Of a stretch of DNA of 64,000 nt, positions 1 through 64,000 are shown piece after piece. Below the pieces are notes generated by a model. It searched no databases and was not told the origin of the DNA. It saw only the letters and a list, made by a program, of their open reading frames with translations. Within the stretch, counting starts at the first letter, position 1. Each line of letters starts with the position of its first letter. Origin of the DNA: Pseudarthrobacter equi (GTDB taxonomy: Bacteria > Actinomycetota > Actinomycetes > Actinomycetales > Micrococcaceae); the NCBI RefSeq assembly GCF_900105535.1, contig NZ_LT629779.1:992001-1056000 (forward strand), written 5' to 3'. The translations under genes were made by a program, and so were the position numbers.

Positions 1-1101
1 TGCGCCGTTGCTGCCGATGCTCGTGAAGAAGTGGGCCAGGTGCTCGGAGACGGTGAGCCCGTCAGCCCCGGCGGCCTTCGTGAGGATGGCTGCCATGGCT
101 GCGTAGAGCGGGAACTGGACCAGGATGCCGGCGGTGGCGGGCACGGCCTTGGTGACCGCCTGCAGGAACTTCCGGGGAGTACCGTGCAGCACCAGGCCCA
201 GCATCAGGAACACCAGCAGGTAGCCGTTCAGCGAGCTGACCACTGAAAGGATGGGCAGCGTGAGCAGTTGCGAGACCAGCCAGCCCAGAGTCAGGACACC
301 GGCAATGATGGGCAGGATCCGGCTGTACTCAAGCCATTCACCCGGCCGCGACTTTTCGGCGGGGGCCTCGGGTTCGTCATCCAGGTCCACGCCCATATCC
401 TCGGCCGTCCGGATGGCCTTTCCTGTGGGAGCCGAGAAATGCGCGATCACGGTGGTGAGGAGCATCAGGATCACCAGCGTCAGCAGCGACTGCCAGGTGA
501 AGATGGTGGTGCCGAAGTCCAGGACCCCGGTGATCTGCAGCAGCGCCGGCGGAATCGAGGCCTTTGTTGCCTGCAATTGGGCCGCCGAGGAGGACAGCCC
601 CAGGGCCCACACTGCACCGAGCCCCATGAAGGCGGCCGCACCGAGGGCGCGGTAGTCGACCGTGAGGTCCGAACGCCGGGCGATGGCCCGGGCCAGGAGG
701 CCGCCGAAGATCAGGCTCAAGCCCCAGTTGATGAACGAGACGGACATGGACATGACGGCCACGAAGCTCACCGCCGCCCGGGCGGATCCCGGAATGACGG
801 CCAGGCGGTTGATCAGCCGGGCAACGGGCGGGGACGTGGCCACCACATAGCCGGTGAGCACCACCATGGCCATCTGCAGGGTGAAGGCGGTGAGGTCCCA
901 GAACCCGTTGCCGAAGGAGTCCACCACGGCTTTGGGGGAAGCCCCGATGGCCAGGGCGGCAATGGCGACCAGGACGACGCCGGCGAGGGCAAAGATGTAG
1001 GCGTCCGGGAACCACTTCTGCGTCCATCCGGCGAGGCTTTCCGCCATCCGGGCCAAGCCCTTCTGGCGGACATCCTCGTCTTGAATCTGCGCGGTGTTCA
1101 T
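1..1101 (-). CDS. atoE: Short-chain fatty acid transporter, AtoE family (3' end outside window)
   Basis: Reading leftward from the ATG at 1099-1101, 367 codons are open to the window edge, so the C-terminus is missing; the family is usually about 440 residues. The translation is a chain of hydrophobic helices, with a charged cytoplasmic loop about two thirds along. It resembles the TIGR00366/AtoE permeases that bring acetoacetate or short fatty acids through the membrane. It lies 68 bases downstream of the CoA-transferase subunit A gene in the same direction, so the pair probably forms an uptake-and-activation operon. The substrate is inferred from family and neighbour only. Confidence 0.8.
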   Translation of the reverse strand, partial: MNTAQIQDEDVRQKGLARMAESLAGWTQKWFPDAYIFALAGVVLVAIAALAIGASPKAVVDSFGNGFWDLTAFTLQMAMVVLTGYVVATSPPVARLINRLAVIPGSARAAVSFVAVMSMSVSFINWGLSLIFGGLLARAIARRSDLTVDYRALGAAAFMGLGAVWALGLSSSAAQLQATKASIPPALLQITGVLDFGTTIFTWQSLLTLVILMLLTTVIAHFSAPTGKAIRTAEDMGVDLDDEPEAPAEKSRPGEWLEYSRILPIIAGVLTLGWLVSQLLTLPILSVVSSLNGYLLVFLMLGLVLHGTPRKFLQAVTKAVPATAGILVQFPLYAAMAAILTKAAGADGLTVSEHLAHFFTSIGSNGA

Positions 1102-1169
1102 TGTTGTGTGCTCTCCATTGAGTTACGGGCCATTGAGTTGCGGGCGGTTGCTGCGGGTGCCGGCGCCGG

Positions 1170-1886
1170 TCAGGCGGACACAAGATCGGTGCGCGGCCGC
1201 ACCGTCCGCTGCTCAATGTCCTTCACGCGGTTGGTTGCCTGCACCAGGCGCTGGACGAAGACGCCCGGGGTGACCACATGGTTGGGATCCACTTCTCCGG
1301 GCTGCACGATCACTTCGGCTTCGGCGATGGTCAGCTTGCCGGCCGTGGCCACCACGGGATTGAAATTCCGGGCCGTGTAGCGGTAGACGAGGTTGCCGTC
1401 CGTGTCGGCGGTGTGGGCATGGACAAGGGCGACATCGGCAATGATGGCGCGCTCGCGGACGTACGTTTCGCCGTCGAATACTTCCAGCGGCTTTCCTTCT
1501 GCCACCAGCGTGCCCACACCGGTCTTCGTGTAGAACGCCGGGATGCCCGCCCCTCCCGCCCGGAGCCGCTCCGCGAGGGTCCCCTGGGGCGTGAATTCAA
1601 CCTCCAGCTTTCCGGCAAGGTACTGCTGGGCGAAGAGCTTGTTTTCCCCCACGTAGGAGGCAATCACCTTGCGGACCTGCCCCGCTTCGATGAGGATGCC
1701 CAGGCCCTTGCCGTCCACGCCCATGTTGTTGGAGACCACGGTGAGGTTCTGCACGCCGGAGTCACGGACGGCTTCGATCAGGTCTGCCGGAATGCCGCTG
1801 AGCCCGAAGCCGCCAACGGCGAGGGTGATGCCGTCCTGCAGGGCGCCTTCCAGGGCGGCTGCCGCGGAGTCCTGGATTTTGCTCAT
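1170..1886 (-). CDS. scoA: 3-oxoacid CoA-transferase, subunit A
   Basis: A 238-residue protein of typical subunit A length. It carries the CoA-transferase glycine-rich signature GGFGLSGIP at about residues 25-33 and a conserved core (VSNNMG, ASYVGEN, ARNFNP). With subunit B it would move CoA from succinyl-CoA to acetoacetate or a related 3-oxoacid in the cytoplasm. Subunit B normally follows immediately, but here the next gene is the AtoE-type permease; subunit B may lie beyond the left edge. The gene is divergent from an IclR regulator that probably controls it. PcaI-type 3-oxoadipate transferase subunits look similar, so the exact substrate is open. Confidence 0.85.
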   Translation of the reverse strand: MSKIQDSAAAALEGALQDGITLAVGGFGLSGIPADLIEAVRDSGVQNLTVVSNNMGVDGKGLGILIEAGQVRKVIASYVGENKLFAQQYLAGKLEVEFTPQGTLAERLRAGGAGIPAFYTKTGVGTLVAEGKPLEVFDGETYVRERAIIADVALVHAHTADTDGNLVYRYTARNFNPVVATAGKLTIAEAEVIVQPGEVDPNHVVTPGVFVQRLVQATNRVKDIEQRTVRPRTDLVSA

Positions 1887-1913
1887 GGGTGTGTCTCCTC
1901 ATCGAGATGGTCA

Positions 1914-1928
1914 GTCCACTTTGTGGAC
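1914..1928. promoter_or_regulatory. Perfect 15-bp operator-like palindrome (GTCCAC-TTT-GTGGAC)
   Basis: GTCCAC, three T, then GTGGAC is an exact inverted repeat in the divergent scoA/iclR spacer, 28 bases upstream of scoA. Related half-sites occur nearer the regulator (GTGGAC at 2013-2018). The position and repeated half-site suggest binding by the adjacent IclR protein. Confidence 0.6.
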
Positions 1929-2034
1929 TCGGCTTCTGGGTATGGAGACTACGGTCCTCGTCTCGAGCCCGTCAAGGCTGAAAATCACCCATTTCAGCCT
2001 GCGTTCTATACTGTGGACGAAGGGCAAGAAAGTA

Positions 2035-2048
2035 TCCACAATATGGAC
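2035..2048. promoter_or_regulatory. Second operator-like inverted repeat before iclR
   Basis: The stretch TCCACAATATGGAC has TCCA/TGGA arms and the same GTCCA/TGGAC half-site vocabulary as the palindrome at 1914-1928. It ends 13 bases before the regulator's ATG, a position suited to autorepression. Confidence 0.5.
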
Positions 2049-2061
2049 GATTAGGACGTTG

Positions 2062-2853
2062 ATGGGCAATTCTCCAGTGCAGGGCGCCCAGGTGGTCAGT
2101 CGCCTCGCGAGCCTGCTGCGGCTGGTTGGCCGCAGCGCGGGGGGCATGCCGCTGGCCGGTATTGTCCGCGAATCGGGGCTCACCCGGCCCACCGTGCACA
2201 GGCTCCTGTCCTCCTTGGCCGCCGAGGGCCTGCTGGACCACGATCCCGCCAACGGCAACTGGGTGCTGGGCCCCGAAATGCTGCTGCTGGGGTCAGTGGC
2301 CTCCGCCCGGTTCCCCATGGAGGACATCGCCCGGCCCAGCCTGCGGCGGTTGGCCGAAGCCACGGGTGAGAGCGCCTTCTTCTCCATCCGCCGCGGCATG
2401 GAAACGGTATGCCTGCTGCGGGAGGAAGGCAGCTTCCCGGTCCGTTCCTTCGTGCTGCACGAGGGCGTGCGGTTTCCCTTGGGGGTGGCGTCGGCGGGAA
2501 CAGCCATCATGGCCTTCCTTCCCGAGGGGGAACGGGAAGGGATCCTGCAGGACTGGGAGTCCCACGCGGGAACCTTCGCGGCCGGGCACACCGCCGGCAT
2601 CGTCCGGGAGAACCTTGAACGCACCAGGCTGGCCGGCTACTCCGTGAACCCCGGGCTCGTCCTTGAAGGCAGCTGGGGGATGGGTGCAGCCGTGTTCGAC
2701 AGGTCCGGCAGGCCTGCCTGGGCGCTGTCCCTGACCGGCATTGAACCGCGCTTCAAGCCGGAACGGCAGGAAGAGCTGGGCGGCCTCCTCATGGCGGAGG
2801 CGCACCGGATCACCCAGCAATTGGGCGGGGGAGAAGGTGTCGCGGCCCGCTGA
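2062..2853 (+). CDS. IclR family transcriptional regulator
   Basis: 263 residues from the ATG at 2062, preceded by AGGA at 2053. The N-terminus (about residues 8-65) is a winged helix-turn-helix with the IclR pattern of valine/leucine-rich helix, GLTRPTVHRLL recognition helix and a GNWVLGPEM wing. The remainder is the IclR effector-binding domain (SIRRGMETVCLLREEGS, GVASAGTAIMAFLPEGE). The family binds small acids. Its divergent position beside scoA/atoE suggests control of ketoacid or short-chain acid use. The reading frame stays open upstream to 1669, but that part is antisense to scoA. Confidence 0.9.
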   Translation: MGNSPVQGAQVVSRLASLLRLVGRSAGGMPLAGIVRESGLTRPTVHRLLSSLAAEGLLDHDPANGNWVLGPEMLLLGSVASARFPMEDIARPSLRRLAEATGESAFFSIRRGMETVCLLREEGSFPVRSFVLHEGVRFPLGVASAGTAIMAFLPEGEREGILQDWESHAGTFAAGHTAGIVRENLERTRLAGYSVNPGLVLEGSWGMGAAVFDRSGRPAWALSLTGIEPRFKPERQEELGGLLMAEAHRITQQLGGGEGVAAR

Positions 2854-2878
2854 GTCTCCCCGGCTTTGCCCACGTACG

Positions 2879-2917
2879 ACGACGGCGCGCCGCCTTTGTG
2901 GGAAGACGCGCCGTCGT
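2879..2917. terminator. Hairpin between convergent iclR and nadE
   Basis: ACGACGGCGCG (2879-2889) pairs with CGCGCCGTCGT (2907-2917): 11 perfect base pairs with a 17-base loop. There is no T-run, so it may be a transcript-end stabiliser. The ACGACGGCG arm recurs in the hairpins at 10575 and 14313. Confidence 0.55.
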
Positions 2918-2977
2918 GATCCCCGCAAGCAGGGGAAGATCAGCGGTGGGGTGGCCGGTACAGTCCGGCGCGGGGCT

Positions 2978-3811
2978 CTAGCGGCCTTCGCCCTTCCACC
3001 ACGTATCAAAGACGGTGACGGGGACTGTGCGCTTGTGGCGCGTGCGCAGGTACTTCTGTTCGATGGATTCGGCGACGGACCCGGGAACCTCGCGGCCCTC
3101 GAGGTAGTCGTCAATCTGGTCGTAGCTGATGCCCAGTTCGTCCTCGTCCGTGCGGCCCGGCCGGTCGTCCAGCAGGTCCGCGGTGGGGACTTTCTCCCAG
3201 ATGCGTGCCGGGGCACCGAGCTCGGCCAGCAGGGCCCGGTTCTGCCGCTTGTTCAAACCGAACAGGGGGAGGATGTCCGCGCCGCCGTCGCCGAACTTGG
3301 TGAAGAACCCGGTAACGGATTCCGCGCCGTGGTCCGTACCGATCACCAGGTAATTGAATTCGCCGGCCAGCGCGTACTGGGCGATCATCCGGGTGCGGGC
3401 CTTGGTGTTGCCCTTGTGGAAGTCGGAAATCTCCGAGCCTGCGGTCTTTTCGAACTCGTCCTCGAAGCCGTCCACGGCCGCGGAGATGTTAAAGGTCCAC
3501 TCGGTCTTGGCCTTGATGAAGTCCAGGGCGGCCTGCGCGTCTTCCTCATCGTGCTGCACGCCGTAGGGCAGGCGGACGGCTACGAAGTTGGCTTCCACGC
3601 CTTCCGCCTCAAGCTCCTCGACTGCCTGCTGTGCCAGTTTTCCGGCCAGCGAGGAATCGAGCCCTCCCGAGATCCCCAGGACAAAGCCCTTGGTGCCGGT
3701 GGCTTGGAGGTACTCCTTGAGGAACGTGACGCGTTTGCGCACCTCCCCTGCGGGGTCGATCCGGGGCTGCACGCCCATTTCTTCAATGATGGTGGCCTGG
3801 AGTTCGCGCAT
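2978..3811 (-). CDS. nadE: NAD(+) synthase, ammonia-dependent type
   Basis: 277 residues from the ATG at 3809-3811, close to the 275-residue single-domain NadE. It catalyses the last step of NAD synthesis, amidating deamido-NAD using ATP. The ATP-pyrophosphatase P-loop SGGLDSS is at residues 48-54. The family blocks [22 protein letters not shown] and [18 protein letters not shown] are also present. No glutaminase domain precedes it, so it should use ammonia or an outside amidotransferase. A TTG at 3836-3838 would add nine residues. It is divergent from pyrE. Confidence 0.95.
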
Positions 3812-3872
3812 GTGGTCCACACTAGCCAGCGGCGGCAACCCTGCTCAAGCAACCGCACCGGCCCGGCCCCAC

Positions 3873-3878
3873 TAAACT
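3873..3878 (+). promoter_or_regulatory. -10 box of pyrE, leaderless arrangement
   Basis: TAAACT fits TAnnnT and ends seven bases before the pyrE ATG at 3886, so transcription would begin at or next to the start codon. No Shine-Dalgarno is visible. Confidence 0.5.
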
Positions 3879-3885
3879 GGAACCC

Positions 3886-4470
3886 ATGACTTCCCCCAGT
3901 GAGACTGCAGTGGACTCTGCAGCCGCCCGCGCCCGACTGCTCGAACTCATCAAGGAACTTGCCGTGGTCCGCGGCAAGGTCATCCTTTCCAGCGGCGCGG
4001 AGGCAGATTACTACATCGACCTTCGCCGCATCACCCTGCACCACGAGGCGTCCAAGCTGGTGGGCCAGGTCATGCTGAAGATGGCGGACGACGCCGGCAT
4101 CGGCTTTGAGTGCGCAGGTGGCCTGACCATGGGGGCCGACCCCGTGGGCACCGCCGTCATGCACGCTGCGGTGGACGCCGGCCGCACCGTGGACGCGTTC
4201 GTGGTCCGCAAGGCCCAGAAGTCCTACGGCATGGGGCGCCAGGTGGAAGGCCCCTCGGTGGAGGGCCGGAACGTGCTGGTCCTCGAAGATACGTCCACCA
4301 CCGGCGGATCCGCACTGACCGCCGTCGAGGGCGTCCGCAAGGCCGGCGGCAACGTTGTGGCCGTGGCAGTGATCGTGGACCGTGATACCGGCGCCAAGGA
4401 AAAGATCGAAGCCGAAACCGGAGTGCCTTACCTCTTTGCGTTCGGCAAGGACGAACTGGGCCTCGACTAG
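3886..4470 (+). CDS. pyrE: Orotate phosphoribosyltransferase
   Basis: 194 residues. It joins orotate to PRPP to give OMP in pyrimidine synthesis. The PRPP-binding motif VLVLEDTSTTGGSA is at about residues 130-143. The dimer loop lysines lie in the region VRKAQKSYGMGRQ (107-119), and SSGAEADYYIDLR (35-47) is the usual orotate-side block. The gene stands alone here, away from other pyr genes, divergent from nadE, with an apparent leaderless promoter. A fusion or other PRTase is unlikely given these blocks. Confidence 0.93.
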   Translation: MTSPSETAVDSAAARARLLELIKELAVVRGKVILSSGAEADYYIDLRRITLHHEASKLVGQVMLKMADDAGIGFECAGGLTMGADPVGTAVMHAAVDAGRTVDAFVVRKAQKSYGMGRQVEGPSVEGRNVLVLEDTSTTGGSALTAVEGVRKAGGNVVAVAVIVDRDTGAKEKIEAETGVPYLFAFGKDELGLD

Positions 4471-4588
4471 GTCCCAACCGCCGGCCCGGGCAGCGACGGC
4501 TGGACCCAGGCCCGCAGCCCGGCCACCCAGCCCGGCTCACAGCCGGGCTGGGCGGGGGAGGGCTGCGGTACGGGACTGGCCTGCGCAC

Positions 4589-4617
4589 TTGGCCCGGGCC
4601 AGCCGCTGGCCTAATAT
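4589..4617 (+). promoter_or_regulatory. Sigma-70-type promoter of the GAF-ANTAR gene
   Basis: TTGGCC (4589-4594), a 17-base spacer and TAATAT (4612-4617) make a good housekeeping promoter 38 bases before the ATG at 4656. Confidence 0.55.
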
Positions 4618-4655
4618 TCTCCTAAGCCACCTAAGTACCCTTGGAGAACCTGCCC

Positions 4656-5423
4656 ATGCCCACCGCGGACCAGCCCTTGAGCGCCACCGAGACGGTCCAG
4701 GACCTGATCCTGGACAGCTCGGATTTTGAAGAGTTCCTCAATGAGCTCGCACGTTTCTCGGCGCACCAGGTAGCCGGGCTGGGCGATGACGCACTGTGCG
4801 GCATCACGCTGCTTCGTGACCGGAAGGCCGCCACGATCGGCTGGAGCAGCGACTCCGCCCGCGAAGTGGATGAGATCCAGTATTCGCTTTCCCAAGGCCC
4901 CTGCCTGACCGCCGCCCAGGAAGAGCGTGAGGTCCACGTCCCGGACCTGTTTGATGAAGAGCGGTGGGGCCCGGAGTATGCCTCCGCCGTGGCTTCCTAT
5001 GGGTTGCGTTCGGTGTTGTCGCTGCCCTTCAACCTGCAGGGCGATGCGAAGGCGGCGCTCAACCTGTACTCGGATGTCCCGCATAAGTTCGACGAGCGGG
5101 CCACAGCGAAAGCCCGCGGCTTCACGAGGGAGATTTCCCAGGCGCTGCGGCTGGCTGTGCGCTTCTCCCTGCATACGGACAGCGCGGCGAACCTCCGGGC
5201 AACCCTGGAATCGCGCACTATCATCGACATTGCCATCGGGATTGTGATGGCGCAAAACCGGTGCAGCCAGGAAGCTGCCATCCGAATCCTCACCGAGGCT
5301 TCCAGCAACAGCAATACAAAGTTGAGGGACATCGCCAAATCGTTGGTTGATTCCGTCGGCGGCACCGGCACACGCACGTTCTACCAGGAACCCGGCAGCC
5401 GCAGGCCTGAACAGTCAGCCTAG
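4656..5423 (+). CDS. GAF and ANTAR domain antiterminator-type regulator
   Basis: 255 residues from the ATG at 4656, with GGAGA at 4643-4647 (eight-base spacing). Residues about 25-165 form a GAF sensor domain (GITLLRDRKAATIGWSSDS, LSQGPCLTAAQE, YGLRSVLSLPF). Residues about 185-245 form an ANTAR domain with ESRTIIDIAIGIVMAQNRCS and LTEASSNSNTKLRDIA. ANTAR proteins bind paired stem-loops in nascent RNA and prevent termination. Actinobacteria carry many GAF-ANTAR proteins with unknown ligands. No phosphoacceptor receiver domain is present, so the signal is probably read by GAF. The STAS-like gene 131 bases downstream may share its circuit. Confidence 0.88.
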   Translation: MPTADQPLSATETVQDLILDSSDFEEFLNELARFSAHQVAGLGDDALCGITLLRDRKAATIGWSSDSAREVDEIQYSLSQGPCLTAAQEEREVHVPDLFDEERWGPEYASAVASYGLRSVLSLPFNLQGDAKAALNLYSDVPHKFDERATAKARGFTREISQALRLAVRFSLHTDSAANLRATLESRTIIDIAIGIVMAQNRCSQEAAIRILTEASSNSNTKLRDIAKSLVDSVGGTGTRTFYQEPGSRRPEQSA

Positions 5424-5554
5424 GAAGGCCGCCCGCGCGGGCAGCCTGAGCAGGCGCTGACGCAGGTACTGGAACGCAGGTTGTGCCTGCACACCATCGG
5501 GGATACGCTGGCCGAGGTTGAGCCGTCGGCCATAGAACCTCTTTTGGAGTACCT

Positions 5555-6196
5555 ATGGACCGCTCTCTTAATGCGCTCGTTAACCTCGACGTCCCCGCTG
5601 ACATCGTCAGAATCGACGTCCGCGGAAGCCTCACCCACGATTCCCGGCCGGACCTTGTCCACATCATCCGGCGCGTCCGCCGCATGGGCATGCGTGCCCA
5701 CATCCGCGTTGACCTCTCGCAGGCCGCACTGGTGGAATCCAGTGCCTTGGCGGGCCTGCGCAGTGACCTGAACACGATGGACGCCAACACCCTGCCGGGC
5801 ATCTACGGCTCTGGTGTTTCGCTCCACCTGACGGGTTCACACGACAGGCTGGCTGGGGCACACCTGGCCGGTGCCGAGGCTGCCCAGCAGGTGCAGCCAC
5901 TGCATATCGTCGACGACGACGCCACCCACCCAAACCACGGCAGGGCCTTCGGTGAGGGGCTCCAGGTAGCGCCGGACGCCGCGCTTGAGGAGCTGTTCGG
6001 GCGGCAGCTGGTGGAGTATTCAGAACAGGAACTCCTCGCCGCCAGCGACACCCTCTTTGCGCTGCTGGACCACCCCGGGGCCTTCCCCGGCTCGGACCTC
6101 CTGGGGCGCTACAAGGACATCGGACGCGAGCTCGGCCGCCGCCAACAGGACCCGGAGGCACCCTTCCCGGCAGCTGAGGGCCAGGCCGCCAGCTGA
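5555..6196 (+). CDS. STAS-like (anti-sigma antagonist fold) protein
   Basis: 213 residues. Residues about 15-80 read like a STAS domain: a first strand and helix (DIVRIDVRGSLTHDSRPDLV) and then VDLSQAALVESSALAGLR, which aligns with the SpoIIAA block around its phosphorylated serine. The second half (about 95-213) has no fold I recognise and ends in a hydrophilic helix-rich tail. It would act in the cytoplasm, perhaps binding a kinase-like anti-sigma factor, but none is encoded nearby. It follows the GAF-ANTAR gene in the same direction. Function is inferred from one motif only. Confidence 0.55.
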   Translation: MDRSLNALVNLDVPADIVRIDVRGSLTHDSRPDLVHIIRRVRRMGMRAHIRVDLSQAALVESSALAGLRSDLNTMDANTLPGIYGSGVSLHLTGSHDRLAGAHLAGAEAAQQVQPLHIVDDDATHPNHGRAFGEGLQVAPDAALEELFGRQLVEYSEQELLAASDTLFALLDHPGAFPGSDLLGRYKDIGRELGRRQQDPEAPFPAAEGQAAS

Positions 6197-6268
6197 CGGC
6201 CGGCCCGGCACAGGGCAGTCACTGAATGGTTATGCAAGGCTTCTTGCGGCGGACTCTTCAGTTGTGCC

Positions 6269-6274
6269 TACGGT
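6269..6274 (+). promoter_or_regulatory. -10 box, leaderless arrangement
   Basis: TACGGT ends six bases before the GTG at 6281; TAnnnT-N6-start is a pattern repeated in this window. No strong Shine-Dalgarno is present. Confidence 0.4.
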
Positions 6275-6280
6275 AGAGGC

Positions 6281-7321
6281 GTGCCGTATGAGGGGAAGGT
6301 TGATCCGCAGGGCCGGGGCGGGGCAACCGCAGCCCGGCTGCTGTCACAAGCCGCTGCCCTCAAACGCTTTTCCCGGCGCAGCTTCTTTACCGCAACGGGT
6401 GCTTCCGGGGTACTTGCCGCGGACATGCTGCTGACCAGGGAGGTGCAGTCGCAGCGCCGGACGGACAAGATCCTGCCCGTTCCGGACGACTTTGCCGACG
6501 CCTACTACCCGGACGCCAGCTGGTTCCTGTTCCCGGGATACAAGACCAGCTGGGAGGAGGCCCAGTGGATCCTGAACTCCCTCCGTGGTTCCTTGAACAA
6601 GCGTGCCCGGCTCGCCGCCGTCGGGTATTCCAACCAAGGCCTGGACATCGACGACATCGTGATCGCCGTCATCGAATACGTCCGTGAACAGAAGATCGAG
6701 AAGCTGTTCTTCTACGGGCACAGTTTCGGCGGCATGGTGGCCACCCAGGTGGCTGCCCGGCTCCTGGAGATCCACGGCGTGCAGGTCCAGTTTGTGGTGC
6801 TGGACTCCAGCCCGTACAGCAAGCACGACGTCCTGGACCAGAGCTGGTTCGACGGCGTGGTGTTCCTTTACGAGCGCGGCTTCCGGTTCCCGTCCACCCT
6901 CCGCGGCGGCTACGAGCTGGGCGAACGGGTCATCCACAAGGACGAACGCAGCTGGCGCCAGATCCTCGACCAGACCCTGGAGCAGCTCTCGCCCATCGCG
7001 CCGTCAAGCGTGCTGATCCAGACGGAATCCGCCTACATCTACCACTTCGACGGGACCCGCTTCGCAGGGAAGATCGGGAATGCGAAGATGGCCTACCTGG
7101 GCAACCCCAAGGACCGCACCGTGCGCTACGAATCAGCGGTGGAAGCTTGGGCGGTGGCGTTCAAGGACAACATGGTCTCCACCGGACTCCAGACCATCGG
7201 GGCCGCACCCGCACACGCCAGCCCGCAGTGGAACCCGCACATCTACCGGCCGCTACTGGACGGACTGCTGGACGAGCAATTCCCGCTGCCGGCCGGCGGC
7301 TCCCGGGTGACAGTGTTCTAG
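6281..7321 (+). CDS. Alpha/beta hydrolase with twin-arginine-like N-terminus
   Basis: 346 residues from a GTG start. The nucleophile elbow GHSFGG is at 146-151, after a strand KLFFY, as in alpha/beta hydrolases. A candidate catalytic aspartate region and histidine lie further on but are not certain. The N-terminus has SRRSFF (31-36) followed by a hydrophobic run TATGASGVLAADMLL, which resembles a Tat signal or anchor, though it starts unusually far in. The substrate is unknown. Its stop codon overlaps that of the convergent HAD gene by sharing CTAG. Confidence 0.7.
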   Translation: MPYEGKVDPQGRGGATAARLLSQAAALKRFSRRSFFTATGASGVLAADMLLTREVQSQRRTDKILPVPDDFADAYYPDASWFLFPGYKTSWEEAQWILNSLRGSLNKRARLAAVGYSNQGLDIDDIVIAVIEYVREQKIEKLFFYGHSFGGMVATQVAARLLEIHGVQVQFVVLDSSPYSKHDVLDQSWFDGVVFLYERGFRFPSTLRGGYELGERVIHKDERSWRQILDQTLEQLSPIAPSSVLIQTESAYIYHFDGTRFAGKIGNAKMAYLGNPKDRTVRYESAVEAWAVAFKDNMVSTGLQTIGAAPAHASPQWNPHIYRPLLDGLLDEQFPLPAGGSRVTVF

Positions 7322-8148
7322 AGCTGGTTCTTCAGGTCCGCCACGGAGTTCAGGACCTGGTTGGGCCGGAAGGGGTAGGAGGCGATCTCGTCCCGCTGCG
7401 TGATGCCGGACAGCACCAGGACCGTGTGCAGCCCGGCTTCCATGCCGGCGATGATGTCCGTGTCCATCCGGTCGCCGATCATTGCCGTGGTTTCGGAATG
7501 GGCGTCGATCTGGTTCATGGCCGAGCGGAACATCATCGGGTTGGGCTTGCCCACAATGTAGGGTTCCCGTCCCGTGGCTTTGGTGATCAGCGCCGCGATG
7601 GCTCCGGTGGCCGGCATGGGACCGTCCTTGGACGGGCCCGTGGCGTCGGGGTTGGTGGCGATGAACCGGGCCCCGGCGAGGATGAGGCGGATGGCCATGG
7701 TGATCGCCTCGAAGGAATAGGTGCGCGTCTCGCCCAGCACAACGAAGTCCGGATCCTGGTCGGTGAGGATGAAGCCGGCCTCATGCAGCGCCGTCGTCAG
7801 TCCTGCTTCGCCGATGGTGTACGCGCGGTTGCCGGACCCTGAGCCCTGCACCTGGTCCTTCAGGAACTGGGCCGTGGCCAGCGCCGACGTCCAGATGTTC
7901 TCTTCGGGGATCTCCAGGCCGGACGCACGCAGCCGGGCCGCAAGGTCGCGGGGCGTGAAGATCGAGTTGTTGGTCAGGACCAGGAAGCGCTTGGACGTGT
8001 CCACCCACCGCTGGATGAGCTCAGCGGCGCCCGGCACGGCCTGGTTCTCGTGGACCAGGACACCGTCCATGTCTGTCAGCCAGCACTCAATGTCCTGGCC
8101 GCTGCGGTACACCGCCGGTGCGTCCTTGACCTTGTCCGCTTCTGCCAT
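7318..8148 (-). CDS. HAD-superfamily class IIA hydrolase (NagD-like phosphatase)
   Basis: 276 residues from the ATG at 8146-8148, which has GGAGG six bases upstream; the open frame runs further but without support. Motif I is DMDGV (26-30), followed by a cap typical of class IIA, the motif II block LTNNS, and the late acidic motif IGDRMDTDIIAGMEAGL. Such enzymes dephosphorylate sugar phosphates, nucleotides or phosphoglycolate in the cytoplasm; the substrate cannot be read from sequence. It is divergent from a TrmH-like gene and convergent, by four overlapping bases, with the hydrolase gene. Confidence 0.85.
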   Translation of the reverse strand: MAEADKVKDAPAVYRSGQDIECWLTDMDGVLVHENQAVPGAAELIQRWVDTSKRFLVLTNNSIFTPRDLAARLRASGLEIPEENIWTSALATAQFLKDQVQGSGSGNRAYTIGEAGLTTALHEAGFILTDQDPDFVVLGETRTYSFEAITMAIRLILAGARFIATNPDATGPSKDGPMPATGAIAALITKATGREPYIVGKPNPMMFRSAMNQIDAHSETTAMIGDRMDTDIIAGMEAGLHTVLVLSGITQRDEIASYPFRPNQVLNSVADLKNQL

Positions 8149-8210
8149 GCCTGCCTCCGAGTGTCGACGCCTGTGATGAGGGGGCGTGATGATCGCCCAA
8201 AGGTCCAGTC

Positions 8211-8216
8211 TAGTGT
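8211..8216 (+). promoter_or_regulatory. -10 box of the trmH-like gene, leaderless arrangement
   Basis: TAGTGT followed by six bases and the GTG at 8223. This supports the GTG as the start over the ATG at 8241. Confidence 0.45.
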
Positions 8217-8222
8217 TGAGGG

Positions 8223-8918
8223 GTGAACCAAACGCCCGGGATGGCAGACGCGCCCCACCACTCATCCGAAGAAGCCGACGCAACGGAAACCGGGGCACCC
8301 AGGGCGGAGGTCGGCGTCGGGCCCTGGGAAGGCGAATTGCCCGAAGGCGACCACTGGGATCCTGACCTGCTGGCGGACGGTGACCGGCGCAACGTGCTGG
8401 ACAAATACCGCTACTGGAAGCACGAGGCGATTGTGGCGGAGCTGGATTCGCGGCGGCACAACTTCCATGTGGCCATCGAAAACTGGCAGCACGACCTCAA
8501 CATCGGCACTGTGGTGCGCACCGCCAACGCCTTCCTCGCCAAAGAGGTCCACATCATCGGACGACGGCGGTGGAACCGGCGCGGGGCCATGGTCACCGAC
8601 CGCTACCAGCACGTCCGCCACCACCCCACGGTGGAGGATTTCGTCCAGTGGGCGCAGGGGGAGGGGCTGGCGATCATCGGCATCGACATCTTCCCGGACT
8701 CCGTGCCGCTGGAAACCTATGAGCTGCCCCGCGACTGCGTGCTGGTGTTCGGGCAGGAAGGACCGGGCCTGACGGCGGAGGTCCACGAAGCTGCCGAAGC
8801 CACGCTGTCCATCGAACAGTTTGGTTCCACCCGTTCCATCAACGCAGCCTCCGCCGCAGCGATCGCCATGCACGCGTGGGTCCGCCGGCACGTCTTCAAC
8901 CAGCACGTCCAGGGCTGA
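8223..8918 (+). CDS. TrmH-family (SPOUT) RNA 2'-O-methyltransferase
   Basis: 231 residues. The SPOUT knot motifs are clear: motif 1 ENWQHDLNIGTVVRTANAF, motif 2 CVLVFGQEGPGL and motif 3 SIEQFGSTRSINAASAAAIA. These bind S-adenosylmethionine and methylate a ribose in tRNA or rRNA. The first 60 residues are acidic and poorly conserved in appearance. The target nucleotide (Gm18 of tRNA is common in this branch) is not proven by sequence. The start is GTG at 8223, supported by the -10 spacing; ATG 8241 is the alternative. Confidence 0.85.
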   Translation: MNQTPGMADAPHHSSEEADATETGAPRAEVGVGPWEGELPEGDHWDPDLLADGDRRNVLDKYRYWKHEAIVAELDSRRHNFHVAIENWQHDLNIGTVVRTANAFLAKEVHIIGRRRWNRRGAMVTDRYQHVRHHPTVEDFVQWAQGEGLAIIGIDIFPDSVPLETYELPRDCVLVFGQEGPGLTAEVHEAAEATLSIEQFGSTRSINAASAAAIAMHAWVRRHVFNQHVQG

Positions 8919-8985
8919 CTGCGGCGGCCCGTCAGCGAGTGTTACCGACTGCCGACCAGAAACTCGGCGGTGTGGCGGATATCGC

Positions 8986-8991
8986 TAGGAT
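8986..8991 (+). promoter_or_regulatory. -10 box upstream of fbaA
   Basis: TAGGAT lies 70 bases before the fbaA ATG, giving a normal leader that includes the GAGG-type ribosome site just before 9062. No convincing -35 was found. Confidence 0.35.
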
Positions 8992-9061
8992 GGTGCCTAG
9001 CCGTAAGCGGTCTACTTGAGGGTCTTCCAACCCACAGACGAAACTCAGCAGAGGAGTCAGC

Positions 9062-10081
9062 ATGCCCATTGCAACCCCAGAGATCTACTCCGAAATGATC
9101 GACCGTGCGAAGGCGGGCGGATTCGCTTTCCCGGCAGTGAACGTCACGTCCTCGCAGACGCTGAACGCGGCCCTGCGCGGCTTCGCCGAGGCTGAGTCCG
9201 ACGGCATCGTGCAGGTCTCCACCGGCGGTGCGGCCTACTGGTCCGGCGCCTCCACCAAAGACATGGTGGCCGGTTCCCTGGGCTTCGCGGCCTTCGCCCG
9301 TGAAGTGGCCAAGAACTACGGCGTCAACATCGCCCTCCACACGGACCACTGCCCCAAGGACAAGCTGGACGGCTTCGTCCTGCCCCTGCTCGCGGCCTCC
9401 GAGGCCGAGGTCAAGGCCGGCCGCAACCCCATCTTCAACTCCCACATGTGGGACGGTTCCGCCGAAACCCTGCAGGACAACCTGCGCATCGCCCGCGAAC
9501 TGCTGGCCCGCACGGCCGCTGCCAAGATGATCCTCGAAGTTGAAATCGGCACCGTGGGTGGCGAGGAAGACGGCGTCGAGAACGAGATCAACGAGAAGCT
9601 GTACACCACCGTCGAGGACGCCCTGGCCACCATCGAAGCCCTGGGCTCCGGCGAGAACGGCCGCTACATCACGGCCCTGACCTTCGGCAACGTCCACGGT
9701 GTTTACAAGCCCGGTGGCGTCAAGCTCCGCCCGGAAATCCTCAAGGACATCCAGGCACAGGTTGGCGCGAAGATCGGCAAGGACAGCCCGTTCGACCTCG
9801 TGTTCCACGGCGGCTCCGGCTCCTCGGACCAGGAAATCGCCGACGCCGTGTCCTACGGCACCATCAAGATGAACATCGACACGGACACCCAGTACGCCTA
9901 CACGCGTCCGGTGGCGGACCACATGTTCCGCAACTACGACGGCGTCCTGAAGGTGGATGGCGAAGTGGGCAACAAGAAGACCTACGATCCCCGCGTTTGG
10001 GGCGCCTCCGCCGAAGCCGGCCTCGCCGCCCGCGTTGTGGAAGCCACCAAGCAGCTCGGTTCAGCCGGAAAGACCTTCTAA
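9062..10081 (+). CDS. fbaA: Class II fructose-bisphosphate aldolase
   Basis: 339 residues, the class IIA length. It splits fructose 1,6-bisphosphate in glycolysis and makes it in gluconeogenesis, using zinc. HTDHC (93-97) holds the catalytic aspartate and a zinc histidine. FGNVHGVYKPG and VFHGGSGSSDQEI carry the other histidines and the phosphate-binding glycine loop, and MNIDTDTQYAYTR is the usual C-terminal signature. Ribosome site AGAGG precedes the ATG. The next gene begins at the base after its stop. Confidence 0.97.
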   Translation: MPIATPEIYSEMIDRAKAGGFAFPAVNVTSSQTLNAALRGFAEAESDGIVQVSTGGAAYWSGASTKDMVAGSLGFAAFAREVAKNYGVNIALHTDHCPKDKLDGFVLPLLAASEAEVKAGRNPIFNSHMWDGSAETLQDNLRIARELLARTAAAKMILEVEIGTVGGEEDGVENEINEKLYTTVEDALATIEALGSGENGRYITALTFGNVHGVYKPGGVKLRPEILKDIQAQVGAKIGKDSPFDLVFHGGSGSSDQEIADAVSYGTIKMNIDTDTQYAYTRPVADHMFRNYDGVLKVDGEVGNKKTYDPRVWGASAEAGLAARVVEATKQLGSAGKTF

Positions 10082-10504
10082 ATGTCGGATGAGTTCCGCA
10101 GGAACCTGATGGGGCCGGAGCCCACGCTCCTGCCGGCAGAATCCGAGATCTACCAGCACCTGGCGCTCGGCCAGGAAGCCGTTGACCTCGTGGCGAAGAA
10201 CCCCACGTCGTCACTGCTGTGGGCCATCCTTGCCGAGGAGGCCTGGGCGGAGGGACGCACCATAGACTCCTACGCTTACGCCCGCGTTGGCTACCACCGC
10301 GGGCTGGACTCGCTGCGCCGCAACGGCTGGCGCGGCGTGGGCCCCATCCCCTGGGAGCACGAGCCCAACCGCGGGTTCCTGCGGGCGCTCTACTCGCTGG
10401 GGCGGGCCTCTTCGGCCATCGGTGAAGCCGATGAACCGGAGCGGATCGAGAAGTTCCTCAACGATTCCGACCCCGCGGCCAAGGCGGCCATCGAGGGCAA
10501 ATAG
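10082..10504 (+). CDS. DUF3151 family protein
   Basis: 140 residues. It starts at the base immediately after the fbaA stop, with no spacer, so translation is almost certainly coupled. It is a soluble, helix-rich protein with a central RVGYHRGLDSLRRNGWRG block and a conserved PWEHEPNRGF motif, typical of the DUF3151 family found beside class II aldolase in actinobacteria. No catalytic motif is recognisable. The constant pairing suggests a role linked to aldolase or its substrate, which is inference. Confidence 0.8.
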   Translation: MSDEFRRNLMGPEPTLLPAESEIYQHLALGQEAVDLVAKNPTSSLLWAILAEEAWAEGRTIDSYAYARVGYHRGLDSLRRNGWRGVGPIPWEHEPNRGFLRALYSLGRASSAIGEADEPERIEKFLNDSDPAAKAAIEGK

Positions 10505-10549
10505 GTCCCCACCGCCTCCCTAGCTTCGCTGCGCTCAGCCAGGGAACCC
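10503..10549 (-). repeat. Dispersed intergenic repeat B, copy 1
   Basis: Read on the minus strand this carries AGGGTTCCCTGGCTGAGC, then GCGAAGCTAGGGAG and GGTGGGGAC. The same order of blocks occurs on the plus strand at 14264-14308. The copy begins directly at the stop of the DUF3151 gene and is followed by the long hairpin at 10575. Confidence 0.6.
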
Positions 10550-10574
10550 TCGGCGGCGGAGGCCCCTTCAAACG

Positions 10575-10624
10575 ACGACGGCGGGCGGTCACCTTTCTTG
10601 GGAAAGGTGACCGCCCGCCGTCGT
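10575..10624. repeat. 23-bp perfect inverted repeat (hairpin repeat A)
   Basis: Positions 10575-10597 are the exact reverse complement of 10602-10624, with a four-base TTGG loop. Arms begin ACGACGGCGGGCGG. It lies between convergent genes (DUF3151 and the UDG-like gene), so it can end or protect both transcripts, though no T-run follows. Related arms occur at 2879, 14313 and 58855. Confidence 0.75.
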
Positions 10625-10642
10625 TTATTGTGCGTCTGGTGG

Positions 10643-11272
10643 TTATGCGCGCTGCAGGCCTGTGCGGGCCATGGCGTCTGCGTAGGCCGTGCGCATGTCC
10701 TGGAGGAACTCTTCCTGGCGTGCCGGGGAACCGGCGAAGGCGCGGCCGCTGAGGGAGCGCACCTTGTAGGTCTTCAGGCCGCGGCGCCACAGCAGCGGCA
10801 CCTCGGTCTTCAGGAGCGCGTTGGCCAGCCTGTTGGCTTCGGTGCCGTGCGCCACGATGACCGAAGCGCGCGGGACCAGGGCGAGGAACTTGAGCAGCGG
10901 CTTGAGGCCGGCCTGGATCTGGTCCGGGGTGAACTTGCCGTTCGGTTCGCCCGGGACGTGCCAGGGGTGGACGTTCCACGGCATGACGTACTCGGGCCGC
11001 AGCCCCAGCTTCCACTGGATGCCGAGCATGCGGGTGGCAGCGTCCTGGTCACCGGCGGAGATGAAGCCGGAGCTGTCCGCCTCGCCGATGTTGGAGAACA
11101 GGCTGATGATGCGGCATTCGTCAACGTCGTGCATGGGGTCGACGTAAGGCACCACCGTGCCCGGCCTGGTGTCCTGCAGGGAATCGCACAGTTCGTTGAC
11201 GGCGGCGACGTTGGGCTCGTAGCGGCGGTTCAGGAGCTGTTCGTGAAGGGATTCTGGTGCAAGGGCGGTCAT
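10643..11272 (-). CDS. Uracil-DNA glycosylase superfamily-like protein
   Basis: 209 residues. The middle resembles actinobacterial UDG-superfamily proteins: a first block DECRIISLFSNIGEADSSGFIS (52-72), YVMPWNVHPWHV (95-106) like the N-x-x-PW block, and VIVAHGTEANRL (138-149) where UDGs have the H-P-S loop. The GEAPG-type water-activating loop is altered to NIGEADSS, so base-excision activity cannot be assumed. It stands alone, reading toward the hairpin repeat. An alternative is a non-catalytic UDG-fold protein. Confidence 0.5.
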   Translation of the reverse strand: MTALAPESLHEQLLNRRYEPNVAAVNELCDSLQDTRPGTVVPYVDPMHDVDECRIISLFSNIGEADSSGFISAGDQDAATRMLGIQWKLGLRPEYVMPWNVHPWHVPGEPNGKFTPDQIQAGLKPLLKFLALVPRASVIVAHGTEANRLANALLKTEVPLLWRRGLKTYKVRSLSGRAFAGSPARQEEFLQDMRTAYADAMARTGLQRA

Positions 11273-11651
11273 ATGGTGCTGGGTCTCCTGCGGGGATTGG
11301 CGGTGCTTCCGCCTGCGGAGGAGGGCGCGTGAAGGCGCAACTCGACATCGGCGGTGTGTTGGGGTGGGCCGGTCAACCCGGCCTTCCCCAGTTTAGCAAG
11401 CCCCGGGAAGCGAAACGCCGGTTGCGCGTATTCCGGTGACCGGACGCACAGCCGGGGTTTCGCCCTTCCCGTGATTCTGCGGCAGCGGGCTACCAGGGCC
11501 GCTTCGTGGCTACGGGAAAGCTGTCATGGGTTTCCCAGGTTTTGTCGAGTCCATTGACAGGTTTCAATCAGCTTGGTTGGCTGTTGTCACAGCGCGCAAT
11601 GGGGGACATGGCGGCTGGACGCACTCAATGCACTCGAAAGAGGTAACGCAC
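11273..11651. other. Intergenic region between divergent UDG-like and M14 genes
   Basis: This 379-base spacer holds the promoters of two divergent genes. A TTGACA is at 11554-11559 in the plus direction but no good -10 follows at 17 bases. I found no RNA structure, conserved riboswitch core or credible small gene. The longer open frame starting at 11526 is the upstream extension of the M14 gene. Confidence 0.4.
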
Positions 11652-12713
11652 GTGAAGAAATCCCTGGCTACTTTTAGGACCCTAGCCGTTTCAGGGGCTT
11701 TGGCTCTGGCGGTTGTCGCCGCTCCTGCCCCGGCTATCGCTGTGGGGGAGGGCCCCAACTACGGCGGCAACGGCCAGATCACCACCTCGAAGCTGGCCAC
11801 CTATGACCAGATGGTGTCGTTCCTGAAGGACCAGGACGCCAAACAGCCGGCCATGGAACTTGAGGTCATCGGCAAAACGGTCAAGGGCCGCGACATCCAC
11901 CTGGTCAAGTACATCTCTGACCCGGCCAAGCCCACCATCCTCTACCTGACCCAGCAGCACGGCAACGAACAGCTCACCACAGAGGGTGCGCTGGAGTTCG
12001 TCAAGCACCTGGGCACCGGAAAATCGGCCGACATCCTCAAGGGCGTCAACATCCTGGTGGTTCCCATGCTCAACGCGGACGGCGCCATGGGTGACGTCAA
12101 CTTCTCCCTGGAGGATTACATCGCCAAGGGTGACCGCAACATGACCCGCTTCAACGCCACGGGCGTGGACCTGAATCGAGACCACATTGCCAAAATCCAG
12201 CCGGAAACCCAGGCCCTGCACAACAACGTGATGCGCAAATACCGGGTGGACTACATGATCGACCTGCACCACCAGGGCACCCGGGCAGAACGCGACGGCA
12301 AACTGGTATCCGGCTCCATCCTGTACCCCACCACCCCCAACGCCGATCCCGCCGTCGTCGAACGGTCCAAGCAGCTGGGCGCCGTGGTCTTCGACAACGT
12401 CGACTCCACCGGCTGGGGCCACCTCGGCAAGTACCAGGGCGGCAGCGCCGAGACCATCAGCCGCAACGGCATCTCGGTGGAATACGGCATCGCCACCCTG
12501 CTCTTTGAGATGCGCGGCATGTCGGACCACTACCTCGACGGCTACGCGCTGGGACAGCGCAGCAACGGCTACTTGATCAAGCAGACCGTCATCACGCTGA
12601 CGTCCACCGCCGCCGCCATCGCGGATGGTTCAATTGCCGACGCCGACACCTCCTTCTGGGACACCCTCGCCGAGCAGACCTCCCGCCCGGCAGGCGAGGC
12701 CGACGACGAGTAA
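11652..12713 (+). CDS. Secreted M14-family zinc carboxypeptidase
   Basis: 353 residues from GTG 11652, preceded by AAAGAGG. Residues 1-30 are a Sec signal peptide (KK start, hydrophobic run, APAPAIA). The M14 zinc motif is HGNE (103-106) with the third histidine in DLHHQG (H206) and a possible general-base glutamate in FEMRG (286). NADG and LNRDH match the substrate-binding arginine/asparagine region. It should trim peptides outside the cell. The frame is open from 11526, but those residues precede the signal peptide and lack support. A perfect 20-bp inverted repeat follows the stop. Confidence 0.87.
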   Translation: MKKSLATFRTLAVSGALALAVVAAPAPAIAVGEGPNYGGNGQITTSKLATYDQMVSFLKDQDAKQPAMELEVIGKTVKGRDIHLVKYISDPAKPTILYLTQQHGNEQLTTEGALEFVKHLGTGKSADILKGVNILVVPMLNADGAMGDVNFSLEDYIAKGDRNMTRFNATGVDLNRDHIAKIQPETQALHNNVMRKYRVDYMIDLHHQGTRAERDGKLVSGSILYPTTPNADPAVVERSKQLGAVVFDNVDSTGWGHLGKYQGGSAETISRNGISVEYGIATLLFEMRGMSDHYLDGYALGQRSNGYLIKQTVITLTSTAAAIADGSIADADTSFWDTLAEQTSRPAGEADDE

Positions 12714-12725
12714 CCGCTTCAGGAC

Positions 12726-12770
12726 GGGACGTCCCGGTTCTTTACCGCGCGTAAAGAACCGGGACGTCCC
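12726..12770. repeat. 20-bp perfect inverted repeat with CGCGC loop
   Basis: GGGACGTCCCGGTTCTTTAC (12726-12745) is exactly reverse-complemented at 12751-12770. Each arm contains GGGACGTCCC, itself a palindrome, so cruciform or dimeric-protein binding is also possible. It sits 12 bases after the M14 stop and just upstream of the purA promoter. It may terminate the M14 transcript but has no T-run. Confidence 0.75.
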
Positions 12771-12776
12771 AGCGAG

Positions 12777-12803
12777 TGGACAAAGTGCACTATCGGCTAA
12801 ACT
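12777..12803 (+). promoter_or_regulatory. Putative purA promoter
   Basis: TGGACA (12777-12782) and TAAACT (12798-12803) with a 15-base spacer, giving a leader of about 145 bases before purA. The spacer is short, so strength is uncertain. Confidence 0.4.
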
Positions 12804-12954
12804 TGGGTGGTAAGGGCCCCGGGGCCAACGCGATCGCCAATCCGCCTGCGGAACGGCGGAAGCCGGTCCACTCGGGGCATTCTCATGAACGGCGCTGAAC
12901 CAGGACCGCCACGCTGTGGCGCCCGGCCGGCCCGAACGAATGGGGGAGGATCCC

Positions 12955-14244
12955 ATGCCAGCAATTGTGATCGTAGGAGCCCAGTGGGGCGACGAAGGAA
13001 AAGGCAAGGCCACCGACCTGCTGGGCGGCCGTGTTGACTACGTCGTCAAGCCCAACGGCGGCAACAACGCCGGGCACACCGTCGTCGTAGGCGGTGAAAA
13101 GTACGAACTCAAGCTGCTTCCGGCAGGCATTCTCAGCCCCAACGCAGTCCCCATCATTGGTAACGGCTGCGTGGTCAACCTTGAGGCCCTCTTCCAGGAA
13201 ATCGAAGGCCTGCAGGCACGCGGTGCGGATACGTCCAAACTGCGCGTCTCCGCAAACGCCCACCTCGTGGCGCCGTACCACCAGGTCCTGGACAAGGTCA
13301 CTGAACGCTTCCTTGGCAAGCGCGCCATCGGCACCACCGGGCGCGGCATCGGCCCCGCTTACATGGACAAGGTGGCCCGCCTGGGCATCCGCGTCCAGGA
13401 CGTCTTCGACGAGTCCATCCTTCGCCAGAAGGTGGAGGGCTCGCTGCACCAGAAGAACGAGGTCCTGGTCAAGATCTACAACCGCCGAAGCGTTGTGGTC
13501 GATGAGATCGTCGAATACTTCCTGTCCTTCGCCGAGCGGCTCCGCCCGCTGGTCATCGACAGCACCCTGGTCCTGAACACTGCCCTGGACGAGGGAAAGG
13601 TAGTGCTGATGGAAGGCGGCCAGGCAACGTTCCTCGACGTCGACCACGGCACGTACCCGTTCGTCACCTCCTCCAACCCCACCGCTGGCGGCGCATCTGT
13701 GGGCTCGGGCATCGGTCCCACCCGCATCTCCCGCTCCATCGGCATCATCAAGGCCTACACCACCCGCGTGGGCGCAGGCCCGTTCCCCACCGAACTGTTT
13801 GATGAGATGGGCGTTTACCTGCAGAAGACCGGCGGTGAGTTCGGCGTCAACACGGGGCGCCCCCGCCGCTGCGGCTGGTACGACGCCGTCCTGGCCCGCC
13901 ACGCGTCCCGCGTCAACGGCTTCACGGACTACTTCGTCACCAAGCTGGACGTCCTCACCGGCATCGAACAGATCCCGGTGTGCGTGGCTTACGACGTTGA
14001 CGGCGTCCGGCACGACGAGATGCCGATGACGCAGACCGAGTTCCACCACGCCAAGCCCATCTTCGAATACTTCGACGGCTGGACCGAGGACATCACGGGT
14101 GCCCGCACCCTGGCAGACCTGCCGGAGAACGCGCGCAACTACGTCCTGGCGCTCGAGAAGCTGTCGGGGACGCGTTTCTCCGCTATTGGCGTGGGACCGG
14201 ACCGGGACCAGACCATCGTGGTGAACGACCTCATCAACGACTAA
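12955..14244 (+). CDS. purA: Adenylosuccinate synthetase
   Basis: 429 residues from the ATG at 12955, with GGGGGAGGA upstream. It uses GTP to join IMP and aspartate, the committed step to AMP. GDEGKGK (12-18) is the GTP-binding loop, NNAGHTVVV the following switch, and [14 protein letters not shown] the IMP contact block. [12 protein letters not shown] and the C-terminal [12 protein letters not shown] are also diagnostic. Length equals the bacterial norm (about 430). It is apart from the purSQL operon at 20-23 kb. Confidence 0.97.
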
Positions 14245-14263
14245 TACTTGGGCCCACGCCCGC

Positions 14264-14308
14264 AGGGTTCCCTGGCCGAGCTTGCGAGGCTAGGGAGCGG
14301 GTGGGGAC
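14264..14308 (+). repeat. Dispersed intergenic repeat B, copy 2
   Basis: AGGGTTCCCTGGCCGAGC, GCGAGGCTAGGGAG and GGTGGGGAC occur here in the same order as on the minus strand at 10503-10549. Both copies sit just after a housekeeping gene's stop codon. Confidence 0.6.
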
Positions 14309-14312
14309 GACG

Positions 14313-14344
14313 GCGGCGGGCCACCTTTGCGGGTGCCCCGCCGC
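14313..14344. repeat. Hairpin repeat A, imperfect copy
   Basis: GCGGCGGGCCACC (14313-14325) pairs with GGTGCCCCGCCGC (14332-14344) with one mismatch. The outer sequence GACGACGGCGG matches the 10575 hairpin arm. Confidence 0.55.
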
Positions 14345-14566
14345 TTGTTCGTTTCCTTCCAAGCCCGCGGCAGCTCAATTTACACAGGGTTTACCTGCAT
14401 TGCCTTGTGGGCGTTCATCCCGGACAGCCAGACTTTTGGGACAGCATTCGAGGACTGCCTGGCAAGCACGTCCACCACTTTGCGGGACAGGCGCGGCCGC
14501 GCGCCAGCCGGACCATCGGCGGAGATGCCGTCCGGAGATCCGCTCACAACCGGAAGGAAGTGCGCC

Positions 14567-14923
14567 ATGGCGGGCAAGTTCGAAGTTTTCCTTGATCCCC
14601 AGTCGAAGTTCAGGTTCAGGCTCGTGGGAGCGGACGGGGCGGTGATGGCGGTCTCGCAGGCCTTCAACGACAAAGCGTCCGTCGTGGTGGGGATCGCCGC
14701 GGTCCGGGAGTGCGCCGGGACCGGTTTGGTGACGGACCTGTGCCCTGCCGGAGCCCAAACGCCGTCGGTGACTGTCGCCGCAGCCGCTCCCGCCACCGAA
14801 CCCATCCTCGATGACCGGGCGGTGGCCAGGCTTCATGCCATCGCCACGGCCAAGGGTCTTCGCCGCCACGCCGACCCCGCACACTGGGACCGGCGCCGGA
14901 GCCGGGCGGAACTGGCCAACTGA
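14567..14923 (+). CDS. DUF1508 (YegP-like) small protein
   Basis: 118 residues from ATG 14567 with GGAAGGAAG six bases upstream. Residues 3-55 match one YegP/DUF1508 unit (KFEVFLDPQSKFRFRLVGADG, QAFNDKASVVVGIAAVREC). Usual family members carry two such units; here the second is replaced by an alanine/proline linker and a basic tail rich in arginine and histidine. It is cytoplasmic by appearance and its role is unknown. A hairpin terminator follows at 15029. Confidence 0.7.
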   Translation: MAGKFEVFLDPQSKFRFRLVGADGAVMAVSQAFNDKASVVVGIAAVRECAGTGLVTDLCPAGAQTPSVTVAAAAPATEPILDDRAVARLHAIATAKGLRRHADPAHWDRRRSRAELAN

Positions 14924-15028
14924 GGTTGCTTCCACTCCGTCCCGGGCAGTGGCAGCCCACGGCCAAAAAAAACTTTCCTGAAAGAGGCGTAACCTTTCGC
15001 CGCCCGGGGACGATTACCTTTATGTAGC

Positions 15029-15072
15029 GCCGGCCTGGAACTTGTCCCCCATCACGTTCCAGGCCGGCTCTT
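15029..15072 (+). terminator. Hairpin with C-rich loop and short T-run
   Basis: GCCGGCCTGGAAC (15029-15041) pairs perfectly with GTTCCAGGCCGGC (15056-15068), followed by TCTTT. The 14-base loop contains five consecutive C. It may terminate the DUF1508 transcript, or be part of a small RNA (see findings). The rest of the 312-base gap 14924-15235 shows an A-run at 14965-14972 and nothing else certain. Confidence 0.6.
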
Positions 15073-15235
15073 TAACTCTCCGGCAGCAGGGACAGCTGCG
15101 CACGGCCGGAACCGGCAGTGCACGTGGCGGTCCGGTGCGCGGTGGTTACTGCGGGGTAAAGTAAGCGGGCAAAGGCATTCCGGCAACGGGCCTTCCTGCC
15201 CAGCCATCCCCGCACCGACCAAAGGCACCACGTCC

Positions 15236-15787
15236 GTGACCGATGCACTGACAGACGAGTCCCTGCGAGATCCAGATTCTGGTTCCTCAGCCTTCGGCGT
15301 CGTCTACCGGACGTATGCGTCACAGGTATTGGGCTATTTCAAAGCCCGTGGAGCCGAGGATCCGGAGGCAGCAATGCAGGAGGTCTTCCTTTCTGTTTTG
15401 CCACGCCTGAACTCAGTGAACGGCGGCAGCGCAGGCCTGCGCACGTTCATCTTCTCGGTGGCCCACGCCCGCATGGTTGACGACCACCGGCGGCAGAGCC
15501 GCACCCCGGCCAGGCTACCCTTCGAACCTGAACTGGACGGGCGGGAGAACCCGTCCGCTGAAGCGGAAGCGCTCGAACGGATGGCGCCAGGAGAAATCGT
15601 GGGGTTGCTGGAATCTTTGCAGGACGAGCAGCGGGAAGTGCTGTCACTGCGCTTGGTTGCCGGGCTCACCGTCGAACAAACAGCGGAAACCATGGGGAAG
15701 AGCGCAGGAGCTGTGAAGCAGCTGCAACGTCGCGGCATCCTCAAACTGCGCGAAGCTGCGGCAGTGAAGGAGTACCTGCGGCCATGA
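15236..15787 (+). CDS. ECF-type RNA polymerase sigma factor
   Basis: 183 residues from GTG 15236. Region 2 spans about residues 20-90 (FGVVYRTYASQVLGYFKARG, EDPEAAMQEVFLSVLPRL, LRTFIFSVAHARMVDDHRR). Region 4 spans about 120-175 (LLESLQDEQREVLSLRLVAGLTVEQTAETMGKSAGAVKQLQRRGI) with its helix-turn-helix. No region 1.2 or 3 is seen, as in ECF factors. Its stop overlaps the start of the next gene (ATGA), the usual layout for a sigma/anti-sigma pair. Confidence 0.87.
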   Translation: MTDALTDESLRDPDSGSSAFGVVYRTYASQVLGYFKARGAEDPEAAMQEVFLSVLPRLNSVNGGSAGLRTFIFSVAHARMVDDHRRQSRTPARLPFEPELDGRENPSAEAEALERMAPGEIVGLLESLQDEQREVLSLRLVAGLTVEQTAETMGKSAGAVKQLQRRGILKLREAAAVKEYLRP

Positions 15788-16707
15788 CCACACCCGAAAG
15801 CAGGCTGCGCGAACTGGTCGATGAAGTCCTCACGGACGCAGGCCACCCGGATGACGCCGCACTTCGAAGTGCACTCGAATCGATTGGCTCCCTCGCGTCG
15901 CTTCCCGTTCCCGAGCCCTCGGGAGAACTTGCCCGGCTGCTGGCTGGCGGCGGGGACGAACTGGCCCGCCGCCGTCGCTCCAACCGTCACCGTCCCACTG
16001 TGGTGGGACTTGCAGTGATTGCCGGAATGGGGCTGGGTATTGGCGGCGTAGCCGCCACGGCCGGCAGCGCACCCGGCAGCAGTGCAGCATCCGTACAGCA
16101 CTTGCTGGGGGACTGGTCGCCGGATTGGGCGATCACCCACGGCGTACCGGCAGCGCCCACGCCCGAATACCGTGGAGTGGCGGTCCCTGCAGACCAAACT
16201 CCGGATTCGGTTCCCGCAGCCAGTTCCGCCTCTGGTTCCGCCGGAACCCCGGAGGGCACCGGCATTCCCCAGGGCAAAGAACTGCGGCCGCACGGCGAAG
16301 GTTTGGCTGGTTCCGCTGGAAGACCCGAATGCGGAAGCCCGAAGCAAACCGCGGCAACTCCTGCGGGCATCTGCCCGCCCGCAGCCGAACCATCAGGACA
16401 GCCGGACGGGCCGAGCAACCACATCGGCGGGGGATCGACGCGGGGAACGGCTGCGCCCGGGAACGCGGACAAGAAGAAGGTGCCGGACGAAGGCATTCCC
16501 GGCCACGCAGTTCGCGGCCAGGACCAAGCCGATCCCGGAGCCCCAGGACGTGCACTCGAGAACAGTGCCGGGCCAGGGAAAGCGGGACCAAAACAAGCCG
16601 CTGACAGCGGACCGGGAAGGGCCGCACCGGAAAAGCCCGGCCCGGCAAGCTCCCGGCAAGGGACAGGTACAGGAGATGCCCGGGTAACCGCTGCCGGCGG
16701 CAAATAG
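15784..16707 (+). CDS. Putative membrane anti-sigma partner with Pro/Gly/Ala-rich tail
   Basis: 307 residues, start overlapping the ECF stop by four bases. The layout is a cytoplasmic helical N-terminus (1-65), an arginine-rich stop (RRRR), one membrane helix (about 72-92) and a long extracytoplasmic tail (95-307) dominated by proline, glycine, alanine and serine. No zinc-binding HxxxCxxC motif of the classic anti-sigma fold is present. Gene order makes it the candidate regulator of the ECF factor; the tail has no recognised domain and looks disordered. Confidence 0.55.
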   Translation: MTTPESRLRELVDEVLTDAGHPDDAALRSALESIGSLASLPVPEPSGELARLLAGGGDELARRRRSNRHRPTVVGLAVIAGMGLGIGGVAATAGSAPGSSAASVQHLLGDWSPDWAITHGVPAAPTPEYRGVAVPADQTPDSVPAASSASGSAGTPEGTGIPQGKELRPHGEGLAGSAGRPECGSPKQTAATPAGICPPAAEPSGQPDGPSNHIGGGSTRGTAAPGNADKKKVPDEGIPGHAVRGQDQADPGAPGRALENSAGPGKAGPKQAADSGPGRAAPEKPGPASSRQGTGTGDARVTAAGGK

Positions 16708-16740
16708 CTGCCCATCGGCCCGGCAGTCTGCGGCCCGGGT

Positions 16741-16746
16741 TAGGCT
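16741..16746 (+). promoter_or_regulatory. -10 box, leaderless arrangement
   Basis: TAGGCT, then six bases, then the ATG of the CoA-binding protein gene at 16753. No ribosome site is visible. Confidence 0.5.
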
Positions 16747-16752
16747 GATGTC

Positions 16753-17178
16753 ATGGGCCACACGAACGATCCTGCAGTCATTGAAAGCCTCATGCGGACC
16801 AAAGGGCGGTGGGCCATCGTCGGCCTGACCACCAACGAGTGGCGCTCCGCCTACGACGTGTCCTTGTTCATCCGGGACCAGCTGGGCATGGACATCATCC
16901 CCGTCAACCTTGCCGGCGATACCGTGCACGGCGAACCGGGGTACCGCACCCTGGCGGAGATTCCGGCGGAAAAGCAGCCCATCGACGTCGTGGATTGCTT
17001 TGTGAACTCGGAGAGGGTTGGCAAGGTCGTGGACGAGGCGATCGCCGTCGGGGCCAAGGCTGTCTGGCTTCAGCTGGGCGTCATCGATGAAGCCGCCGCG
17101 GAACGCGCCAAGGCCGCTGGCCTGGACGTTGTGATGAACTCCTGCCCGGCCCAGCAGGCCTGGAAGTTCAAAATCTGA
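16753..17178 (+). CDS. CoA-binding domain protein (YccU-like)
   Basis: 141 residues, a single Rossmann-type CoA_binding_2 domain as in succinyl-CoA synthetase alpha N-termini. Motifs include WAIVGLTTNEWRSAY near the start, IIPVNLAG, DVVDCFVNSERV and AVWLQLGVIDEAAAERAKAAG, ending VVMNSCP. It probably binds CoA or an acyl-CoA; no catalytic domain is attached. It is a cytoplasmic stand-alone protein, convergent with the oxygenase gene. Confidence 0.8.
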   Translation: MGHTNDPAVIESLMRTKGRWAIVGLTTNEWRSAYDVSLFIRDQLGMDIIPVNLAGDTVHGEPGYRTLAEIPAEKQPIDVVDCFVNSERVGKVVDEAIAVGAKAVWLQLGVIDEAAAERAKAAGLDVVMNSCPAQQAWKFKI

Positions 17179-17191
17179 GCCTTGCGGGAGA

Positions 17192-18223
17192 CTAGCCCCG
17201 CTTCAGGAGGTCCGGGTAGTGCCGCTCGGTGACGTCCGGGTGCGCCCGCATCCTGCCCTTGAGCATGTTGAGCCCAAAGGACGCGAGCAGCGGGTTGCTG
17301 GGATCGTCAGTGATGCCGCGTGCGGCTGCCTTCAACTCCGGGGCCAGCGGAACGGGCTGGATAACCGAGTCCAGGCGGGGCGACCAGAAGAACGGCACCG
17401 AGTAGCGGTCCACGCCCGGGGGCGGTGCCTGCACGCGGTGGATCGTGGCGGCAAGGTACCCCTCGGTGGCTACTTCCAGCATTTCGCCGAGGTTCACCAC
17501 CAGTGCTCCGGGAAGGGGCTCCACTGGAAGCCATTCGGAGGTCCCCGGCGGTTTTACTTCCAGGCCTCCAACATCGTCCTGCAGCAGGAGCGTCACGAAC
17601 CCGTAGTCCGCATGGGAACCTACGCCCTGGTCACCGGCCTCTTTGACCACGCCGCCAACATAATGGACCAGTTTTCCCATCCATGCCGGTGCTTCCCGGA
17701 ACGGTTCGTCGAAATAGTCCTCGGGCTGTTGCAGCGTCACGGCAATGGCGCGCAGCAGTTCCATCCCCACCCCGGACATCAGTTCCGCCCAAGCCATGGC
17801 TGCCGGCTTTAGTTCAGGGAACGCTTCGTCGGGCCACTGGTTGGGTCCCTGCAGCAGCCAGTACGGCTGGTCCGGCGGATAGCTGTCCACGGGCGGACGC
17901 TCGGGGGAGTAGTCGATCTGCTCGCGCGCATCCGCCCGCCCCTGCGTCACTTCGGTTCCCATCCGGGTATAACCGCGGAAGTGCGGGGAAAGCCGGTTGT
18001 CCAGCTTCATCCGTTCTTCGAGGGGAAGGTTGAAGAACCGCCGGACGGCGTCAAGGAGCTGGTCCGCCTGCCCTGGCGAACCCCCGTAACCGGTGATTTG
18101 GAAGAAGCCCACGTCATGGGTGGCATGCCGCAACTGCTCGATGAATTCCGGACTGAAGGTCCCGTAGGGCTGCCGTGCGGTACTCAAATCCAGAACAGGT
18201 ATGGCTCCCTGGTCGTGTGACAT
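17192..18223 (-). CDS. 2-oxoglutarate/Fe(II)-dependent oxygenase, isopenicillin N synthase family
   Basis: 343 residues. The N-terminal DIOX_N domain has IPVLDLS and DVGFFQITGYG. The double-stranded beta-helix domain carries the iron ligands H204 and D206 (HADYGF) and H262 (IHRVQAP), with the 2-oxoglutarate RxS pair at R273 and S275 (DRYSVPFF). It should hydroxylate or otherwise oxidise a small molecule in the cytoplasm. No biosynthetic neighbours hint at a substrate. It is divergent from the MmcQ/YjbR gene. Confidence 0.88.
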   Translation of the reverse strand: MSHDQGAIPVLDLSTARQPYGTFSPEFIEQLRHATHDVGFFQITGYGGSPGQADQLLDAVRRFFNLPLEERMKLDNRLSPHFRGYTRMGTEVTQGRADAREQIDYSPERPPVDSYPPDQPYWLLQGPNQWPDEAFPELKPAAMAWAELMSGVGMELLRAIAVTLQQPEDYFDEPFREAPAWMGKLVHYVGGVVKEAGDQGVGSHADYGFVTLLLQDDVGGLEVKPPGTSEWLPVEPLPGALVVNLGEMLEVATEGYLAATIHRVQAPPPGVDRYSVPFFWSPRLDSVIQPVPLAPELKAAARGITDDPSNPLLASFGLNMLKGRMRAHPDVTERHYPDLLKRG

Positions 18224-18256
18224 CCTCGCAGACTAGCACCGTAAGGATGCGCTTTA

Positions 18257-18262
18257 TAGGCT
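18257..18262 (+). promoter_or_regulatory. -10 box, leaderless arrangement
   Basis: TAGGCT is six bases before the ATG at 18269, the same hexamer and spacing as at 16741. Confidence 0.45.
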
Positions 18263-18268
18263 TCGTTC

Positions 18269-18676
18269 ATGGACCCCGCCCTGCTGCGAAAAATCTGCCT
18301 CTCATTCCCCGGTGCCTTCGAGGACTACCCGTTCGGACCGGAGATTGCCGTCTTCAAGGTCCGTGCCCACGTAGCCGGAGGGGCCCGGCATGAGGCGAAG
18401 CTCTTCGCACTGTCCTCCATGGATCCCGGCGATTTCTACGTGAACCTCAAATGCGATCCCTCCTTGGCGGTTCAGTTGCGGGCCGCGCACGCCGCGATCG
18501 ACGGGGCCTGGCACATGAACAAGACGCACTGGAATGGTGTCCGCCTGGACGGGTCCCTCCCGGAGGACATGGTGCGGGACATGGTGGAGGACTCCTATGA
18601 CCTGGTGGTTGCCGGCCTGAGCCGCAAGCAGCAGGAACAGCTTGGCTGGGCACGCCTGGGACGTTCGGGTGAATGA
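18269..18676 (+). CDS. MmcQ/YjbR family protein
   Basis: 135 residues. It has the family pattern PGAFEDYPFGPEIAVFKV near the N-terminus, FYVNLKCDPSLAVQLR in the middle and AWHMNKTHWNGVRLDGSLP before a final helix. The fold (CyaY-like, with a double-psi layout) is sometimes called DNA-binding, without firm function. Its end overlaps the next start by eight bases (GTG at 18669, TGA at 18674-18676), so it heads a coupled set of small genes. Confidence 0.8.
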   Translation: MDPALLRKICLSFPGAFEDYPFGPEIAVFKVRAHVAGGARHEAKLFALSSMDPGDFYVNLKCDPSLAVQLRAAHAAIDGAWHMNKTHWNGVRLDGSLPEDMVRDMVEDSYDLVVAGLSRKQQEQLGWARLGRSGE

Positions 18677-19223
18677 GGCACGGGCGGCCCGCGGCAGCCT
18701 GAACTATCCGGGTGTTGGAAGTACAAGGCAGGGTACGACGCCGGCGGGGTACGCCAGCGTCGTGGAGGAGGTGCGCCTGGGGTCGGGGCTGCCGCTGTTC
18801 CGTCGCGTCGCGGACGGCATCCTTGGGTGGGAACTGCAGCGGCGCGCGGGCCTCCGTGTCCGGGCGGAGTCCCCACAGGCAAGGCCGGGCGTCCGCGTGG
18901 TCAGCGGCTTCGGCGTCGGCCCGTTCCGCCTGAACGCGCCGTGCGAGGTGGTTTGGGTCCGGGAACCGTCCGCGGACGGCATGCCACAGGCAGCAGGTTT
19001 TGGCTACGGGACGCTTCCGGGACACCCCGCCCGCGGCGAGGAATCCTTTGAGGCGGTCATCGACGCCTCGGGTGCGGTCTACCTCCGGATCCGTGCTTTC
19101 AGCAAGCCGGCCAACTGGTTCTACGCCACCGGCGGACTGGTCACCCGGGCGGCCCAGCGGTACGTTACTTCCCGGTACATTGAAGGGGCACGCACACTCG
19201 CCGCGGAAGGAACGTCCCAGTGA
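18669..19223 (+). CDS. DUF1990 family protein
   Basis: 184 residues from GTG 18669. It begins with the family hallmark LNYPGVGST and has VRVVSGFGVGPFRLNAPCEVVWV, GFGYGTLPGHPARGEESF and FSKPANWFYATGG. DUF1990 proteins have a START-like look and are common in actinobacteria and plants, with no assigned reaction. The start inside the MmcQ gene and its own GTGA overlap with the following gene (19220) suggest translational coupling. Confidence 0.8.
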   Translation: MNEARAARGSLNYPGVGSTRQGTTPAGYASVVEEVRLGSGLPLFRRVADGILGWELQRRAGLRVRAESPQARPGVRVVSGFGVGPFRLNAPCEVVWVREPSADGMPQAAGFGYGTLPGHPARGEESFEAVIDASGAVYLRIRAFSKPANWFYATGGLVTRAAQRYVTSRYIEGARTLAAEGTSQ

Positions 19224-19540
19224 TTTTTATCGTCGTCAAGTTCAAGGTCAAGCCGGAATGGTCGGAGCGCTGGCCGGAGCTGGTGGCAGACTTCACCGCG
19301 GCAACCCGGCAGGAGCCCGGCAACCTCTGGTTCGACTGGTCACGAAGCCTGGACGACCCCAACGAGTACGTCCTTGTTGAAGCGTTCAAGGACGACGCCG
19401 CGGGCGACCACGTGAACAGCGAACACTTCAAGAAGGCCATGGCGGACATGCCGCAGGCCCTCGCCGAAACTCCCCGCATCATCAGCCGCCAGCTCGAGGG
19501 CGACGGCTGGGACCGCATGGGCGAGCTCACCATCGGCTAG
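19220..19540 (+). CDS. Antibiotic biosynthesis monooxygenase (ABM) domain protein
   Basis: 106 residues from GTG 19220, overlapping the DUF1990 stop as GTGA. The single ABM-fold domain shows FIVVKFKVKPEW, FTAATRQEPGNLWFDWSRS and HVNSEHFKKAMADMP. Members are small dimeric proteins; some are heme- or quinone-related monooxygenases, others only bind ligands. It is cytoplasmic, with an unknown substrate; gene order suggests it works with the flanking small proteins. Confidence 0.8.
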   Translation: MIFIVVKFKVKPEWSERWPELVADFTAATRQEPGNLWFDWSRSLDDPNEYVLVEAFKDDAAGDHVNSEHFKKAMADMPQALAETPRIISRQLEGDGWDRMGELTIG

Positions 19541-19555
19541 GGAAGGACCGCGGCC

Positions 19556-19849
19556 ATGTGGGTCGGCTGGATCGAGTTCGACATCCTCCTGGGCGACGTC
19601 CAAAGCCTCAAGGAGAAACGGTCCGTTATCAGGCCGCTCCTTGCTGAACTAAAGCGTCGCTTCGACGTGTCCGTGGCCGAGGTGGGGGACCACGACCAGT
19701 ACCGCCGCACCAGGGTGGGCGCCGGCCTGGTGGCAGCCGACCGCGCGCACCTCGTGGAGGTGCTCGACGCCGTCGAACGCTTCGTGGCGGGCCGCCCCGA
19801 AATCGAGCTGCTCAGCGCCCGCCGCCGGGACCTGCACAGCGAGGATTAA
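19556..19849 (+). CDS. DUF503 (YlxP-like) protein
   Basis: 97 residues, starting 16 bases after the ABM gene. It matches the YlxP/DUF503 family: IEFDILLGDVQSLKEKRSVIRPLLAELKRRFDVSVAEV near the N-terminus. In many bacteria this family lies near rbfA/infB, but not here. It is a ferredoxin-like fold without an assigned activity. It ends the four-gene chain just before the purL terminator. Confidence 0.8.
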   Translation: MWVGWIEFDILLGDVQSLKEKRSVIRPLLAELKRRFDVSVAEVGDHDQYRRTRVGAGLVAADRAHLVEVLDAVERFVAGRPEIELLSARRRDLHSED

Positions 19850-19884
19850 GCGGGCGCAATGGCTGGCGGAGGGGAGATTAAAAA

Positions 19885-19940
19885 CGATTGCTCCGTAACC
19901 GCCGTTTTGAGGGCTCAAAAGGGCAATTACGGAGCAATCG
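19885..19940 (-). terminator. Intrinsic terminator of purSQL
   Basis: CGATTGCTCCGTAA (19885-19898) pairs with TTACGGAGCAATCG (19927-19940), and an inner TTTTGA/TCAAAA stem continues the fold. On the minus strand the stem is followed by TTTTT. It lies 12 bases beyond the purL stop. Confidence 0.85.
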
Positions 19941-19952
19941 AAGGGGAAGGGA

Positions 19953-22262
19953 TCAGCCGAAGTACTTCGGCAGCGTCCCTTCGTGGGCTTCGCGGAGGGC
20001 GTCGAGGGACAGGCTCTCCACGCCGTTGATTTCCAGGGCGCCGCTGGCAGCGTCCACCACGCCGATGCGGGTGTGCGCGAAGCCGCGGGCGGTGCACATG
20101 TCCGTGAAGCGCACTTCCTCCGAGCGGGGAACGCCCACCACGGCACGTCCCTGGGATTCGGAGAACAGTGCCGTGAACAGGTCCACGCCATCGCGGTCCA
20201 TGACATCCTGCAGCGCAATCCGCGCGCCGACGCCGTAGCGCAGCGAGGACTCCACCAGCACGGCGGCCAGGCCGCCCTCGGAGAGGTCGTGTGCGGCGTC
20301 GATCATGCCGTCGCGGGAGGCGTTGATCAGGATCTCACCCAGTGCGCGCTCGGTCTCAAGGTCCACCTTCGGCGGCTGGCCGCCCAGGTGGCCGCGCATG
20401 TTGGCCCACTCAGAGCCGTCCAGCTCGGCAGCGGTAGTGCCCAGCAGGTAGATCGCCTGGCCATCCTCACGCCAGCCCGACGGCGTGCGGCGGGCAACGT
20501 CGTCGAGCTTGCCCAGCACCGCCACCACGGGGGAGGGGTGGATGGGGGTGGTGCCCGTCTGGTTGTACAGCGAGACGTTGCCGCCGGTGACGGGGATGCC
20601 GAGCACCTGGCAGGCGTCGGACAGGCCGCGGATCGCTTCGGCCAGCTGCCACATGACATCCGGGTCCTCGGGGGAGCCGAAGTTCAGGCAGTCGCTGACG
20701 GCCATGGGGATGGCACCTGCGGTGGCAACGTTCCGGTACGCCTCGGCCAGGGCCAGCTGTGCACCGTGGTAGGGATCGAGGTAGGTGTAGCGGCCGTTGG
20801 CGTCGGTGGCCAGGGCAACACCCAGGCCGGTTTCCTCGTCAACGCGGACCACGCCGGCGTCGTCCGGGAACGCCATGGAGGTGTTGCCGCCCACGTACCG
20901 GTCGTACTGGTTGGTGATCCAGGACTTCGAGCACATGTTCGGCGAGGCCACGAGTTCCGTCACAGCCTTGGCCAGCTCGGCGGGTGCAGCGGGGCGGCCG
21001 GCATCCTGAACAGAGCCGGTGAAGGTGTCTGCCTGGACCGAATCCTGCCACTCCGGGCGGGCAAACGGGCGGTCGTAGACCGGGCCGTCGTGCGCCACGG
21101 TGCGGGGATCGACATCGACAATCACGTCGCCTTCCCAGGTGATGATCAGGCGGCCGGTGTCGGTGACCTCGCCCAGCCAGGAGTACTCCACGGCCCACTT
21201 GTCCATGACGGCCTCGAACGCTTCCACGTTCTCCGGCGTCACAACGGCCATCATGCGTTCCTGGGACTCGGACATCAGGATCTCGCCCGGGGTCAGCGTG
21301 GGGTCGCGCAGCAGGACGGAGGTCAGCTCAACCTGCATGCCGCCGTCGCCGTTGGAGGCGAGCTCGGACGTGGCGCAGGAGATGCCTGCCGCGCCGAGGT
21401 CCTGGATGCCCTCCACCAGGGAGCCCTTGAACAGCTCAAGGCAGCACTCGATGAGCACCTTTTCGGCGAACGGGTCGCCCACCTGGACGGCGGGGCGCTT
21501 GGACGGCTTGGTGTCATCAAAGGATTCGGAAGCCAGCACGGAAGCGCCGCCGATTCCGTCGCCGCCGGTGCGTGCACCGAACAGGACCACCTTGTTGCCC
21601 TTGCCCGAGGCGTTGGCAAGCCGGATGTCCTCGTGGCGCATGACGCCAACGGCAAGGGCGTTGACCAGCGGGTTGCCCTGGTAGACGGAGTCGAACACCA
21701 TCTCGCCGCCGATGTTCGGCAGGCCCAGCGAGTTGCCGTAGCCGCCGATGCCCGCCACGGCGCCGTGCATGACGCGGGCGGTGTCCGGGTGGTCGATGGC
21801 GCCGAAGCGCAGCGGGTCCATGACGGCAACGGGGCGTGCGCCCATGGAGATGATGTCGCGGACAATGCCGCCAATGCCGGTTGCCGCGCCCTGGTAAGGC
21901 TCAACGAACGACGGCGAGTTGTGCGATTCGATCTTGAAGGTCACGGCCCAGCCGTCCCCCAGGTTGGTGACGCCGGCGTTCTCGCCGATGCCCACCAGCA
22001 TGTCCTTCTTCATTTCCTCGGTGACCTTTTCGCCGAACTGGCGCAGGTGGTTCTTGGAGGACTTGTAGGAGCAGTGCTCGCTCCACATGACGGAATACAT
22101 GGCCAGTTCGGCGCCGGTGGGGCGGCGGCCCAGGACCTTGACGATTTCGTCGAACTCGTTCCGCTTCAGGCCAAGCTCGGCCCACGGCAGGTCCGTCTTC
22201 GGAGTCTTGCCGGCGTTCTCCACCGTGTCGATGTTGAACTTCTTGGTGGTTTCGGTGGTCAC
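19953..22262 (-). CDS. purL: Phosphoribosylformylglycinamidine synthase subunit PurL
   Basis: 769 residues from GTG 22260-22262, which overlaps the purQ stop as GTGA. This is the small-type PurL that works with PurS and PurQ to convert FGAR to FGAM using ATP and ammonia. Typical blocks are [42 protein letters not shown] and DVNPR-like nucleotide regions, with [12 protein letters not shown] and a second AIRS-like half. The frame continues open upstream only because it shadows purQ. Confidence 0.96.
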
Positions 22263-23044
22263 TTGTCGCCTCCCACAATCTTGGTCAGTACGGAGGTGAA
22301 GAAACCGAGTCCGTCTGTGTCGGACCCGCCGACACCGGCGGAGCCGGACAACGCAGTCTCGGGGCCAAAGCCCGGTTCCACGGCGTGCTCGGGGTGCGGC
22401 ATGAGGCCCACCACGTTGCCGGCTGCATTGGAGATGCCGGCGATGTCGCGGCGCGAACCGTTCGGGTTGAAGCCCACGTAACGGAAGACGACGCGGCCCT
22501 CGGCCTCGAGGGCGTCCAGGGTCTTGTCGTCCGCGATGTACTGGCCATCCTGGTTCTTCAGAGGGATGGTGATTTCCTGGCCCGCTTCGTAGTCCAGGGT
22601 CCAGGCAGTGTTGCTGTTCTCGACGCGCAGGATCTGGTCGCGGCACAGGAACTTCAGGTGATCGTTCTTGATCATCGAACCCGGCAGCAGGTGCGATTCC
22701 GTGAGGATCTGGAAGCCGTTGCAGATGCCCAGGACAGGCAGCTTGGCGTCACTGTTGGCGGCGTCGATGATCTTGGACATCAGCGGCGCGAAACGGGCAA
22801 TGGCGCCGGCACGGAGGTAGTCACCGTAGGAGAACCCGCCGGGGATGACGACGGCGTCCACGTCACCGAGTTCGGTGTCGCCGTGCCAGAGTTCGACGGC
22901 GGTGGCACCGGCCAGGCGCACGGCGCGGGCGGCATCCCGGTCATCAAGGGTGCCGGGGAAGGTAACGACGCCGATCCGGGCGCCGGCGAGGCGCGGCTCC
23001 GCCGCGACGGCGATGGCCTCGCCGATCAGGGGAAGTTCAGTCAT
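22259..23044 (-). CDS. purQ: Phosphoribosylformylglycinamidine synthase subunit PurQ
   Basis: 261 residues, a class I glutamine amidotransferase domain that feeds ammonia to PurL. The catalytic cysteine is C108 in GICNGFQIL; the histidine and glutamate are in [12 protein letters not shown]. It is some 30 residues longer than many PurQ proteins, with an extra N-terminal segment before [11 protein letters not shown] and a glycine/serine-rich insert near the C-terminus. It begins one base after the purS stop. Confidence 0.95.
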
Positions 23045-23045
23045 C

Positions 23046-23297
23046 TCAGGCCTCGACGACCTCGACGTTGACGACGTCCTCGATCACGGGGTTGGACAGG
23101 AGGGTTTCGGCGGCGTCGCGGGCCTGGGCCAGGATCTCCTCCGTCACCTCGCCGTCCACGGTCAGTTCGAAGCGCTTGCCCTGGCGGACAGAGCTGAAGC
23201 TGGTGAAGCCGAGGCGGGGAAGAGCGCCGACGATCGCCTTTCCCTGGGGGTCAAGAATCTCGGGCTTGGGCATGACGTCAACAACGATCCGGGGCAT
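23046..23297 (-). CDS. purS: Phosphoribosylformylglycinamidine synthase subunit PurS
   Basis: 83 residues from ATG 23295-23297, with AGGAG eight bases upstream. PurS is the small bridging subunit of the FGAM synthase complex: [27 protein letters not shown] matches closely (split at residues 5-31). The order purS-purQ-purL with one-base and overlapping junctions shows a coupled operon. A candidate -10 on the minus strand (TAGAAT, plus-strand positions 23433-23438) would leave a leader of about 130 bases. Confidence 0.93.
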
Positions 23298-23448
23298 CCG
23301 GCAACTCCTGTGCGTGAGCTTGGGTAAGGGCGCAGCGGAGTGGTGCCGTCTCACGCCGTACCGGTAGTGGGGGCACACTGTAAGGCAGTGTTCCAGACTT
23401 TGTGGACGGGCGCTCCGCGAGCTTGCCTTATCATTCTACCGGCCCGGC

Positions 23449-23490
23449 GGCCCCACCCTGTATTCGGTAGATCCACGTCACGGTGGGGCC
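23449..23490. repeat. 9-bp inverted repeat in the purS/23565 spacer
   Basis: GGCCCCACC (23449-23457) is matched by GGTGGGGCC (23482-23490) with 24 bases between. It is near the proposed purS promoter and could be an operator or simple hairpin. Confidence 0.3.
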
Positions 23491-23552
23491 CGCAAAAGCG
23501 GAATCCGGCGCTTCCGGCCAATCCCGCTATGGAGTTGAAACGGACCCTTCAC

Positions 23553-23558
23553 TAGGAT
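23553..23558 (+). promoter_or_regulatory. -10 box, leaderless arrangement
   Basis: TAGGAT, six bases, ATG at 23565. This supports the small 61-residue gene as real. Confidence 0.45.
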
Positions 23559-23564
23559 GACGGG

Positions 23565-23750
23565 ATGGCAGAGAATTCGAAGTCCGTCCTTTTGCCAGTG
23601 ATGGCCGCAGCCGTATTTGCCGGCCTGGGCCGGATGGTCTTCCAGAAGATCAAAGCCGACCGCCGTGCCCGGGAAACCCGCACGGCCGGACCGGTGGACG
23701 AGAAGACCCGGCAATGGATCAGCGACGTGGTCCGGACCCCCCGGCAGTAG
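23565..23750 (+). CDS. Small membrane-associated hypothetical protein
   Basis: 61 residues. A hydrophobic stretch of about 18 residues (VLLPVMAAAVFAGLGRMVF) is followed by a basic, hydrophilic C-terminus with KIKADRRARETR. One membrane helix with the tail in the cytoplasm is likely. I do not recognise the family. The leaderless promoter spacing and a start/stop pair with normal codon bias support it. It is divergent from purS and upstream of the subtilase gene. Confidence 0.55.
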   Translation: MAENSKSVLLPVMAAAVFAGLGRMVFQKIKADRRARETRTAGPVDEKTRQWISDVVRTPRQ

Positions 23751-23839
23751 CGTCCTGCCGCGGATTCCCGCGCCCTGCCCCTGACGCGCAGGGCTTCCCG
23801 GGCTGCCCGTCAGGGTCCCCGCCAGCGCTGTATATGACT

Positions 23840-23853
23840 GGCGAAAATTCGCC
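23840..23853. promoter_or_regulatory. Operator-like inverted repeat before the subtilase gene
   Basis: GGCGAA-AA-TTCGCC is a perfect six-base inverted repeat with a two-base centre, about 150 bases before the subtilase start in an AT-richer segment likely to hold its promoter. Confidence 0.4.
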
Positions 23854-24002
23854 GTATGTGCCCTATGTCATATTCGGCTATCAGTCTGTACTCTGTGAAC
23901 CGGCTGGTCTTATCGAATTACAAAACCTGTAATTCCCTGTACCAAGCCGGTCGTTTCCGGCCCTCTAATCCTGACAGGCCGGTTCATCGTGAAAGGGTGC
24001 AC

Positions 24003-27000
24003 GTGAAATTAACAGGAAAGAGCCCTGCAAGGGGCGGCGGGTTCCGGAGGGCTGCAGCGTTCTCCGTGGGGATTCCGCTGCTTCTTGGTTCAGTGGCAGC
24101 CGTGCCAGCCACGGCAGCCCCCGCCACGGGGCAGGTTCCGTCGGTCCAGCAGAAGAACCTTGATCCCAAGGACTACCAAGCCGGCCGGTACATCGTGGTA
24201 CTGGCGGAGAAGCCCGCAGCCACCTATGCAGGCGGCACCGGCGACCTGAGCGCTACGAAACCCCAGAGCGGAAAGAAGCTCGACGCCGGGCGGCCCGAGG
24301 TGCAGCGCTACCAGCAGCATCTCGAAACGCAACAGCGCGAGATCGCCAAGGACGAAAGCGTCCAGATCAAACGCAACTTCACCGCCGCCATCAATGGCTT
24401 CGCCGCGGATCTCTCCGCCGACCAGGCGCTGAAGCTGGCCAAGGATCCGAAGGTCCTCATGGTGGCGCCGGATACCGAGAACGCGCCGGACTACTCCACC
24501 ACCGATTTCCTTCAGCTCTCCGGCCCGCAAGGCATCTGGAATACATCCTTCGGTGGCACGGAGAACGCCGGCAAGGGCGTTGTGGTGGGAGTCATCGACT
24601 CCGGCTACACCCCCTCCAGCCCTTTCTTCGCCGGAACCGACGTCAAGCCGCTGGCCGGAAACCCCGAGGTGGGCGTGCCCTACCGGACAGCAGACGGCAA
24701 GATCGCCATGTTGAAGTCCGACGGCGACACGTTCGTGGGCGAATGCCAAAAAGGCGAAGGCACCGGGGCAGCTTTCGACGGCAGTGCCTGCAACTCCAAG
24801 GTCCTCAGCGCCCGCTACTTCGCCGACGACTTCAAGAAGTACGTCCCGGAGGCCAACCGTGCCCCCGAGGAAGTGCTCTCTCCCGTTGACGTCGGAAGCC
24901 ACGGCACCCACACCGCCAGCACCGCAGCCGGAAACGCGAACGTCAGGGCCAACCTTGGCGGCCGCGACATGGGCATCACAGGCGGCGTCGCTCCGGCGGC
25001 CAAACTCTCCATCTACAAGGTCTGCTGGGAAGACACCGACCCCAACACCGGCGGCTGCTACAGCTCCGCATCGGTGGCCGCCATCAACCAGGCGATCCTG
25101 GACGGCGTGGATGTCCTGAACTACTCCATTTCGGGCAGCACCTCCACCACCACGGACCCAGTTGCTTTGGCGTTCCTCTCCGCAGCCTCAGCCGGAGTCT
25201 TCGTTTCCGCCTCCGCAGGCAACAGCGGCCCCACGGCCAGCACCGTGAACCACGGCGCACCATGGCTCACCACTGTCGCTGCCTCGTCCTTCTCCACCGA
25301 GCTGCAGGGAACTGTTGAATTCGAGGACGGCAGCAAGTACCGCGGTGCCAGCCTGATGGCCAACAACGTCCCGGCCAGCCCGCTGGTCCTCGCAGCATCG
25401 GCTGCAGCAGCAGGAGCCGCAAGCCCCGAACTCTGCGGACCGAACACACTGGACCCCGCCAAGGTGGCCGGCAAAATCGTTGTCTGTGACAGGGGAGTTG
25501 TTGACCGCGTTGCCAAGAGTGCCGAGGTCAAGCGCACCGGCGGCGTCGGCATGATCCTCGTCAACGTCACCCCGTCCTCCGAGGACGTGGACCAGCACGC
25601 CGTACCCACTGTCCACGTGAATCCGCCGGCAACGCAGCAGATCAAGGACAAGCTGGCGGCCAACCCCGCCATCAAAGCCGCGCTGGTGAACAAAGACACC
25701 ACCGGCCTGCCGCAGGAGCCCCAGCCGCAGATCGCCGGATTCTCCTCACGAGGCCCGCTGCTGGCCACCGACTCCGACCTGCTGAAGCCGGACGTCGCCG
25801 CTCCCGGCGTCGCCGTGCTGGCCGGTGTCTCTCCCATCGGTGAAGCCGGCGCCCAGTTCGGCATGATGTCCGGCACATCGATGGCCGCCCCGCACGTGGC
25901 AGGCTTCGGTGCGCTGGTCCTGGGCAAGAACCCCACCTGGTCTCCCGCCACGGTCAAGTCAGCCATGATGACCACCGCTACGGACGTCAAGAACGCGGAC
26001 GGCAGCCGCAACACAGATGTCTTCGCCACCGGCGCAGGCCAGGTGTCCGTTGCCAAGGTCCTGGACCCGGGCCTGGTGTACGACGCCAACGAGACCGACT
26101 ACCTGAAGTTCATCCAGGGAACCGGACTGGACCTGGGCATCCCGGATCTGGGAACCACCGCGCCGCGCGACATGAATGTGGCCTCGTTTGCGCTGGGCTC
26201 ACTGACCGGCAGGCCTGAGGTCACCCGCACGGTGACCGCGCTGACCCCCGGCCTGTACCGCGCCCAGGTGAACGTGCCGGGCGTCAAGGTCACCGTGACC
26301 CCCTCGATCCTGAACTTCAGCGCGGTGGGCGAAAAGCGGACGTTCAAGGTCAAGTTCGAAAACGCCTCCGCCCCCACGGGCCAGTTCGCCATGGGCAGCC
26401 TGGTCTGGCAGGGTGCCGGCAAGAATGTCGCTTCACCGGTAGCGGTCCGTCCGCAGTCCGTAGTGGCGCCGGCGAATGCCGCCTTCAGCTCAGTGGGCGG
26501 GACCGGCCAGGGGAAGATTCCCGTGGTGTCCGGAACCAACGCACCGGTCAGCATGACGGTGGACGGCCTGTCCAAGGCGGATTCAACTGCCGTGGAACTG
26601 GTTCCCGGGCCGCTGGCCCTGGCGAACAACACCTCCAACGCCATGAAGCAGGTGACGGTGGCGGCGGGTTCGCCGCTGGCCAAGTTCTCCGTCTTCTCCT
26701 CGGACGAGAACGCTGACTTCGATCTCCTGGTGTTCACTCCGGATGGGAAGCAGTTGGCCTCCCAGACGGTGTCCGCCAGCGAATCGGTGTCCGTCAGCAA
26801 TCCCAAGGCCGGCGTGTACACAATGTTCGCCAACCTCTACGCCAGCCCTAACGGCCAGCCCACCAAGGCATCATTGGATGCTGCGGTCCTGGGTGCCAAC
26901 ATGGGCAACGCCTCGGTCAGCCCGAACCCGCTTCGGCTGGCGAACGGTACTGCCGGTGACGTGACGTTGTCGTGGCAGAACCTTGAACCGGGCTCCTACA

Positions 27001-27194
27001 TCGGCCGGGTCAACTATTCCGGGGGTGCCACTCCCACCTTTGTCTCGGTGGTGGTAACCCCGGGTGCCGGTGCCGTGGTCCCGGATGACGAGCAGACAGA
27101 CCCGGGCAAGAAGGACAAGAAGGACAAGGTCAAGAAGGAAAAGAAGAAGAAGGAGTTCCAGGACGAATCGGGGAGCTCCAACCTGGGGATCTAG
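24003..27194 (+). CDS. Secreted S8 subtilisin-family serine peptidase
   Basis: 1063 residues from GTG 24003 with AAAGG six bases upstream. Signal peptide about 1-39, inhibitor I9-like propeptide about 60-155 (YIVVLAEKP, NGFAADLSADQALKLAKDP), and an S8 domain with D199 (VIDSGYT), H300 (GSHGTHT), N407 (AGNSGP) and S626 (GTSMAAPH). A PA domain is inserted at about 470-560. A fibronectin-like region and a pre-peptidase-like C-terminal domain (about 850-960) follow. The end is a lysine-rich repeat (KKDKKDKVKKEKKKKEF), perhaps for wall attachment. It faces an operon with two subtilisin-inhibitor paralogues. Confidence 0.93.
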   Translation: MKLTGKSPARGGGFRRAAAFSVGIPLLLGSVAAVPATAAPATGQVPSVQQKNLDPKDYQAGRYIVVLAEKPAATYAGGTGDLSATKPQSGKKLDAGRPEVQRYQQHLETQQREIAKDESVQIKRNFTAAINGFAADLSADQALKLAKDPKVLMVAPDTENAPDYSTTDFLQLSGPQGIWNTSFGGTENAGKGVVVGVIDSGYTPSSPFFAGTDVKPLAGNPEVGVPYRTADGKIAMLKSDGDTFVGECQKGEGTGAAFDGSACNSKVLSARYFADDFKKYVPEANRAPEEVLSPVDVGSHGTHTASTAAGNANVRANLGGRDMGITGGVAPAAKLSIYKVCWEDTDPNTGGCYSSASVAAINQAILDGVDVLNYSISGSTSTTTDPVALAFLSAASAGVFVSASAGNSGPTASTVNHGAPWLTTVAASSFSTELQGTVEFEDGSKYRGASLMANNVPASPLVLAASAAAAGAASPELCGPNTLDPAKVAGKIVVCDRGVVDRVAKSAEVKRTGGVGMILVNVTPSSEDVDQHAVPTVHVNPPATQQIKDKLAANPAIKAALVNKDTTGLPQEPQPQIAGFSSRGPLLATDSDLLKPDVAAPGVAVLAGVSPIGEAGAQFGMMSGTSMAAPHVAGFGALVLGKNPTWSPATVKSAMMTTATDVKNADGSRNTDVFATGAGQVSVAKVLDPGLVYDANETDYLKFIQGTGLDLGIPDLGTTAPRDMNVASFALGSLTGRPEVTRTVTALTPGLYRAQVNVPGVKVTVTPSILNFSAVGEKRTFKVKFENASAPTGQFAMGSLVWQGAGKNVASPVAVRPQSVVAPANAAFSSVGGTGQGKIPVVSGTNAPVSMTVDGLSKADSTAVELVPGPLALANNTSNAMKQVTVAAGSPLAKFSVFSSDENADFDLLVFTPDGKQLASQTVSASESVSVSNPKAGVYTMFANLYASPNGQPTKASLDAAVLGANMGNASVSPNPLRLANGTAGDVTLSWQNLEPGSYIGRVNYSGGATPTFVSVVVTPGAGAVVPDDEQTDPGKKDKKDKVKKEKKKKEFQDESGSSNLGI

Positions 27195-27239
27195 GCGCCA
27201 GCCTCCCAGGAGGCCCGGAGCCTGAATAACCGGACAACT

Positions 27240-27275
27240 GATGGCCGGCGGACCGACTGCGATCCGCCGGCCATC
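27240..27275 (+). terminator. Hairpin terminator of the subtilase gene
   Basis: GATGGCCGGCGGA (27240-27252) pairs perfectly with TCCGCCGGCCATC (27263-27275), then CTTGTCTT. It lies between convergent genes. Confidence 0.75.
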
Positions 27276-27302
27276 CTTGTCTTGGGCCGGGTAACCGTCC
27301 GC

Positions 27303-27680
27303 CTAGGTAGTACCGGCGGCTCCGGCAGTTCCGCCCAGCAGTGGAGCAAGGGCCCGCCACCGGGAAATCTCGCAACCATCGGTCAGGGTCAGCGTCGTGT
27401 GAACACGCCTGCCCTGGAACGTCCCCGTGACGACGGCCTGCTGGGGCCCGCCATACTGCTGGGTACACAGGCGCGGCGGCCCGGGTTCCGGGAAGAAGAT
27501 CGCAGGTCCGTGTTTCAGGACAGCGTCGAGGGCGGCCTGCGGGTCCGGTACGGTCGAGCCGGGGGACACCTTGCCGTGGCTGGCCTGCAGGGTGAATTTA
27601 TGGTGCGGGCCGTCAGGCGTTTCGCTGAGGTTGATGACCAGGTGGACGGATCCGGGGTCAGGCTGCGCCTTGTTCTCCAT
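27303..27680 (-). CDS. SSI-like subtilisin inhibitor paralogue without signal peptide
   Basis: 125 residues from ATG 27678-27680 with AAAGGAGA upstream. Residues 10-118 match the Streptomyces subtilisin inhibitor (I16) fold: LCTQQYGGP (71-79) is the reactive-loop region, then VVTGTFQGRRVHTTL and DGCEISRWRAL. Only the second disulfide pair of SSI (C72, C103) remains; the positions of the first pair are occupied by alanine-type residues. There is no signal peptide, so the protein should stay in the cytoplasm. It overlaps the upstream gene by 23 bases. Confidence 0.75.
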   Translation of the reverse strand: MENKAQPDPGSVHLVINLSETPDGPHHKFTLQASHGKVSPGSTVPDPQAALDAVLKHGPAIFFPEPGPPRLCTQQYGGPQQAVVTGTFQGRRVHTTLTLTDGCEISRWRALAPLLGGTAGAAGTT

Positions 27681-28620
27681 GGACTTCTCCTTTCGCGGAC
27701 CTGGTGGTCTCGCCTGTGGCCTCCGCCAAAGACGCTGCCAGCCGGCCCCGGAGTATTGCGGCTTCCTGGGCAAAGCCACGCTGCCGGGCAACGTAGTCGG
27801 CCTTTCCATCGGTGGTCTCAATCCGGATGGGCGGGTAGCCCCAGCCGGCGAGGTCGTAGGGGGAGGCCTGCATATCCATGGCGCGGATCCGCCAGGAGAG
27901 CTCGAAGCAGTCCATGACCAGCTCGCTCGGAAGTGCCGGAAGCAGCTTGTAGGCCCACTTGTAGAGGTCCATGTTGGCATGCAGGCAGCCGGGCTGTTCC
28001 ATGTGCCGTTGGGAGTCCCGGGTAGGCAGGTGCTCATTGAGCGGCAACGCATCAGGAGTATAGAAGCGGAACGCATCAAAGTGGGTGCAGCGGATGCGGT
28101 TATCCTCCACCACCTGGTCGGTTCCCTCCGAACCCAGGCGCAGTTTCAGGTATTCGTGGCGCAGATCGAACTTGTCCTGGCGGTACACCATGGCCCATTC
28201 GTGCAGGCCAAAGCAGCCGAACTGGGCAGGCCTTGCCGCGGTTCCGCGCAGGATGATCTCCGCGAAGGCCACCGCGTCCGCACGGTCGGCCAGGAAGGCG
28301 GCCCGGTCGAAGGTGACCGCCGTGCTTCCCGCAGGCAGGCCGAGCGCAGCCAGTTCGCCGTCGTCGAGCACCCGGTAGTGCTTCCAACCGCGCCGGGCCT
28401 CGCCCGCGCTGCCCGCGAGGACGGTTCCGGCGCCCGGGTGCCAGCGGCGAAGCTGACCCGGTTTTTGCGTGTAGTAGGTGAAGAGGAAGTCCTCCACCGG
28501 ATGTTTCCGTCCGGCGGACCTCCGCTCCAAATAGGGATCCGCGTAGCGGCCGACGCGCAGCTGGTGGGCCTCTTCCCTCGCCCGCCACTCGTTGGCCGCA
28601 AGGAGCTTAAGTTGCTCCAC
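27658..28620 (-). CDS. Conserved protein usually annotated 3-methyladenine DNA glycosylase
   Basis: 320 residues from GTG 28618-28620, with GGGAGG six bases upstream. I recall this family as the actinobacterial '3-methyladenine DNA glycosylase', with blocks HPVEDFLFTYYTQKPGQLRRWHPG (split), FGCFGLHEWAMVYR and GCLHANMDLYKWAYKL. It has none of the AlkA helix-hairpin-helix, Tag or MPG signatures that I know, so the glycosylase name is not supported here. Histidines and tryptophans are abundant and could bind metal. It overlaps both SSI-like genes, so all three are co-translated. Confidence 0.6.
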   Translation of the reverse strand: MEQLKLLAANEWRAREEAHQLRVGRYADPYLERRSAGRKHPVEDFLFTYYTQKPGQLRRWHPGAGTVLAGSAGEARRGWKHYRVLDDGELAALGLPAGSTAVTFDRAAFLADRADAVAFAEIILRGTAARPAQFGCFGLHEWAMVYRQDKFDLRHEYLKLRLGSEGTDQVVEDNRIRCTHFDAFRFYTPDALPLNEHLPTRDSQRHMEQPGCLHANMDLYKWAYKLLPALPSELVMDCFELSWRIRAMDMQASPYDLAGWGYPPIRIETTDGKADYVARQRGFAQEAAILRGRLAASLAEATGETTRSAKGEVHGEQGAA

Positions 28621-29188
28621 CGGCGCCTCCCAGTATGTCTTTCGCGGCGTCCCAGGCGCTGATCTCGCAACCGTCCGTGCGGGCGAAGGATGCTTCGACG
28701 GCGGTTCCGTCAACCACTCCGCTCACGGTCGCCTTTTCCGGTCCGCCATATTGCTGGGTGCAGGCCTGGGCCGTGCGGGGCGCCGGGTTCAGCAGGGCCG
28801 AATTCCGTTTGAGGGCGGCGCAGGCGGCGTCGGCCGTCGGGTGGCTGCTTTCGCCTGCCGGCACTCCGGCTTCGCACACCAGCGTGTAGTTGACTGCGGC
28901 TTGGCCTTCAGCCGGAATGACAGTGATGGCAAGTTCGGCATTGCCCTGGCCAGGCCCGGCAGGCAGCGCGGACGGGGAAGCGGGCGGCGGGGCCGGAACT
29001 GACGTTTCGGTGTCCGGGGACGGAGTGGCTGTTGACGGGGGCGCGGTTGCCGAAGACGTGGCGGAGGAGGTTGGCGACGGAGCCGGGGACGTGGACGGCG
29101 GGTTGCCGCCGTCCGGGCCACCGGTGCAGGCGGAGAGCAGCCCCGCGGTGACGGCAAGGGCCGCTAGGTGAAGCCGCACGTTACGCAT
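28607..29188 (-). CDS. SSI-domain lipoprotein (subtilisin-type protease inhibitor)
   Basis: 193 residues from ATG 29186-29188. A lipoprotein signal ends in LLSAC (C21). A Thr/Pro/Ser-rich spacer (about 25-80) lifts the domain from the membrane. The C-terminal SSI domain keeps all four cysteines (LVCEAG, DAACAAL, ACTQQYGGP, DGCEIS). By analogy with SSI the residue after C-T would be P1, here glutamine. It would act outside the cell on subtilisin-like enzymes such as the adjacent peptidase. An alternative ATG is at 29203. Its stop lies 14 bases inside the next gene. Confidence 0.8.
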   Translation of the reverse strand: MRNVRLHLAALAVTAGLLSACTGGPDGGNPPSTSPAPSPTSSATSSATAPPSTATPSPDTETSVPAPPPASPSALPAGPGQGNAELAITVIPAEGQAAVNYTLVCEAGVPAGESSHPTADAACAALKRNSALLNPAPRTAQACTQQYGGPEKATVSGVVDGTAVEASFARTDGCEISAWDAAKDILGGAGGAT

Positions 29189-29289
29189 GGTCCGACGCCT
29201 CATTCATGCCTCGATTCTAACTTCCCCGGGTTGTCCCGCGGGCTGCGCTGATCCGGGCCTGTGCGCTGGAGGGGAGTGTGCTGCGCTGC

Positions 29290-29757
29290 CTATGACTCCG
29301 TGCTGCCGGATGTGGCGGCGATGAGCGCCATCATGCTGGCGTGCAGTTCGGTGACCTGCCCGCGGGTCAGTCCCAGCCTGTCCATCATGGTGCCGGGAAC
29401 CTTGAGCGCCTCCTGCCGGAGGGCGGCTCCCTTCGGCGTGAGTTCCACCGACAGCGCACGTTCGTTCCCGTCAGCGCGTTGCCGGGTGATGTATCCAGCG
29501 GCTTCAAGGCGGCGCAGCAGCGGTGAAATGGTGGCGGGTTCCTGGGCCAGGGCTTCGCTGATGTTCCTGACGGTGCGGGGACTTGTTTCCCAGAGCGCGA
29601 GCATGACGAGGTACTGCGGGTGTGTCAGGTTCAGTTTTTCGAGGACGGGCTTGTAGGCGCCTACGACGCTGCGGGAAGCCACGGTCAGGGCGAAGCACAA
29701 CTGGTGCTCCAGGAGCAGGTCGTCTTCACGGGTGTCCGGGGCGGCTGCGGTGGTCAT
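29290..29757 (-). CDS. ohrR: OhrR-type MarR family redox regulator
   Basis: 155 residues. The N-terminus LLLEHQLCFALTVASRSVVGAYKPVL has the peroxide-sensing cysteine (C21) and tyrosines in the OhrR pattern; the winged helix is NISEALAQEPATISPLLRRLEAAGYITRQR. With no other cysteine near the C-terminus it fits the one-cysteine type. OhrR represses organic peroxide resistance genes until its cysteine is oxidised. No ohr gene is adjacent; the divergent genes encode two small paralogues. Two palindromes occupy the spacer. Confidence 0.82.
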   Translation of the reverse strand: MTTAAAPDTREDDLLLEHQLCFALTVASRSVVGAYKPVLEKLNLTHPQYLVMLALWETSPRTVRNISEALAQEPATISPLLRRLEAAGYITRQRADGNERALSVELTPKGAALRQEALKVPGTMMDRLGLTRGQVTELHASMMALIAATSGSTES

Positions 29758-29771
29758 TGGTCCTCCAACTG

Positions 29772-29790
29772 TTAGTGCACTAATAATTAG
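29772..29790. promoter_or_regulatory. Overlapping palindromes, probable OhrR operator
   Basis: TTAGTGCACTAA (29772-29783) is a perfect 12-base palindrome; CTAAT-A-ATTAG (29780-29790) overlaps it. They lie between ohrR and the divergent small gene, next to a TACACT -10 at 29793-29798. Confidence 0.65.
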
Positions 29791-29833
29791 CGTACACTTT
29801 TGGTAGGCAGAATGTCAGATGGAAGGAAAGTTC

Positions 29834-30076
29834 ATGGCCAGGCGCAACACTGAAGACAGGGGTAACGCTTCCCAGCGGTTCATGCGGGCCACCGGCAAAT
29901 TGCGGGCAGTCTTCGGGCCGGCCAACCGCTCCGCCCTCGGCCACGCCATGACCGAGGAAAACCGTCGGCTGCTCGCTCAGCGCGAGGCTGAAAGCCAGCA
30001 ATGGGAAACCATCACCCGGCCGGACGGAAGCACCTACGTGGTGCCAAAGGATCCGGGCGACAAATCCCTGCGCTGA
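29834..30076 (+). CDS. Small hypothetical protein (LRxxFGPAxR paralogue 1)
   Basis: 80 residues from ATG 29834 with GGAAGGAAAG upstream. It is basic, soluble and contains KLRAVFGPANRS, a glutamine/glutamate helix, and a C-terminal strand-like DGSTYVVPKD. The gene at 30243 repeats this order (RLRFFFGPATRL ... TGHHYAVRLED), so the two are likely paralogues. I do not recognise the family. It is divergent from ohrR and may be under its control. Confidence 0.6.
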   Translation: MARRNTEDRGNASQRFMRATGKLRAVFGPANRSALGHAMTEENRRLLAQREAESQQWETITRPDGSTYVVPKDPGDKSLR

Positions 30077-30242
30077 CGGGCCTGCGGTTCCGTCACTAGC
30101 CAATCGGCCGCCGCGCCCCGCCGTGAGGTGACGCCCGATGGTCCGGAGCTTTTTGCACCTTCCCGGCGTAAAATGAGGGGCACCGGCTCCCGGGTGGAGC
30201 CAATGGCTCATTTCCTCGCACCGGGGAAGGGGGTGGAAAACA

Positions 30243-30458
30243 GTGGCACACGTACTCAGCGGATTTATGAGCATGACGGACCGGCTCCGCTTCTTCTTCG
30301 GTCCAGCGACCCGGCTCGATGCCGATACTCCGGTGATCCACAGGCACGATGACTTCGAGCAGGCCTCGGAGGAGGACCTTTCGCACTTCGTGGTGGAAAC
30401 CGACTCAACAGGCCACCACTACGCCGTCCGGCTGGAAGACCTGGAACGGGAAAGCTGA
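30243..30458 (+). CDS. Small hypothetical protein (LRxxFGPAxR paralogue 2)
   Basis: 71 residues if the GTG at 30243 is used; the ATG at 30267 (63 residues, starting MSMTDRLRFF) is equally possible. It shares the R-LR-FGPA-R core and the terminal T-G-x-x-Y-x-V strand with the gene at 29834. It is acidic in the middle and soluble. A TAAAAT -10-like box is at 30169. A strong bidirectional terminator follows the stop. Confidence 0.55.
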   Translation: MAHVLSGFMSMTDRLRFFFGPATRLDADTPVIHRHDDFEQASEEDLSHFVVETDSTGHHYAVRLEDLERES

Positions 30459-30495
30459 ACCCTTCCGTAGACAGGTCCCGGGCCGCACAGCATGA

Positions 30496-30545
30496 AAAAA
30501 GCCGGGCCGCCTTCCATGAATCAATGGAAGGCGGCCCGGCTTTTT
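30496..30545. terminator. Bidirectional intrinsic terminator
   Basis: A 22-bp perfect stem (30496-30517 with 30524-30545), six-base loop GAATCA, and T-runs on both strands. It ends both the small gene on the left and lysC on the right. Confidence 0.93.
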
Positions 30546-30560
30546 GTCTGCCGGCGGCGG

Positions 30561-31919
30561 TCAGCGGCCGGTGCCGCCATACACGGTGGCTTCGTTGTCG
30601 CTGTCCAGCTCGAACGCATTGTGGATGACGCGCACGGCCTCATCCAGCAGGTCTGCATGGGTGACTACGGAAATCCTGATTTCCGAGGTGGAGATCATGT
30701 TGATGTTGATGCCGGCGTCGGACAATGCCTTAAAGAAGGTGGCCGAGACGCCCGGGTGGGACCGCATGCCGGCTCCGATCAGGGAGAGCTTGCCGATCTT
30801 CTCGTTGTACTCGATGGTTTCGAAGCCGATCAAGTCCTGCGCGGCGTGCAGGGCGGCAAGGGCATCGGCGCCCTCAATGATGGGCAGCGTGAACGAGATG
30901 TCGGTCTTGCCGGTTCCGTGGGTGGACACGTTCTGGACGATCATGTCGATGTTGGAATGGGCGTCGGCGATGACCTGGAAGATGGCCGCGGCCTTGCCCG
31001 GGATGTCCGGAACGCCCACAACGGTGACCTTGGCTTCCGAGCGGTCGTGCGCAACGCCGGAGATGATTGGCTGCTCCAAGGCAACTCCCTCTTGAGTGGT
31101 GATCTTGTCTTCGGCGCTGGGGATGACCCAGGTGCCTTCGTGCTGGCTGAATGAGGAACGGACGTGCAGGGGCACGCCGAACCGGCGGGCATACTCGACG
31201 CACCGGAGGTGCAGGATCTTGGCGCCGGACGCCGCGAGCTCCAACATCTCCTCGCTGGAAATGGTGTCGATCTTCTGGGCGGACGGGACCACCCGGGGAT
31301 CGGCCGTGTAGATGCCATCCACATCCGTGTAGATCTCGCAGACGTCAGCTTCCAGTGCCGCAGCCAGGGCCACCGCTGTGGTGTCCGAGCCGCCGCGGCC
31401 CAGGGTGGTGATCTCGTTGGTGCTTCGGCTCATGCCCTGGAAACCGGCCACAATGGCGATATTTTCCTTGTCCAGCGCGGTGCGGATGCGGTGGGGGTCA
31501 ACATCGATGATGCGGGCCTTGCCGTGGATGCCATCGGTAATCATGCCGGCCTGCGACCCCGTAAACGACTGCGCAGACGCGCCGAGTTTGTTGATGGCCA
31601 TGGCCAGCAGGGCCATGGAAATACGTTCGCCGGCGGAGAGCAGCATGTCCATCTCGCGGGCCGGGGCGGAGTCGGTGACCTGGGCGGCGAGGTCCAGGAG
31701 TTCGTCGGTGGTGTCGCCCATGGCGGAGACCACCACAACAACCTCGTTGCCGGCCTGCTGGGCGTTTACCACCCTGGCGGCCACACGCTTAATGCCGTCA
31801 GCGTCGGCAACGGAGGACCCGCCGAACTTCTGCACGATGAGTTGTTTGGTTACCGCACCGCCGGCCTGCAGGCCCTGCGGCTGCGTCGCGTTGTGCACTT
31901 CGGTAGTGGGCGTACTCAT
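30561..31919 (-). CDS. lysC: Aspartate kinase
   Basis: 452 residues from ATG 31917-31919. It phosphorylates aspartate, the entry to lysine, threonine, methionine and diaminopimelate. The kinase N-terminus is [38 protein letters not shown] and [14 protein letters not shown] are substrate and nucleotide blocks. Two ACT domains follow (about 290-445; [30 protein letters not shown]), the site of lysine/threonine feedback. The first 25 residues before the kinase are extra; a GTG start there (VTKQLIVQK) is possible. asd is not seen beside it. Confidence 0.95.
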
Positions 31920-32126
31920 GGCGCATACCTTCATCGGATCAATGGGATTTTCGGAAGCCAGGCAGCGGGGCGGCCCGGCATCCTCCGACAGTTTATCGCC
32001 GCCCGTACCGCGCCGCTGAATTGTGACCGAATCTCAGCCCGGAGGACGACAACCCGGGCATGGCCGCTGGCGTACGCTCGGAGGATCAGCATGCAGCAAC
32101 ACTGTGGGGGGACAGGTGCGCACACT

Positions 32127-33086
32127 ATGGCAATAATTTCGGAACAGTCCGGCGGGCAGCAGGTTCCCGACGACGGAATCACGGCCCGGGGGGTAAGCCG
32201 CAGCTTTGGCGCCGTCCGCGCGGTGGACCATATGGACTTCCACGCCCCGGCGGGCATGGTCACGGCACTCATCGGCCCCAATGGTGCAGGAAAGACCACC
32301 CTGCTCCTCATGCTGGCCTCGCTGCTGGCCCCGGACCAGGGCACCATCACTGTTGGCGGGCTGGACCCTGTCCGGAACCGCGCGGAGGTCCGGAGCCGGT
32401 TGGGCTGGATGCCGGACACCCTGGGGGTGTGGGAATCGCTGACGGCCCGGGAGATCCTGACCCAGATGGCCCGGTTCTACCGGCTACCAGCGTCCGGGAT
32501 CGCCGCGCGGGTCACCGACATGCTGGAGCGTGTCCGGCTGGCAGACCTCGCCGACCAGCCCGCCCGGGTCCTGTCCCGCGGGCAGCAGCAGCGGCTGAGC
32601 CTGGCGCGCGCACTCATCCACGATCCGTCGGTGCTGCTCCTGGACGAGCCTGCATCAGGCCTGGATCCGGGGTCCCGCGTTGAGCTGCGGACCACACTCC
32701 GGCAACTCGCCGCCGAAGGAAAAGCCGTCGTGGTGTCCTCGCACGTGCTCAGCGAACTGGATGAGATCGCGGACGGTGCGGTGTTCGTCAACAACGGACG
32801 CACGGTCCGGCAGCAAACCACCGAGGAAGCGGTCGCGGCTGGCCGCCGTTATGCGATCACGGCGGCCGACACAGCTGCGCTCGCCGCGGAACTGGAGCGG
32901 CTGGGACTCGAATTCCGCCGCGAGGAAGGCCGCCGGCCGGGCGTCAGCCTCGTTCTGCACAACGAGGTCGGGGCGGAGCGGCTCCTGCGGGACCTGGTGC
33001 TCGCCGGCGTCGGAATCCGTTCCTTTGCCCCGGCCGTCGGCGCGTTGGAGGAGACCTACATGAACCTCGAAGGGGAACGGCGATGA
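32127..33086 (+). CDS. ABC transporter ATP-binding protein
   Basis: 319 residues from ATG 32127. The nucleotide-binding domain has Walker A GPNGAGKTT (50-58), the Q-loop region LGWMPDTLGVWESLT, signature LSRGQQQRL and Walker B VLLLDEPASGLD with SSHVL for the H-loop. The C-terminal 90 residues form the accessory tail common in ABC-2 exporters. Transport direction is probably outward. The stop overlaps the permease start (ATGA), and a related membrane protein follows, so a three-gene exporter unit is likely. Substrate unknown. Confidence 0.9.
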   Translation: MAIISEQSGGQQVPDDGITARGVSRSFGAVRAVDHMDFHAPAGMVTALIGPNGAGKTTLLLMLASLLAPDQGTITVGGLDPVRNRAEVRSRLGWMPDTLGVWESLTAREILTQMARFYRLPASGIAARVTDMLERVRLADLADQPARVLSRGQQQRLSLARALIHDPSVLLLDEPASGLDPGSRVELRTTLRQLAAEGKAVVVSSHVLSELDEIADGAVFVNNGRTVRQQTTEEAVAAGRRYAITAADTAALAAELERLGLEFRREEGRRPGVSLVLHNEVGAERLLRDLVLAGVGIRSFAPAVGALEETYMNLEGERR

Positions 33087-34216
33087 GCAGCATGACGGAA
33101 AACCGGGAAGGAGCCGCCCGCCGCGGAACGCCCGGCCCCTACATGGCCGGAATCGGGCATGTGGTGGCCCTGGAGCTGAAGCAGCGGCTCCGGTCCCGCG
33201 GCTGGTACATCATGCTGGCCATCTGGTTCGCCCTGACCGGACTGGTGACGTGGCTGACCTGGGCAAGCTGGAGCGCCTCGAATGCCTTCCAGCGCGACTT
33301 CGGTGGCGTATCCGGAACACGATCCACCGGGCCGGGTTCGCTGATCTTTGAAGTGGTGCTGGCGTTCGTCCTGCTGTTCGCGCTGCTGGTGGCGCCGGCA
33401 CTGTCTGCCAACGCCGTGAACGGTGACCGGGCGGGCGGCACCTTGGCCATCCTCCAGGTCACGCTGCTGGAACCGGGCCAGATCCTCTGGGGCAAATTTT
33501 TCGCCGCCTGGGCGGCGGCCCTGGCGTTCCTGGTGGCCAGTACCCCGTTCCTGGTAATTGGCGTAGCGCTGGGCGGCCTGACTCCCGCCTACATACTGGT
33601 ATCGCTGGTGATGCTCGCCGTTGAGGTGGGCATTGTCTGCGCCATCGGCGTCGGGATTTCCGCGCTGGCCGGGCGCCCCTTGTTTTCCATCGTGGTGACC
33701 TACCTGGCGGTGGCCGGCCTGGTGGTTGGCACCCTCATCTCCTTCGGGCTGGGCACCGGGCTGACCCAAGGCACAGTAATGGCCAACAATCCGCAGTACC
33801 GTGCCTACGCGCCGCTGCAGTCAGAGCCCGTGGACGCCGGATACACCTGTTCCGGACCTCTTCGAGAACAGTCCGCCCTGCATACCGAGCGGGTGGCCTG
33901 GACGCTTGCCATGAACCCCTTCGTGGTGGTGGCGGACGCCATTCCGTACCCGGACAGAACGGAGCGGCAAAACTTCACGTCCATCGGCGCGATCGAAGGC
34001 ATCAGCCAGGCGGCCCGCCAGGCCATGGCCGGGCCGGAAGGGACCACGCCGTGCGTCAACGGCAAGGTCCAGCCCACATACCTGGGGCAAAAGACCCCGC
34101 TGTGGCCTGCCGGCCTCGGCCTCCAGCTCGTGCTGTCCGGGCTCCTGATGTGGCTCGGCTGGCGTTCGCTCCGGACGCCCGCCCGCAAGCTCGCCCGCGG
34201 GACCCGCATCGCCTGA
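33083..34216 (+). CDS. ABC-2 type membrane permease
   Basis: 377 residues, starting inside the ATPase stop. It has a cytoplasmic amphipathic start, about six hydrophobic helices, and a large extracytoplasmic loop (about 225-335) with cysteines (GYTCSGPL, TPCVNGK) before the last helix. The early block LVAPALSANAVNGDRAGGTLAILQVT is typical of ABC-2 permeases. The loop cysteines could form a disulfide outside. The next gene shows the same CVNG end, suggesting a paralogous half. Confidence 0.85.
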   Translation: MSSMTENREGAARRGTPGPYMAGIGHVVALELKQRLRSRGWYIMLAIWFALTGLVTWLTWASWSASNAFQRDFGGVSGTRSTGPGSLIFEVVLAFVLLFALLVAPALSANAVNGDRAGGTLAILQVTLLEPGQILWGKFFAAWAAALAFLVASTPFLVIGVALGGLTPAYILVSLVMLAVEVGIVCAIGVGISALAGRPLFSIVVTYLAVAGLVVGTLISFGLGTGLTQGTVMANNPQYRAYAPLQSEPVDAGYTCSGPLREQSALHTERVAWTLAMNPFVVVADAIPYPDRTERQNFTSIGAIEGISQAARQAMAGPEGTTPCVNGKVQPTYLGQKTPLWPAGLGLQLVLSGLLMWLGWRSLRTPARKLARGTRIA

Positions 34217-34391
34217 GCAGGCCGGCAGGCTGAACCCGAACCCGCCGGGCGGGACCTTTCGAGGGTTCGGCCTGACGGGATCTGGACAGCCCGGCGCCGG
34301 TATCCCACGATTGAACCAGTTGTAACGCAGCTGGCCGGCAATCGCCGGCCGCTTCCGGGGCTGGGGCCTGTCCAGGGAAGGCGGACCCGGC

Positions 34392-35507
34392 ATGCCCAAT
34401 CAGCGGCAACCTTCCGAAGGTCCCGCGCCGGAGCCATTCTTTGAGCCGATCGGCCGGGACACTTCCCCTCCGGGCGCGGACTCTTCCGGGTTCCCGGACG
34501 CAGGGACTGATGACGACGACGGCGGGCGTCCGGCCGGTCCCGCGTTGCGGGCGGCGGTGCTTTCGGCAGTCGTGGCTTGGCGGGGCAGTATTGCTTCGCT
34601 TCGCTTCTGGGCCGTTGCCGTGGGCGCAGCGTGTGCGACGTGGGCCGTCGCCGCAGGCCTGGTGTGGGTGTCGGCCCCCGCGGAAGGCGACCTGTCCGGC
34701 TTGGTTCCCGCTGCGCTGCTGATCTACGTCCTTGCGTCCTCGCTGCTTCCGGCTGCGGCGGCCCTGGTGGGGATGCACTGGGGCATGGCCTGCCAGCTGC
34801 GGCGAGCCTCGACCGGAGAGCCTCATCCGGGCTATCTTGCAGCCGTCCTGGCCACCGCACTGCAGGGCCTGGTGTTCGCAGTGGTGGTGCTGGTCAGTCT
34901 TCTCATCCAGGCAATGGCTTCCGGTGGCCCCGGATCCGTCGCTGTCACCTCGTCAGGACTGGCGGTCGTGGAAGGGACCCTGTTCGGTGCCATGGGTGTT
35001 GCGATGGCCGCCCTGGTGCGTGGCCCTGTCCTGGCAAGGGTGGCGGGTTGGGTGCTCGGCCTGTTCCTCGTGGCGGGGACCCTGGTTGCCGGCGCCCTGC
35101 TGGTGCCTGCTGTCCGCTCCGAAGAACCCGTTACTGTGGCGCTGAACGTTCACCGGGCCGCAGACGGGACTCCCGTTGCCTACGAGTGCTCGCAGATCCC
35201 GGCCGGAACCGTCGAGGTTTACCGGACGGAGCGGATCATGTGGCTGCCGGCTGTGAGCCGCATTGTGGTGTTGACGATGCTGGCCGGTGAACCGGGGCCG
35301 GGGCAGGAACTGCCCGGCTGGCTTTCTGCGGAACTGCAGGCCGCGGCCGACGGCCCCAGGGTTCCGTGCGTCAACGGGGAACCGAGGAGCACGGATTCGC
35401 CGCGAACGCCCCTCGCAGCGGCTGGCCTCCTGCTGCAGGCTGGCTTGACCGGCGCCTTGCTGGGTGGCGCGCACGTGGCGGCGTCCCGCCGTCGTCCGCC
35501 TGCCTGA
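34392..35507 (+). CDS. Membrane protein related to the preceding permease
   Basis: 371 residues. After a Pro/Asp-rich cytoplasmic segment (1-50) come about six membrane helices and a large loop before the last one. The loop repeats features of the upstream permease: a cysteine near a YECSQIP block, YRTERIMWLPAVS against HTERVAWTLAMN, and PCVNGEPR before the final helix. It lacks the NGDRAGGTL block. A second, divergent ABC-2 subunit is the likely role; it is 175 bases downstream, so it may have its own promoter. Confidence 0.6.
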   Translation: MPNQRQPSEGPAPEPFFEPIGRDTSPPGADSSGFPDAGTDDDDGGRPAGPALRAAVLSAVVAWRGSIASLRFWAVAVGAACATWAVAAGLVWVSAPAEGDLSGLVPAALLIYVLASSLLPAAAALVGMHWGMACQLRRASTGEPHPGYLAAVLATALQGLVFAVVVLVSLLIQAMASGGPGSVAVTSSGLAVVEGTLFGAMGVAMAALVRGPVLARVAGWVLGLFLVAGTLVAGALLVPAVRSEEPVTVALNVHRAADGTPVAYECSQIPAGTVEVYRTERIMWLPAVSRIVVLTMLAGEPGPGQELPGWLSAELQAAADGPRVPCVNGEPRSTDSPRTPLAAAGLLLQAGLTGALLGGAHVAASRRRPPA

Positions 35508-35557
35508 CAGTTCCGGCGCTCTGCACTTGCCGTTATGTCCTTGCCCCGGGCCCGGGG

Positions 35558-36157
35558 TTAGCTCAGGGCGTTCCGCCGGCCCTCGAACGCGCGGCCCAGC
35601 GTGACCTCGTCCGCGTACTCCAGGTCGCCGCCGACGGGCAGCCCGGAGGCCAACCTGGTGACAGCAATCCCGATGGTTTTGAGCATCCTCGCCAGGTAGG
35701 TGGCTGTAGCCTCGCCCTCCAGGTTGGGGTCGGTGGCGATGATGACTTCCTGGATGGCGCCGTCGTTCAGCCGGGTGAGCAGCTCACGGATCCGCAGCTG
35801 TTCGGGGCCGACGCCGGCAATCGGATTGATGGCTCCGCCCAGCACGTGGTACCGCCCGCGGAACGAGCGCGTACGTTCCACCGCGAGGACATCCTTGGAC
35901 TCCTCCACCACGCAGATGATGGCGGGATCGCGGCGCGGGTCGCGGCAGATGTTGCAGAGCTCCTGCTCCGTGACGTTGCCGCAGACCGTGCAGAACTTGA
36001 CCCGGTCCTTGACCGTGGTGATGGCTTCCACCAGCCGCTTCATGTCCTGTGGATCTGCTTCAAGGATGTGGAATGCCAGCCGCTGCGCCGACTTGGGACC
36101 GACTCCCGGAAGGCGTCCGAGCTCGTCGATAAGCTCCTGGACCGCACCTTCGTACAC
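35558..36157 (-). CDS. recR: Recombination mediator protein RecR
   Basis: 199 residues, the family norm. It begins with [27 protein letters not shown] (helix-hairpin-helix, about 5-31), then the C4 zinc finger [16 protein letters not shown] (about 57-72), and a Toprim domain with [30 protein letters not shown] and [15 protein letters not shown]. With RecO and RecF it loads RecA at gaps. It lies directly downstream of dnaX, 73 bases away, the classical dnaX-recR order (the small ybaB gene found elsewhere is absent). Confidence 0.96.
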
Positions 36158-36230
36158 AATTCCCTCTTTAGCTTGGTTTGGTTGTTTTGCAGGTCATGGC
36201 GTGGCCGCCCCGTTGGCGGACTGGCCGCCG

Positions 36231-39200
36231 TCAGTAGCGCGGAGCCAGGGGGCTGCCGTCCGGCGAGCGTTCTTCGATCAGCTTTCCGCCCAGAATACGT
36301 TCCACGGCAGCGCGTCCGAAGACGCCCGACTCCTCGATGGTTTCGTCGTCCGCGCTGGGAATGTCCTGCACATAAGTGGCCGCTGCGGTGGCCGCTGCGG
36401 CGGCCGCCCGTGCGGGGGCCTTGGCACGTCCGGCTTCGGCTTCCGGGCTGTTGGAAAGCCTTTGGTAGAGGCTTTGGCGTGTCGCGGCGGCAGCGGCAGA
36501 CGCCGGTGCGGTGGCAAGGGCTGGCGAAGGTGCGGATGCCGGTGCGGAGGATGCCATGGCGTACTCGCGGGCCTGCTGCGGTTCCGGGCTTGCCGGTGCC
36601 GGCGGCGCTGGTGCCGATGTTGTGGCTGCCACTGGTGCCGACGGTGCTGCTGCCGGCGTTGTGGCCGCCACGGGTGCCAACGGTGCTTCCCCTGGAACGG
36701 TGGTGCGGACCGGTCCGGCGGCGGGAGTAACAGGGATGGACGGTGGGACCTGAGCCGTGGCGGGCTCGTAGTGCGGGGTGCTGGTCACAGCCGTGACACC
36801 TGCGGGCCTGGACGGGTTGTCCAGTTCCGCACTGGCCCCGCTTGCGACGGGAGGGGCTCCCACGTTGCTTTCCGTCCCCACAACCCAGACGCCGGGTGCC
36901 TGTTCCACAGCCCGGGTCCAGGGGTCGTGAGCGCCGTCTGCTGTGCCTGAAGCCCGCTGCGGGGCTTCCACGACGGGGGATGCCGCTGGTGCCTGTGAAG
37001 ACGCGGGCGCCGGTGAGGATCCCGGTGTTGGGGTGGACGCGGGGCCCGGTGCTGGCGCTGGATTGCTTCCCTTCGCGGGCGAGGGTGCCCAGTCCATGGG
37101 AGGTTCTTCTTCCAGCGGGGGAGCGTCCTCGTCCCTCGGCGGTCCCCAGTCGTCGTCTGAGTAGGAGTAGTCACCTGCAAGGGCCGCATAGGGGTCCCCT
37201 CCGGCGGCGGCGCTGGTACCTGAAGGTGCGGCGGAGCCGGCGGGACTGTTGACGGCAGAACGTGCCGGGGCGCTCCCGGCTGTGCCTGCGCCGGACGGTG
37301 TGGGCCCGCTGGGGTTGCCGGCGGCGCCGTGATTACCTGGGGCGTGGCTGCCGGCTGCGTGGCTGCCCGGTGCCGGGGCATCGGCCCGTGCACCCTGTGC
37401 CTGGTCCTGCGACGATGGCGGCGTGGGGACTGCTTCTGCGTGTTCGGCCGCCTGCGCTGCGCCGGTCCCCGCGGGCACAGCGGAGGAACCGGTGCGGGTT
37501 GGCTGCGAGGATGGCGCGCTGTGGCCTGGACGCCCTCCGGCATCGGCAGGTTCAACCGCTGGTGCTGGTGTGGGCGCCGGGGCGAGGCCCCAGGCAACGT
37601 CAGCTGAGCTGGCCGGTGCTACTTGGCTGGCCGGAGCCGCCTGGCTCGCGATAGCTACCTGGTTGGCAGTAGCCACCTGATTGGCCGTGGGTACCTCATT
37701 GGCCGTAGCTACCTGGCTGGCGGGTGCTTTTGGGTTTGGTTCAGCGCTCGCTTGGCCTGCGCCGGCCGCCACTGCATTGATCTGGCAGTCGATGCCCACC
37801 GTTTTGTGGATCGCCTGGCGGAGGTTGTCGGAGTGGTCCGCCCGCCCGAAGGCACCGGCGAGACCGGACGTTGCGAAAGCGAGCGTGAGGACGCTGCCAT
37901 CGAAGGCGCTGACCTGGGCGTTCGGTTCCACCAGCGCCCAGGTGCTGCGCTTGATTTTGGACAGGGTCTGCAGCACGTCTGGCCACGCACGGCGAAGGAC
38001 TTCAACATCGCCCATGCCTGCCGGGCCGCCAGGGGCCGCAGTAACGCGTGGCGCGTTCTGTCCGGCACTGCCAGTGCTGCCGGCGCCAGCAGTGGCGTCG
38101 CCGCGACCGTGCGACGTGTGAGCTGAACCTGCCGGGGCAGATGCGTCCTGCGTTGCGGAGGACGAAGCGGGCTGAGCCTGCTCCGGAGCGCCCTGCACCG
38201 CAGCGGCAGGTCCTGACGTGGGCGCCGGGCGGCCTGCAGCAGGCTGGACCGGAGAGGTGCTGCTGCCCGGTTGGCGTTCGTTGCCAGGCTGATCCACGGG
38301 CCAGTCGTTGGTGCTCACGCGCGGGGGCGTCAGCGGCGGGCGGCCGTCCGCGGTCCCTGTACCCGGAGCGCCTTGAGTTGTCCTGGGCGAAGATTCCCCT
38401 GTTGCAGGGAGGGAAGGTGAATCTGGGCCAGCCTGCGGCTGGGCCGACGCGATGGGGGCCTTGGGAGTCTGCTCCGGAGTCCCGGCTGCAGGGTCATGCG
38501 CTGAAGGGGCCTGCGGTGCCTGAGCCTGGCCCGTATGAGCCTGCTCAGCGGGAGCATGGCCAGCTGCGGCCTGAGCGGCGGGGGACTGGGCTGTGTGGGA
38601 CTGGGCCGCGGGAGCGTGGGTCTCGGATGCCTGGCCGCCGCCGGCAGCGCCAGCCTGCGTTGCCGCCGGAATCCGGGTAGCTGCAGGGGCGTGTGGTGCC
38701 GAGCCGGCACCCAGCGCGGCGCTGGCACCCTGGCCGGTGGCAGCACCGGCGTCGTTCCCGGAGTAGTTCAGCCGCCGCTCGACGCGGTCGATGCGCGCAG
38801 CAATGCCGCGTTCATTCTGTTCCGAACTTGGCAATAGGATCCGGGCGCAGAGCAGTTCCAGGTGCAGCCGCGGAGACGTGGCACCTGTCATCTCGGTCAG
38901 CGCCGTGTTGGTGACATCGGCAGCGCGGGACAGCTCCGCTGCGCCAAGGTTGTGGGCCTGGTTCTGCAGCCGGGCGATCTGGTCCGCGGGCATCCCGCGC
39001 AGGATGACCTGGGCGCTCTCCGGCATGGCCTGGACGATGATCAGGTCGCGGAAACGCTCCAGCAGGTCCTCAACGAAGCGCCGCGGGTCATGCCCGGTTT
39101 GGATGACGCGGTCCACCGCGCGGAAAACGGTGGCTGCGTCCGAGGCGGCAACGGCCTCCACAACATCGTCCAGGAGGGAAGCGTGCGTGTAGCCGAGCAG

Positions 39201-39929
39201 CGCAACCGCGAGTTCGTAGTCGAGCCCGTTCGGACCTGCGCCCGCCATGAGCTGGTCCAGGACGGACAGGGAGTCACGGACGGAACCGCCGCCGGCGCGG
39301 ATCACCAGGGACAGGACACCGGGGGCAACCGGGACGTTCTCCTGGTTGCACAGCAGCTCAAGGTAAGCCATCAGCGGCTCGGGCGGAACCAGCCGGAATG
39401 GGTAGTGGTGAGTGCGGGAGCGGATGGTGCCAATGACCTTGTCCGGTTCCGTGGTGGCGAAGATGAACTTGATGTGTTCCGGCGGCTCTTCGACGATTTT
39501 CAGCAGGGCGTTGAAGCCGGCCGAGGTGACCATGTGCGCTTCGTCGATGATGAAGATCTTGTAGCGGTCGCGGACCGGGGCGTAGGTGGCGCGTTCACGG
39601 AGGTCGCGGGCATCATCCACACCGCCGTGGCTGGCCGCGTCAATCTCGATCACATCGAGGGAGCCGGAGCCGCCGCGGGCCAGTTCAACACAGCTGGGGC
39701 ACACGCCGCAGGGGGTGTCGGTGGGGCCCTCGGCACAGTTCAGGCAGCGGGCCAGGATGCGGGCGGAGGTGGTTTTGCCGCAGCCCCTGGGGCCGGAAAA
39801 CAGGTAGGCATGGTTGACGCGGTTCTTGCGCAAAGCCGTCATCAGTGGTCCGGTGACATGCTCCTGCCCGATAACGTCTGCGAACGAATCGGGACGGTAT
39901 CTGCGGTAGAGAGCGGTAGTAACTGTCAC
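36231..39929 (-). CDS. dnaX: DNA polymerase III subunit gamma/tau with giant low-complexity linker
   Basis: 1232 residues from GTG 39927-39929; an ATG at 39957 would add ten. The clamp-loader ATPase is normal: Walker A GPRGCGKTT (46-54), zinc cysteines C65, C74, C77, C80, Walker B IFIIDEAH and domains II-III to about residue 375. The rest is unusual: about 800 residues rich in Ala, Pro, Gln, Ser and Gly with tandem VATANQVA-type units, interrupted near residues 650-740 by a tau-like globular segment (DVLQTLSKIKRSTWALVEPNAQV). The end IEERSPDGSPLAPRY is conserved-looking. Loads the beta clamp in replication. Confidence 0.94.
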   Translation of the reverse strand: MTVTTALYRRYRPDSFADVIGQEHVTGPLMTALRKNRVNHAYLFSGPRGCGKTTSARILARCLNCAEGPTDTPCGVCPSCVELARGGSGSLDVIEIDAASHGGVDDARDLRERATYAPVRDRYKIFIIDEAHMVTSAGFNALLKIVEEPPEHIKFIFATTEPDKVIGTIRSRTHHYPFRLVPPEPLMAYLELLCNQENVPVAPGVLSLVIRAGGGSVRDSLSVLDQLMAGAGPNGLDYELAVALLGYTHASLLDDVVEAVAASDAATVFRAVDRVIQTGHDPRRFVEDLLERFRDLIIVQAMPESAQVILRGMPADQIARLQNQAHNLGAAELSRAADVTNTALTEMTGATSPRLHLELLCARILLPSSEQNERGIAARIDRVERRLNYSGNDAGAATGQGASAALGAGSAPHAPAATRIPAATQAGAAGGGQASETHAPAAQSHTAQSPAAQAAAGHAPAEQAHTGQAQAPQAPSAHDPAAGTPEQTPKAPIASAQPQAGPDSPSLPATGESSPRTTQGAPGTGTADGRPPLTPPRVSTNDWPVDQPGNERQPGSSTSPVQPAAGRPAPTSGPAAAVQGAPEQAQPASSSATQDASAPAGSAHTSHGRGDATAGAGSTGSAGQNAPRVTAAPGGPAGMGDVEVLRRAWPDVLQTLSKIKRSTWALVEPNAQVSAFDGSVLTLAFATSGLAGAFGRADHSDNLRQAIHKTVGIDCQINAVAAGAGQASAEPNPKAPASQVATANEVPTANQVATANQVAIASQAAPASQVAPASSADVAWGLAPAPTPAPAVEPADAGGRPGHSAPSSQPTRTGSSAVPAGTGAAQAAEHAEAVPTPPSSQDQAQGARADAPAPGSHAAGSHAPGNHGAAGNPSGPTPSGAGTAGSAPARSAVNSPAGSAAPSGTSAAAGGDPYAALAGDYSYSDDDWGPPRDEDAPPLEEEPPMDWAPSPAKGSNPAPAPGPASTPTPGSSPAPASSQAPAASPVVEAPQRASGTADGAHDPWTRAVEQAPGVWVVGTESNVGAPPVASGASAELDNPSRPAGVTAVTSTPHYEPATAQVPPSIPVTPAAGPVRTTVPGEAPLAPVAATTPAAAPSAPVAATTSAPAPPAPASPEPQQAREYAMASSAPASAPSPALATAPASAAAAATRQSLYQRLSNSPEAEAGRAKAPARAAAAAATAAATYVQDIPSADDETIEESGVFGRAAVERILGGKLIEERSPDGSPLAPRY

Positions 39930-39986
39930 AGGAAAAACCCTACCAATCCGGGCCGACATCCTGCCGCCCTGTGGGGGAATAGTAAA

Positions 39987-40074
39987 GACCCCCCATGCAC
40001 CCGCCAGAGCCCGTCTACCCTTGCTACCTTCCGGTCCTGGGGGAGTTCAACAGGATGACGCCACATGAGGGGCC
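39987..40074 (-). ncRNA. ffs: Signal recognition particle RNA (small 4.5S type)
   Basis: Read on the minus strand, the domain IV core CAGGACCGGAAGGTAGCAAG (a GGAA-type tetraloop with the Ffh-binding internal loops) is flanked by arms ending GGCCCCTCATG and CATGGGGGGTC, which pair. Length near 90 bases fits the actinobacterial small SRP RNA. It lies just upstream of dnaX, a common place. A TAAAGT -10-like box is present about ten bases before its 5' end. Confidence 0.9.
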
Positions 40075-40504
40075 GTCAGACACTTTACCCGAACATCGGG
40101 CCCGACTCGAATCGGGAGCGGTCCCGCGCATCTTCTGCCCGCCACGCCTGCCCGGGGATGGAATGGCGAGCACAGAGGGGGCTATTTTCATTGCTTATCC
40201 CGTCGGCAGCCGCGATCATAGGTATGTACACCGATTGGGGCAATCTCAAGGTTGTGAGCTGTGTGGCCTGGCTGAACGGGCCGGACCCGGCAGCTCAACG
40301 GTGTCCGATGGAATGGGCGCGTTGGGGGCGCCCATTTCTGGCGTATGGCCGGTTTTGGGTGGCTGGCCAGTAGGGCGGGTGGAACCCTGCGCAGGCTGCG
40401 CCGCGGCGGCCGTCCAAGCGCCGGCGGAACGCCGAAAATGGCCCAATTGGGCGATGCGCGAATCTTCAGGTAATCTAGTATCTGCTTTTGATTCAAGAGC
40501 AGCT
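40075..40504. other. Intergenic region between SRP RNA and tRNA-Ser
   Basis: 430 bases with divergent promoters for two RNA genes. For the tRNA, TTGGGC (40447-40452) and TAATCT (40471-40476) with 18 bases between are a possible promoter. Open frames crossing this stretch overlap the SRP RNA or tRNA and have no recognisable protein features. I see no other element. Confidence 0.45.
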
Positions 40505-40592
40505 GGAGAATTCGCCTAGCGGCCTATGGCGCACGCCTGGAACGCGTGTTGGGTTAACGCCCTCGGGGGTTCAAATCCCCCATTCTCCGCCA
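40505..40592 (+). tRNA. tRNA-Ser, anticodon GGA
   Basis: 88 bases with encoded CCA. Acceptor GGAGAAT (40505-40511) pairs with ATTCTCC (40582-40588). The anticodon loop CTGGAAC gives GGA. The long class II variable arm follows, then the T arm GGGGGTTCAAATCCCC. Confidence 0.96.
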
Positions 40593-40598
40593 GCCAGG

Positions 40599-40630
40599 AA
40601 CCCGGTCCCACAGTGTGGGGCCGGGTTTTT
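40599..40630 (+). terminator. Intrinsic terminator of tRNA-Ser
   Basis: AACCCGG plus CCCACA pair with TGTGGG and CCGGGTT, followed by TTTTT. Confidence 0.88.
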
Positions 40631-40673
40631 GCATGTTCTGACCAGAATGCGGGCTTTCTGAAAGGCACTGTGC

Positions 40674-41594
40674 TCAGGCGTCCGGTGCTGCCATTCCCAG
40701 CCGGAGCAGACGCGCCCGCGCTGCAATCTCGCTCGGTCCACGGGGACCAAGCGTGAGGCGTACGACGCCGAGGACGGCTTTGGTCGCCAGCCTCACCGGC
40801 AGCGGGAAGGGGCCCAGCCGCGGGACAGAGAGCCCCAGCATCTCGCGGTACCGGGGCTCGAGGCTGTACACGGCGCCGGCAAAGAGAACACGATAGCCGG
40901 GCCGCAGCATCGGGTGCAATGGAGCCTTTCGGATGAACTCCACCGTCTCGGCGACCCGATGGTCCGCGCGCAGCTGGCCGCTTTCGTACCAGCGGTCCAG
41001 TTCGGCCCGCATCTCAGCCTCCGTCAAGGGTGGCCGGTCGACGCCCATCAAACTGCCGGCCTGGGCCCACTCACGGACATAGGCGTCGGGGCCTCCCGGG
41101 ACAGGCCCACCCCAGATTTTGTGGGAGGCCAGGAACGCGTCCGTGAAGGCGATGTGGATCCAGCCGGCAAGGTGGGGATCATTGGCGCTGTAACTGTGGG
41201 CTTGGCCATCGTTGCCGTCATAGGTCCCGCGCACGGGCACATGCAGGCGGCGGACTCTGCCCGAGGCTTCTTCGGCGGCTTCCCTTGAACCGTAGGTCAC
41301 CGTGAAGATCCAGCGGATCGTGTGGGCAAGGCGGCCCAGCGGGTCCTCCCGGAAGTTCGAGTGCTCGTGGACACCCGCCAACGCCCCCGGATGGAGCGAC
41401 TGCATCAGGAGCGTCCGGATTCCGGCCACGATAGGGGACATGGAGCCGTGGACTGCCCACACGGCGGAACCGGGGTGGTGGTATCCGGCGTCGTCCCCCT
41501 CCTCGAGCCGCACGGCCCAGTCCGGAGGGGCGTCCGACCTTCCGGTGAACGTCTTCCTGATTTCGCCTTGCCACTTCCGAAGAAAGCTCCGCAT
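40674..41594 (-). CDS. Oxygenase MpaB family (DUF2236) protein
   Basis: 306 residues from ATG 41592-41594; the frame is open to 41702 but the extra 36 residues look non-coding. The DUF2236 pattern is clear: SAVWAVHGSMSPIVAGIRTLLMQSLHPGALAGVHEHS, then DPLGRLAHTIRWIFTVTYG, HVPVRGTY and ANDPHLAGWIHIAFTDAFL (each shorter than family length). Members relate to the rubber oxygenase Lcp and fungal MpaB, heme enzymes that cleave isoprenoid chains. Conserved histidines could bind heme. The substrate is unknown and no signal peptide is present. Confidence 0.82.
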   Translation of the reverse strand: MRSFLRKWQGEIRKTFTGRSDAPPDWAVRLEEGDDAGYHHPGSAVWAVHGSMSPIVAGIRTLLMQSLHPGALAGVHEHSNFREDPLGRLAHTIRWIFTVTYGSREAAEEASGRVRRLHVPVRGTYDGNDGQAHSYSANDPHLAGWIHIAFTDAFLASHKIWGGPVPGGPDAYVREWAQAGSLMGVDRPPLTEAEMRAELDRWYESGQLRADHRVAETVEFIRKAPLHPMLRPGYRVLFAGAVYSLEPRYREMLGLSVPRLGPFPLPVRLATKAVLGVVRLTLGPRGPSEIAARARLLRLGMAAPDA

Positions 41595-41832
41595 ACCCCA
41601 TTGTTGCCCGGTTCCGCCGGTCGATGGGAGGAAATCGCCCTGCACAGCACACCGGTGACCAGGCTTGGGAGCCCCGCGCCAGTCCAGCCTGCGGTTTTCC
41701 ACATAATCCCCGCAATGTGTTGTTAGGGGTTCACACCGGTCCGCCCGTATGGTCCCATGAGATGTACCGTCAAGAAAGCGCGGATGGCTACCTTCTGGAG
41801 CCAGTCAATTGGGCAAGCATTGGGGAACCGGT

Positions 41833-43323
41833 ATGGGCGGAGATGCCCGGCGCTTCAGCCATCCGGCCGCGCGCGCGCTGGTTGCTACCGGGGCATTGGC
41901 GGTGGCCTTCGGTGTGGTGAACCTCAGTGCTTCTTCCACCGGTCTGTGGCCAGGTTCAGCCGACACCGTCCGGACTGCTGCCACACCCGGGGCGAATGAG
42001 CCGTTGACAGGTGCGGGGAACAGTTTCCAACTTCCCGGTGCACCCGCCCAGGACACCCAGGCGTCCGGCCGTGTTGGTCCCGGCCTGCTGTCCCCGGCAA
42101 TCCTCACGGATCCCGGGGCTGCCGTCGCTTTTCCACGCCCCCAGGTGGGCAGCTCGGGAGTTGGCTCACAATCCACGGTGTCAATGGAACTGTCGGGTAT
42201 CGGCAGGCCGCCGGCCGGCTTCCTGATGGCACCGCTGGCCCTCCTGAATGCCAGCTCTCCCTTTGGGTTCCGCACCAGTCCGCTGACGGGGACGGCAGGG
42301 GATTTCCATCTTGGCCAGGACTACGCGGCTCCGTGCGGCACCACCGTCTACGCCGCCGATTCCGGCGTGGTGCGGGCTGCCGGCTGGCATCCCTGGGGCG
42401 GCGGCAACCGGGTGGAAATCGATCACGGCAACGGCCTCATCACCACCTACAACCACCTCGAGTCGATTGCCGTCCGCGCGGGAGACAAGGTGCAGGTTGG
42501 CCAGGCCATCGCCCGCGTGGGCACCACCGGCTGGTCCACCGGTTGCCACCTGCACTTTGAAACGATCATGGACGGCAAGTACGTCAGCCCCCGTGGCTGG
42601 AGCCTGATGACGCTTCGCGCGCTGGGAGGACCTGCACCCGAGCCCTCAGTTTCCTATGCCCCTGGCGCCGGAGCCTCTTCGGGAGCCACGGTGTGGACCA
42701 TACCTTTAGGGGTGGGAGCGGATCCGTCGGCCGGCCAGGAGGAAACCACGGCGACGACGACGCCCCCCACCACTGCGTCTCCGTCACCTTTCCCGTCGGT
42801 GACGCCGGGCCCCACAGGGACAGTCCTGCCGCCGCCGGGTGCTCCCCAGGTACCGTCGCCTACGCCCTCACCCAGTCCGACGCAAACGCCTACGCCTGCT
42901 CCGACACCGACACCGACACCGGCGCCGAGTCCGTCGGCACCGGCCGCAACTCCCAGCCCGACGCCGGCACCTTCGCCCTCACCTGGCCCGACGCATACGC
43001 CCAGGCCCACTCCGACACCAACGCCCACGCCTACCCCGTCGCCAACACCTACGGCAACGCCCACGCCTTCACCCGCTCCGTCGCCGAGCCCGACGCCCAC
43101 TACTACGCCAGTGCCAACTCCAACGCCGCCTCCGACGCCGGTCCCTACACTGGCGCCCACTCCGACTCCCACCCCGACGACGTCTGCCCTGACGCCGACA
43201 GCACCTCCGCCGTCGTCCGCGCCGCCCAGCCCGGTGCCGACCTCCACCGCCACTCTGACCCCCACCGTCGCTCCCACCCCAACGCCGCTGCCCTCCGCCA
43301 CCTTGCCTGCAACGGACCCCTAG
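41833..43323 (+). CDS. M23 (LytM-type) peptidase with long Pro/Thr/Ser tail
   Basis: 496 residues from ATG 41833 with GGGGA upstream. A signal peptide or anchor spans about 10-32. The LytM domain covers about 140-255, with zinc ligands H159 and D163 (HLGQDY), and H239/H241 (HLHF); YNHLE carries another conserved histidine. It should cut peptidoglycan cross-bridges or bind the wall. The last 200 residues are almost wholly Pro-Thr-Ser-Ala dipeptide repeats, probably a wall-spanning spacer. The repeat leaves other frames open, which are not genes. Confidence 0.88.
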
Positions 43324-43450
43324 GCCGGCAGTTCCTCGGGCCCGGCCGGACCAAACCCCTCGCACGTACAGGAAACACGCAGCCGCGACCAGTACCGTGG
43401 GCGGTTGGCAACGAAGCACCGGCATGGACAACTACCTGAGGACGCAACGC

Positions 43451-43936
43451 GTGGCACCCCTGTACCCAATTCACCTGACCCTGAACGATGGCACCACCAC
43501 CGAGTTTGCCCGGTTCAAAGGGAACGTGGTTCTAGTAGTCAACGTTGCTTCGAACTGTGGTTTCACGTCGCAGTACGCGGGCCTGGAAGCCCTGTACGGC
43601 AAGTTCCGCGACCGGGGATTCGAGATCCTGGGCGTCCCCTGCAACCAGTTCGCGGGCCAGGAACCGGGCAGTGACAGTGAGATCGCAGAGTTCTGCGAGC
43701 GAAACTTCGGTGTCTCCTTCCCGCTGACCACCAAGGCCGATGTGCGCGGCAAGAACCAGCACCCGCTCTACGCCGAACTGACCAAGTTCAAGACGGGGAT
43801 CCTGCCGGGACTGGTGAAGTGGAACTTCGAGAAGTTCCTGGTCAACCGCGACGGCGACGTGGTTGCGCGTTTCGCACCCACCGTGGAGCCGGATTCGGCG
43901 GAGGTCATCGACGCGATTGAAAAAGCACTCGGCTGA
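43451..43936 (+). CDS. Glutathione peroxidase family protein (thioredoxin-type peroxidase)
   Basis: 161 residues from GTG 43451 with GAGGA eight bases upstream; an ATG at 43424 would add nine. The peroxidatic cysteine is C36 in NVASNCGFTSQY, C64 lies in VPCNQFAGQEPG and C82 in EFCERNFGVSF, the resolving position of thioredoxin-dependent enzymes. VKWNFEKFLVNRDG holds the active-site Trp-Asn. It reduces peroxides in the cytoplasm. Actinobacteria lack glutathione as a rule, so thioredoxin or mycoredoxin is the likely donor. Confidence 0.92.
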   Translation: MAPLYPIHLTLNDGTTTEFARFKGNVVLVVNVASNCGFTSQYAGLEALYGKFRDRGFEILGVPCNQFAGQEPGSDSEIAEFCERNFGVSFPLTTKADVRGKNQHPLYAELTKFKTGILPGLVKWNFEKFLVNRDGDVVARFAPTVEPDSAEVIDAIEKALG

Positions 43937-44022
43937 AATGTAGGCTATTTCCCGAATTTGCCCTGCAGAAAGCGCAGTTCTTTTAGCTTTTTCCACATCA
44001 GCTCCGGCGATTTGCCCAAAGT

Positions 44023-44052
44023 TTGCCAAATGTCTGATTGGATAAATATTAC
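44023..44052 (+). promoter_or_regulatory. AT-rich promoter region of the phosphodiesterase gene
   Basis: TTGCCA at 44023-44028 and the TAAATATTAC stretch at 44043-44052 form the only AT-rich patch nearby, about 50 bases before the ATG. Exact -10 placement is uncertain. Confidence 0.35.
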
Positions 44053-44100
44053 TGAGGGGTACAAGGGAAGCGCCGTTTCCCACCGACCACAGAGGTAGCA

Positions 44101-45030
44101 ATGGAGCACATCGAGGCCGAACATCCCCGGCCACGCCACTTCCTACTCCACCTGAGCGATCCCCATTTGTTGGGAGGTTCGGAACCCCTGTACGGCGTCG
44201 TCGACAGCGAAGCCCGCCTCACGCAGCTCTTTGAAGAAGTCAAGGCGTCCGGGGCCAGGCCGGAGGCCGTCATCTTTACCGGCGATCTTGCCGACAAGGG
44301 CGAGCCGGGCGCTTACACCAAGCTTCGCGCGATCGTGGATCCCGCCTGCAAGGAGCTCGGCGCCGAGGTCATCTGGGCCATGGGAAACCATGACAACCGT
44401 GCCAACTTCCGCGAGGGCCTGCTGGACCAGCCCGGCGATGACGCCCCGGTGGACAACAGCTACTTCATCAACGGCCTGCGCGTGATCACCATGGACACCA
44501 CCGTTCCTGGGTACCACCACGGGGAGCTGAGCGGGTCCCAGCTCGAGTGGCTGGCCAGGGAACTGGAGACGCCCGCGCCGGACGGCACCATCCTTGCCCT
44601 GCACCATCCGCCCGTACCCTCGGTGCTGGACCTGTCGGTGCTGGTGGAACTGCGTGACCAGGGGTCGCTGGCTGCGGTGGTCCGGAATTCAGATGTGCGG
44701 ACCATCCTGGCCGGGCACCTGCACTATTCCACCACCGCCACCTTCGCCGGGATCCCGGTGTCCGTGGCCTCCGCCAGTTGCTACACCCAGGACCTCAACG
44801 TCCCGGTGGGCGGCACTCGGGGGCAGGACTCCGGCCAGGCATTCAACCTGGTCCACGTGTACGAGCACACGATTGTCCACTCGGTGGTCCCCATGGGAAC
44901 CGCGACGACGGTGGGCGAGTACGTGACAGCGGAAGAGACTGCGCGGCGCCTCGAGGCCGCCGGGGTCCGCATCCCCGAGACCGCGAAGCAGCGCACCACG
45001 CCAAAAACAGGCGCCACTACCGGGCGCTGA
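44101..45030 (+). CDS. Calcineurin-like metallophosphoesterase (CpdA-type)
   Basis: 309 residues from ATG 44101, with AGAGGT upstream. All class III phosphodiesterase motifs are present: HLSDPHL (D20, H22), TGDLADKG (D62), MGNHDNR (N96, H97), LALHHPP and LAGHLHYS. Such enzymes hydrolyse cyclic nucleotides or other phosphodiesters with two metal ions in the cytoplasm. The final 60 residues after the core are alanine/threonine-rich. Whether cAMP is the substrate is not shown by sequence. A hairpin ends the transcript. Confidence 0.87.
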
Positions 45031-45052
45031 CTTTGCTTTGACTTCCGGAGCG

Positions 45053-45082
45053 GCAGTGCCACAGCGAGGGCTGTGGCACTGC
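45053..45082. terminator. Hairpin between convergent phosphodiesterase and Stealth genes
   Basis: GCAGTGCCACAGC (45053-45065) pairs perfectly with GCTGTGGCACTGC (45070-45082), loop GAGG. No T-run; it serves both directions by position. Confidence 0.65.
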
Positions 45083-45086
45083 GGTG

Positions 45087-46703
45087 CTACTTCTCCCAGG
45101 GCGCCTTGATGGGGTAGTACTTCTCCAGGAAATCCGTGACCAGTTCGGCGCGTTCATCGGCTGCGACTTCCGGGAAACTGCCGTCGTTGAGGCAGAAGAA
45201 GTCCATGTTGCGCTTGGACAGCAGCTTGGGCAGGTAGTTCAGCCCGGCCCGCATGGTGGTGTCCACGTAGCGCACCTTGGCCGCGGTCTGCGTAACGGCC
45301 CGCCCGGTCAGCAGCGCGTAGTAGTGGTAGAACGAGTTGGTCACAGAAATGTTGTCGGCTGCCCGGAACCTGCTGGCGGCGGTCTTCCGGAACTCCTCCG
45401 GAAACTCCTCCTCCATCTGCGCGATGAGGCTCCGGCGCAGCGGCGCGGCAGTGTGTTCCAGGTGGCGGGTGGTGATCCGGCCGAACCTGTTCCACAGCAA
45501 CTTGCGGTTGACCCGTGCCGCGTTCTCGAACCCGCTGCGCTCCGCGTCGTTGTCGCCCAGACCGATCCTGGTCTCCGCCTCAATGAACTTCGTGATGCCG
45601 CCTGGGGTGAAGAACAGGTCCGGGCTGACCGGCCGGCCGAAGAACATGTCGTCATTCGAGTACAGGAAGTGCTCCGAGAGTCCGTCGATGTGGTGCAGCT
45701 GGCACTCGACGGCCTGGGAGTTGTGGGTAGGCAGCACCGAGGGGTCGGCGAAGAACTCCTCGCTCCGGACGATGGTCACCGAGGGGTGCTCTGCGAGCCA
45801 GGCCGGGGCAGGGGAGTCCGTGGCGATGAAGATGCGGCGGATCCACGGCGCGAACATGTACACAGACCGCAGCGCGTACTTGAGTTCGTCGATCTGACGG
45901 AACCGGGCCTCGTGGTCGTCGCCTTCGCCCAGGACGGCGTCCTTCTGCTGGGCACGCCGGGCGGCAATGTACTCGGGCGAGCTTCCGTCCACCCAGGAGA
46001 ACACCAGGTCAACGTCGAAGCTGATGTCGCTGGCATGGTCAGCGAACATGTTCTCGATGGTGGGCCAGGTGTGGCCGTAGCGTTCCACTGTTCCGCGGAC
46101 GGCGTCCTGGCGCAGGAGCGTGCGGCGCGTCAGCGAGTTTTCGATGGGCAGGATGATCTGCTCGTCCTCGAAGGACCACAGCTCGATCTGCACACCGGCG
46201 GAGGCGCCGAACTCGAAGCCGCCCACCGGTTCCACGCGGGGCCGGTACAGGCGGAAGATGCGCGCCTGCCGGTTGGAGGAGAGCTCGCCGTCCGCAACCA
46301 GGACTGACGTCTTCTTCTTGGCATCAACGGTCATGGAGTAGAAAGGTTCGTCCCGGCAGGCCTCCACCAGGGCGGCCCGGAGCTTCTTCCGGTCCCGCCA
46401 GCCCAGCGCGATGACGGGCCTGTCGTTGTTGCCGCGCACCAGAAGGTAGGCCAGCCCGGCGTTCGCCAGCACGTTGCGCAGGAACAGCAGGTCTTCCACC
46501 ATGGCCTGGTAGGGCGTCCTGTTGTCGTTGACGACGGCGTAGCGGCCCTTGTGCCGGATCACGTCAGGGCGGAGCCTGAACCGCTGTTCAGCCTCAGCCG
46601 AGGTCACCTCGGAATGGAACTGTTCCTCGCTTGAGGGCTGTCCGGCGTAGTAAACCTCGTCCTGGACCGGTGCTTCTGTGATGGTTATCTCCGTGCTGGT
46701 CAA
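45087..46703 (-). CDS. Stealth family phosphotransferase
   Basis: 538 residues if the TTG at 46701-46703 is the start; AGAAAGG lies five bases upstream, while the ATG at 46722-46724 has no ribosome site. Stealth conserved regions are visible: FDVDLVFSWVDGSSPEY, YALRSVYMFAPWIRRIFIATDS and HFLYSNDDMFFGRPV. These proteins transfer sugar-1-phosphate in capsule or exopolysaccharide synthesis. An N-terminal 190-residue region precedes the core. It is isolated from glycan genes except the HAD gene upstream. Confidence 0.87.
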   Translation of the reverse strand: MTSTEITITEAPVQDEVYYAGQPSSEEQFHSEVTSAEAEQRFRLRPDVIRHKGRYAVVNDNRTPYQAMVEDLLFLRNVLANAGLAYLLVRGNNDRPVIALGWRDRKKLRAALVEACRDEPFYSMTVDAKKKTSVLVADGELSSNRQARIFRLYRPRVEPVGGFEFGASAGVQIELWSFEDEQIILPIENSLTRRTLLRQDAVRGTVERYGHTWPTIENMFADHASDISFDVDLVFSWVDGSSPEYIAARRAQQKDAVLGEGDDHEARFRQIDELKYALRSVYMFAPWIRRIFIATDSPAPAWLAEHPSVTIVRSEEFFADPSVLPTHNSQAVECQLHHIDGLSEHFLYSNDDMFFGRPVSPDLFFTPGGITKFIEAETRIGLGDNDAERSGFENAARVNRKLLWNRFGRITTRHLEHTAAPLRRSLIAQMEEEFPEEFRKTAASRFRAADNISVTNSFYHYYALLTGRAVTQTAAKVRYVDTTMRAGLNYLPKLLSKRNMDFFCLNDGSFPEVAADERAELVTDFLEKYYPIKAPWEK

Positions 46704-46830
46704 AGTAAGCCTTTCTACCTGCATGATAGCCGCGCCGGGGAAACAGCTTGTTTCGCGTGCGTCGGCTTGCCCGCGCCAGGCGGGATGTGCGGGCCACCCG
46801 GGACCGGGTGCCGCGGGGAAGGATCCGGCG

Positions 46831-47760
46831 TCAGGCGCCCAGCGCCTCCCGCCAGCTGCGCAGGAAGGCGCCGCCGGCGTCGTCGTGGATGACCGAATCT
46901 GATAGTCCCAGGTCCGTGGCCGTCAGGATATCGTACGGTTTCTCCGGCACGCCGTCAGCGGGACGGACGTCCACATGCTTGACCGGATGGTCGTTGTGGT
47001 GCAGCCAGTCAGCCATGGCGTAGTCGGTCCGGGAATCACCCACGGTCCGCCAGGCTTCCGGCGTGATCCCCTGGGCGGCCAGCAGTTCAACCCCCCGGCT
47101 CGCCCCAAGGTCCTTGCCCAGCCGCACCGACTCAATGTCGGTGGAGATGATGGTGGGGTCCACGCGGTAGTCCACGTCGTCGTCGGAATTCGGCGCGTGG
47201 TGGTCCAGGCGCACCACGCCCAGGCCGTGCCGGGCCATCAGCTCCATGGCATCGGCGTCAAAGAGTTTCTGTTCGGCAAGGTAGTCCGCGCTGGCCACTT
47301 CAATGTGCTGCTCCACGGACACCATGGCCCGCTTCGTTTCATCGAAGAACATGTGCGCGCTGTAGTCCTCCGCGACCAGGCGGCGGATGTCGTCACCGTA
47401 CGCGGCAGGCACGGCCAGCTCGCGGTCAACGTGGACGGGTCCGGGGCCCGCGGCGGTGTAGCTGAACCACACTGCGCCCTTTTCGCAGACCGCATGGATG
47501 ACGGTGCCGTCCGGGATGCCCGCAGCGAGCATCGGCTCCATGACCTGCTCGCGGATGAAGGCATCCGAGCGGCCGGTGTTGAAGATGACGGGGATGCCGG
47601 CGGCGGCCAGTGCCACCAGGTCGCCGATGATGTCCGGTTTGACGTCCCGCGTGACCGGACTGGCTATCGGCCCGTCCACATCCAGCAGCAGGGCCAGCGG
47701 CGGGGTTGACGGCAGGCGGGTTCCGGTCAGGGACACGGCGGGGGCTTCGGATGCTGTCAT
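46831..47760 (-). CDS. HAD-superfamily hydrolase
   Basis: 309 residues. Motif I is LLLDVDGPIASP (around residues 24-35), motif II IFNTGRSD, and motif IV VGDSRTDYAMADWL; a central cap with VCEKGAVWFSY lies between. Such Cof/sucrose-phosphatase-like members dephosphorylate sugar phosphates. It precedes the Stealth gene on the same strand by 128 bases, so a supply or recycling role in sugar-phosphate polymer synthesis is possible but inferred. Confidence 0.78.
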   Translation of the reverse strand: MTASEAPAVSLTGTRLPSTPPLALLLDVDGPIASPVTRDVKPDIIGDLVALAAAGIPVIFNTGRSDAFIREQVMEPMLAAGIPDGTVIHAVCEKGAVWFSYTAAGPGPVHVDRELAVPAAYGDDIRRLVAEDYSAHMFFDETKRAMVSVEQHIEVASADYLAEQKLFDADAMELMARHGLGVVRLDHHAPNSDDDVDYRVDPTIISTDIESVRLGKDLGASRGVELLAAQGITPEAWRTVGDSRTDYAMADWLHHNDHPVKHVDVRPADGVPEKPYDILTATDLGLSDSVIHDDAGGAFLRSWREALGA

Positions 47761-47895
47761 GGAGCCATTGTCTCAGTTGGGTGGTCAACTCGCCGCGCCG
47801 CGTGCCTAAAGGTCAACGCGTGTGACATGGTCACCGTTTGGCTACAACCTTAAGGCGGCACGGCCGGGTACTTCCGCTGCCGTCGGCAGGGTGCC

Positions 47896-47901
47896 TAGGG
47901 T
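47896..47901 (+). promoter_or_regulatory. -10 box deciding the start of the next gene
   Basis: TAGGGT ends three bases before ATG 47905 and exactly six before GTG 47908. The window's other leaderless genes use six, favouring GTG 47908 as the true start. Confidence 0.45.
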
Positions 47902-47904
47902 GGC

Positions 47905-48207
47905 ATGGTGATATTCAAAGCTGTGGGCGAGGGCCGCCCTTACCCCGACCATGGTTACAGCACGCCCAAGGACTGGGCCTCGCTGCCGCCGCGGCCGGTC
48001 CGGCTGGACGAACTGGTAACCACCAAGCGCACCCTGGACCTGGAAGCGCTGCTGGCCGAGGACTCCACGTTCTTCGGCGACCTGTTCCCTCACGTGGTGC
48101 AGTACCAGGGCACCCTGTACCTGGAAGACGGGCTGCACCGCGCGGTCCGGACTGCGCTGCACCAGCGCACCGCCATCCACGCCCGGGTCCTGGTGATAGA
48201 TGGCTAG
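47905..48207 (+). CDS. Conserved actinobacterial protein upstream of LytR_C gene
   Basis: 100 residues (99 if GTG 47908). It has the conserved-looking blocks GRPYPDHGYSTPKDWA, PRPVRLDELVTTKRTLDL, FGDLFPHVVQYQGTLYLEDG and HRAVRTALHQRTAIHARVLV. I recall the family being labelled a VapB-type antitoxin in some genomes, but no toxin gene is adjacent. It is soluble. It overlaps the LytR_C gene by eight bases, so the two are probably made together. Confidence 0.65.
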   Translation: MVIFKAVGEGRPYPDHGYSTPKDWASLPPRPVRLDELVTTKRTLDLEALLAEDSTFFGDLFPHVVQYQGTLYLEDGLHRAVRTALHQRTAIHARVLVIDG

Positions 48208-48877
48208 GAAGAAGAAGCCACAGGACGTCAGCGTCCTGCACGGACACCACGTGGTCAGCGGGCAGGAACTGCGGGCCACGTTCGACGCCGGCCAGAACGC
48301 CGACGACACTGCCCGTGTACGGCGCCGGGTGCTGCACGGCGTGGTCCTGGTGCTCCTGATCGGGCTGATCGCAGCGGGCATTATCACGGCCCTTGCCATC
48401 ATCAACGGGAGATTCAGCATCCCCTCTGCGGAACCTGCCGCGAAGACCGTCAGTGCCTGCCCGGCCGCGACGTTCGACTACACGCCGAACGAACAGGTCA
48501 ACCTCAACGTCTACAACTCCACCAGCAGGCCAGGGCTGGCGAAATCCGTGGCGGATGATTTCCTGGCGCGCAAATTCGTGGTGGCGACGGTCGGCAACAC
48601 CGAACCGAGCTACCGCGGGGTTGCCGCCGTGATCTCCGGGGCTGCCGGGCAGTCCGCAGCCTTCAGTGTCCAGCGGAACCTGCCGGGCTCGGACTATTTC
48701 CAGGACAGCCGGACGGACGGGACCGTGGACGTCATCCTGTCGCAGGATTATCGGGCCCTCGCGCCGGCGGAACTGGTGGACCAGACTCCCGGCACGCTGA
48801 GCTGCCCCAGGGAAAGCCGGCGGGTGGCCGACGATGACATGTGGCCCGTGATCCCCTCGGCAGCGCCCGCTTCCTGA
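48200..48877 (+). CDS. LytR C-terminal domain membrane protein
   Basis: 225 residues. Cytoplasmic N-terminus (1-45, with basic start ARKKKPQD), one membrane helix (about 47-69), and an extracytoplasmic LytR_C domain (about 90-205) with VNLNVYNSTSRPGLAKSVADDF and VILSQDY. LytR_C domains accompany cell-wall polymer ligases but this protein has no LCP catalytic domain. It may bind wall glycopolymers. The start overlaps the preceding gene's stop. Confidence 0.82.
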   Translation: MARKKKPQDVSVLHGHHVVSGQELRATFDAGQNADDTARVRRRVLHGVVLVLLIGLIAAGIITALAIINGRFSIPSAEPAAKTVSACPAATFDYTPNEQVNLNVYNSTSRPGLAKSVADDFLARKFVVATVGNTEPSYRGVAAVISGAAGQSAAFSVQRNLPGSDYFQDSRTDGTVDVILSQDYRALAPAELVDQTPGTLSCPRESRRVADDDMWPVIPSAAPAS

Positions 48878-48904
48878 CGCCCGTTGCCCTATCAGATCGG
48901 GCTG

Positions 48905-48920
48905 CAAAACCGGGGTTTTG
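48905..48920. terminator. Small inverted repeat between convergent genes
   Basis: CAAAACC-GG-GGTTTTG, seven-base arms, in the 66-base gap between the LytR_C and TetR stops. Likely a weak terminator. Confidence 0.45.
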
Positions 48921-48943
48921 GGGGCTCGGAGTGATGGGCGAAC

Positions 48944-49594
48944 TCAGCCGGCCAGGGCGCGAAGTGAAGCCAACCGCACGGGCCGGCCGCCGTCGTCGAA
49001 CCTTGCCCCGGCGCCCAGCTGGATGAACCGCACGGTGCGCGCCACGCGCGCTTCCAGTTCCGCGGGCTCGTCGCTGCCCCTGGCCGCGCTCGAGGACAGG
49101 GTTCCCAGGATCAGCTGCGACTGCTGGCCCACGTCCGCGGCAGGCAGGTAGCCCTGGTCCATGCCGTCACGCAGGATGCCCTGCAGCAGGACGCTCAGCT
49201 CACCGACGTGGTCGGCGAGTTTGGCAAAGGACGACGGCGAGAGCACCGCGCCCATGGCGGGTCCGGGCGGCAGGTGGCGCCGTGTGAGGTCCTCCACCTG
49301 CGCGCGCACGTACAGGGCCAGCCGCTCCACCGGATTGTCCAGCCGGCTGAGGGCTTCCCGCAGCTCCGTGAGGAATTTTTCCGTTTCCTCCAGGGCGTAG
49401 GAGATCAGCAGCTCTTCGATGTCCGCGTAGTAGTTGTACACGGCGGTGCGCCCCACGCCGGCGTGCCGGGCGACGTCGGTCATGGTCAGCCCGGGCAGGC
49501 CGTGCGAGAAGAGCAGCTCGCCGAAGGCCGTCAGGATGCGGCGTTGGGTATCGGCGCGTTGTGCTGCATTGGTGGCCGCTGAAATCCTGGGCAT
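48944..49594 (-). CDS. TetR family transcriptional regulator
   Basis: 216 residues. The N-terminal helix-turn-helix is standard: RRILTAFGELLFSHGLPGLTMTDVARHAGVGRTAVYNYYADIEELL (residues about 19-64). The C-terminal ligand domain is helical and not recognisable. It lies 56 bases downstream of the DsbA-like gene on the same strand; since TetR repressors often control neighbours, it could regulate that gene or itself. The ligand is unknown. Confidence 0.88.
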   Translation of the reverse strand: MPRISAATNAAQRADTQRRILTAFGELLFSHGLPGLTMTDVARHAGVGRTAVYNYYADIEELLISYALEETEKFLTELREALSRLDNPVERLALYVRAQVEDLTRRHLPPGPAMGAVLSPSSFAKLADHVGELSVLLQGILRDGMDQGYLPAADVGQQSQLILGTLSSSAARGSDEPAELEARVARTVRFIQLGAGARFDDGGRPVRLASLRALAG

Positions 49595-49650
49595 ACAGAC
49601 ACTTTACCGCGATGTGTCACTAAACGGTGAGTGCCGCTCCGGCAGCCGGA

Positions 49651-50358
49651 TCAGACGCTGCAGCCGTCCGGGCCGCAGGCTTCGCCGTCGCCGGAATTGA
49701 CCAGCACCAGGGGGTTGGCGTCCTGCCATGCCTGGTTGAGGGCGGCGGTGAACGTTTCGGCGGGCTGCGCTCCGGAGAGGCCGAATTTCCGGTCGATGAC
49801 AAAGAACGGCACCCCGCTGATGCCCAGCGCACGGCCTTCCTCGAAATCGTTGCGCACGTCGTCGGCGTACTTGTCGGAGGTGAAAAGCGCCTCGACTTCG
49901 GCGTCCGGAATTTCGAGGTCGCCGGCCAGCGCGGTGAGGTAGTCCTGGCTGCCGATGTCCTTGCCGTGCTCGAAGTGGTCGCTGAGCAGGCGCTCCTTGG
50001 CCGCGTCCTGCCTGCCGTGGGCGGCAGCGAGGTGGATCAGGCGGTGCGCGGTGAAGCTGTTGGCCACCACCACCTTGTCGAACTGGTACTCCAGGCCTTC
50101 ACCCTTGGCCTGCTCCGCCACGTGCTCGAACATCTGGGAGACCTGCTGCGGTGCCATGCCCTTGCGGGTGCTGAGGTACTCGAGTTCGGTGCCGTCGTAG
50201 TGCTCGGGGAGGCCGGGATCCAGCTGGTAGCTGCGCCACTGCACCTCAACCGCGTCGCGGTGCGGGAACTCGGCCAGGGCTGCCTCGAAGCGGCGCTTGC
50301 CAATGAAACACCACGGGCAGGCAACGTCGGACCAGATCTCAATCTTCATGGACTGCAT
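49651..50358 (-). CDS. DsbA-family oxidoreductase (FrnE-like)
   Basis: 235 residues from ATG 50356-50358 (or ATG 50349). The thioredoxin fold has the CPWC redox pair (C14, C17) in SDVACPWCFIGKRRFE, the inserted helical domain (about 60-150) and the cis-proline strand GISGVPFFVID (GVP). There is no signal peptide, so it acts in the cytoplasm, like FrnE. A C-terminal CGPDGC adds a possible second redox pair. It probably reduces or isomerises disulfides, for instance in stress. Confidence 0.87.
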   Translation of the reverse strand: MQSMKIEIWSDVACPWCFIGKRRFEAALAEFPHRDAVEVQWRSYQLDPGLPEHYDGTELEYLSTRKGMAPQQVSQMFEHVAEQAKGEGLEYQFDKVVVANSFTAHRLIHLAAAHGRQDAAKERLLSDHFEHGKDIGSQDYLTALAGDLEIPDAEVEALFTSDKYADDVRNDFEEGRALGISGVPFFVIDRKFGLSGAQPAETFTAALNQAWQDANPLVLVNSGDGEACGPDGCSV

Positions 50359-50566
50359 AACCGGTGCGGTTCTGCAGCCATTCCGGACCCGCGTGTGAGA
50401 TACCCCACGGTAGGTCTTGTGGACCGCCGGATCCTGCGCAATAGTCTGAACAGAGGCCCAGTATTGGACCGCGGAAACCCAAACATTCCACTGCGGCAAG
50501 GCGTGCCGCGGCGGGGTGGCGCCCGGCCCGCTGGGGAGTCTGGCCCGTATCACCTGGGAGGTCAGG

Positions 50567-51628
50567 ATGCGGATTGGCCTGGTTTCAGGACCATGGATTC
50601 CTGTTCCACCGGCAACGTACGGGGGGACGGAACGGGTGGTTGACACCCTCGCCCGGGGTTTCGCCGCCGCCGGCCACGAGGTGCTCCTGGCTGCACCTAC
50701 GGAAAGTACCTGCCCGGTGCCCCTTGTTCCCGGCATGCGCCCGGCGGACTACGCGGGCATGGGCACCAGCCTGTCCGAGCTCAGCCACGTGGTCAGGGCC
50801 TACGAGGGGCTGGCGGACGTGGACATCATCCATGACCACACCCTCGCCGGCCCTCTCTACGTGCACCGGCCCGGTGGGGTTCCGGTGGTGACCACCATCC
50901 ACGGACCCCTGCATGCCCAGGCCGTGGACATCTACCGCGCCATTGCCCGTGCAGGGGCGGTGATCGCCATCTCCCGGGACCAGGCCTCCCATGCCCCCGG
51001 CGTGCCCGTCACCCGGGTGATCCACCACGGGATGGACCTCGCAGCGGTTCCGGTGGGAACGGGACTGGGCGGCTACCTGTGCTTCGTGGGCCGGTCCTGC
51101 CCGGACAAGGGCCTGCCCGAAGCCATCAGCATCGCCCGGCAGGCGGGGATGCACCTGAAGATCGCGGTGAAGATGCGGGAACCGGAGGAGGTGCGCTACT
51201 TCCGCGACGTGGTTGAACCCATGCTGGGCCCCAACGAGGACTTCGTGGGGGAGGTGGACGATGCCACCAAGTACCGCCTCATGGGGGAGGCCGTGGCATT
51301 CCTCAATCCCATCCAATGGTCCGAGCCCTTCGGCCTGGTCATGATCGAGGCCCTCGCCACCGGAACGCCGGTGATTGGAACCGCCGTGGGGTCCGCGCCG
51401 GAGATTGTGGAACACGGCCGGACCGGCCTCCTGGGCAGGACCGAACAGCTGGCGTCCTTCATTCCGGCCGCGGCTGCCCTGGACAGGGCCGTGTGCCGCA
51501 GCGCGGTGCAGGTCCGCTTCAGCGCGGAGCGGATGGTGGCGGACCACCTGCAGCTATACACGGAACTGATTGAAAGGAGGCCTCCGGCGGGGGTTCCGCA
51601 TGCCGCCGCGGTGGACCAGAATCGATAG
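50567..51628 (+). CDS. Glycosyltransferase family 4
   Basis: 353 residues from ATG 50567 with GGGAGGT upstream. GT-B fold: N-terminal IGLVSGPWIPVPPATYGGTERVVDTLARG, DIIHDHT, VVTTIHGP; C-terminal domain YLCFVGRSCPDKGLPEAI and the nucleotide-sugar motif PFGLVMIEALATGTPVIGTAVG. It transfers a sugar from a nucleotide donor in the cytoplasm. The debranching-like enzyme gene follows 59 bases later, so the pair may act on a storage or compatible-solute glycan. Confidence 0.9.
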   Translation: MRIGLVSGPWIPVPPATYGGTERVVDTLARGFAAAGHEVLLAAPTESTCPVPLVPGMRPADYAGMGTSLSELSHVVRAYEGLADVDIIHDHTLAGPLYVHRPGGVPVVTTIHGPLHAQAVDIYRAIARAGAVIAISRDQASHAPGVPVTRVIHHGMDLAAVPVGTGLGGYLCFVGRSCPDKGLPEAISIARQAGMHLKIAVKMREPEEVRYFRDVVEPMLGPNEDFVGEVDDATKYRLMGEAVAFLNPIQWSEPFGLVMIEALATGTPVIGTAVGSAPEIVEHGRTGLLGRTEQLASFIPAAAALDRAVCRSAVQVRFSAERMVADHLQLYTELIERRPPAGVPHAAAVDQNR

Positions 51629-51687
51629 GGCAACGGTGCTTCCCGGATTTTCGGGCAGCGCCTCGTCGCTTGAGAGGGGAGTCCCTG

Positions 51688-53868
51688 ATGACCGCCTGGA
51701 ACGCCGATAACGAAGCATCCGTGTCCGATTCCGGATCTGTCACCGTCCTGGAAGGATCCTCCTTCTGCATCTCGTCCGGGAGCGGGGACATCACGTCCGA
51801 CGGCGGCACGAACGGTGCGTTCTTCCAGGACACCCGCATCGTCTCGGGCTGGGTCCTGCGCATCAACGGCTCAGTGCGCGAACCCCTGACAGCGCAGCGG
51901 CCGCAGCCGTTCGAGGCAATCTTTGTTGGCAGGGCGAAGTGGCCAGGCGGCAAGTTCGACAGCCCGCTGGTGGTCCGCCAGGTCCGGCACATCGGCCCGG
52001 GCATGCAGGACGACATCACCCTGGAGAACTACGCTGCCGAACCGGTGGAGTGCGAGATTGAGCTGCAGGTCCAGGCCGACCAGGCGGACCTGTTCGACGT
52101 CAAGGGCGGCAGGACCACCGGCGCCGACGACACCACCCGGGCCGTCAGGGACGGCAAACTCATCATCGAGGCCGGGCGGCACGGCCAGCAGCGCGGAACA
52201 GCCGTCGGCGCCAGGGACGCCGAGGTCACCACGGAAGGTCTGCGCTTCCGCGTCACCGTCCCGGCGCGGGGAAAATGGGCCACCAGCATCATCGTGGTGC
52301 CCCTGGTCAACGGCGAAGCACCGGACCAGCCCTTCCGCGAGGGGCAACTGCCGCACCACCGCGAAGGCGTCCGCCGGCACCTGGACTGGGAAGAGGGCGT
52401 ACCGCGGATCAGGATCGAGGATGCCAGCCTCCAGGACCTGCTCAACCGCAGCCAAAGCGACCTGGGCGCGCTGCGCATCTTCGACCCCCACCATCCGGAC
52501 CGGGCAGCCGTTGCCGCCGGGGCGCCCTGGTTCATGGCCCTGTTCGGCAGGGATTCACTGCTGACCTCCTACATGAGCCTGATGGTCAACCCCAACCTCG
52601 CCCTGGGCACGCTGCAGACCCTGGCAGGCATCCAGGGAAAGAAGGTGGACAACGACTCCGAGGAGGAGCCCGGCCGCATCCCGCACGAGGTCCGGCTGGG
52701 GGTCACCGCCGGATTGTCCCTCGGCGGCACGGCCTACTACGGCACCGCCGACGCCACCCCGCTGTTTGTGGCCGTCCTCGGTGAACTGAGCCGCTGGGGA
52801 CTGTCCAAGGACGTCATCCAGCCGCTGCTCAGCCACGCGGACCGGGCCCTGGAATGGATAGAGAAATACGGGGACCGCGACGGCGACGGGTTTGTGGAGT
52901 ACCTGCGCCCCAACGACCACGGGCTGGTCAACCAGGGCTGGAAGGACTCCTGGGACGGCATCAACTTCGCCGACGGGACCATCGCCGAACCACCCATCGC
53001 CCTCTGCGAAGTGCAGGCCTACGTCTACTCGGCTTATCTGGGCCGCTCGCTGCTGGCGCACTGGGACGGGGACTCAGACCTGGAACACCACTGGGCTGCC
53101 AAGGCAGCGGCCTTCAAGGAGGAGTTCAACAAGAAGTTCTGGCTGCCGGACAAAGGCTATTTCGCCGTCGCGCTGGACAAGGACAAGCGCCCGGTGGACG
53201 CCCTGACCTCCAACATCGGCCACTGCCTGTTCTCCGGCATCGTGGACCGGGACAAGGCGCAGTCCGTGATGGAGCACCTGATGTCCCCCCAGATGTTCAC
53301 TGGGTGGGGCATCCGCACGCTCGCCTCTGACATGGGAGCCTACAACCCGGTCAGCTACCACAACGGGTCCGTCTGGCCGCACGATACCGCCATGGTGGCC
53401 ACCGGCCTGATGCGTTACGGGTTCGTGGACGAGGCACGACGGGTGGCCTTGGGGGTCTTCGAAGCGGCCGAACACTTCGACAACCGGCTGCCTGAACTCT
53501 TCTGCGGCTTCGACCGCGGTGAGTTTCCCGGTCCCGTGCCATACCCCACGGCATGTTCGCCGCAGGCATGGGCTGCCGCGGCGCCCGTCCAGCTGGCGCG
53601 GATCCTCCTCCGCTTCGACCCCGTCTTTACCCGCGGGGTGGTGCACCTGGCGCCGATCCTTCCGGACACTGTGGGCACGTTCAGGGCCGAAAACGTCCTG
53701 CTGGATTCTTCCAGGGTCACCATCACGGCAAAGGGCTCCAGCGGCAGCATCGAAGGACTTCCCCCGGGACTGAAGCTCCTGGCCCAGCCGCGCCCGCCAC
53801 TGGCGTACCCGCCGGGAAGCCCGGAGGCCGCCTCGGACCATGCCGGCCTGAACCAGCCCGGCACGTAG
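51688..53868 (+). CDS. Glycogen debranching-like (amylo-alpha-1,6-glucosidase family) enzyme
   Basis: 726 residues from ATG 51688 with GAGAGGGGAG upstream. The N-terminal beta-sandwich (about 15-215; GTNGAFFQDTRIVSGWVLRING) belongs to bacterial GDE_N, and the C-terminal (alpha/alpha)6 barrel (about 260-690) has APWFMALFGRDSLLTSYMSL, GWKDSWDGINFADG and NPVSYHNGSVWPHDTAMVA. Acidic residues in these blocks would be catalytic. Related actinobacterial genes are in trehalose/mannosylglycerate-type or glycogen clusters; the true substrate is open. Confidence 0.86.
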   Translation: MTAWNADNEASVSDSGSVTVLEGSSFCISSGSGDITSDGGTNGAFFQDTRIVSGWVLRINGSVREPLTAQRPQPFEAIFVGRAKWPGGKFDSPLVVRQVRHIGPGMQDDITLENYAAEPVECEIELQVQADQADLFDVKGGRTTGADDTTRAVRDGKLIIEAGRHGQQRGTAVGARDAEVTTEGLRFRVTVPARGKWATSIIVVPLVNGEAPDQPFREGQLPHHREGVRRHLDWEEGVPRIRIEDASLQDLLNRSQSDLGALRIFDPHHPDRAAVAAGAPWFMALFGRDSLLTSYMSLMVNPNLALGTLQTLAGIQGKKVDNDSEEEPGRIPHEVRLGVTAGLSLGGTAYYGTADATPLFVAVLGELSRWGLSKDVIQPLLSHADRALEWIEKYGDRDGDGFVEYLRPNDHGLVNQGWKDSWDGINFADGTIAEPPIALCEVQAYVYSAYLGRSLLAHWDGDSDLEHHWAAKAAAFKEEFNKKFWLPDKGYFAVALDKDKRPVDALTSNIGHCLFSGIVDRDKAQSVMEHLMSPQMFTGWGIRTLASDMGAYNPVSYHNGSVWPHDTAMVATGLMRYGFVDEARRVALGVFEAAEHFDNRLPELFCGFDRGEFPGPVPYPTACSPQAWAAAAPVQLARILLRFDPVFTRGVVHLAPILPDTVGTFRAENVLLDSSRVTITAKGSSGSIEGLPPGLKLLAQPRPPLAYPPGSPEAASDHAGLNQPGT

Positions 53869-53888
53869 GCAGCCACGAACGTAGGCCG

Positions 53889-54422
53889 CTACGGGAGGGC
53901 GCGTTCCAGGACGAAGTCGTGTTCCACGGTGCTGCCCAGCCGGAAGGACTTGGCGCCCACCTTCCGGAACCCGGACTTCGCGTAGAAGCGGATGGCGCGG
54001 GCATTCTGGCTGTTGACGCCCAGCCAGATCCCGGCCCGGCCAGCCTCGGCGGCAGCCTGCACGCTGGCATGCATCAGTTCGGCGGCGGCCCCCAGCCCGT
54101 GGTGTTCGGGATGGACATAGCACTTGCTGAGTTCAACCGACGGCGTGAGTGTCAGGGCAGACGCCACGTCCGGGTCCGATGCCGGCCGGTCCACCAGCAG
54201 GCTGGACCCGTTGAGCCGGTCGCCGCTGTCCAGTACCAGGATGGTGATGTCCGGATCGGCGAGGTAGCCCCGGAAGTGGTCCTCGCTGAGCGTGTTGGCC
54301 AGGTGCGCCGCGATGTCCTCCGGCGACGACGACGGCGGGCAGGCCAGCGGAAAGGTGACGGCCGCCAACTCAGCCAGCGCGCCGGCGTCGTCCGTGGTGG
54401 CACGGCGGATGGTGTGGCTCAT
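53889..54422 (-). CDS. GNAT family N-acetyltransferase
   Basis: 177 residues. The acetyl-CoA fold shows KCYVHPEHHGLGAAAELMHASVQAA, where HHGLGAA is the pyrophosphate loop (Q/RxxGxG/A type), and IWLGVNSQNARAIRFYAKSGFRKVG, the motif B end. The target amine is unknown. It begins 15 bases after the dehydrogenase gene on the same strand, so they form a two-gene operon. Confidence 0.87.
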   Translation of the reverse strand: MSHTIRRATTDDAGALAELAAVTFPLACPPSSSPEDIAAHLANTLSEDHFRGYLADPDITILVLDSGDRLNGSSLLVDRPASDPDVASALTLTPSVELSKCYVHPEHHGLGAAAELMHASVQAAAEAGRAGIWLGVNSQNARAIRFYAKSGFRKVGAKSFRLGSTVEHDFVLERALP

Positions 54423-54437
54423 TCGTATCCTCCGGGG

Positions 54438-55397
54438 TCAGGCGGTGATGGTGCGGATGGGGGAGCCCGCCAGCCAGGCGGTGACGTCCTCGAAGGCGCC
54501 GCCGTAGAACTGCCGGTAGCTTTCCTGCGTGACGTAGCCGAGGTGTGGTGACAGGACAGTGTTGGGGGCCGCCAGCAGCGGGTGGCCGGCCTGCAGGGGT
54601 TCCTGGTCGAAAACGTCCAGGGCGGCGCCGCGGATCCAGCCTTCGTTCAGTGCCCGGATCAGCGCTTCCTGGTCCACGAGGGGGCCGCGGGCTGTGTTGA
54701 CCAGGATGCCTTCGGGGCCCAGCAGCCGCAGCTCCTGCTCACCCACAGTGTTCTCCGAGCGCGGGGAGAGCCGCAGGTGGAGGGTGGCGACGTCGGACAC
54801 GCGGAACAGCTCCTCCTTGGACACCAGCCGCACCCCGGCTTCCGCCGCGGCTTCGGCTGTGAGGTTCTGGCTCCATGCCACCACATCCATGCCGAAGGCC
54901 TTGCCGTAGCCGGCAATACGGCGGCCGATCTTGCCCAGCCCCACCACGCCCAGGGTCTTGCCTGCCAGTTCCACCCCTACGGTTTTTTGCCAGGAGCCCG
55001 CCCGCAAGGAGGTTTCCTCGGAGGGAAGGTGCCGTGCAATGGCCAGCAGCAGCGCCCAGGTCAGCTCCGGGGCTGCCGCGGGCGAACCCGGTGTTCCGCA
55101 GACTGTGACGCCGTGGTCCGTGGCTGCGGCGACGTCGATGGAGGCGTTGGCCATCCCCGTGGTCACCAGCAGTTCGAGGGCAGGCAGTTTCTCGAACACC
55201 TCGCGAGGGAAGGCGGTCCGTTCCCGCATGGCGATCACGATGGTGGCGCCGGCGAGCGCCGAGACCAGCGCATCCTGCGAGGCGAAGGGTTCGCGGAAGG
55301 TGGAAACTTTGACCCCTTCTGCTTCCAGGGCCGCCCAGTCGGCGTAGCCATGGGCCACGTCCTGGTAGTCGTCGAGGATGGCAAGGCGGTGCGGCAT
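54438..55397 (-). CDS. D-2-hydroxyacid dehydrogenase family protein
   Basis: 319 residues. The NAD-binding signature is LGVVGLGKIGRRIAGYG (about 148-164). Catalytic residues are the arginine in VNTARGPLVD, the glutamate in DVFDQEPL and the histidine in LSPHLGY. It reduces a 2-keto acid to a D-hydroxy acid or oxidises it, in the cytoplasm. Glyoxylate, phosphoglycerate or other acids are possible substrates. It is divergent from the MFS gene. Confidence 0.88.
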   Translation of the reverse strand: MPHRLAILDDYQDVAHGYADWAALEAEGVKVSTFREPFASQDALVSALAGATIVIAMRERTAFPREVFEKLPALELLVTTGMANASIDVAAATDHGVTVCGTPGSPAAAPELTWALLLAIARHLPSEETSLRAGSWQKTVGVELAGKTLGVVGLGKIGRRIAGYGKAFGMDVVAWSQNLTAEAAAEAGVRLVSKEELFRVSDVATLHLRLSPRSENTVGEQELRLLGPEGILVNTARGPLVDQEALIRALNEGWIRGAALDVFDQEPLQAGHPLLAAPNTVLSPHLGYVTQESYRQFYGGAFEDVTAWLAGSPIRTITA

Positions 55398-55542
55398 GGC
55401 GGTGTCCTGTCCTTCGCGGTGTCCGTTGGGGCAGGTTCATCCTAAGCCTGGGGGTCACGCGGTGCCTTGCGGAACCTGCGCCCCTGCGCGGCGTGATAGC
55501 AATGAAGGTGATGAGTGACTTCCAGTTCCCCTTTTCCGCCCC

Positions 55543-56739
55543 GTGAGCGGCCGGCTGCTTTCCCGAATTCCCGGCAGCTGGATCCTGCTCGCCTGCATTG
55601 GCCTGCTGGCACTGAACCTGCGCGGGCCGTTCGTGGCCGTCGCGCCGGTGGTGGGTCCCATGCAGGCAGAACTGCATTTCTCCCCTGTGGTGCTGGGACT
55701 GCTGACCAGCATTCCCGTGCTCTGTTTCTCGCTCGCTTCGCCGCTGGCGTCCCTGGCCGCGAGGAAGTTCGGCGCCGAGTTCGCCGTGAGCCTCACCATT
55801 TTGGGCGTCCTGGCGGGCGTGCTGGTGCGGTCCGCCGGGGGGCCAGCCCTGGTGGTTGCTGGGACGGTGATTATTGGCCTGGCCATCACAGTGGGCAACA
55901 TTGCCGTGCCGCTGATCATCCGCCGCGACTTCTCGCCCTGGCGGCAGGGGACCGCCATGGGCATCTACACCGCTGCCCTGAACATCGGCTCGTTCCTGAC
56001 GTCCGTGGCCATGGCGCCCCTGGCTGAATGGACCGGCTGGCGTGCAGCCCTGGCATCGGTGGCCCTCCTGGCCGTGGCCGCCATCGTGGTGTGGACGCTG
56101 GCGGTGGGGCCGCGGACCGCGTTCATCGCCTCCGCTGCCGAGGACGCCGGCGAGGCCAAGCTCCCGCCGGTGGCCGGCACCGGCTGGATCACCTTCGGCC
56201 TGACGGCCGGCTTCGGCGGCCAGGCCTTCTCCTACTACGGTGTCACCGCCTGGCTGCCCAGCTACCTTCACGACGAGCTGGGCATGTCCGCCGCGGAAGC
56301 CGGTGCGGCGTCATCCATCTTCCAGATCCTCGCCATTGTGGGCGGGCTCGGCGTGCCGTTCGCCGCCAAATACATGAGTACGACGGCGGTGGCGGTCACC
56401 TTGGGCGTGTTGTGGACGGCCGTCCCGGCCGGGCTGCTGCTGATGCCGCAGCTGTGGTGGCTGTGGTCGACCTGCGGCGGGATCGCCCAGGGCGGCGGCA
56501 TTACCATCATCTTCATCGCCATCATCCGGCTGGCCCGGAACCAGGCCATGGCGGGCAGGATGTCCGCCACCGTGCAGGGCCTGGGCTACTGCCTCGCTGC
56601 GGTTGCCCCGCCCCTGGTGGGCTTTGTCCACGACGTCTCGGAGTCCTGGACCCCGGCGCTGCTGGTCATCCTCGCCTCGGTGCTGACCTTCTTCGTCAGC
56701 ACCACCCTCTCCGTCCGCAAGGTGCCGCGGGGCCGCTAA
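55543..56739 (+). CDS. MFS transporter, CynX/NimT-like
   Basis: 398 residues from GTG 55543; no clear ribosome site. Twelve hydrophobic helices are expected; the early motif NLRGPFVAVAPVVGPMQAEL and the loop SPLASLAARKFGAEF match the CynX/NimT group (cyanate, nitroimidazole exporters). GIYTAALNIGSFLTSVAMAPLAEWTGWRAAL is the typical helix 5 region. The substrate cannot be read. Tandem repeats begin 38 bases after the stop. Confidence 0.86.
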   Translation: MSGRLLSRIPGSWILLACIGLLALNLRGPFVAVAPVVGPMQAELHFSPVVLGLLTSIPVLCFSLASPLASLAARKFGAEFAVSLTILGVLAGVLVRSAGGPALVVAGTVIIGLAITVGNIAVPLIIRRDFSPWRQGTAMGIYTAALNIGSFLTSVAMAPLAEWTGWRAALASVALLAVAAIVVWTLAVGPRTAFIASAAEDAGEAKLPPVAGTGWITFGLTAGFGGQAFSYYGVTAWLPSYLHDELGMSAAEAGAASSIFQILAIVGGLGVPFAAKYMSTTAVAVTLGVLWTAVPAGLLLMPQLWWLWSTCGGIAQGGGITIIFIAIIRLARNQAMAGRMSATVQGLGYCLAAVAPPLVGFVHDVSESWTPALLVILASVLTFFVSTTLSVRKVPRGR

Positions 56740-56776
56740 GGCGCGGGCCGCCGTCGGACGTCCCTTCCGCACCCCG

Positions 56777-56880
56777 GGACGCGCGCTCATTTGATGTCGT
56801 TAACCCAAGGACGGGCGCTCACTTGATGGGGTTAAACCGCGGACGCGCGCTCACTCTTCTGGGGGAAGTGAGCGCGCGTC
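56777..56880. repeat. Repeat C: three direct units and a terminal hairpin
   Basis: Units start at 56777, 56809 and 56841, each beginning GGACGSGCGCTCA and the first two ending GTTAA. The third pairs with an inverted copy: GACGCGCGCTCACT (56842-56855) with AGTGAGCGCGCGTC (56867-56880), 11-base loop. A degenerate AAGTGAGCAGGCGTG follows at 56898. The same core occurs at 62527-62663. Confidence 0.75.
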
Positions 56881-57010
56881 GGGCGGTTTGACGCAATAAG
56901 TGAGCAGGCGTGTAAAGGGGTTCCGTTGCCGGGCCGGCGCCCCGGATTTCGGGGGGGCCTGTTGCGAAGGGCGTGCCGGCCCGGCGGACGGAAGTTTGGG
57001 CAGCTGCGGA

Positions 57011-58663
<1,653 letters not shown>

Positions 58664-58775
58664 CTCAGTCTCCTTAAAGACGAAAGGGAAGTTCGACGGC
58701 GGCGAGCGGCACCAAGGCCAGGAACACGCAAAGCCGAAGGTGCGGTGATGCGGCAGCCTGCGTAAAGGGGCCCTG

Positions 58776-58818
58776 TGCCCGCCCCCGACCGAGTTCTACG
58801 AGGTCTTGGGGGCGGGCA
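58776..58818 (-). terminator. Strong hairpin between aceA and aceB
   Basis: TGCCCGCCCCC (58776-58786) pairs with GGGGGCGGGCA (58808-58818), extended by GACC/GGTC across a TT bulge. It lies downstream of aceA and 113 bases upstream of aceB, so it may terminate, attenuate or stabilise the aceA message. Confidence 0.55.
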
Positions 58819-58854
58819 TGGGGATAGCAGGCAGAGCATTGCCGCTCCGAAGGC

Positions 58855-58876
58855 GAAGGTGACCGTCCGCCGTCGT
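58855..58876. repeat. Half copy of hairpin repeat A
   Basis: GAAGGTGACC followed by GTCCGCCGTCGT matches the right arm of the 10575 hairpin with one change. No left arm is present. Confidence 0.45.
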
Positions 58877-58882
58877 AAGTTG

Positions 58883-60211
58883 CTAGTGGAACTGGCCTTC
58901 TTCGGTGGATCCCACCAGGGCCAGGGTGGACGCGTTCGGGTTGAGCGCGGTGGAGAGAGTGTCGAAGTAGCCGGTGCCGACTTCGCGCTGGTGCTTGGTT
59001 GCGGTGTAGCCGCGGGATTCGGAGGCGAATTCCTTCTCCTGGAGTTCGACGTAGGCGCTCATGCCTTCCCGGGCGTAGCCGTGGGCAAGATCGAACATCG
59101 AGTAGTTCAGGGCGTGGAAGCCGGCCAGGGTGATGAACTGGAACGTGAAGCCCATGGCGCCGAGTTCGCGCTGGAACTTGGCGATGGTGTCGTCATCGAG
59201 GTGCTTGCGCCAGTTGAATGACGGGGAGCAGTTGTAGGAGAGCATCTGGTCAGGGAACTCGGCCTTGACGGACTCGGCGAACTTGCGGGCCAGCTCCAGG
59301 TCCGGGGTGCCCGTCTCCATCCAGATGAGGTCGGAGTACGGGGCGTAGGCCTTGGCCCGGGCGATGCAGGGTTCGATTCCGTTGCGGACCTTGTAGAAGC
59401 CCTCGGCGGTGCGCTCACCGGTGATGAATTCCTGGTCCCGCTCGTCAACGTCCGAGGTGATCAGGGTGGCGGCCTCGGCGTCGGTGCGGGCAATGACGAC
59501 CGTGGGGGTACCGGCGACGTCGGCCGCGAGCCTGGCCGCGTTCAAGGTGCGGACGTGCTGCTGGGTGGGGATGAGGACCTTGCCGCCGAGGTGGCCGCAC
59601 TTCTTCTCGGAGGCGAGCTGGTCTTCCCAGTGAACGCCGGAGGCACCGGCCTGGATCATGGATTTCATGAGCTCGTAGGCGTTCAGCGGGCCACCAAAGC
59701 CGGCTTCGGCGTCGGCAACAATCGGGACCAGCCAGTCCTCGACGGTCTGGATGCCTTCGGAGAACTCGATCTGGTCTGCGCGGAGCAGGGCGTTATTGAT
59801 GCGGCGGACCACGGTGGGGACGGAGTTTGCCGGGTACAGCGACTGGTCCGGGTAGGTGTGCCCGGAGTTGTTGGCATCAGCTGCTACCTGCCAGCCGGAG
59901 AGGTAGATTGCGCGCAGGCCGGCCTTGACCTGCTGCACCGCCTGGTTGCCGGTGAGGGCGCCCAGGGCGTTGGTGTAGCCGCCGGTCTTGTGCTCTTCGG
60001 TGAGCTGCTTCCACAGCTTCTCCGCACCGCGGCGGGCCAGCGTCTGCTCTTCGGTGACACGGCCCCGGAGGCGGACGACGTCGGAGGCTGAGTAGTCCCG
60101 GGTCACACCTTCCCAACGCGGGTTGGCGGCCCACTCGAGCTCCAGGGCGGCGGCCTGCTGCGTGTTGTCCTGGCCGGACGGCTTCTGGGTGGGCTCAAAT
60201 GCTGCAGTCAT
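58883..60211 (-). CDS. aceA: Isocitrate lyase
   Basis: 442 residues from ATG 60209-60211, with AAGGAGAT upstream. It splits isocitrate into glyoxylate and succinate. The active-site KKCGH has the catalytic cysteine C205, within [34 protein letters not shown] and [15 protein letters not shown] are further signatures, and [10 protein letters not shown] holds the C-terminal active-site block. The open frame runs further upstream but overlaps the ramB promoter. It is divergent from ramB, its probable regulator. Confidence 0.96.
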
Positions 60212-60332
60212 CGTTGATCTCCTTGATTGAGCTCCGGATTGGGTAGGTGGGAACCGCGTCGTTGAGGTTCCCACCGGCTTTCCGGTGCGGTGCTTCTTTC
60301 CGTGTGAACTACTTTTCAGCACTTTCAACCCC

Positions 60333-60357
60333 CTTTCCAGATAAAAACTATGGAAAG
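60333..60357. promoter_or_regulatory. Inverted repeat CTTTCCA/TGGAAAG, candidate RamB operator
   Basis: CTTTCCA (60333-60339) and TGGAAAG (60351-60357) with an 11-base AT-rich centre, in the aceA/ramB divergent spacer. The RamB family is known to bind upstream of aceA and its own gene. Confidence 0.45.
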
Positions 60358-60386
60358 AAATGCGCTTCTTCACGTATTCTTCAGAA

Positions 60387-61871
60387 ATGTCGCCTTCAAG
60401 CTGGAACAGGGACGTTTCCCAGCCGCCGTCAGCCGCCGCCGCGGGACTCGACGTCATTGCGCTGGGCCGCCGCGTCCGCCATCTGCGTAAACAAGCCGGG
60501 CTCACGCTCGATGGGCTGAGCGCCGCCGTCGGGACCGCCCCCAGTCAGCTCAGCCTGATCGAAAACGGCAAGCGTGAACCCAAACTGACCCTTCTGCAGC
60601 ACCTGGCCGCGGCACTGAACGTCAGCATCGATCAGCTCCTGGGCGCCGAACCGCCCAGCCGGCGCGCGGCGCTGGAGATCGAGCTGGAACGCTATCAGCG
60701 CGGACCGCTTTACGAGTCCCTCAACCTGCCGAAAATCCGCATCAGTTCGCGGCTTCCGCTGGATGTGCTCGAGGCCCAGGTGGGGCTCCTGCACGAGCTG
60801 GAGCGGAAGATGAACGAGCAGGTGGCTACCCCGGAAGAAGCCCGGCGCGCCAACGGTGAGCTGCGTGCCATGATGCGCGAGCGCGGAAACTACTTCCCGG
60901 AGTACGAGGCCGAAGCGCAGAAGGTCCTCAAGGAGGTGGGCTACACCGCCGGTCCGCTGAGTCAGCACGTCATCGCGGACATTGCCGCGCACCTTGGATT
61001 CGCCCTGTACCACGTGGGCGATTTGCCGCACTCAACCCGGTCCGTGACCGATTTGAAGAACCGCAGAATTTACCTGACGCAGAGCCAGCGGCAAGACCAC
61101 GATCCCCGGTCCGTGTTGCTGCAGGCCCTGGGACACTACGTCCTGGGCCACGAAACACCCCGAAACTATGGCGACTTCCTGGCCCAGCGGGTGGCGACCA
61201 ACTATTTCGCCGCGGCGCTGCTACTCCCGGAGCAGGCCACCGTTGAATTTTTGCAAAAAGCCAAAGCAGCCAAGGAAATCGCCGTGGAGGACATCCGGGA
61301 TGCATTCGCCGTTTCCTACGAGACCGCGGCGCACCGGTTCACCAACCTGGCCACCAAGCACCTGGGCATCACCACGCATTTCCAGAAGACGCACCAGAGC
61401 GGGATCATCTACAAGGCGTACGAGAACGACGGCGTGAACTTCCCCCAGGACCACACCGGCGCCATCGAGGGCCAGCCGTCGTGCAAGGCCTGGACATCGC
61501 GTGCCGTGTTCGACGTTCCGGACAAGTTCAGTGCCTACAGCCAGTACACGGATACGCCGTCGGGCACGTACTGGTGCACCGCGCGGACCGAGCGCTCGGC
61601 CACCGGTGAGTTTTCGTTGAGTATCGGGGTGCCCTACCAGCATGTGAAATGGTTCCGCGGGCGTGAGACGACAGCCCGGGCCACCTCCAACTGTCCCGAC
61701 CCGAACTGCTGCAAGCGCCCGCCGGCCGCCTTGACTTCGGAGTGGGCCGGGAACGCCTGGCCCTCCGCGCGCGCCCATTCGCATCTGCTGGCGGCCATGC
61801 CGCCCGGCGCCTTCCCCGGCGTCGACGAAACCGAGGTGTACAGCTTCCTGCAGGCCCACTCGGGGAGCTGA
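60387..61871 (+). CDS. ramB: RamB-type regulator of acetate metabolism (XRE plus degenerate ImmA/IrrE domain)
   Basis: 494 residues from ATG 60387; ATG 60360 would add nine and has GGAAAG upstream. XRE helix-turn-helix (about 15-70; [39 protein letters not shown] split). An ImmA/IrrE-like region holds [15 protein letters not shown] and [12 protein letters not shown], where the usual HELGH reads QALGH, so metal proteolysis is unlikely. The C-terminus has a cysteine cluster (NCPDPNCC). It represses acetate genes in relatives. Its divergent position to aceA fits. Confidence 0.88.
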
Positions 61872-61872
61872 G

Positions 61873-62385
61873 CTAAGGCCAGTCGGCGGTTCCGGTGGTG
61901 ACATGTTCTGGGATGTGCTCGTAGCTAATCGCTATGCGCACCCTGGCGTTGGAGATGTCCTCCAGGATGCCGTGCACGGCCAGGAACGATTCCTGGCTGC
62001 CGGACCAGCGGCCGGCAGCATGGAGGAACTCGACGAACCGCATCAGAGAGTAGGCGGCCATGACGCCTTCGAAGAGGGTATGCGTGATGAGCGACGACAG
62101 CTTTGCAGACACTTCCGCTGATTTCAGGGCAGTGATGGAACGACCTCCTTCGAAACTGGGATAGAAGCGGAAGAAGAGCGTTAGGCTCTCCAGCACCTCC
62201 TCGATGTCAACGCTGAATCGGTGCTGGGCATACCAGGAGATGAAGTCCGGACTCAGGGATTCCAACTCCTGGATGTTTCCGGTCGACGGGATGGCCACTC
62301 GGGGGATGGCGGTTTTGAACGGGTCTCCAGGTTGGTTCCGCGGATGATTCGTTCGGGCCGCCCGTCGGCGCTGGTTCCTGTCCAC
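61873..62385 (-). CDS. Hypothetical protein, no recognised family
   Basis: 170 residues from GTG 62383-62385 with GAGGA upstream. The N-terminus is basic and disordered (DRNQRRRAARTNHPRN), the rest helical: two segments FISWYAQHRFSVDIEEVLESL and LFEGVMAAYSLMRFVEFLHAAGR, then SFLAVHGILEDISNARVRIAIS (each within the chain). No membrane helix or catalytic motif is evident. It converges on ramB with one base between stops. The base composition is a little less GC-rich than its neighbours. The open frame to 63282 is antisense shadow. Confidence 0.5.
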   Translation of the reverse strand: MDRNQRRRAARTNHPRNQPGDPFKTAIPRVAIPSTGNIQELESLSPDFISWYAQHRFSVDIEEVLESLTLFFRFYPSFEGGRSITALKSAEVSAKLSSLITHTLFEGVMAAYSLMRFVEFLHAAGRWSGSQESFLAVHGILEDISNARVRIAISYEHIPEHVTTGTADWP

Positions 62386-62526
62386 ATTGATCCTCGCTTC
62401 GCTTGCTGTTCGGGGTATCCCAAACGGTAGGAAGGACGCGGTGCGCTTGCTATCACCGGAAGCGCGTATGTGGATAAGGCGCCGAAACCCTGACCCACGC
62501 CCGCTCAGCAGTGGTGGGTTTCCCCG

Positions 62527-62663
62527 CGACGCGCGCTCACTTTCCTGAGGAGAGTGAGCGGGCGTTGGTGTGGGAGCCGCCACGAGTGAGCCCGCGTCGG
62601 TGGGAGTGCCGCCACGAGTGAGCGGGCGTTGGTGTGGGAGCCGCCACGAGTGAGCGCGCGTCG
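62527..62663. repeat. Repeat C, second locus, with three 32-bp tandem units
   Basis: A hairpin CGCTCACT/AGTGAGCG (62533-62560) is followed by tandem units at 62569-62600, 62601-62632 and 62633-62663. Each unit reads TGKGAG-GCCGCCACGAGTGAGC and ends GCGTYGG-type. The last abuts the stop codon of the TAXI gene at 62664. The GACGCGCGCTCACT core equals that at 56842. Confidence 0.75.
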
Positions 62664-63689
62664 CTAGCCGTGGAGGGCGCGGTACGCTGCGGCGGCAGCG
62701 GGGTGCAGCGGGATGCCGGCGGTGTTGATCAGCGTTTCCGGACTGAGGAACTGCACGCCCAGGCTGGACTGCGGAATCAGCTCGCCCGCGTGGTTCACCA
62801 GGAGCTGGACGGTCCGCTCGACGGTGCCGGAATCCAGGTCGGCGCGGCACAGCAGCAGGTTGGCTGTGCCCACCGTCCACACGGCCGGCACTCCCGGGTA
62901 GCTTTCCGCGGGGATGAACACGCGATCGTACTGGGCCCCGTGCCGGGCACGTAGCTCCGGCAGCAGCGACGAGAGGTCCAGCAGCGCCAGCGGCACCTCC
63001 CTCTGTGCGGCGGAGATGGCTGCCGTGGGTACGCCGCCGGACCAGAACAAAGCGTCCACGGTACCGGCCTTCAGGGCTGCGAGGCCGTCGTTCAGGCCCA
63101 GGCTTACGACGGCGACGCTGCCTTGCGCCGCCGGCCCGGCCTCCGCCGAGGTGCCAAGGCCCGCTGCCGCGAGCAGCCGCGGCGTGGTGAGTGACGTCCC
63201 CGAACCCGGCTGGCCCACTGCCACGGTCCGCCCGGACAAGTGTGACAAGGCAGTGATGCCGCTGCCTTTCCGCACCACGCAATGGACGTAGTTTTCATAG
63301 ACCTTCCCCAGCGCAGCCAGTTGTGCGCCGCCGCCAGTCGCATCCATGGCAGGGTCGGCGACCGCATCCGCCAGGGACACAGCAAGCGTGGCCCTTCCAT
63401 CCCGCAACTGCGCCAGGTTGTCCAAACTGCCGCCGGTGGCCACGGCTACAGCTTTTTGGGCCACATTGTGGCGTTCCAGGGAAGCGGCCAGCAGCGTGGA
63501 GAACTCAAGGTAAAAGCCACCCGCCTCACCGCCCGCCACGGTTAGCAGCCCGGGCCGGTTCCCGCTGCAGGCGGACAATACGGACGGGAAGAGGGCCGCT
63601 GCCGCCAGGCCTGCGCCGGTTTTCAGGAGGGACCGTCTGGGCAGGCCGGCACCGGTGAGGCCGGACGCCCTGGCCTCAGCCACGTCCAT
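62664..63689 (-). CDS. TAXI-family TRAP transporter solute-binding lipoprotein
   Basis: 341 residues from ATG 63687-63689. The signal combines a twin-arginine (LPRRSLLK, R18-R19) with a lipobox LSAC (C41), so it is a membrane-anchored binding protein. The TAXI pattern is GGEAGGFYLEFSTLLAASL, QLRDGRATLAVSLADAV, GSGITALSHLSGRTVAVGQPGSGT and DALFWSGGVPTAAI. TAXI proteins bind glutamate-like or carboxylate solutes. No TRAP membrane subunits are near; instead the kinase gene overlaps its start by 14 bases, suggesting a sensing role. Confidence 0.85.
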   Translation of the reverse strand: MDVAEARASGLTGAGLPRRSLLKTGAGLAAAALFPSVLSACSGNRPGLLTVAGGEAGGFYLEFSTLLAASLERHNVAQKAVAVATGGSLDNLAQLRDGRATLAVSLADAVADPAMDATGGGAQLAALGKVYENYVHCVVRKGSGITALSHLSGRTVAVGQPGSGTSLTTPRLLAAAGLGTSAEAGPAAQGSVAVVSLGLNDGLAALKAGTVDALFWSGGVPTAAISAAQREVPLALLDLSSLLPELRARHGAQYDRVFIPAESYPGVPAVWTVGTANLLLCRADLDSGTVERTVQLLVNHAGELIPQSSLGVQFLSPETLINTAGIPLHPAAAAAYRALHG

Positions 63690-63999
63690 CCCCGCCTTCG
63701 GAGGGGCGCTCCAGGACCGGAACAGGAAATTCGAGCCGGGCTGACAGTCCGTGCGGTGCAGCCGTTGCCAGGACCAGGCGGCCACCGTTGGCCGCCGCCA
63801 GTTCACCCACGATCGTCATGCCCAGGCCTGTTCCCCGGACCGAGGCATGCTGCGGCGCCCGCCAAAACCTGGTGGACGCCTGGGCGAGGTCTTTTTCGGA
63901 AAGCCCCGGGCCGTCGTCGTAAATTTCCACCGTGACCATGGAAGGCTCCGCCCGGACGGAAGCAGTGACGGTGGCACCGGGGGCGTACTTGACCGCGTT
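63676..63999 (-). CDS. Sensor histidine kinase, C-terminal part (5' end outside window)
   Basis: 108 codons visible. The HATPase_c domain motifs are the N box NAVKYAP at the right edge, G1 DDGPGLSEKDL, F box RFWRAP and G2 RGTGLGMTIVGELAAANGG. It is the ATP-binding half of a two-component kinase. Its stop lies inside the TAXI gene's first codons (14-base overlap), so the binding protein is translated with it. The response regulator should lie beyond the right edge. Confidence 0.87.
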   Translation of the reverse strand, partial: NAVKYAPGATVTASVRAEPSMVTVEIYDDGPGLSEKDLAQASTRFWRAPQHASVRGTGLGMTIVGELAAANGGRLVLATAAPHGLSARLEFPVPVLERPSEGGDGRG

Positions 64000-64000
64000 G

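Follow-up and report, generated by a model that had tools for sequence, protein, structure and literature searches.

A signal-less SSI-fold protein with an invariant reactive loop, encoded beside an S8 peptidase in soil bacteria of the Arthrobacter group

Results

Organisation and conservation of the locus

The window, a stretch of 64,000 nucleotides from Pseudarthrobacter equi, carries an S8 peptidase gene that converges on three overlapping genes of the opposite strand, designated U, the middle gene and S (Table 1). Pfam recognises in the S8 peptidase an I9 propeptide, a Peptidase_S8 domain (155 bits), a PA insert and an fn3_6 domain; the N-terminus is signal-like as judged by eye, the C-terminal tail is lysine-rich, and an alternative longer frame begins with ATG at 23856. 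The middle gene, whose likely GTG start is preceded by GGAGG, overlaps U by 14 nt; S, with AGGAG upstream of its ATG, overlaps the middle gene by 23 nt. Coordinates and Pfam domains thus bear out the preliminary description, in which a secreted S8 peptidase faces three overlapping genes of an inhibitor operon.

Table 1. Positions of genes and segments in the window.
Feature	Position	Strand	Remarks
S8 peptidase	24003..27194	+	GTG start, 1063 aa; Pfam
S, signal-less SSI-fold protein	27303..27680	-	ATG 27680, 125 aa, two cysteines
Second retained cysteine of S	27372..27374	-	121/121 rows; presumed partner of loop cysteine 27465-27467
Reactive-loop segment CTQQYGGP of S	27444..27467	-	invariant
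Middle gene, presumably cytosolic protein	27658..28620	-	likely GTG 28620; frame open to TTG 28713
U, lipoprotein with four-cysteine SSI domain	28607..29188	-	ATG 29188; a second in-frame ATG at 29203
Reactive-loop segment CTQQYGGP of U	28739..28762	-	alignments to SSI chains

S-type matches were present in 146 of the 150 genus genomes searched and an S8 match (E ≤ 1e-100) in all 150; because of the latter, co-occurrence is of no use in discriminating between the S8 peptidase and the middle protein as partner of S. The gene order S, middle gene, U was the same in 40 of 40 fetched loci, which rules out a chance neighbourhood, and in 37 of these an S8 gene lay at most 700 nt from S. The synteny that had been proposed as a check is therefore conserved. 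Irregular cases are Arthrobacter sp. MA-N2 (a single genome, represented by loci L103 and L188), where about 1.4 kb splits the middle gene and S is intact, and genomes G169 and G277, where the S match is spread over two frames.

At the level of the order, 31 of 149 genomes gave an SSI match and 116 a match to the middle gene. Among related-genus loci, 14 of the 20 with an SSI had an S8 gene close to the middle gene, versus 0 of 20 without one, a count that omits 5 of 45 loci with short flanks (L177, L191, L192, L197, L201). Arthrobacter sp. 35W has an SSI and no S8 match; in the record labelled ‘Sporosarcina’ the S8 gene is located elsewhere and the locus is devoid of an SSI.

U and the middle protein

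U scores 26.1 bits against the Pfam SSI family (PF00720; cut-off 23.9), matches SSI chains by phmmer and carries the lipobox LSAC. Four cysteines occur in 39 of 39 U rows and a lipobox, taking in the variant LPAC, in 39 of 41, the remaining two being broken frames. The earlier assignment as a lipoprotein with a four-cysteine SSI domain is thereby confirmed, and the membrane anchoring claimed for it is predicted from the lipobox. Among defence-system profiles there was a single weak match to U (E 0.019), lying within its linker region.

The middle protein bears the NCBI name ‘3-methyladenine DNA glycosylase’ but matched none of the sequence families of Pfam, NCBIfam or the PDB. Its AF model (pLDDT 90) returned no significant PDB fold match with Foldseek; the VIA rows resemble common helical arrangements. 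Genus-fixed changes were not in excess (3 of 274 columns versus 10 of 426 in aspartokinase). Of 80 middle genes, 7 were unusable for alignment, and 51 of the remaining 73 were aligned. The locus draws attention here to a conserved family of wide distribution whose name is unsupported.

S has a predicted SSI fold and no signal peptide

The structure prediction suggested earlier for the S domain yielded a model with the SSI fold, the closest folds being sermetstatin and SSTI entries; these matches rank high but superpose loosely (TM about 0.5, rmsd 4-6). The best PDB profile match was likewise sermetstatin (E 0.017). Pfam called no family on S of the window, SSI (PF00720) included, and found a weak SSI match in 12 of 42 aligned S relatives (best E 0.0014). 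Hence, the former label ‘SSI-like’ holds by fold and phylogeny but not by Pfam.

No upstream in-frame start followed by a hydrophobic 12-mer was detected at any of the 75 genus loci (73 distinct, two genomes having been counted twice), which excludes S as an overlooked exported protein of the kind argued for IPI. Over the first 45 residues hydrophobicity has a median of 0.80 and reaches 2.12 in one of the 120 relatives listed out of 242 matches; A1 used 41 of those 120. Two cysteines are present in 32 of 40 S rows, three in seven and four in one, as opposed to four or more in all 25 D rows (exported SSI following the middle gene in related genera), 39 U rows and 17 O rows. The pair flanking the loop is invariant in S and the first pair is absent. 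Both features had been noted beforehand, the lack of a signal peptide and the retention of the second cysteine pair only, and they agree with the proposed cytoplasmic location: judged by its sequence, S appears to stay inside the cell.

The median dN/dS of S is 0.22. In 26 of 38 loci its start overlaps the stop of the middle gene (-4 nt); L082, L091 and L103 were left out of both counts.

The reactive loop is fixed in S and variable in U

The segment CTQQYGGP is presumed to be the protease-blocking loop of both S and U. It was found in 121 of 121 aligned S rows, comprising relatives among the matches listed, and at 75 of 75 loci (73 distinct). The U loop, in contrast, takes seven sequences in 39 rows. 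The loop underwent no change in S against 10 in U, at similar totals of 559 and 543 changes (Fisher p 0.0008); in S, many columns next to the loop do not vary either. The same loop occurs in 12 of 25 D rows and is the commonest there. P1 corresponds to the first glutamine when the cysteines are matched (2tld alignment) and to the second by the ungapped 3sic alignment and by the sermetstatin alignment of S. From the preliminary claim of a shared motif with glutamine at P1, motif and glutamine stand, and which glutamine is meant is unsure.

Origin of S

All S sequences form one clade (SH-aLRT 98 in a first, quick tree; 99/96 in a careful tree). In each of the 25 rows examined from related genera, of which L111 and L185 are identical, the SSI that follows the middle gene bears the signal of a lipoprotein and four or more cysteines; S probably descended from such a lipoprotein. 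A single S clade and a lipoprotein SSI at the same position lead to the conclusion that signal peptide and first cysteine pair were lost once. An origin of S as a recent within-genus duplicate of U is disfavoured (AU p 0.0395). The order in which S, U and D branched is tentative, since A. agilis-type lipoproteins joined U, not S, in the quick tree (support 81) and the downstream-placed L191 and L201 fall within the U lineage in the careful one. In some exported relatives, too, the start lies no more than a few nt from the middle-gene stop, and the operon must therefore be older than the relocation.

Two loci with broken frames were dropped from the tree, L082 as an S and U row and L091 as a U row. 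L163 is absent from the first tree and present in the second, from which L182 and L198 are absent; the second tree sampled 13 of the 40 S rows, 14 of the 39 U rows of the genus and 5 of the 17 O rows.

Discussion

By sequence, model and tree, S is an SSI-fold protein with no signal peptide, one origin and a fixed loop. Very probably the locus is an old subtilase-inhibitor locus of Micrococcaceae at which one of two SSIs moved from the surface to the cytoplasm, and the data suggest that an inhibitor of the export type was taken over for a cytoplasmic job. U would sit on the outer membrane face and act as a canonical inhibitor of the secreted S8 peptidase or of similar proteases; a putative role in membrane-tethered self-protection fits U. 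S, we propose, would offer the loop it shares with U to a single, unchanging partner in the cytoplasm. As translation of S starts at the end of the middle gene, the middle protein is the likeliest partner, a tentative first choice slightly ahead of the cytoplasmic S8 precursor and another cytosolic protease. To the whole explanation, relocation together with this partner, we assign a probability of about one in three (0.33, lowered from 0.35 because the middle gene is interrupted in one genome).

The tie between S and the middle protein, suggested earlier, is favoured by the prevalent -4 nt overlap and by rate covariation, the partial correlation being r 0.31 for S with the middle gene and 0.24 for S with U (53 of 76 loci used; 54 had all six genes and one near-copy was dropped). 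Against it speak the greater age of the operon, the absence of excess genus-specific changes in the middle protein and the intact S of MA-N2, so that the tie is suggestive only. The explanation as a whole also draws on the association of S8 and SSI at the middle gene in related genera. Against it count the much wider spread of the middle gene than of SSI matches in the order, the weak rate covariation of U with S8 (r 0.08), the exceptions seen in Arthrobacter sp. 35W and the ‘Sporosarcina’ record, the split S matches of G169 and G277, the one relative of S with a hydrophobic start and the loose fit of the S fold match. The ‘new role’ formerly ascribed to S is a possibility, and an inhibitor function retained inside the cell is equally compatible with the data.

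Such a retained function could be that of a cytoplasmic safety inhibitor, S catching S8 peptidase folded or activated before export and U doing the same outside. The presence of an S8 match in all and of an S-type match in nearly all genus genomes searched, their proximity, and the retention in S of the loop commonest among its exported relatives agree with this, and Bacillus IPI is reported as an intracellular subtilisin inhibitor (PMC3901451). However, the S8 peptidase carries its own I9 propeptide, U varies its loop although presumed to act on the same enzyme, and rate covariation of S with S8 is not clear (r 0.07, p 0.06), falling to 0.00 once the middle gene is removed. We therefore regard this as possible rather than likely, and give the same low odds to a different cytosolic target, a serine or metallo-type protease, for which an unchanging loop would suit an endogenous enzyme. 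Structures of SSI relatives exist with proteases of either kind, the complexes of sermetstatin with subtilisin and with snapalysin, a metalloprotease, being among the closest folds of S, as is SSTI, titled an inhibitor of subtilisin and TAMP. Yet all four S8 enzymes found in the genome have signal-like N-termini (by eye), which leaves no cytosolic subtilase among them as target.

The fixed columns around the loop, and the retention of both loop-flanking cysteines in a normally reducing cytosol, would also be expected if S were a simple binding domain that inhibits nothing and folding or dimerisation kept its loop constant, but on the same kind of domain the loop of U varies, and we consider this distinctly unlikely. 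Lower still stands a reading of S as a thiol-gated regulatory subunit, in which the lost pair mattered only outside, the kept pair clamps the reactive loop, and cytosolic oxidation would lock that loop to switch the metal-binding-looking middle enzyme on or off; if true, a protease inhibitor would have been turned into a redox-controlled regulator of a non-protease. Least of all do we expect S to leave the cell by an unknown route and act outside like U: it still has the loop and one of the cysteine pairs found in extracellular SSI, but 0 of 75 S loci have a signal-like start, the first pair is gone and most rows have two cysteines only.

SSI is a textbook extracellular inhibitor with the cysteine pairs Cys35-50 and Cys71-101. 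Compared with Streptomyces SSI (PDB 3ssi, 2sic; MEROPS I16), the CTQQYGGP loop is one residue longer when the cysteines are matched, U is a lipoprotein, and S is apparently not exported and is devoid of the first pair. Similarly, S is without one cysteine pair and the export signal of its nearest structural matches, sermetstatin/ScNPI (4hwx, 4hx2, 4hx3) and SSTI (6i0i). IPI of Bacillus subtilis, reported as a cytoplasmic subtilase inhibitor (PMC3901451), would resemble S in action but has an unrelated Ig-like fold; its cytoplasmic nature is questioned, since a start further upstream comes with a signal peptide, of which the S frames show no counterpart (75 loci). Among the literature titles listed, none dealt with an SSI lacking a signal peptide or with this operon.

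A near-universal gene of the genus would thus be an SSI moved inside, and its frozen loop, set against the varying one of its exported sister, offers a clean natural experiment on the re-use of an inhibitor. A testable set is named by the residues of the loop and the retained cysteine pair together with an exact partner candidate. Other lipoprotein SSIs of Micrococcaceae (e.g. L162, L173, L178) are probable kin by descent, sharing with S the position after the middle gene and, in 12 of 25 rows, the loop, but unlike S they carry the signal of a lipoprotein and no fewer than four cysteines.

Organization and conservation of the locus

The preliminary description of the locus, a secreted S8 peptidase gene converging on a three-gene operon, was borne out on all points that could be checked. 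The operon encodes U, a lipoprotein with a four-cysteine SSI domain, a middle protein, and S, a small signal-less SSI-fold protein. The genes overlap by 14 nt (U/middle gene) and 23 nt (middle gene/S), and a Shine-Dalgarno-like sequence closely precedes both the middle gene and S, each within the preceding gene. The host genome has 4.46 Mb, and its nearest protein relatives, among the matches listed, are from Arthrobacter and Pseudarthrobacter.

Features of the locus in the window
Feature	Position	Strand	Description
S8 peptidase	24003-27194	+	1063 aa; I9, S8, PA and fn3_6 domains
U	29188/29203-28607	-	Lipoprotein with SSI domain
Middle gene	28620-27658	-	Between U and S
S	27680-27303	-	Last of three overlapping genes, facing the S8 gene

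An S-type match was obtained in 146 of the 150 genomes of the Arthrobacter group ('the genus') searched (E ≤ 7.3e-32). S was divided between two frames in G169 and G277, the incomplete genome G174 gave a U-type match only, and the S-type search returned no match in G264, also incomplete. The gene order S-middle-U was found in all 40 fetched loci, being kept in L082 and L091 despite broken frames. The S8 gene lies less than 700 nt from S in 37 of these loci and 1.8–5 kb away in three. Six loci (L077, L093, L142, L143, L144, L199) carry a second S8 gene beyond the other end of the operon, upstream of U. Among the matches listed, the S8 peptidases adjoining S in the genus fall into identity bands of 57–62, 66–73 and ≥79% relative to that of the window.

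SSI genes flank the middle gene on both sides in 35 of 80 named loci, and S8 is present in the stretch in 34 of these; for the exception, L147, an S8 match was found elsewhere in the genome. From the remaining 45, the 40 loci with full flanks entered a comparison in which S8 occurred in 14/20 loci with SSI versus 0/20 without (Fisher p = 3e-6, without correction for relatedness). One checked genome had no SSI at the middle-gene locus, yet S8 was present elsewhere; another had SSI with no S8 match found. The data support a functional link between exported SSI and S8. At the cell surface, the most likely role of U would be to block the secreted S8 peptidase or enzymes like it. The loci titled Sporosarcina (L157) and Acidobacteria (L177) are Micrococcaceae-like, and these records are probably mislabelled or contaminated.

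Location and origin of S

The stop-to-stop frame of S was checked in 75 genus loci (73 distinct); in none does a hydrophobic 12-mer follow a start codon anywhere before the domain, and in eight fewer than 20 residues separate the in-frame stop from the domain. Peak hydrophobicity within the first 45 residues of S relatives had a median of 0.80 and a maximum of 2.12 (n = 120 of 242 matches). A lipobox is present in 39 of 41 U rows, the other two having broken frames. With no signal-like start in S and a lipobox in U, S should reside in the cytoplasm and U should be membrane-anchored, judging from sequence. The gene for S is already annotated, its relatives among the matches listed being named 'serine protease inhibitor' by NCBI; no title among the literature matches listed concerned a signal-less SSI or the S-middle-U operon. 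S lacks two traits of standard SSI, the first cysteine pair and the export signal, and is therefore a variant of the SSI kind rather than a standard member.

In related genera, one SSI is encoded downstream of the middle gene. All 25 such rows (two identical) have at least four cysteines and, by eye, an N-terminal lipoprotein signal; a signal pattern including the start codon matched 21. S was monophyletic in a quick tree (support 98) and in a careful tree on a subset of rows (99/96), and genus U formed a separate clade (99 and 96/93, respectively). The careful tree joins U to a Sinomonas SSI upstream of the middle gene and two downstream SSI (98/94), and S to the other downstream lipoproteins with support that is not decisive (86/78 and 90/84); the quick tree disagrees on the attachment point of U. 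Joining S to genus U was disfavoured by tree comparison (p = 0.0395). In the simplest story, two exported SSI lineages pre-existed and the downstream one became S by a one-time loss, in the genus ancestor, of both the signal peptide and the first cysteine pair.

The presumed reactive loop

The loop CTQQYGGP is invariant in S (40/40 tree rows, 121/121 aligned database rows, 75/75 loci). U shows seven loop sequences among 39 rows, the first Q position being occupied by Q, E or M and the second by Q or R; ten occur among the 25 downstream lipoproteins and eleven among 17 other SSI rows. On the tree, 0 loop changes fell in S versus 10 in U (Fisher p = 0.0008), with whole-domain changes about equal (559 and 543). 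Purifying selection acts on S, given its median pairwise dN/dS of 0.22 (U 0.28, middle gene 0.14). The loop-flanking cysteine pair is retained in all 121 aligned S rows, which suggests that it is still useful in the cytosol. In the quick tree the window's S has an unusually long branch (0.62) inside the S clade, its loop unaltered.

Candidate partners of S

Because its loop is invariant, S would be expected to meet one fixed partner. Three candidates stay in play: the middle protein, placed narrowly first, the S8 precursor and another cytosolic protease. The start of S, picked by a Shine-Dalgarno rule, overlaps the middle gene by 4 nt in 26 of 38 loci, and the two proteins evolve in step (r = 0.31 after removal of two background genes; likewise S-U 0.24, middle-S8 0.23, U-S8 0.08, S-S8 0.07). 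However, the operon predates the relocation of S, and genus-fixed changes are not in excess in the middle protein, which occurs in many more genomes of the order than SSI does (116/149 versus 31/149) and whose gene is interrupted in one genome (L103) where S is intact.

The search of the window's genome for S8 enzymes gave four matches, all with signal-like N-termini by eye, and hence no cytosolic subtilase. The S8 precursor is a candidate favoured by the ancestral loop retained in S and by S8 matches in all 150 genus genomes searched, but S8 already has its own I9 propeptide and rate covariation between S and S8 is not clear.

The middle protein

The middle protein has at least 8000 relatives and fell into none of the sequence families of Pfam, NCBIfam or PDB. 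Its structure model is confident (pLDDT 90, pTM 0.89), with no significant match among PDB folds. The NCBI name '3-methyladenine DNA glycosylase' received no support from the family or fold searches and looks unfounded. Cys136, Cys178, Cys212, His40, His61, His140, Glu141, His180, Asp182 and His214 are invariant in 52 aligned rows, and look like metal ligands. In L103, whose genome is shared with L188, the middle gene is in two pieces about 1.4 kb apart, with S and U intact. The middle protein also carries two genus-fixed changes lying almost side by side (N to F and I/V to L), which were assigned by eye to the segment YRQDKFDLRHEY.
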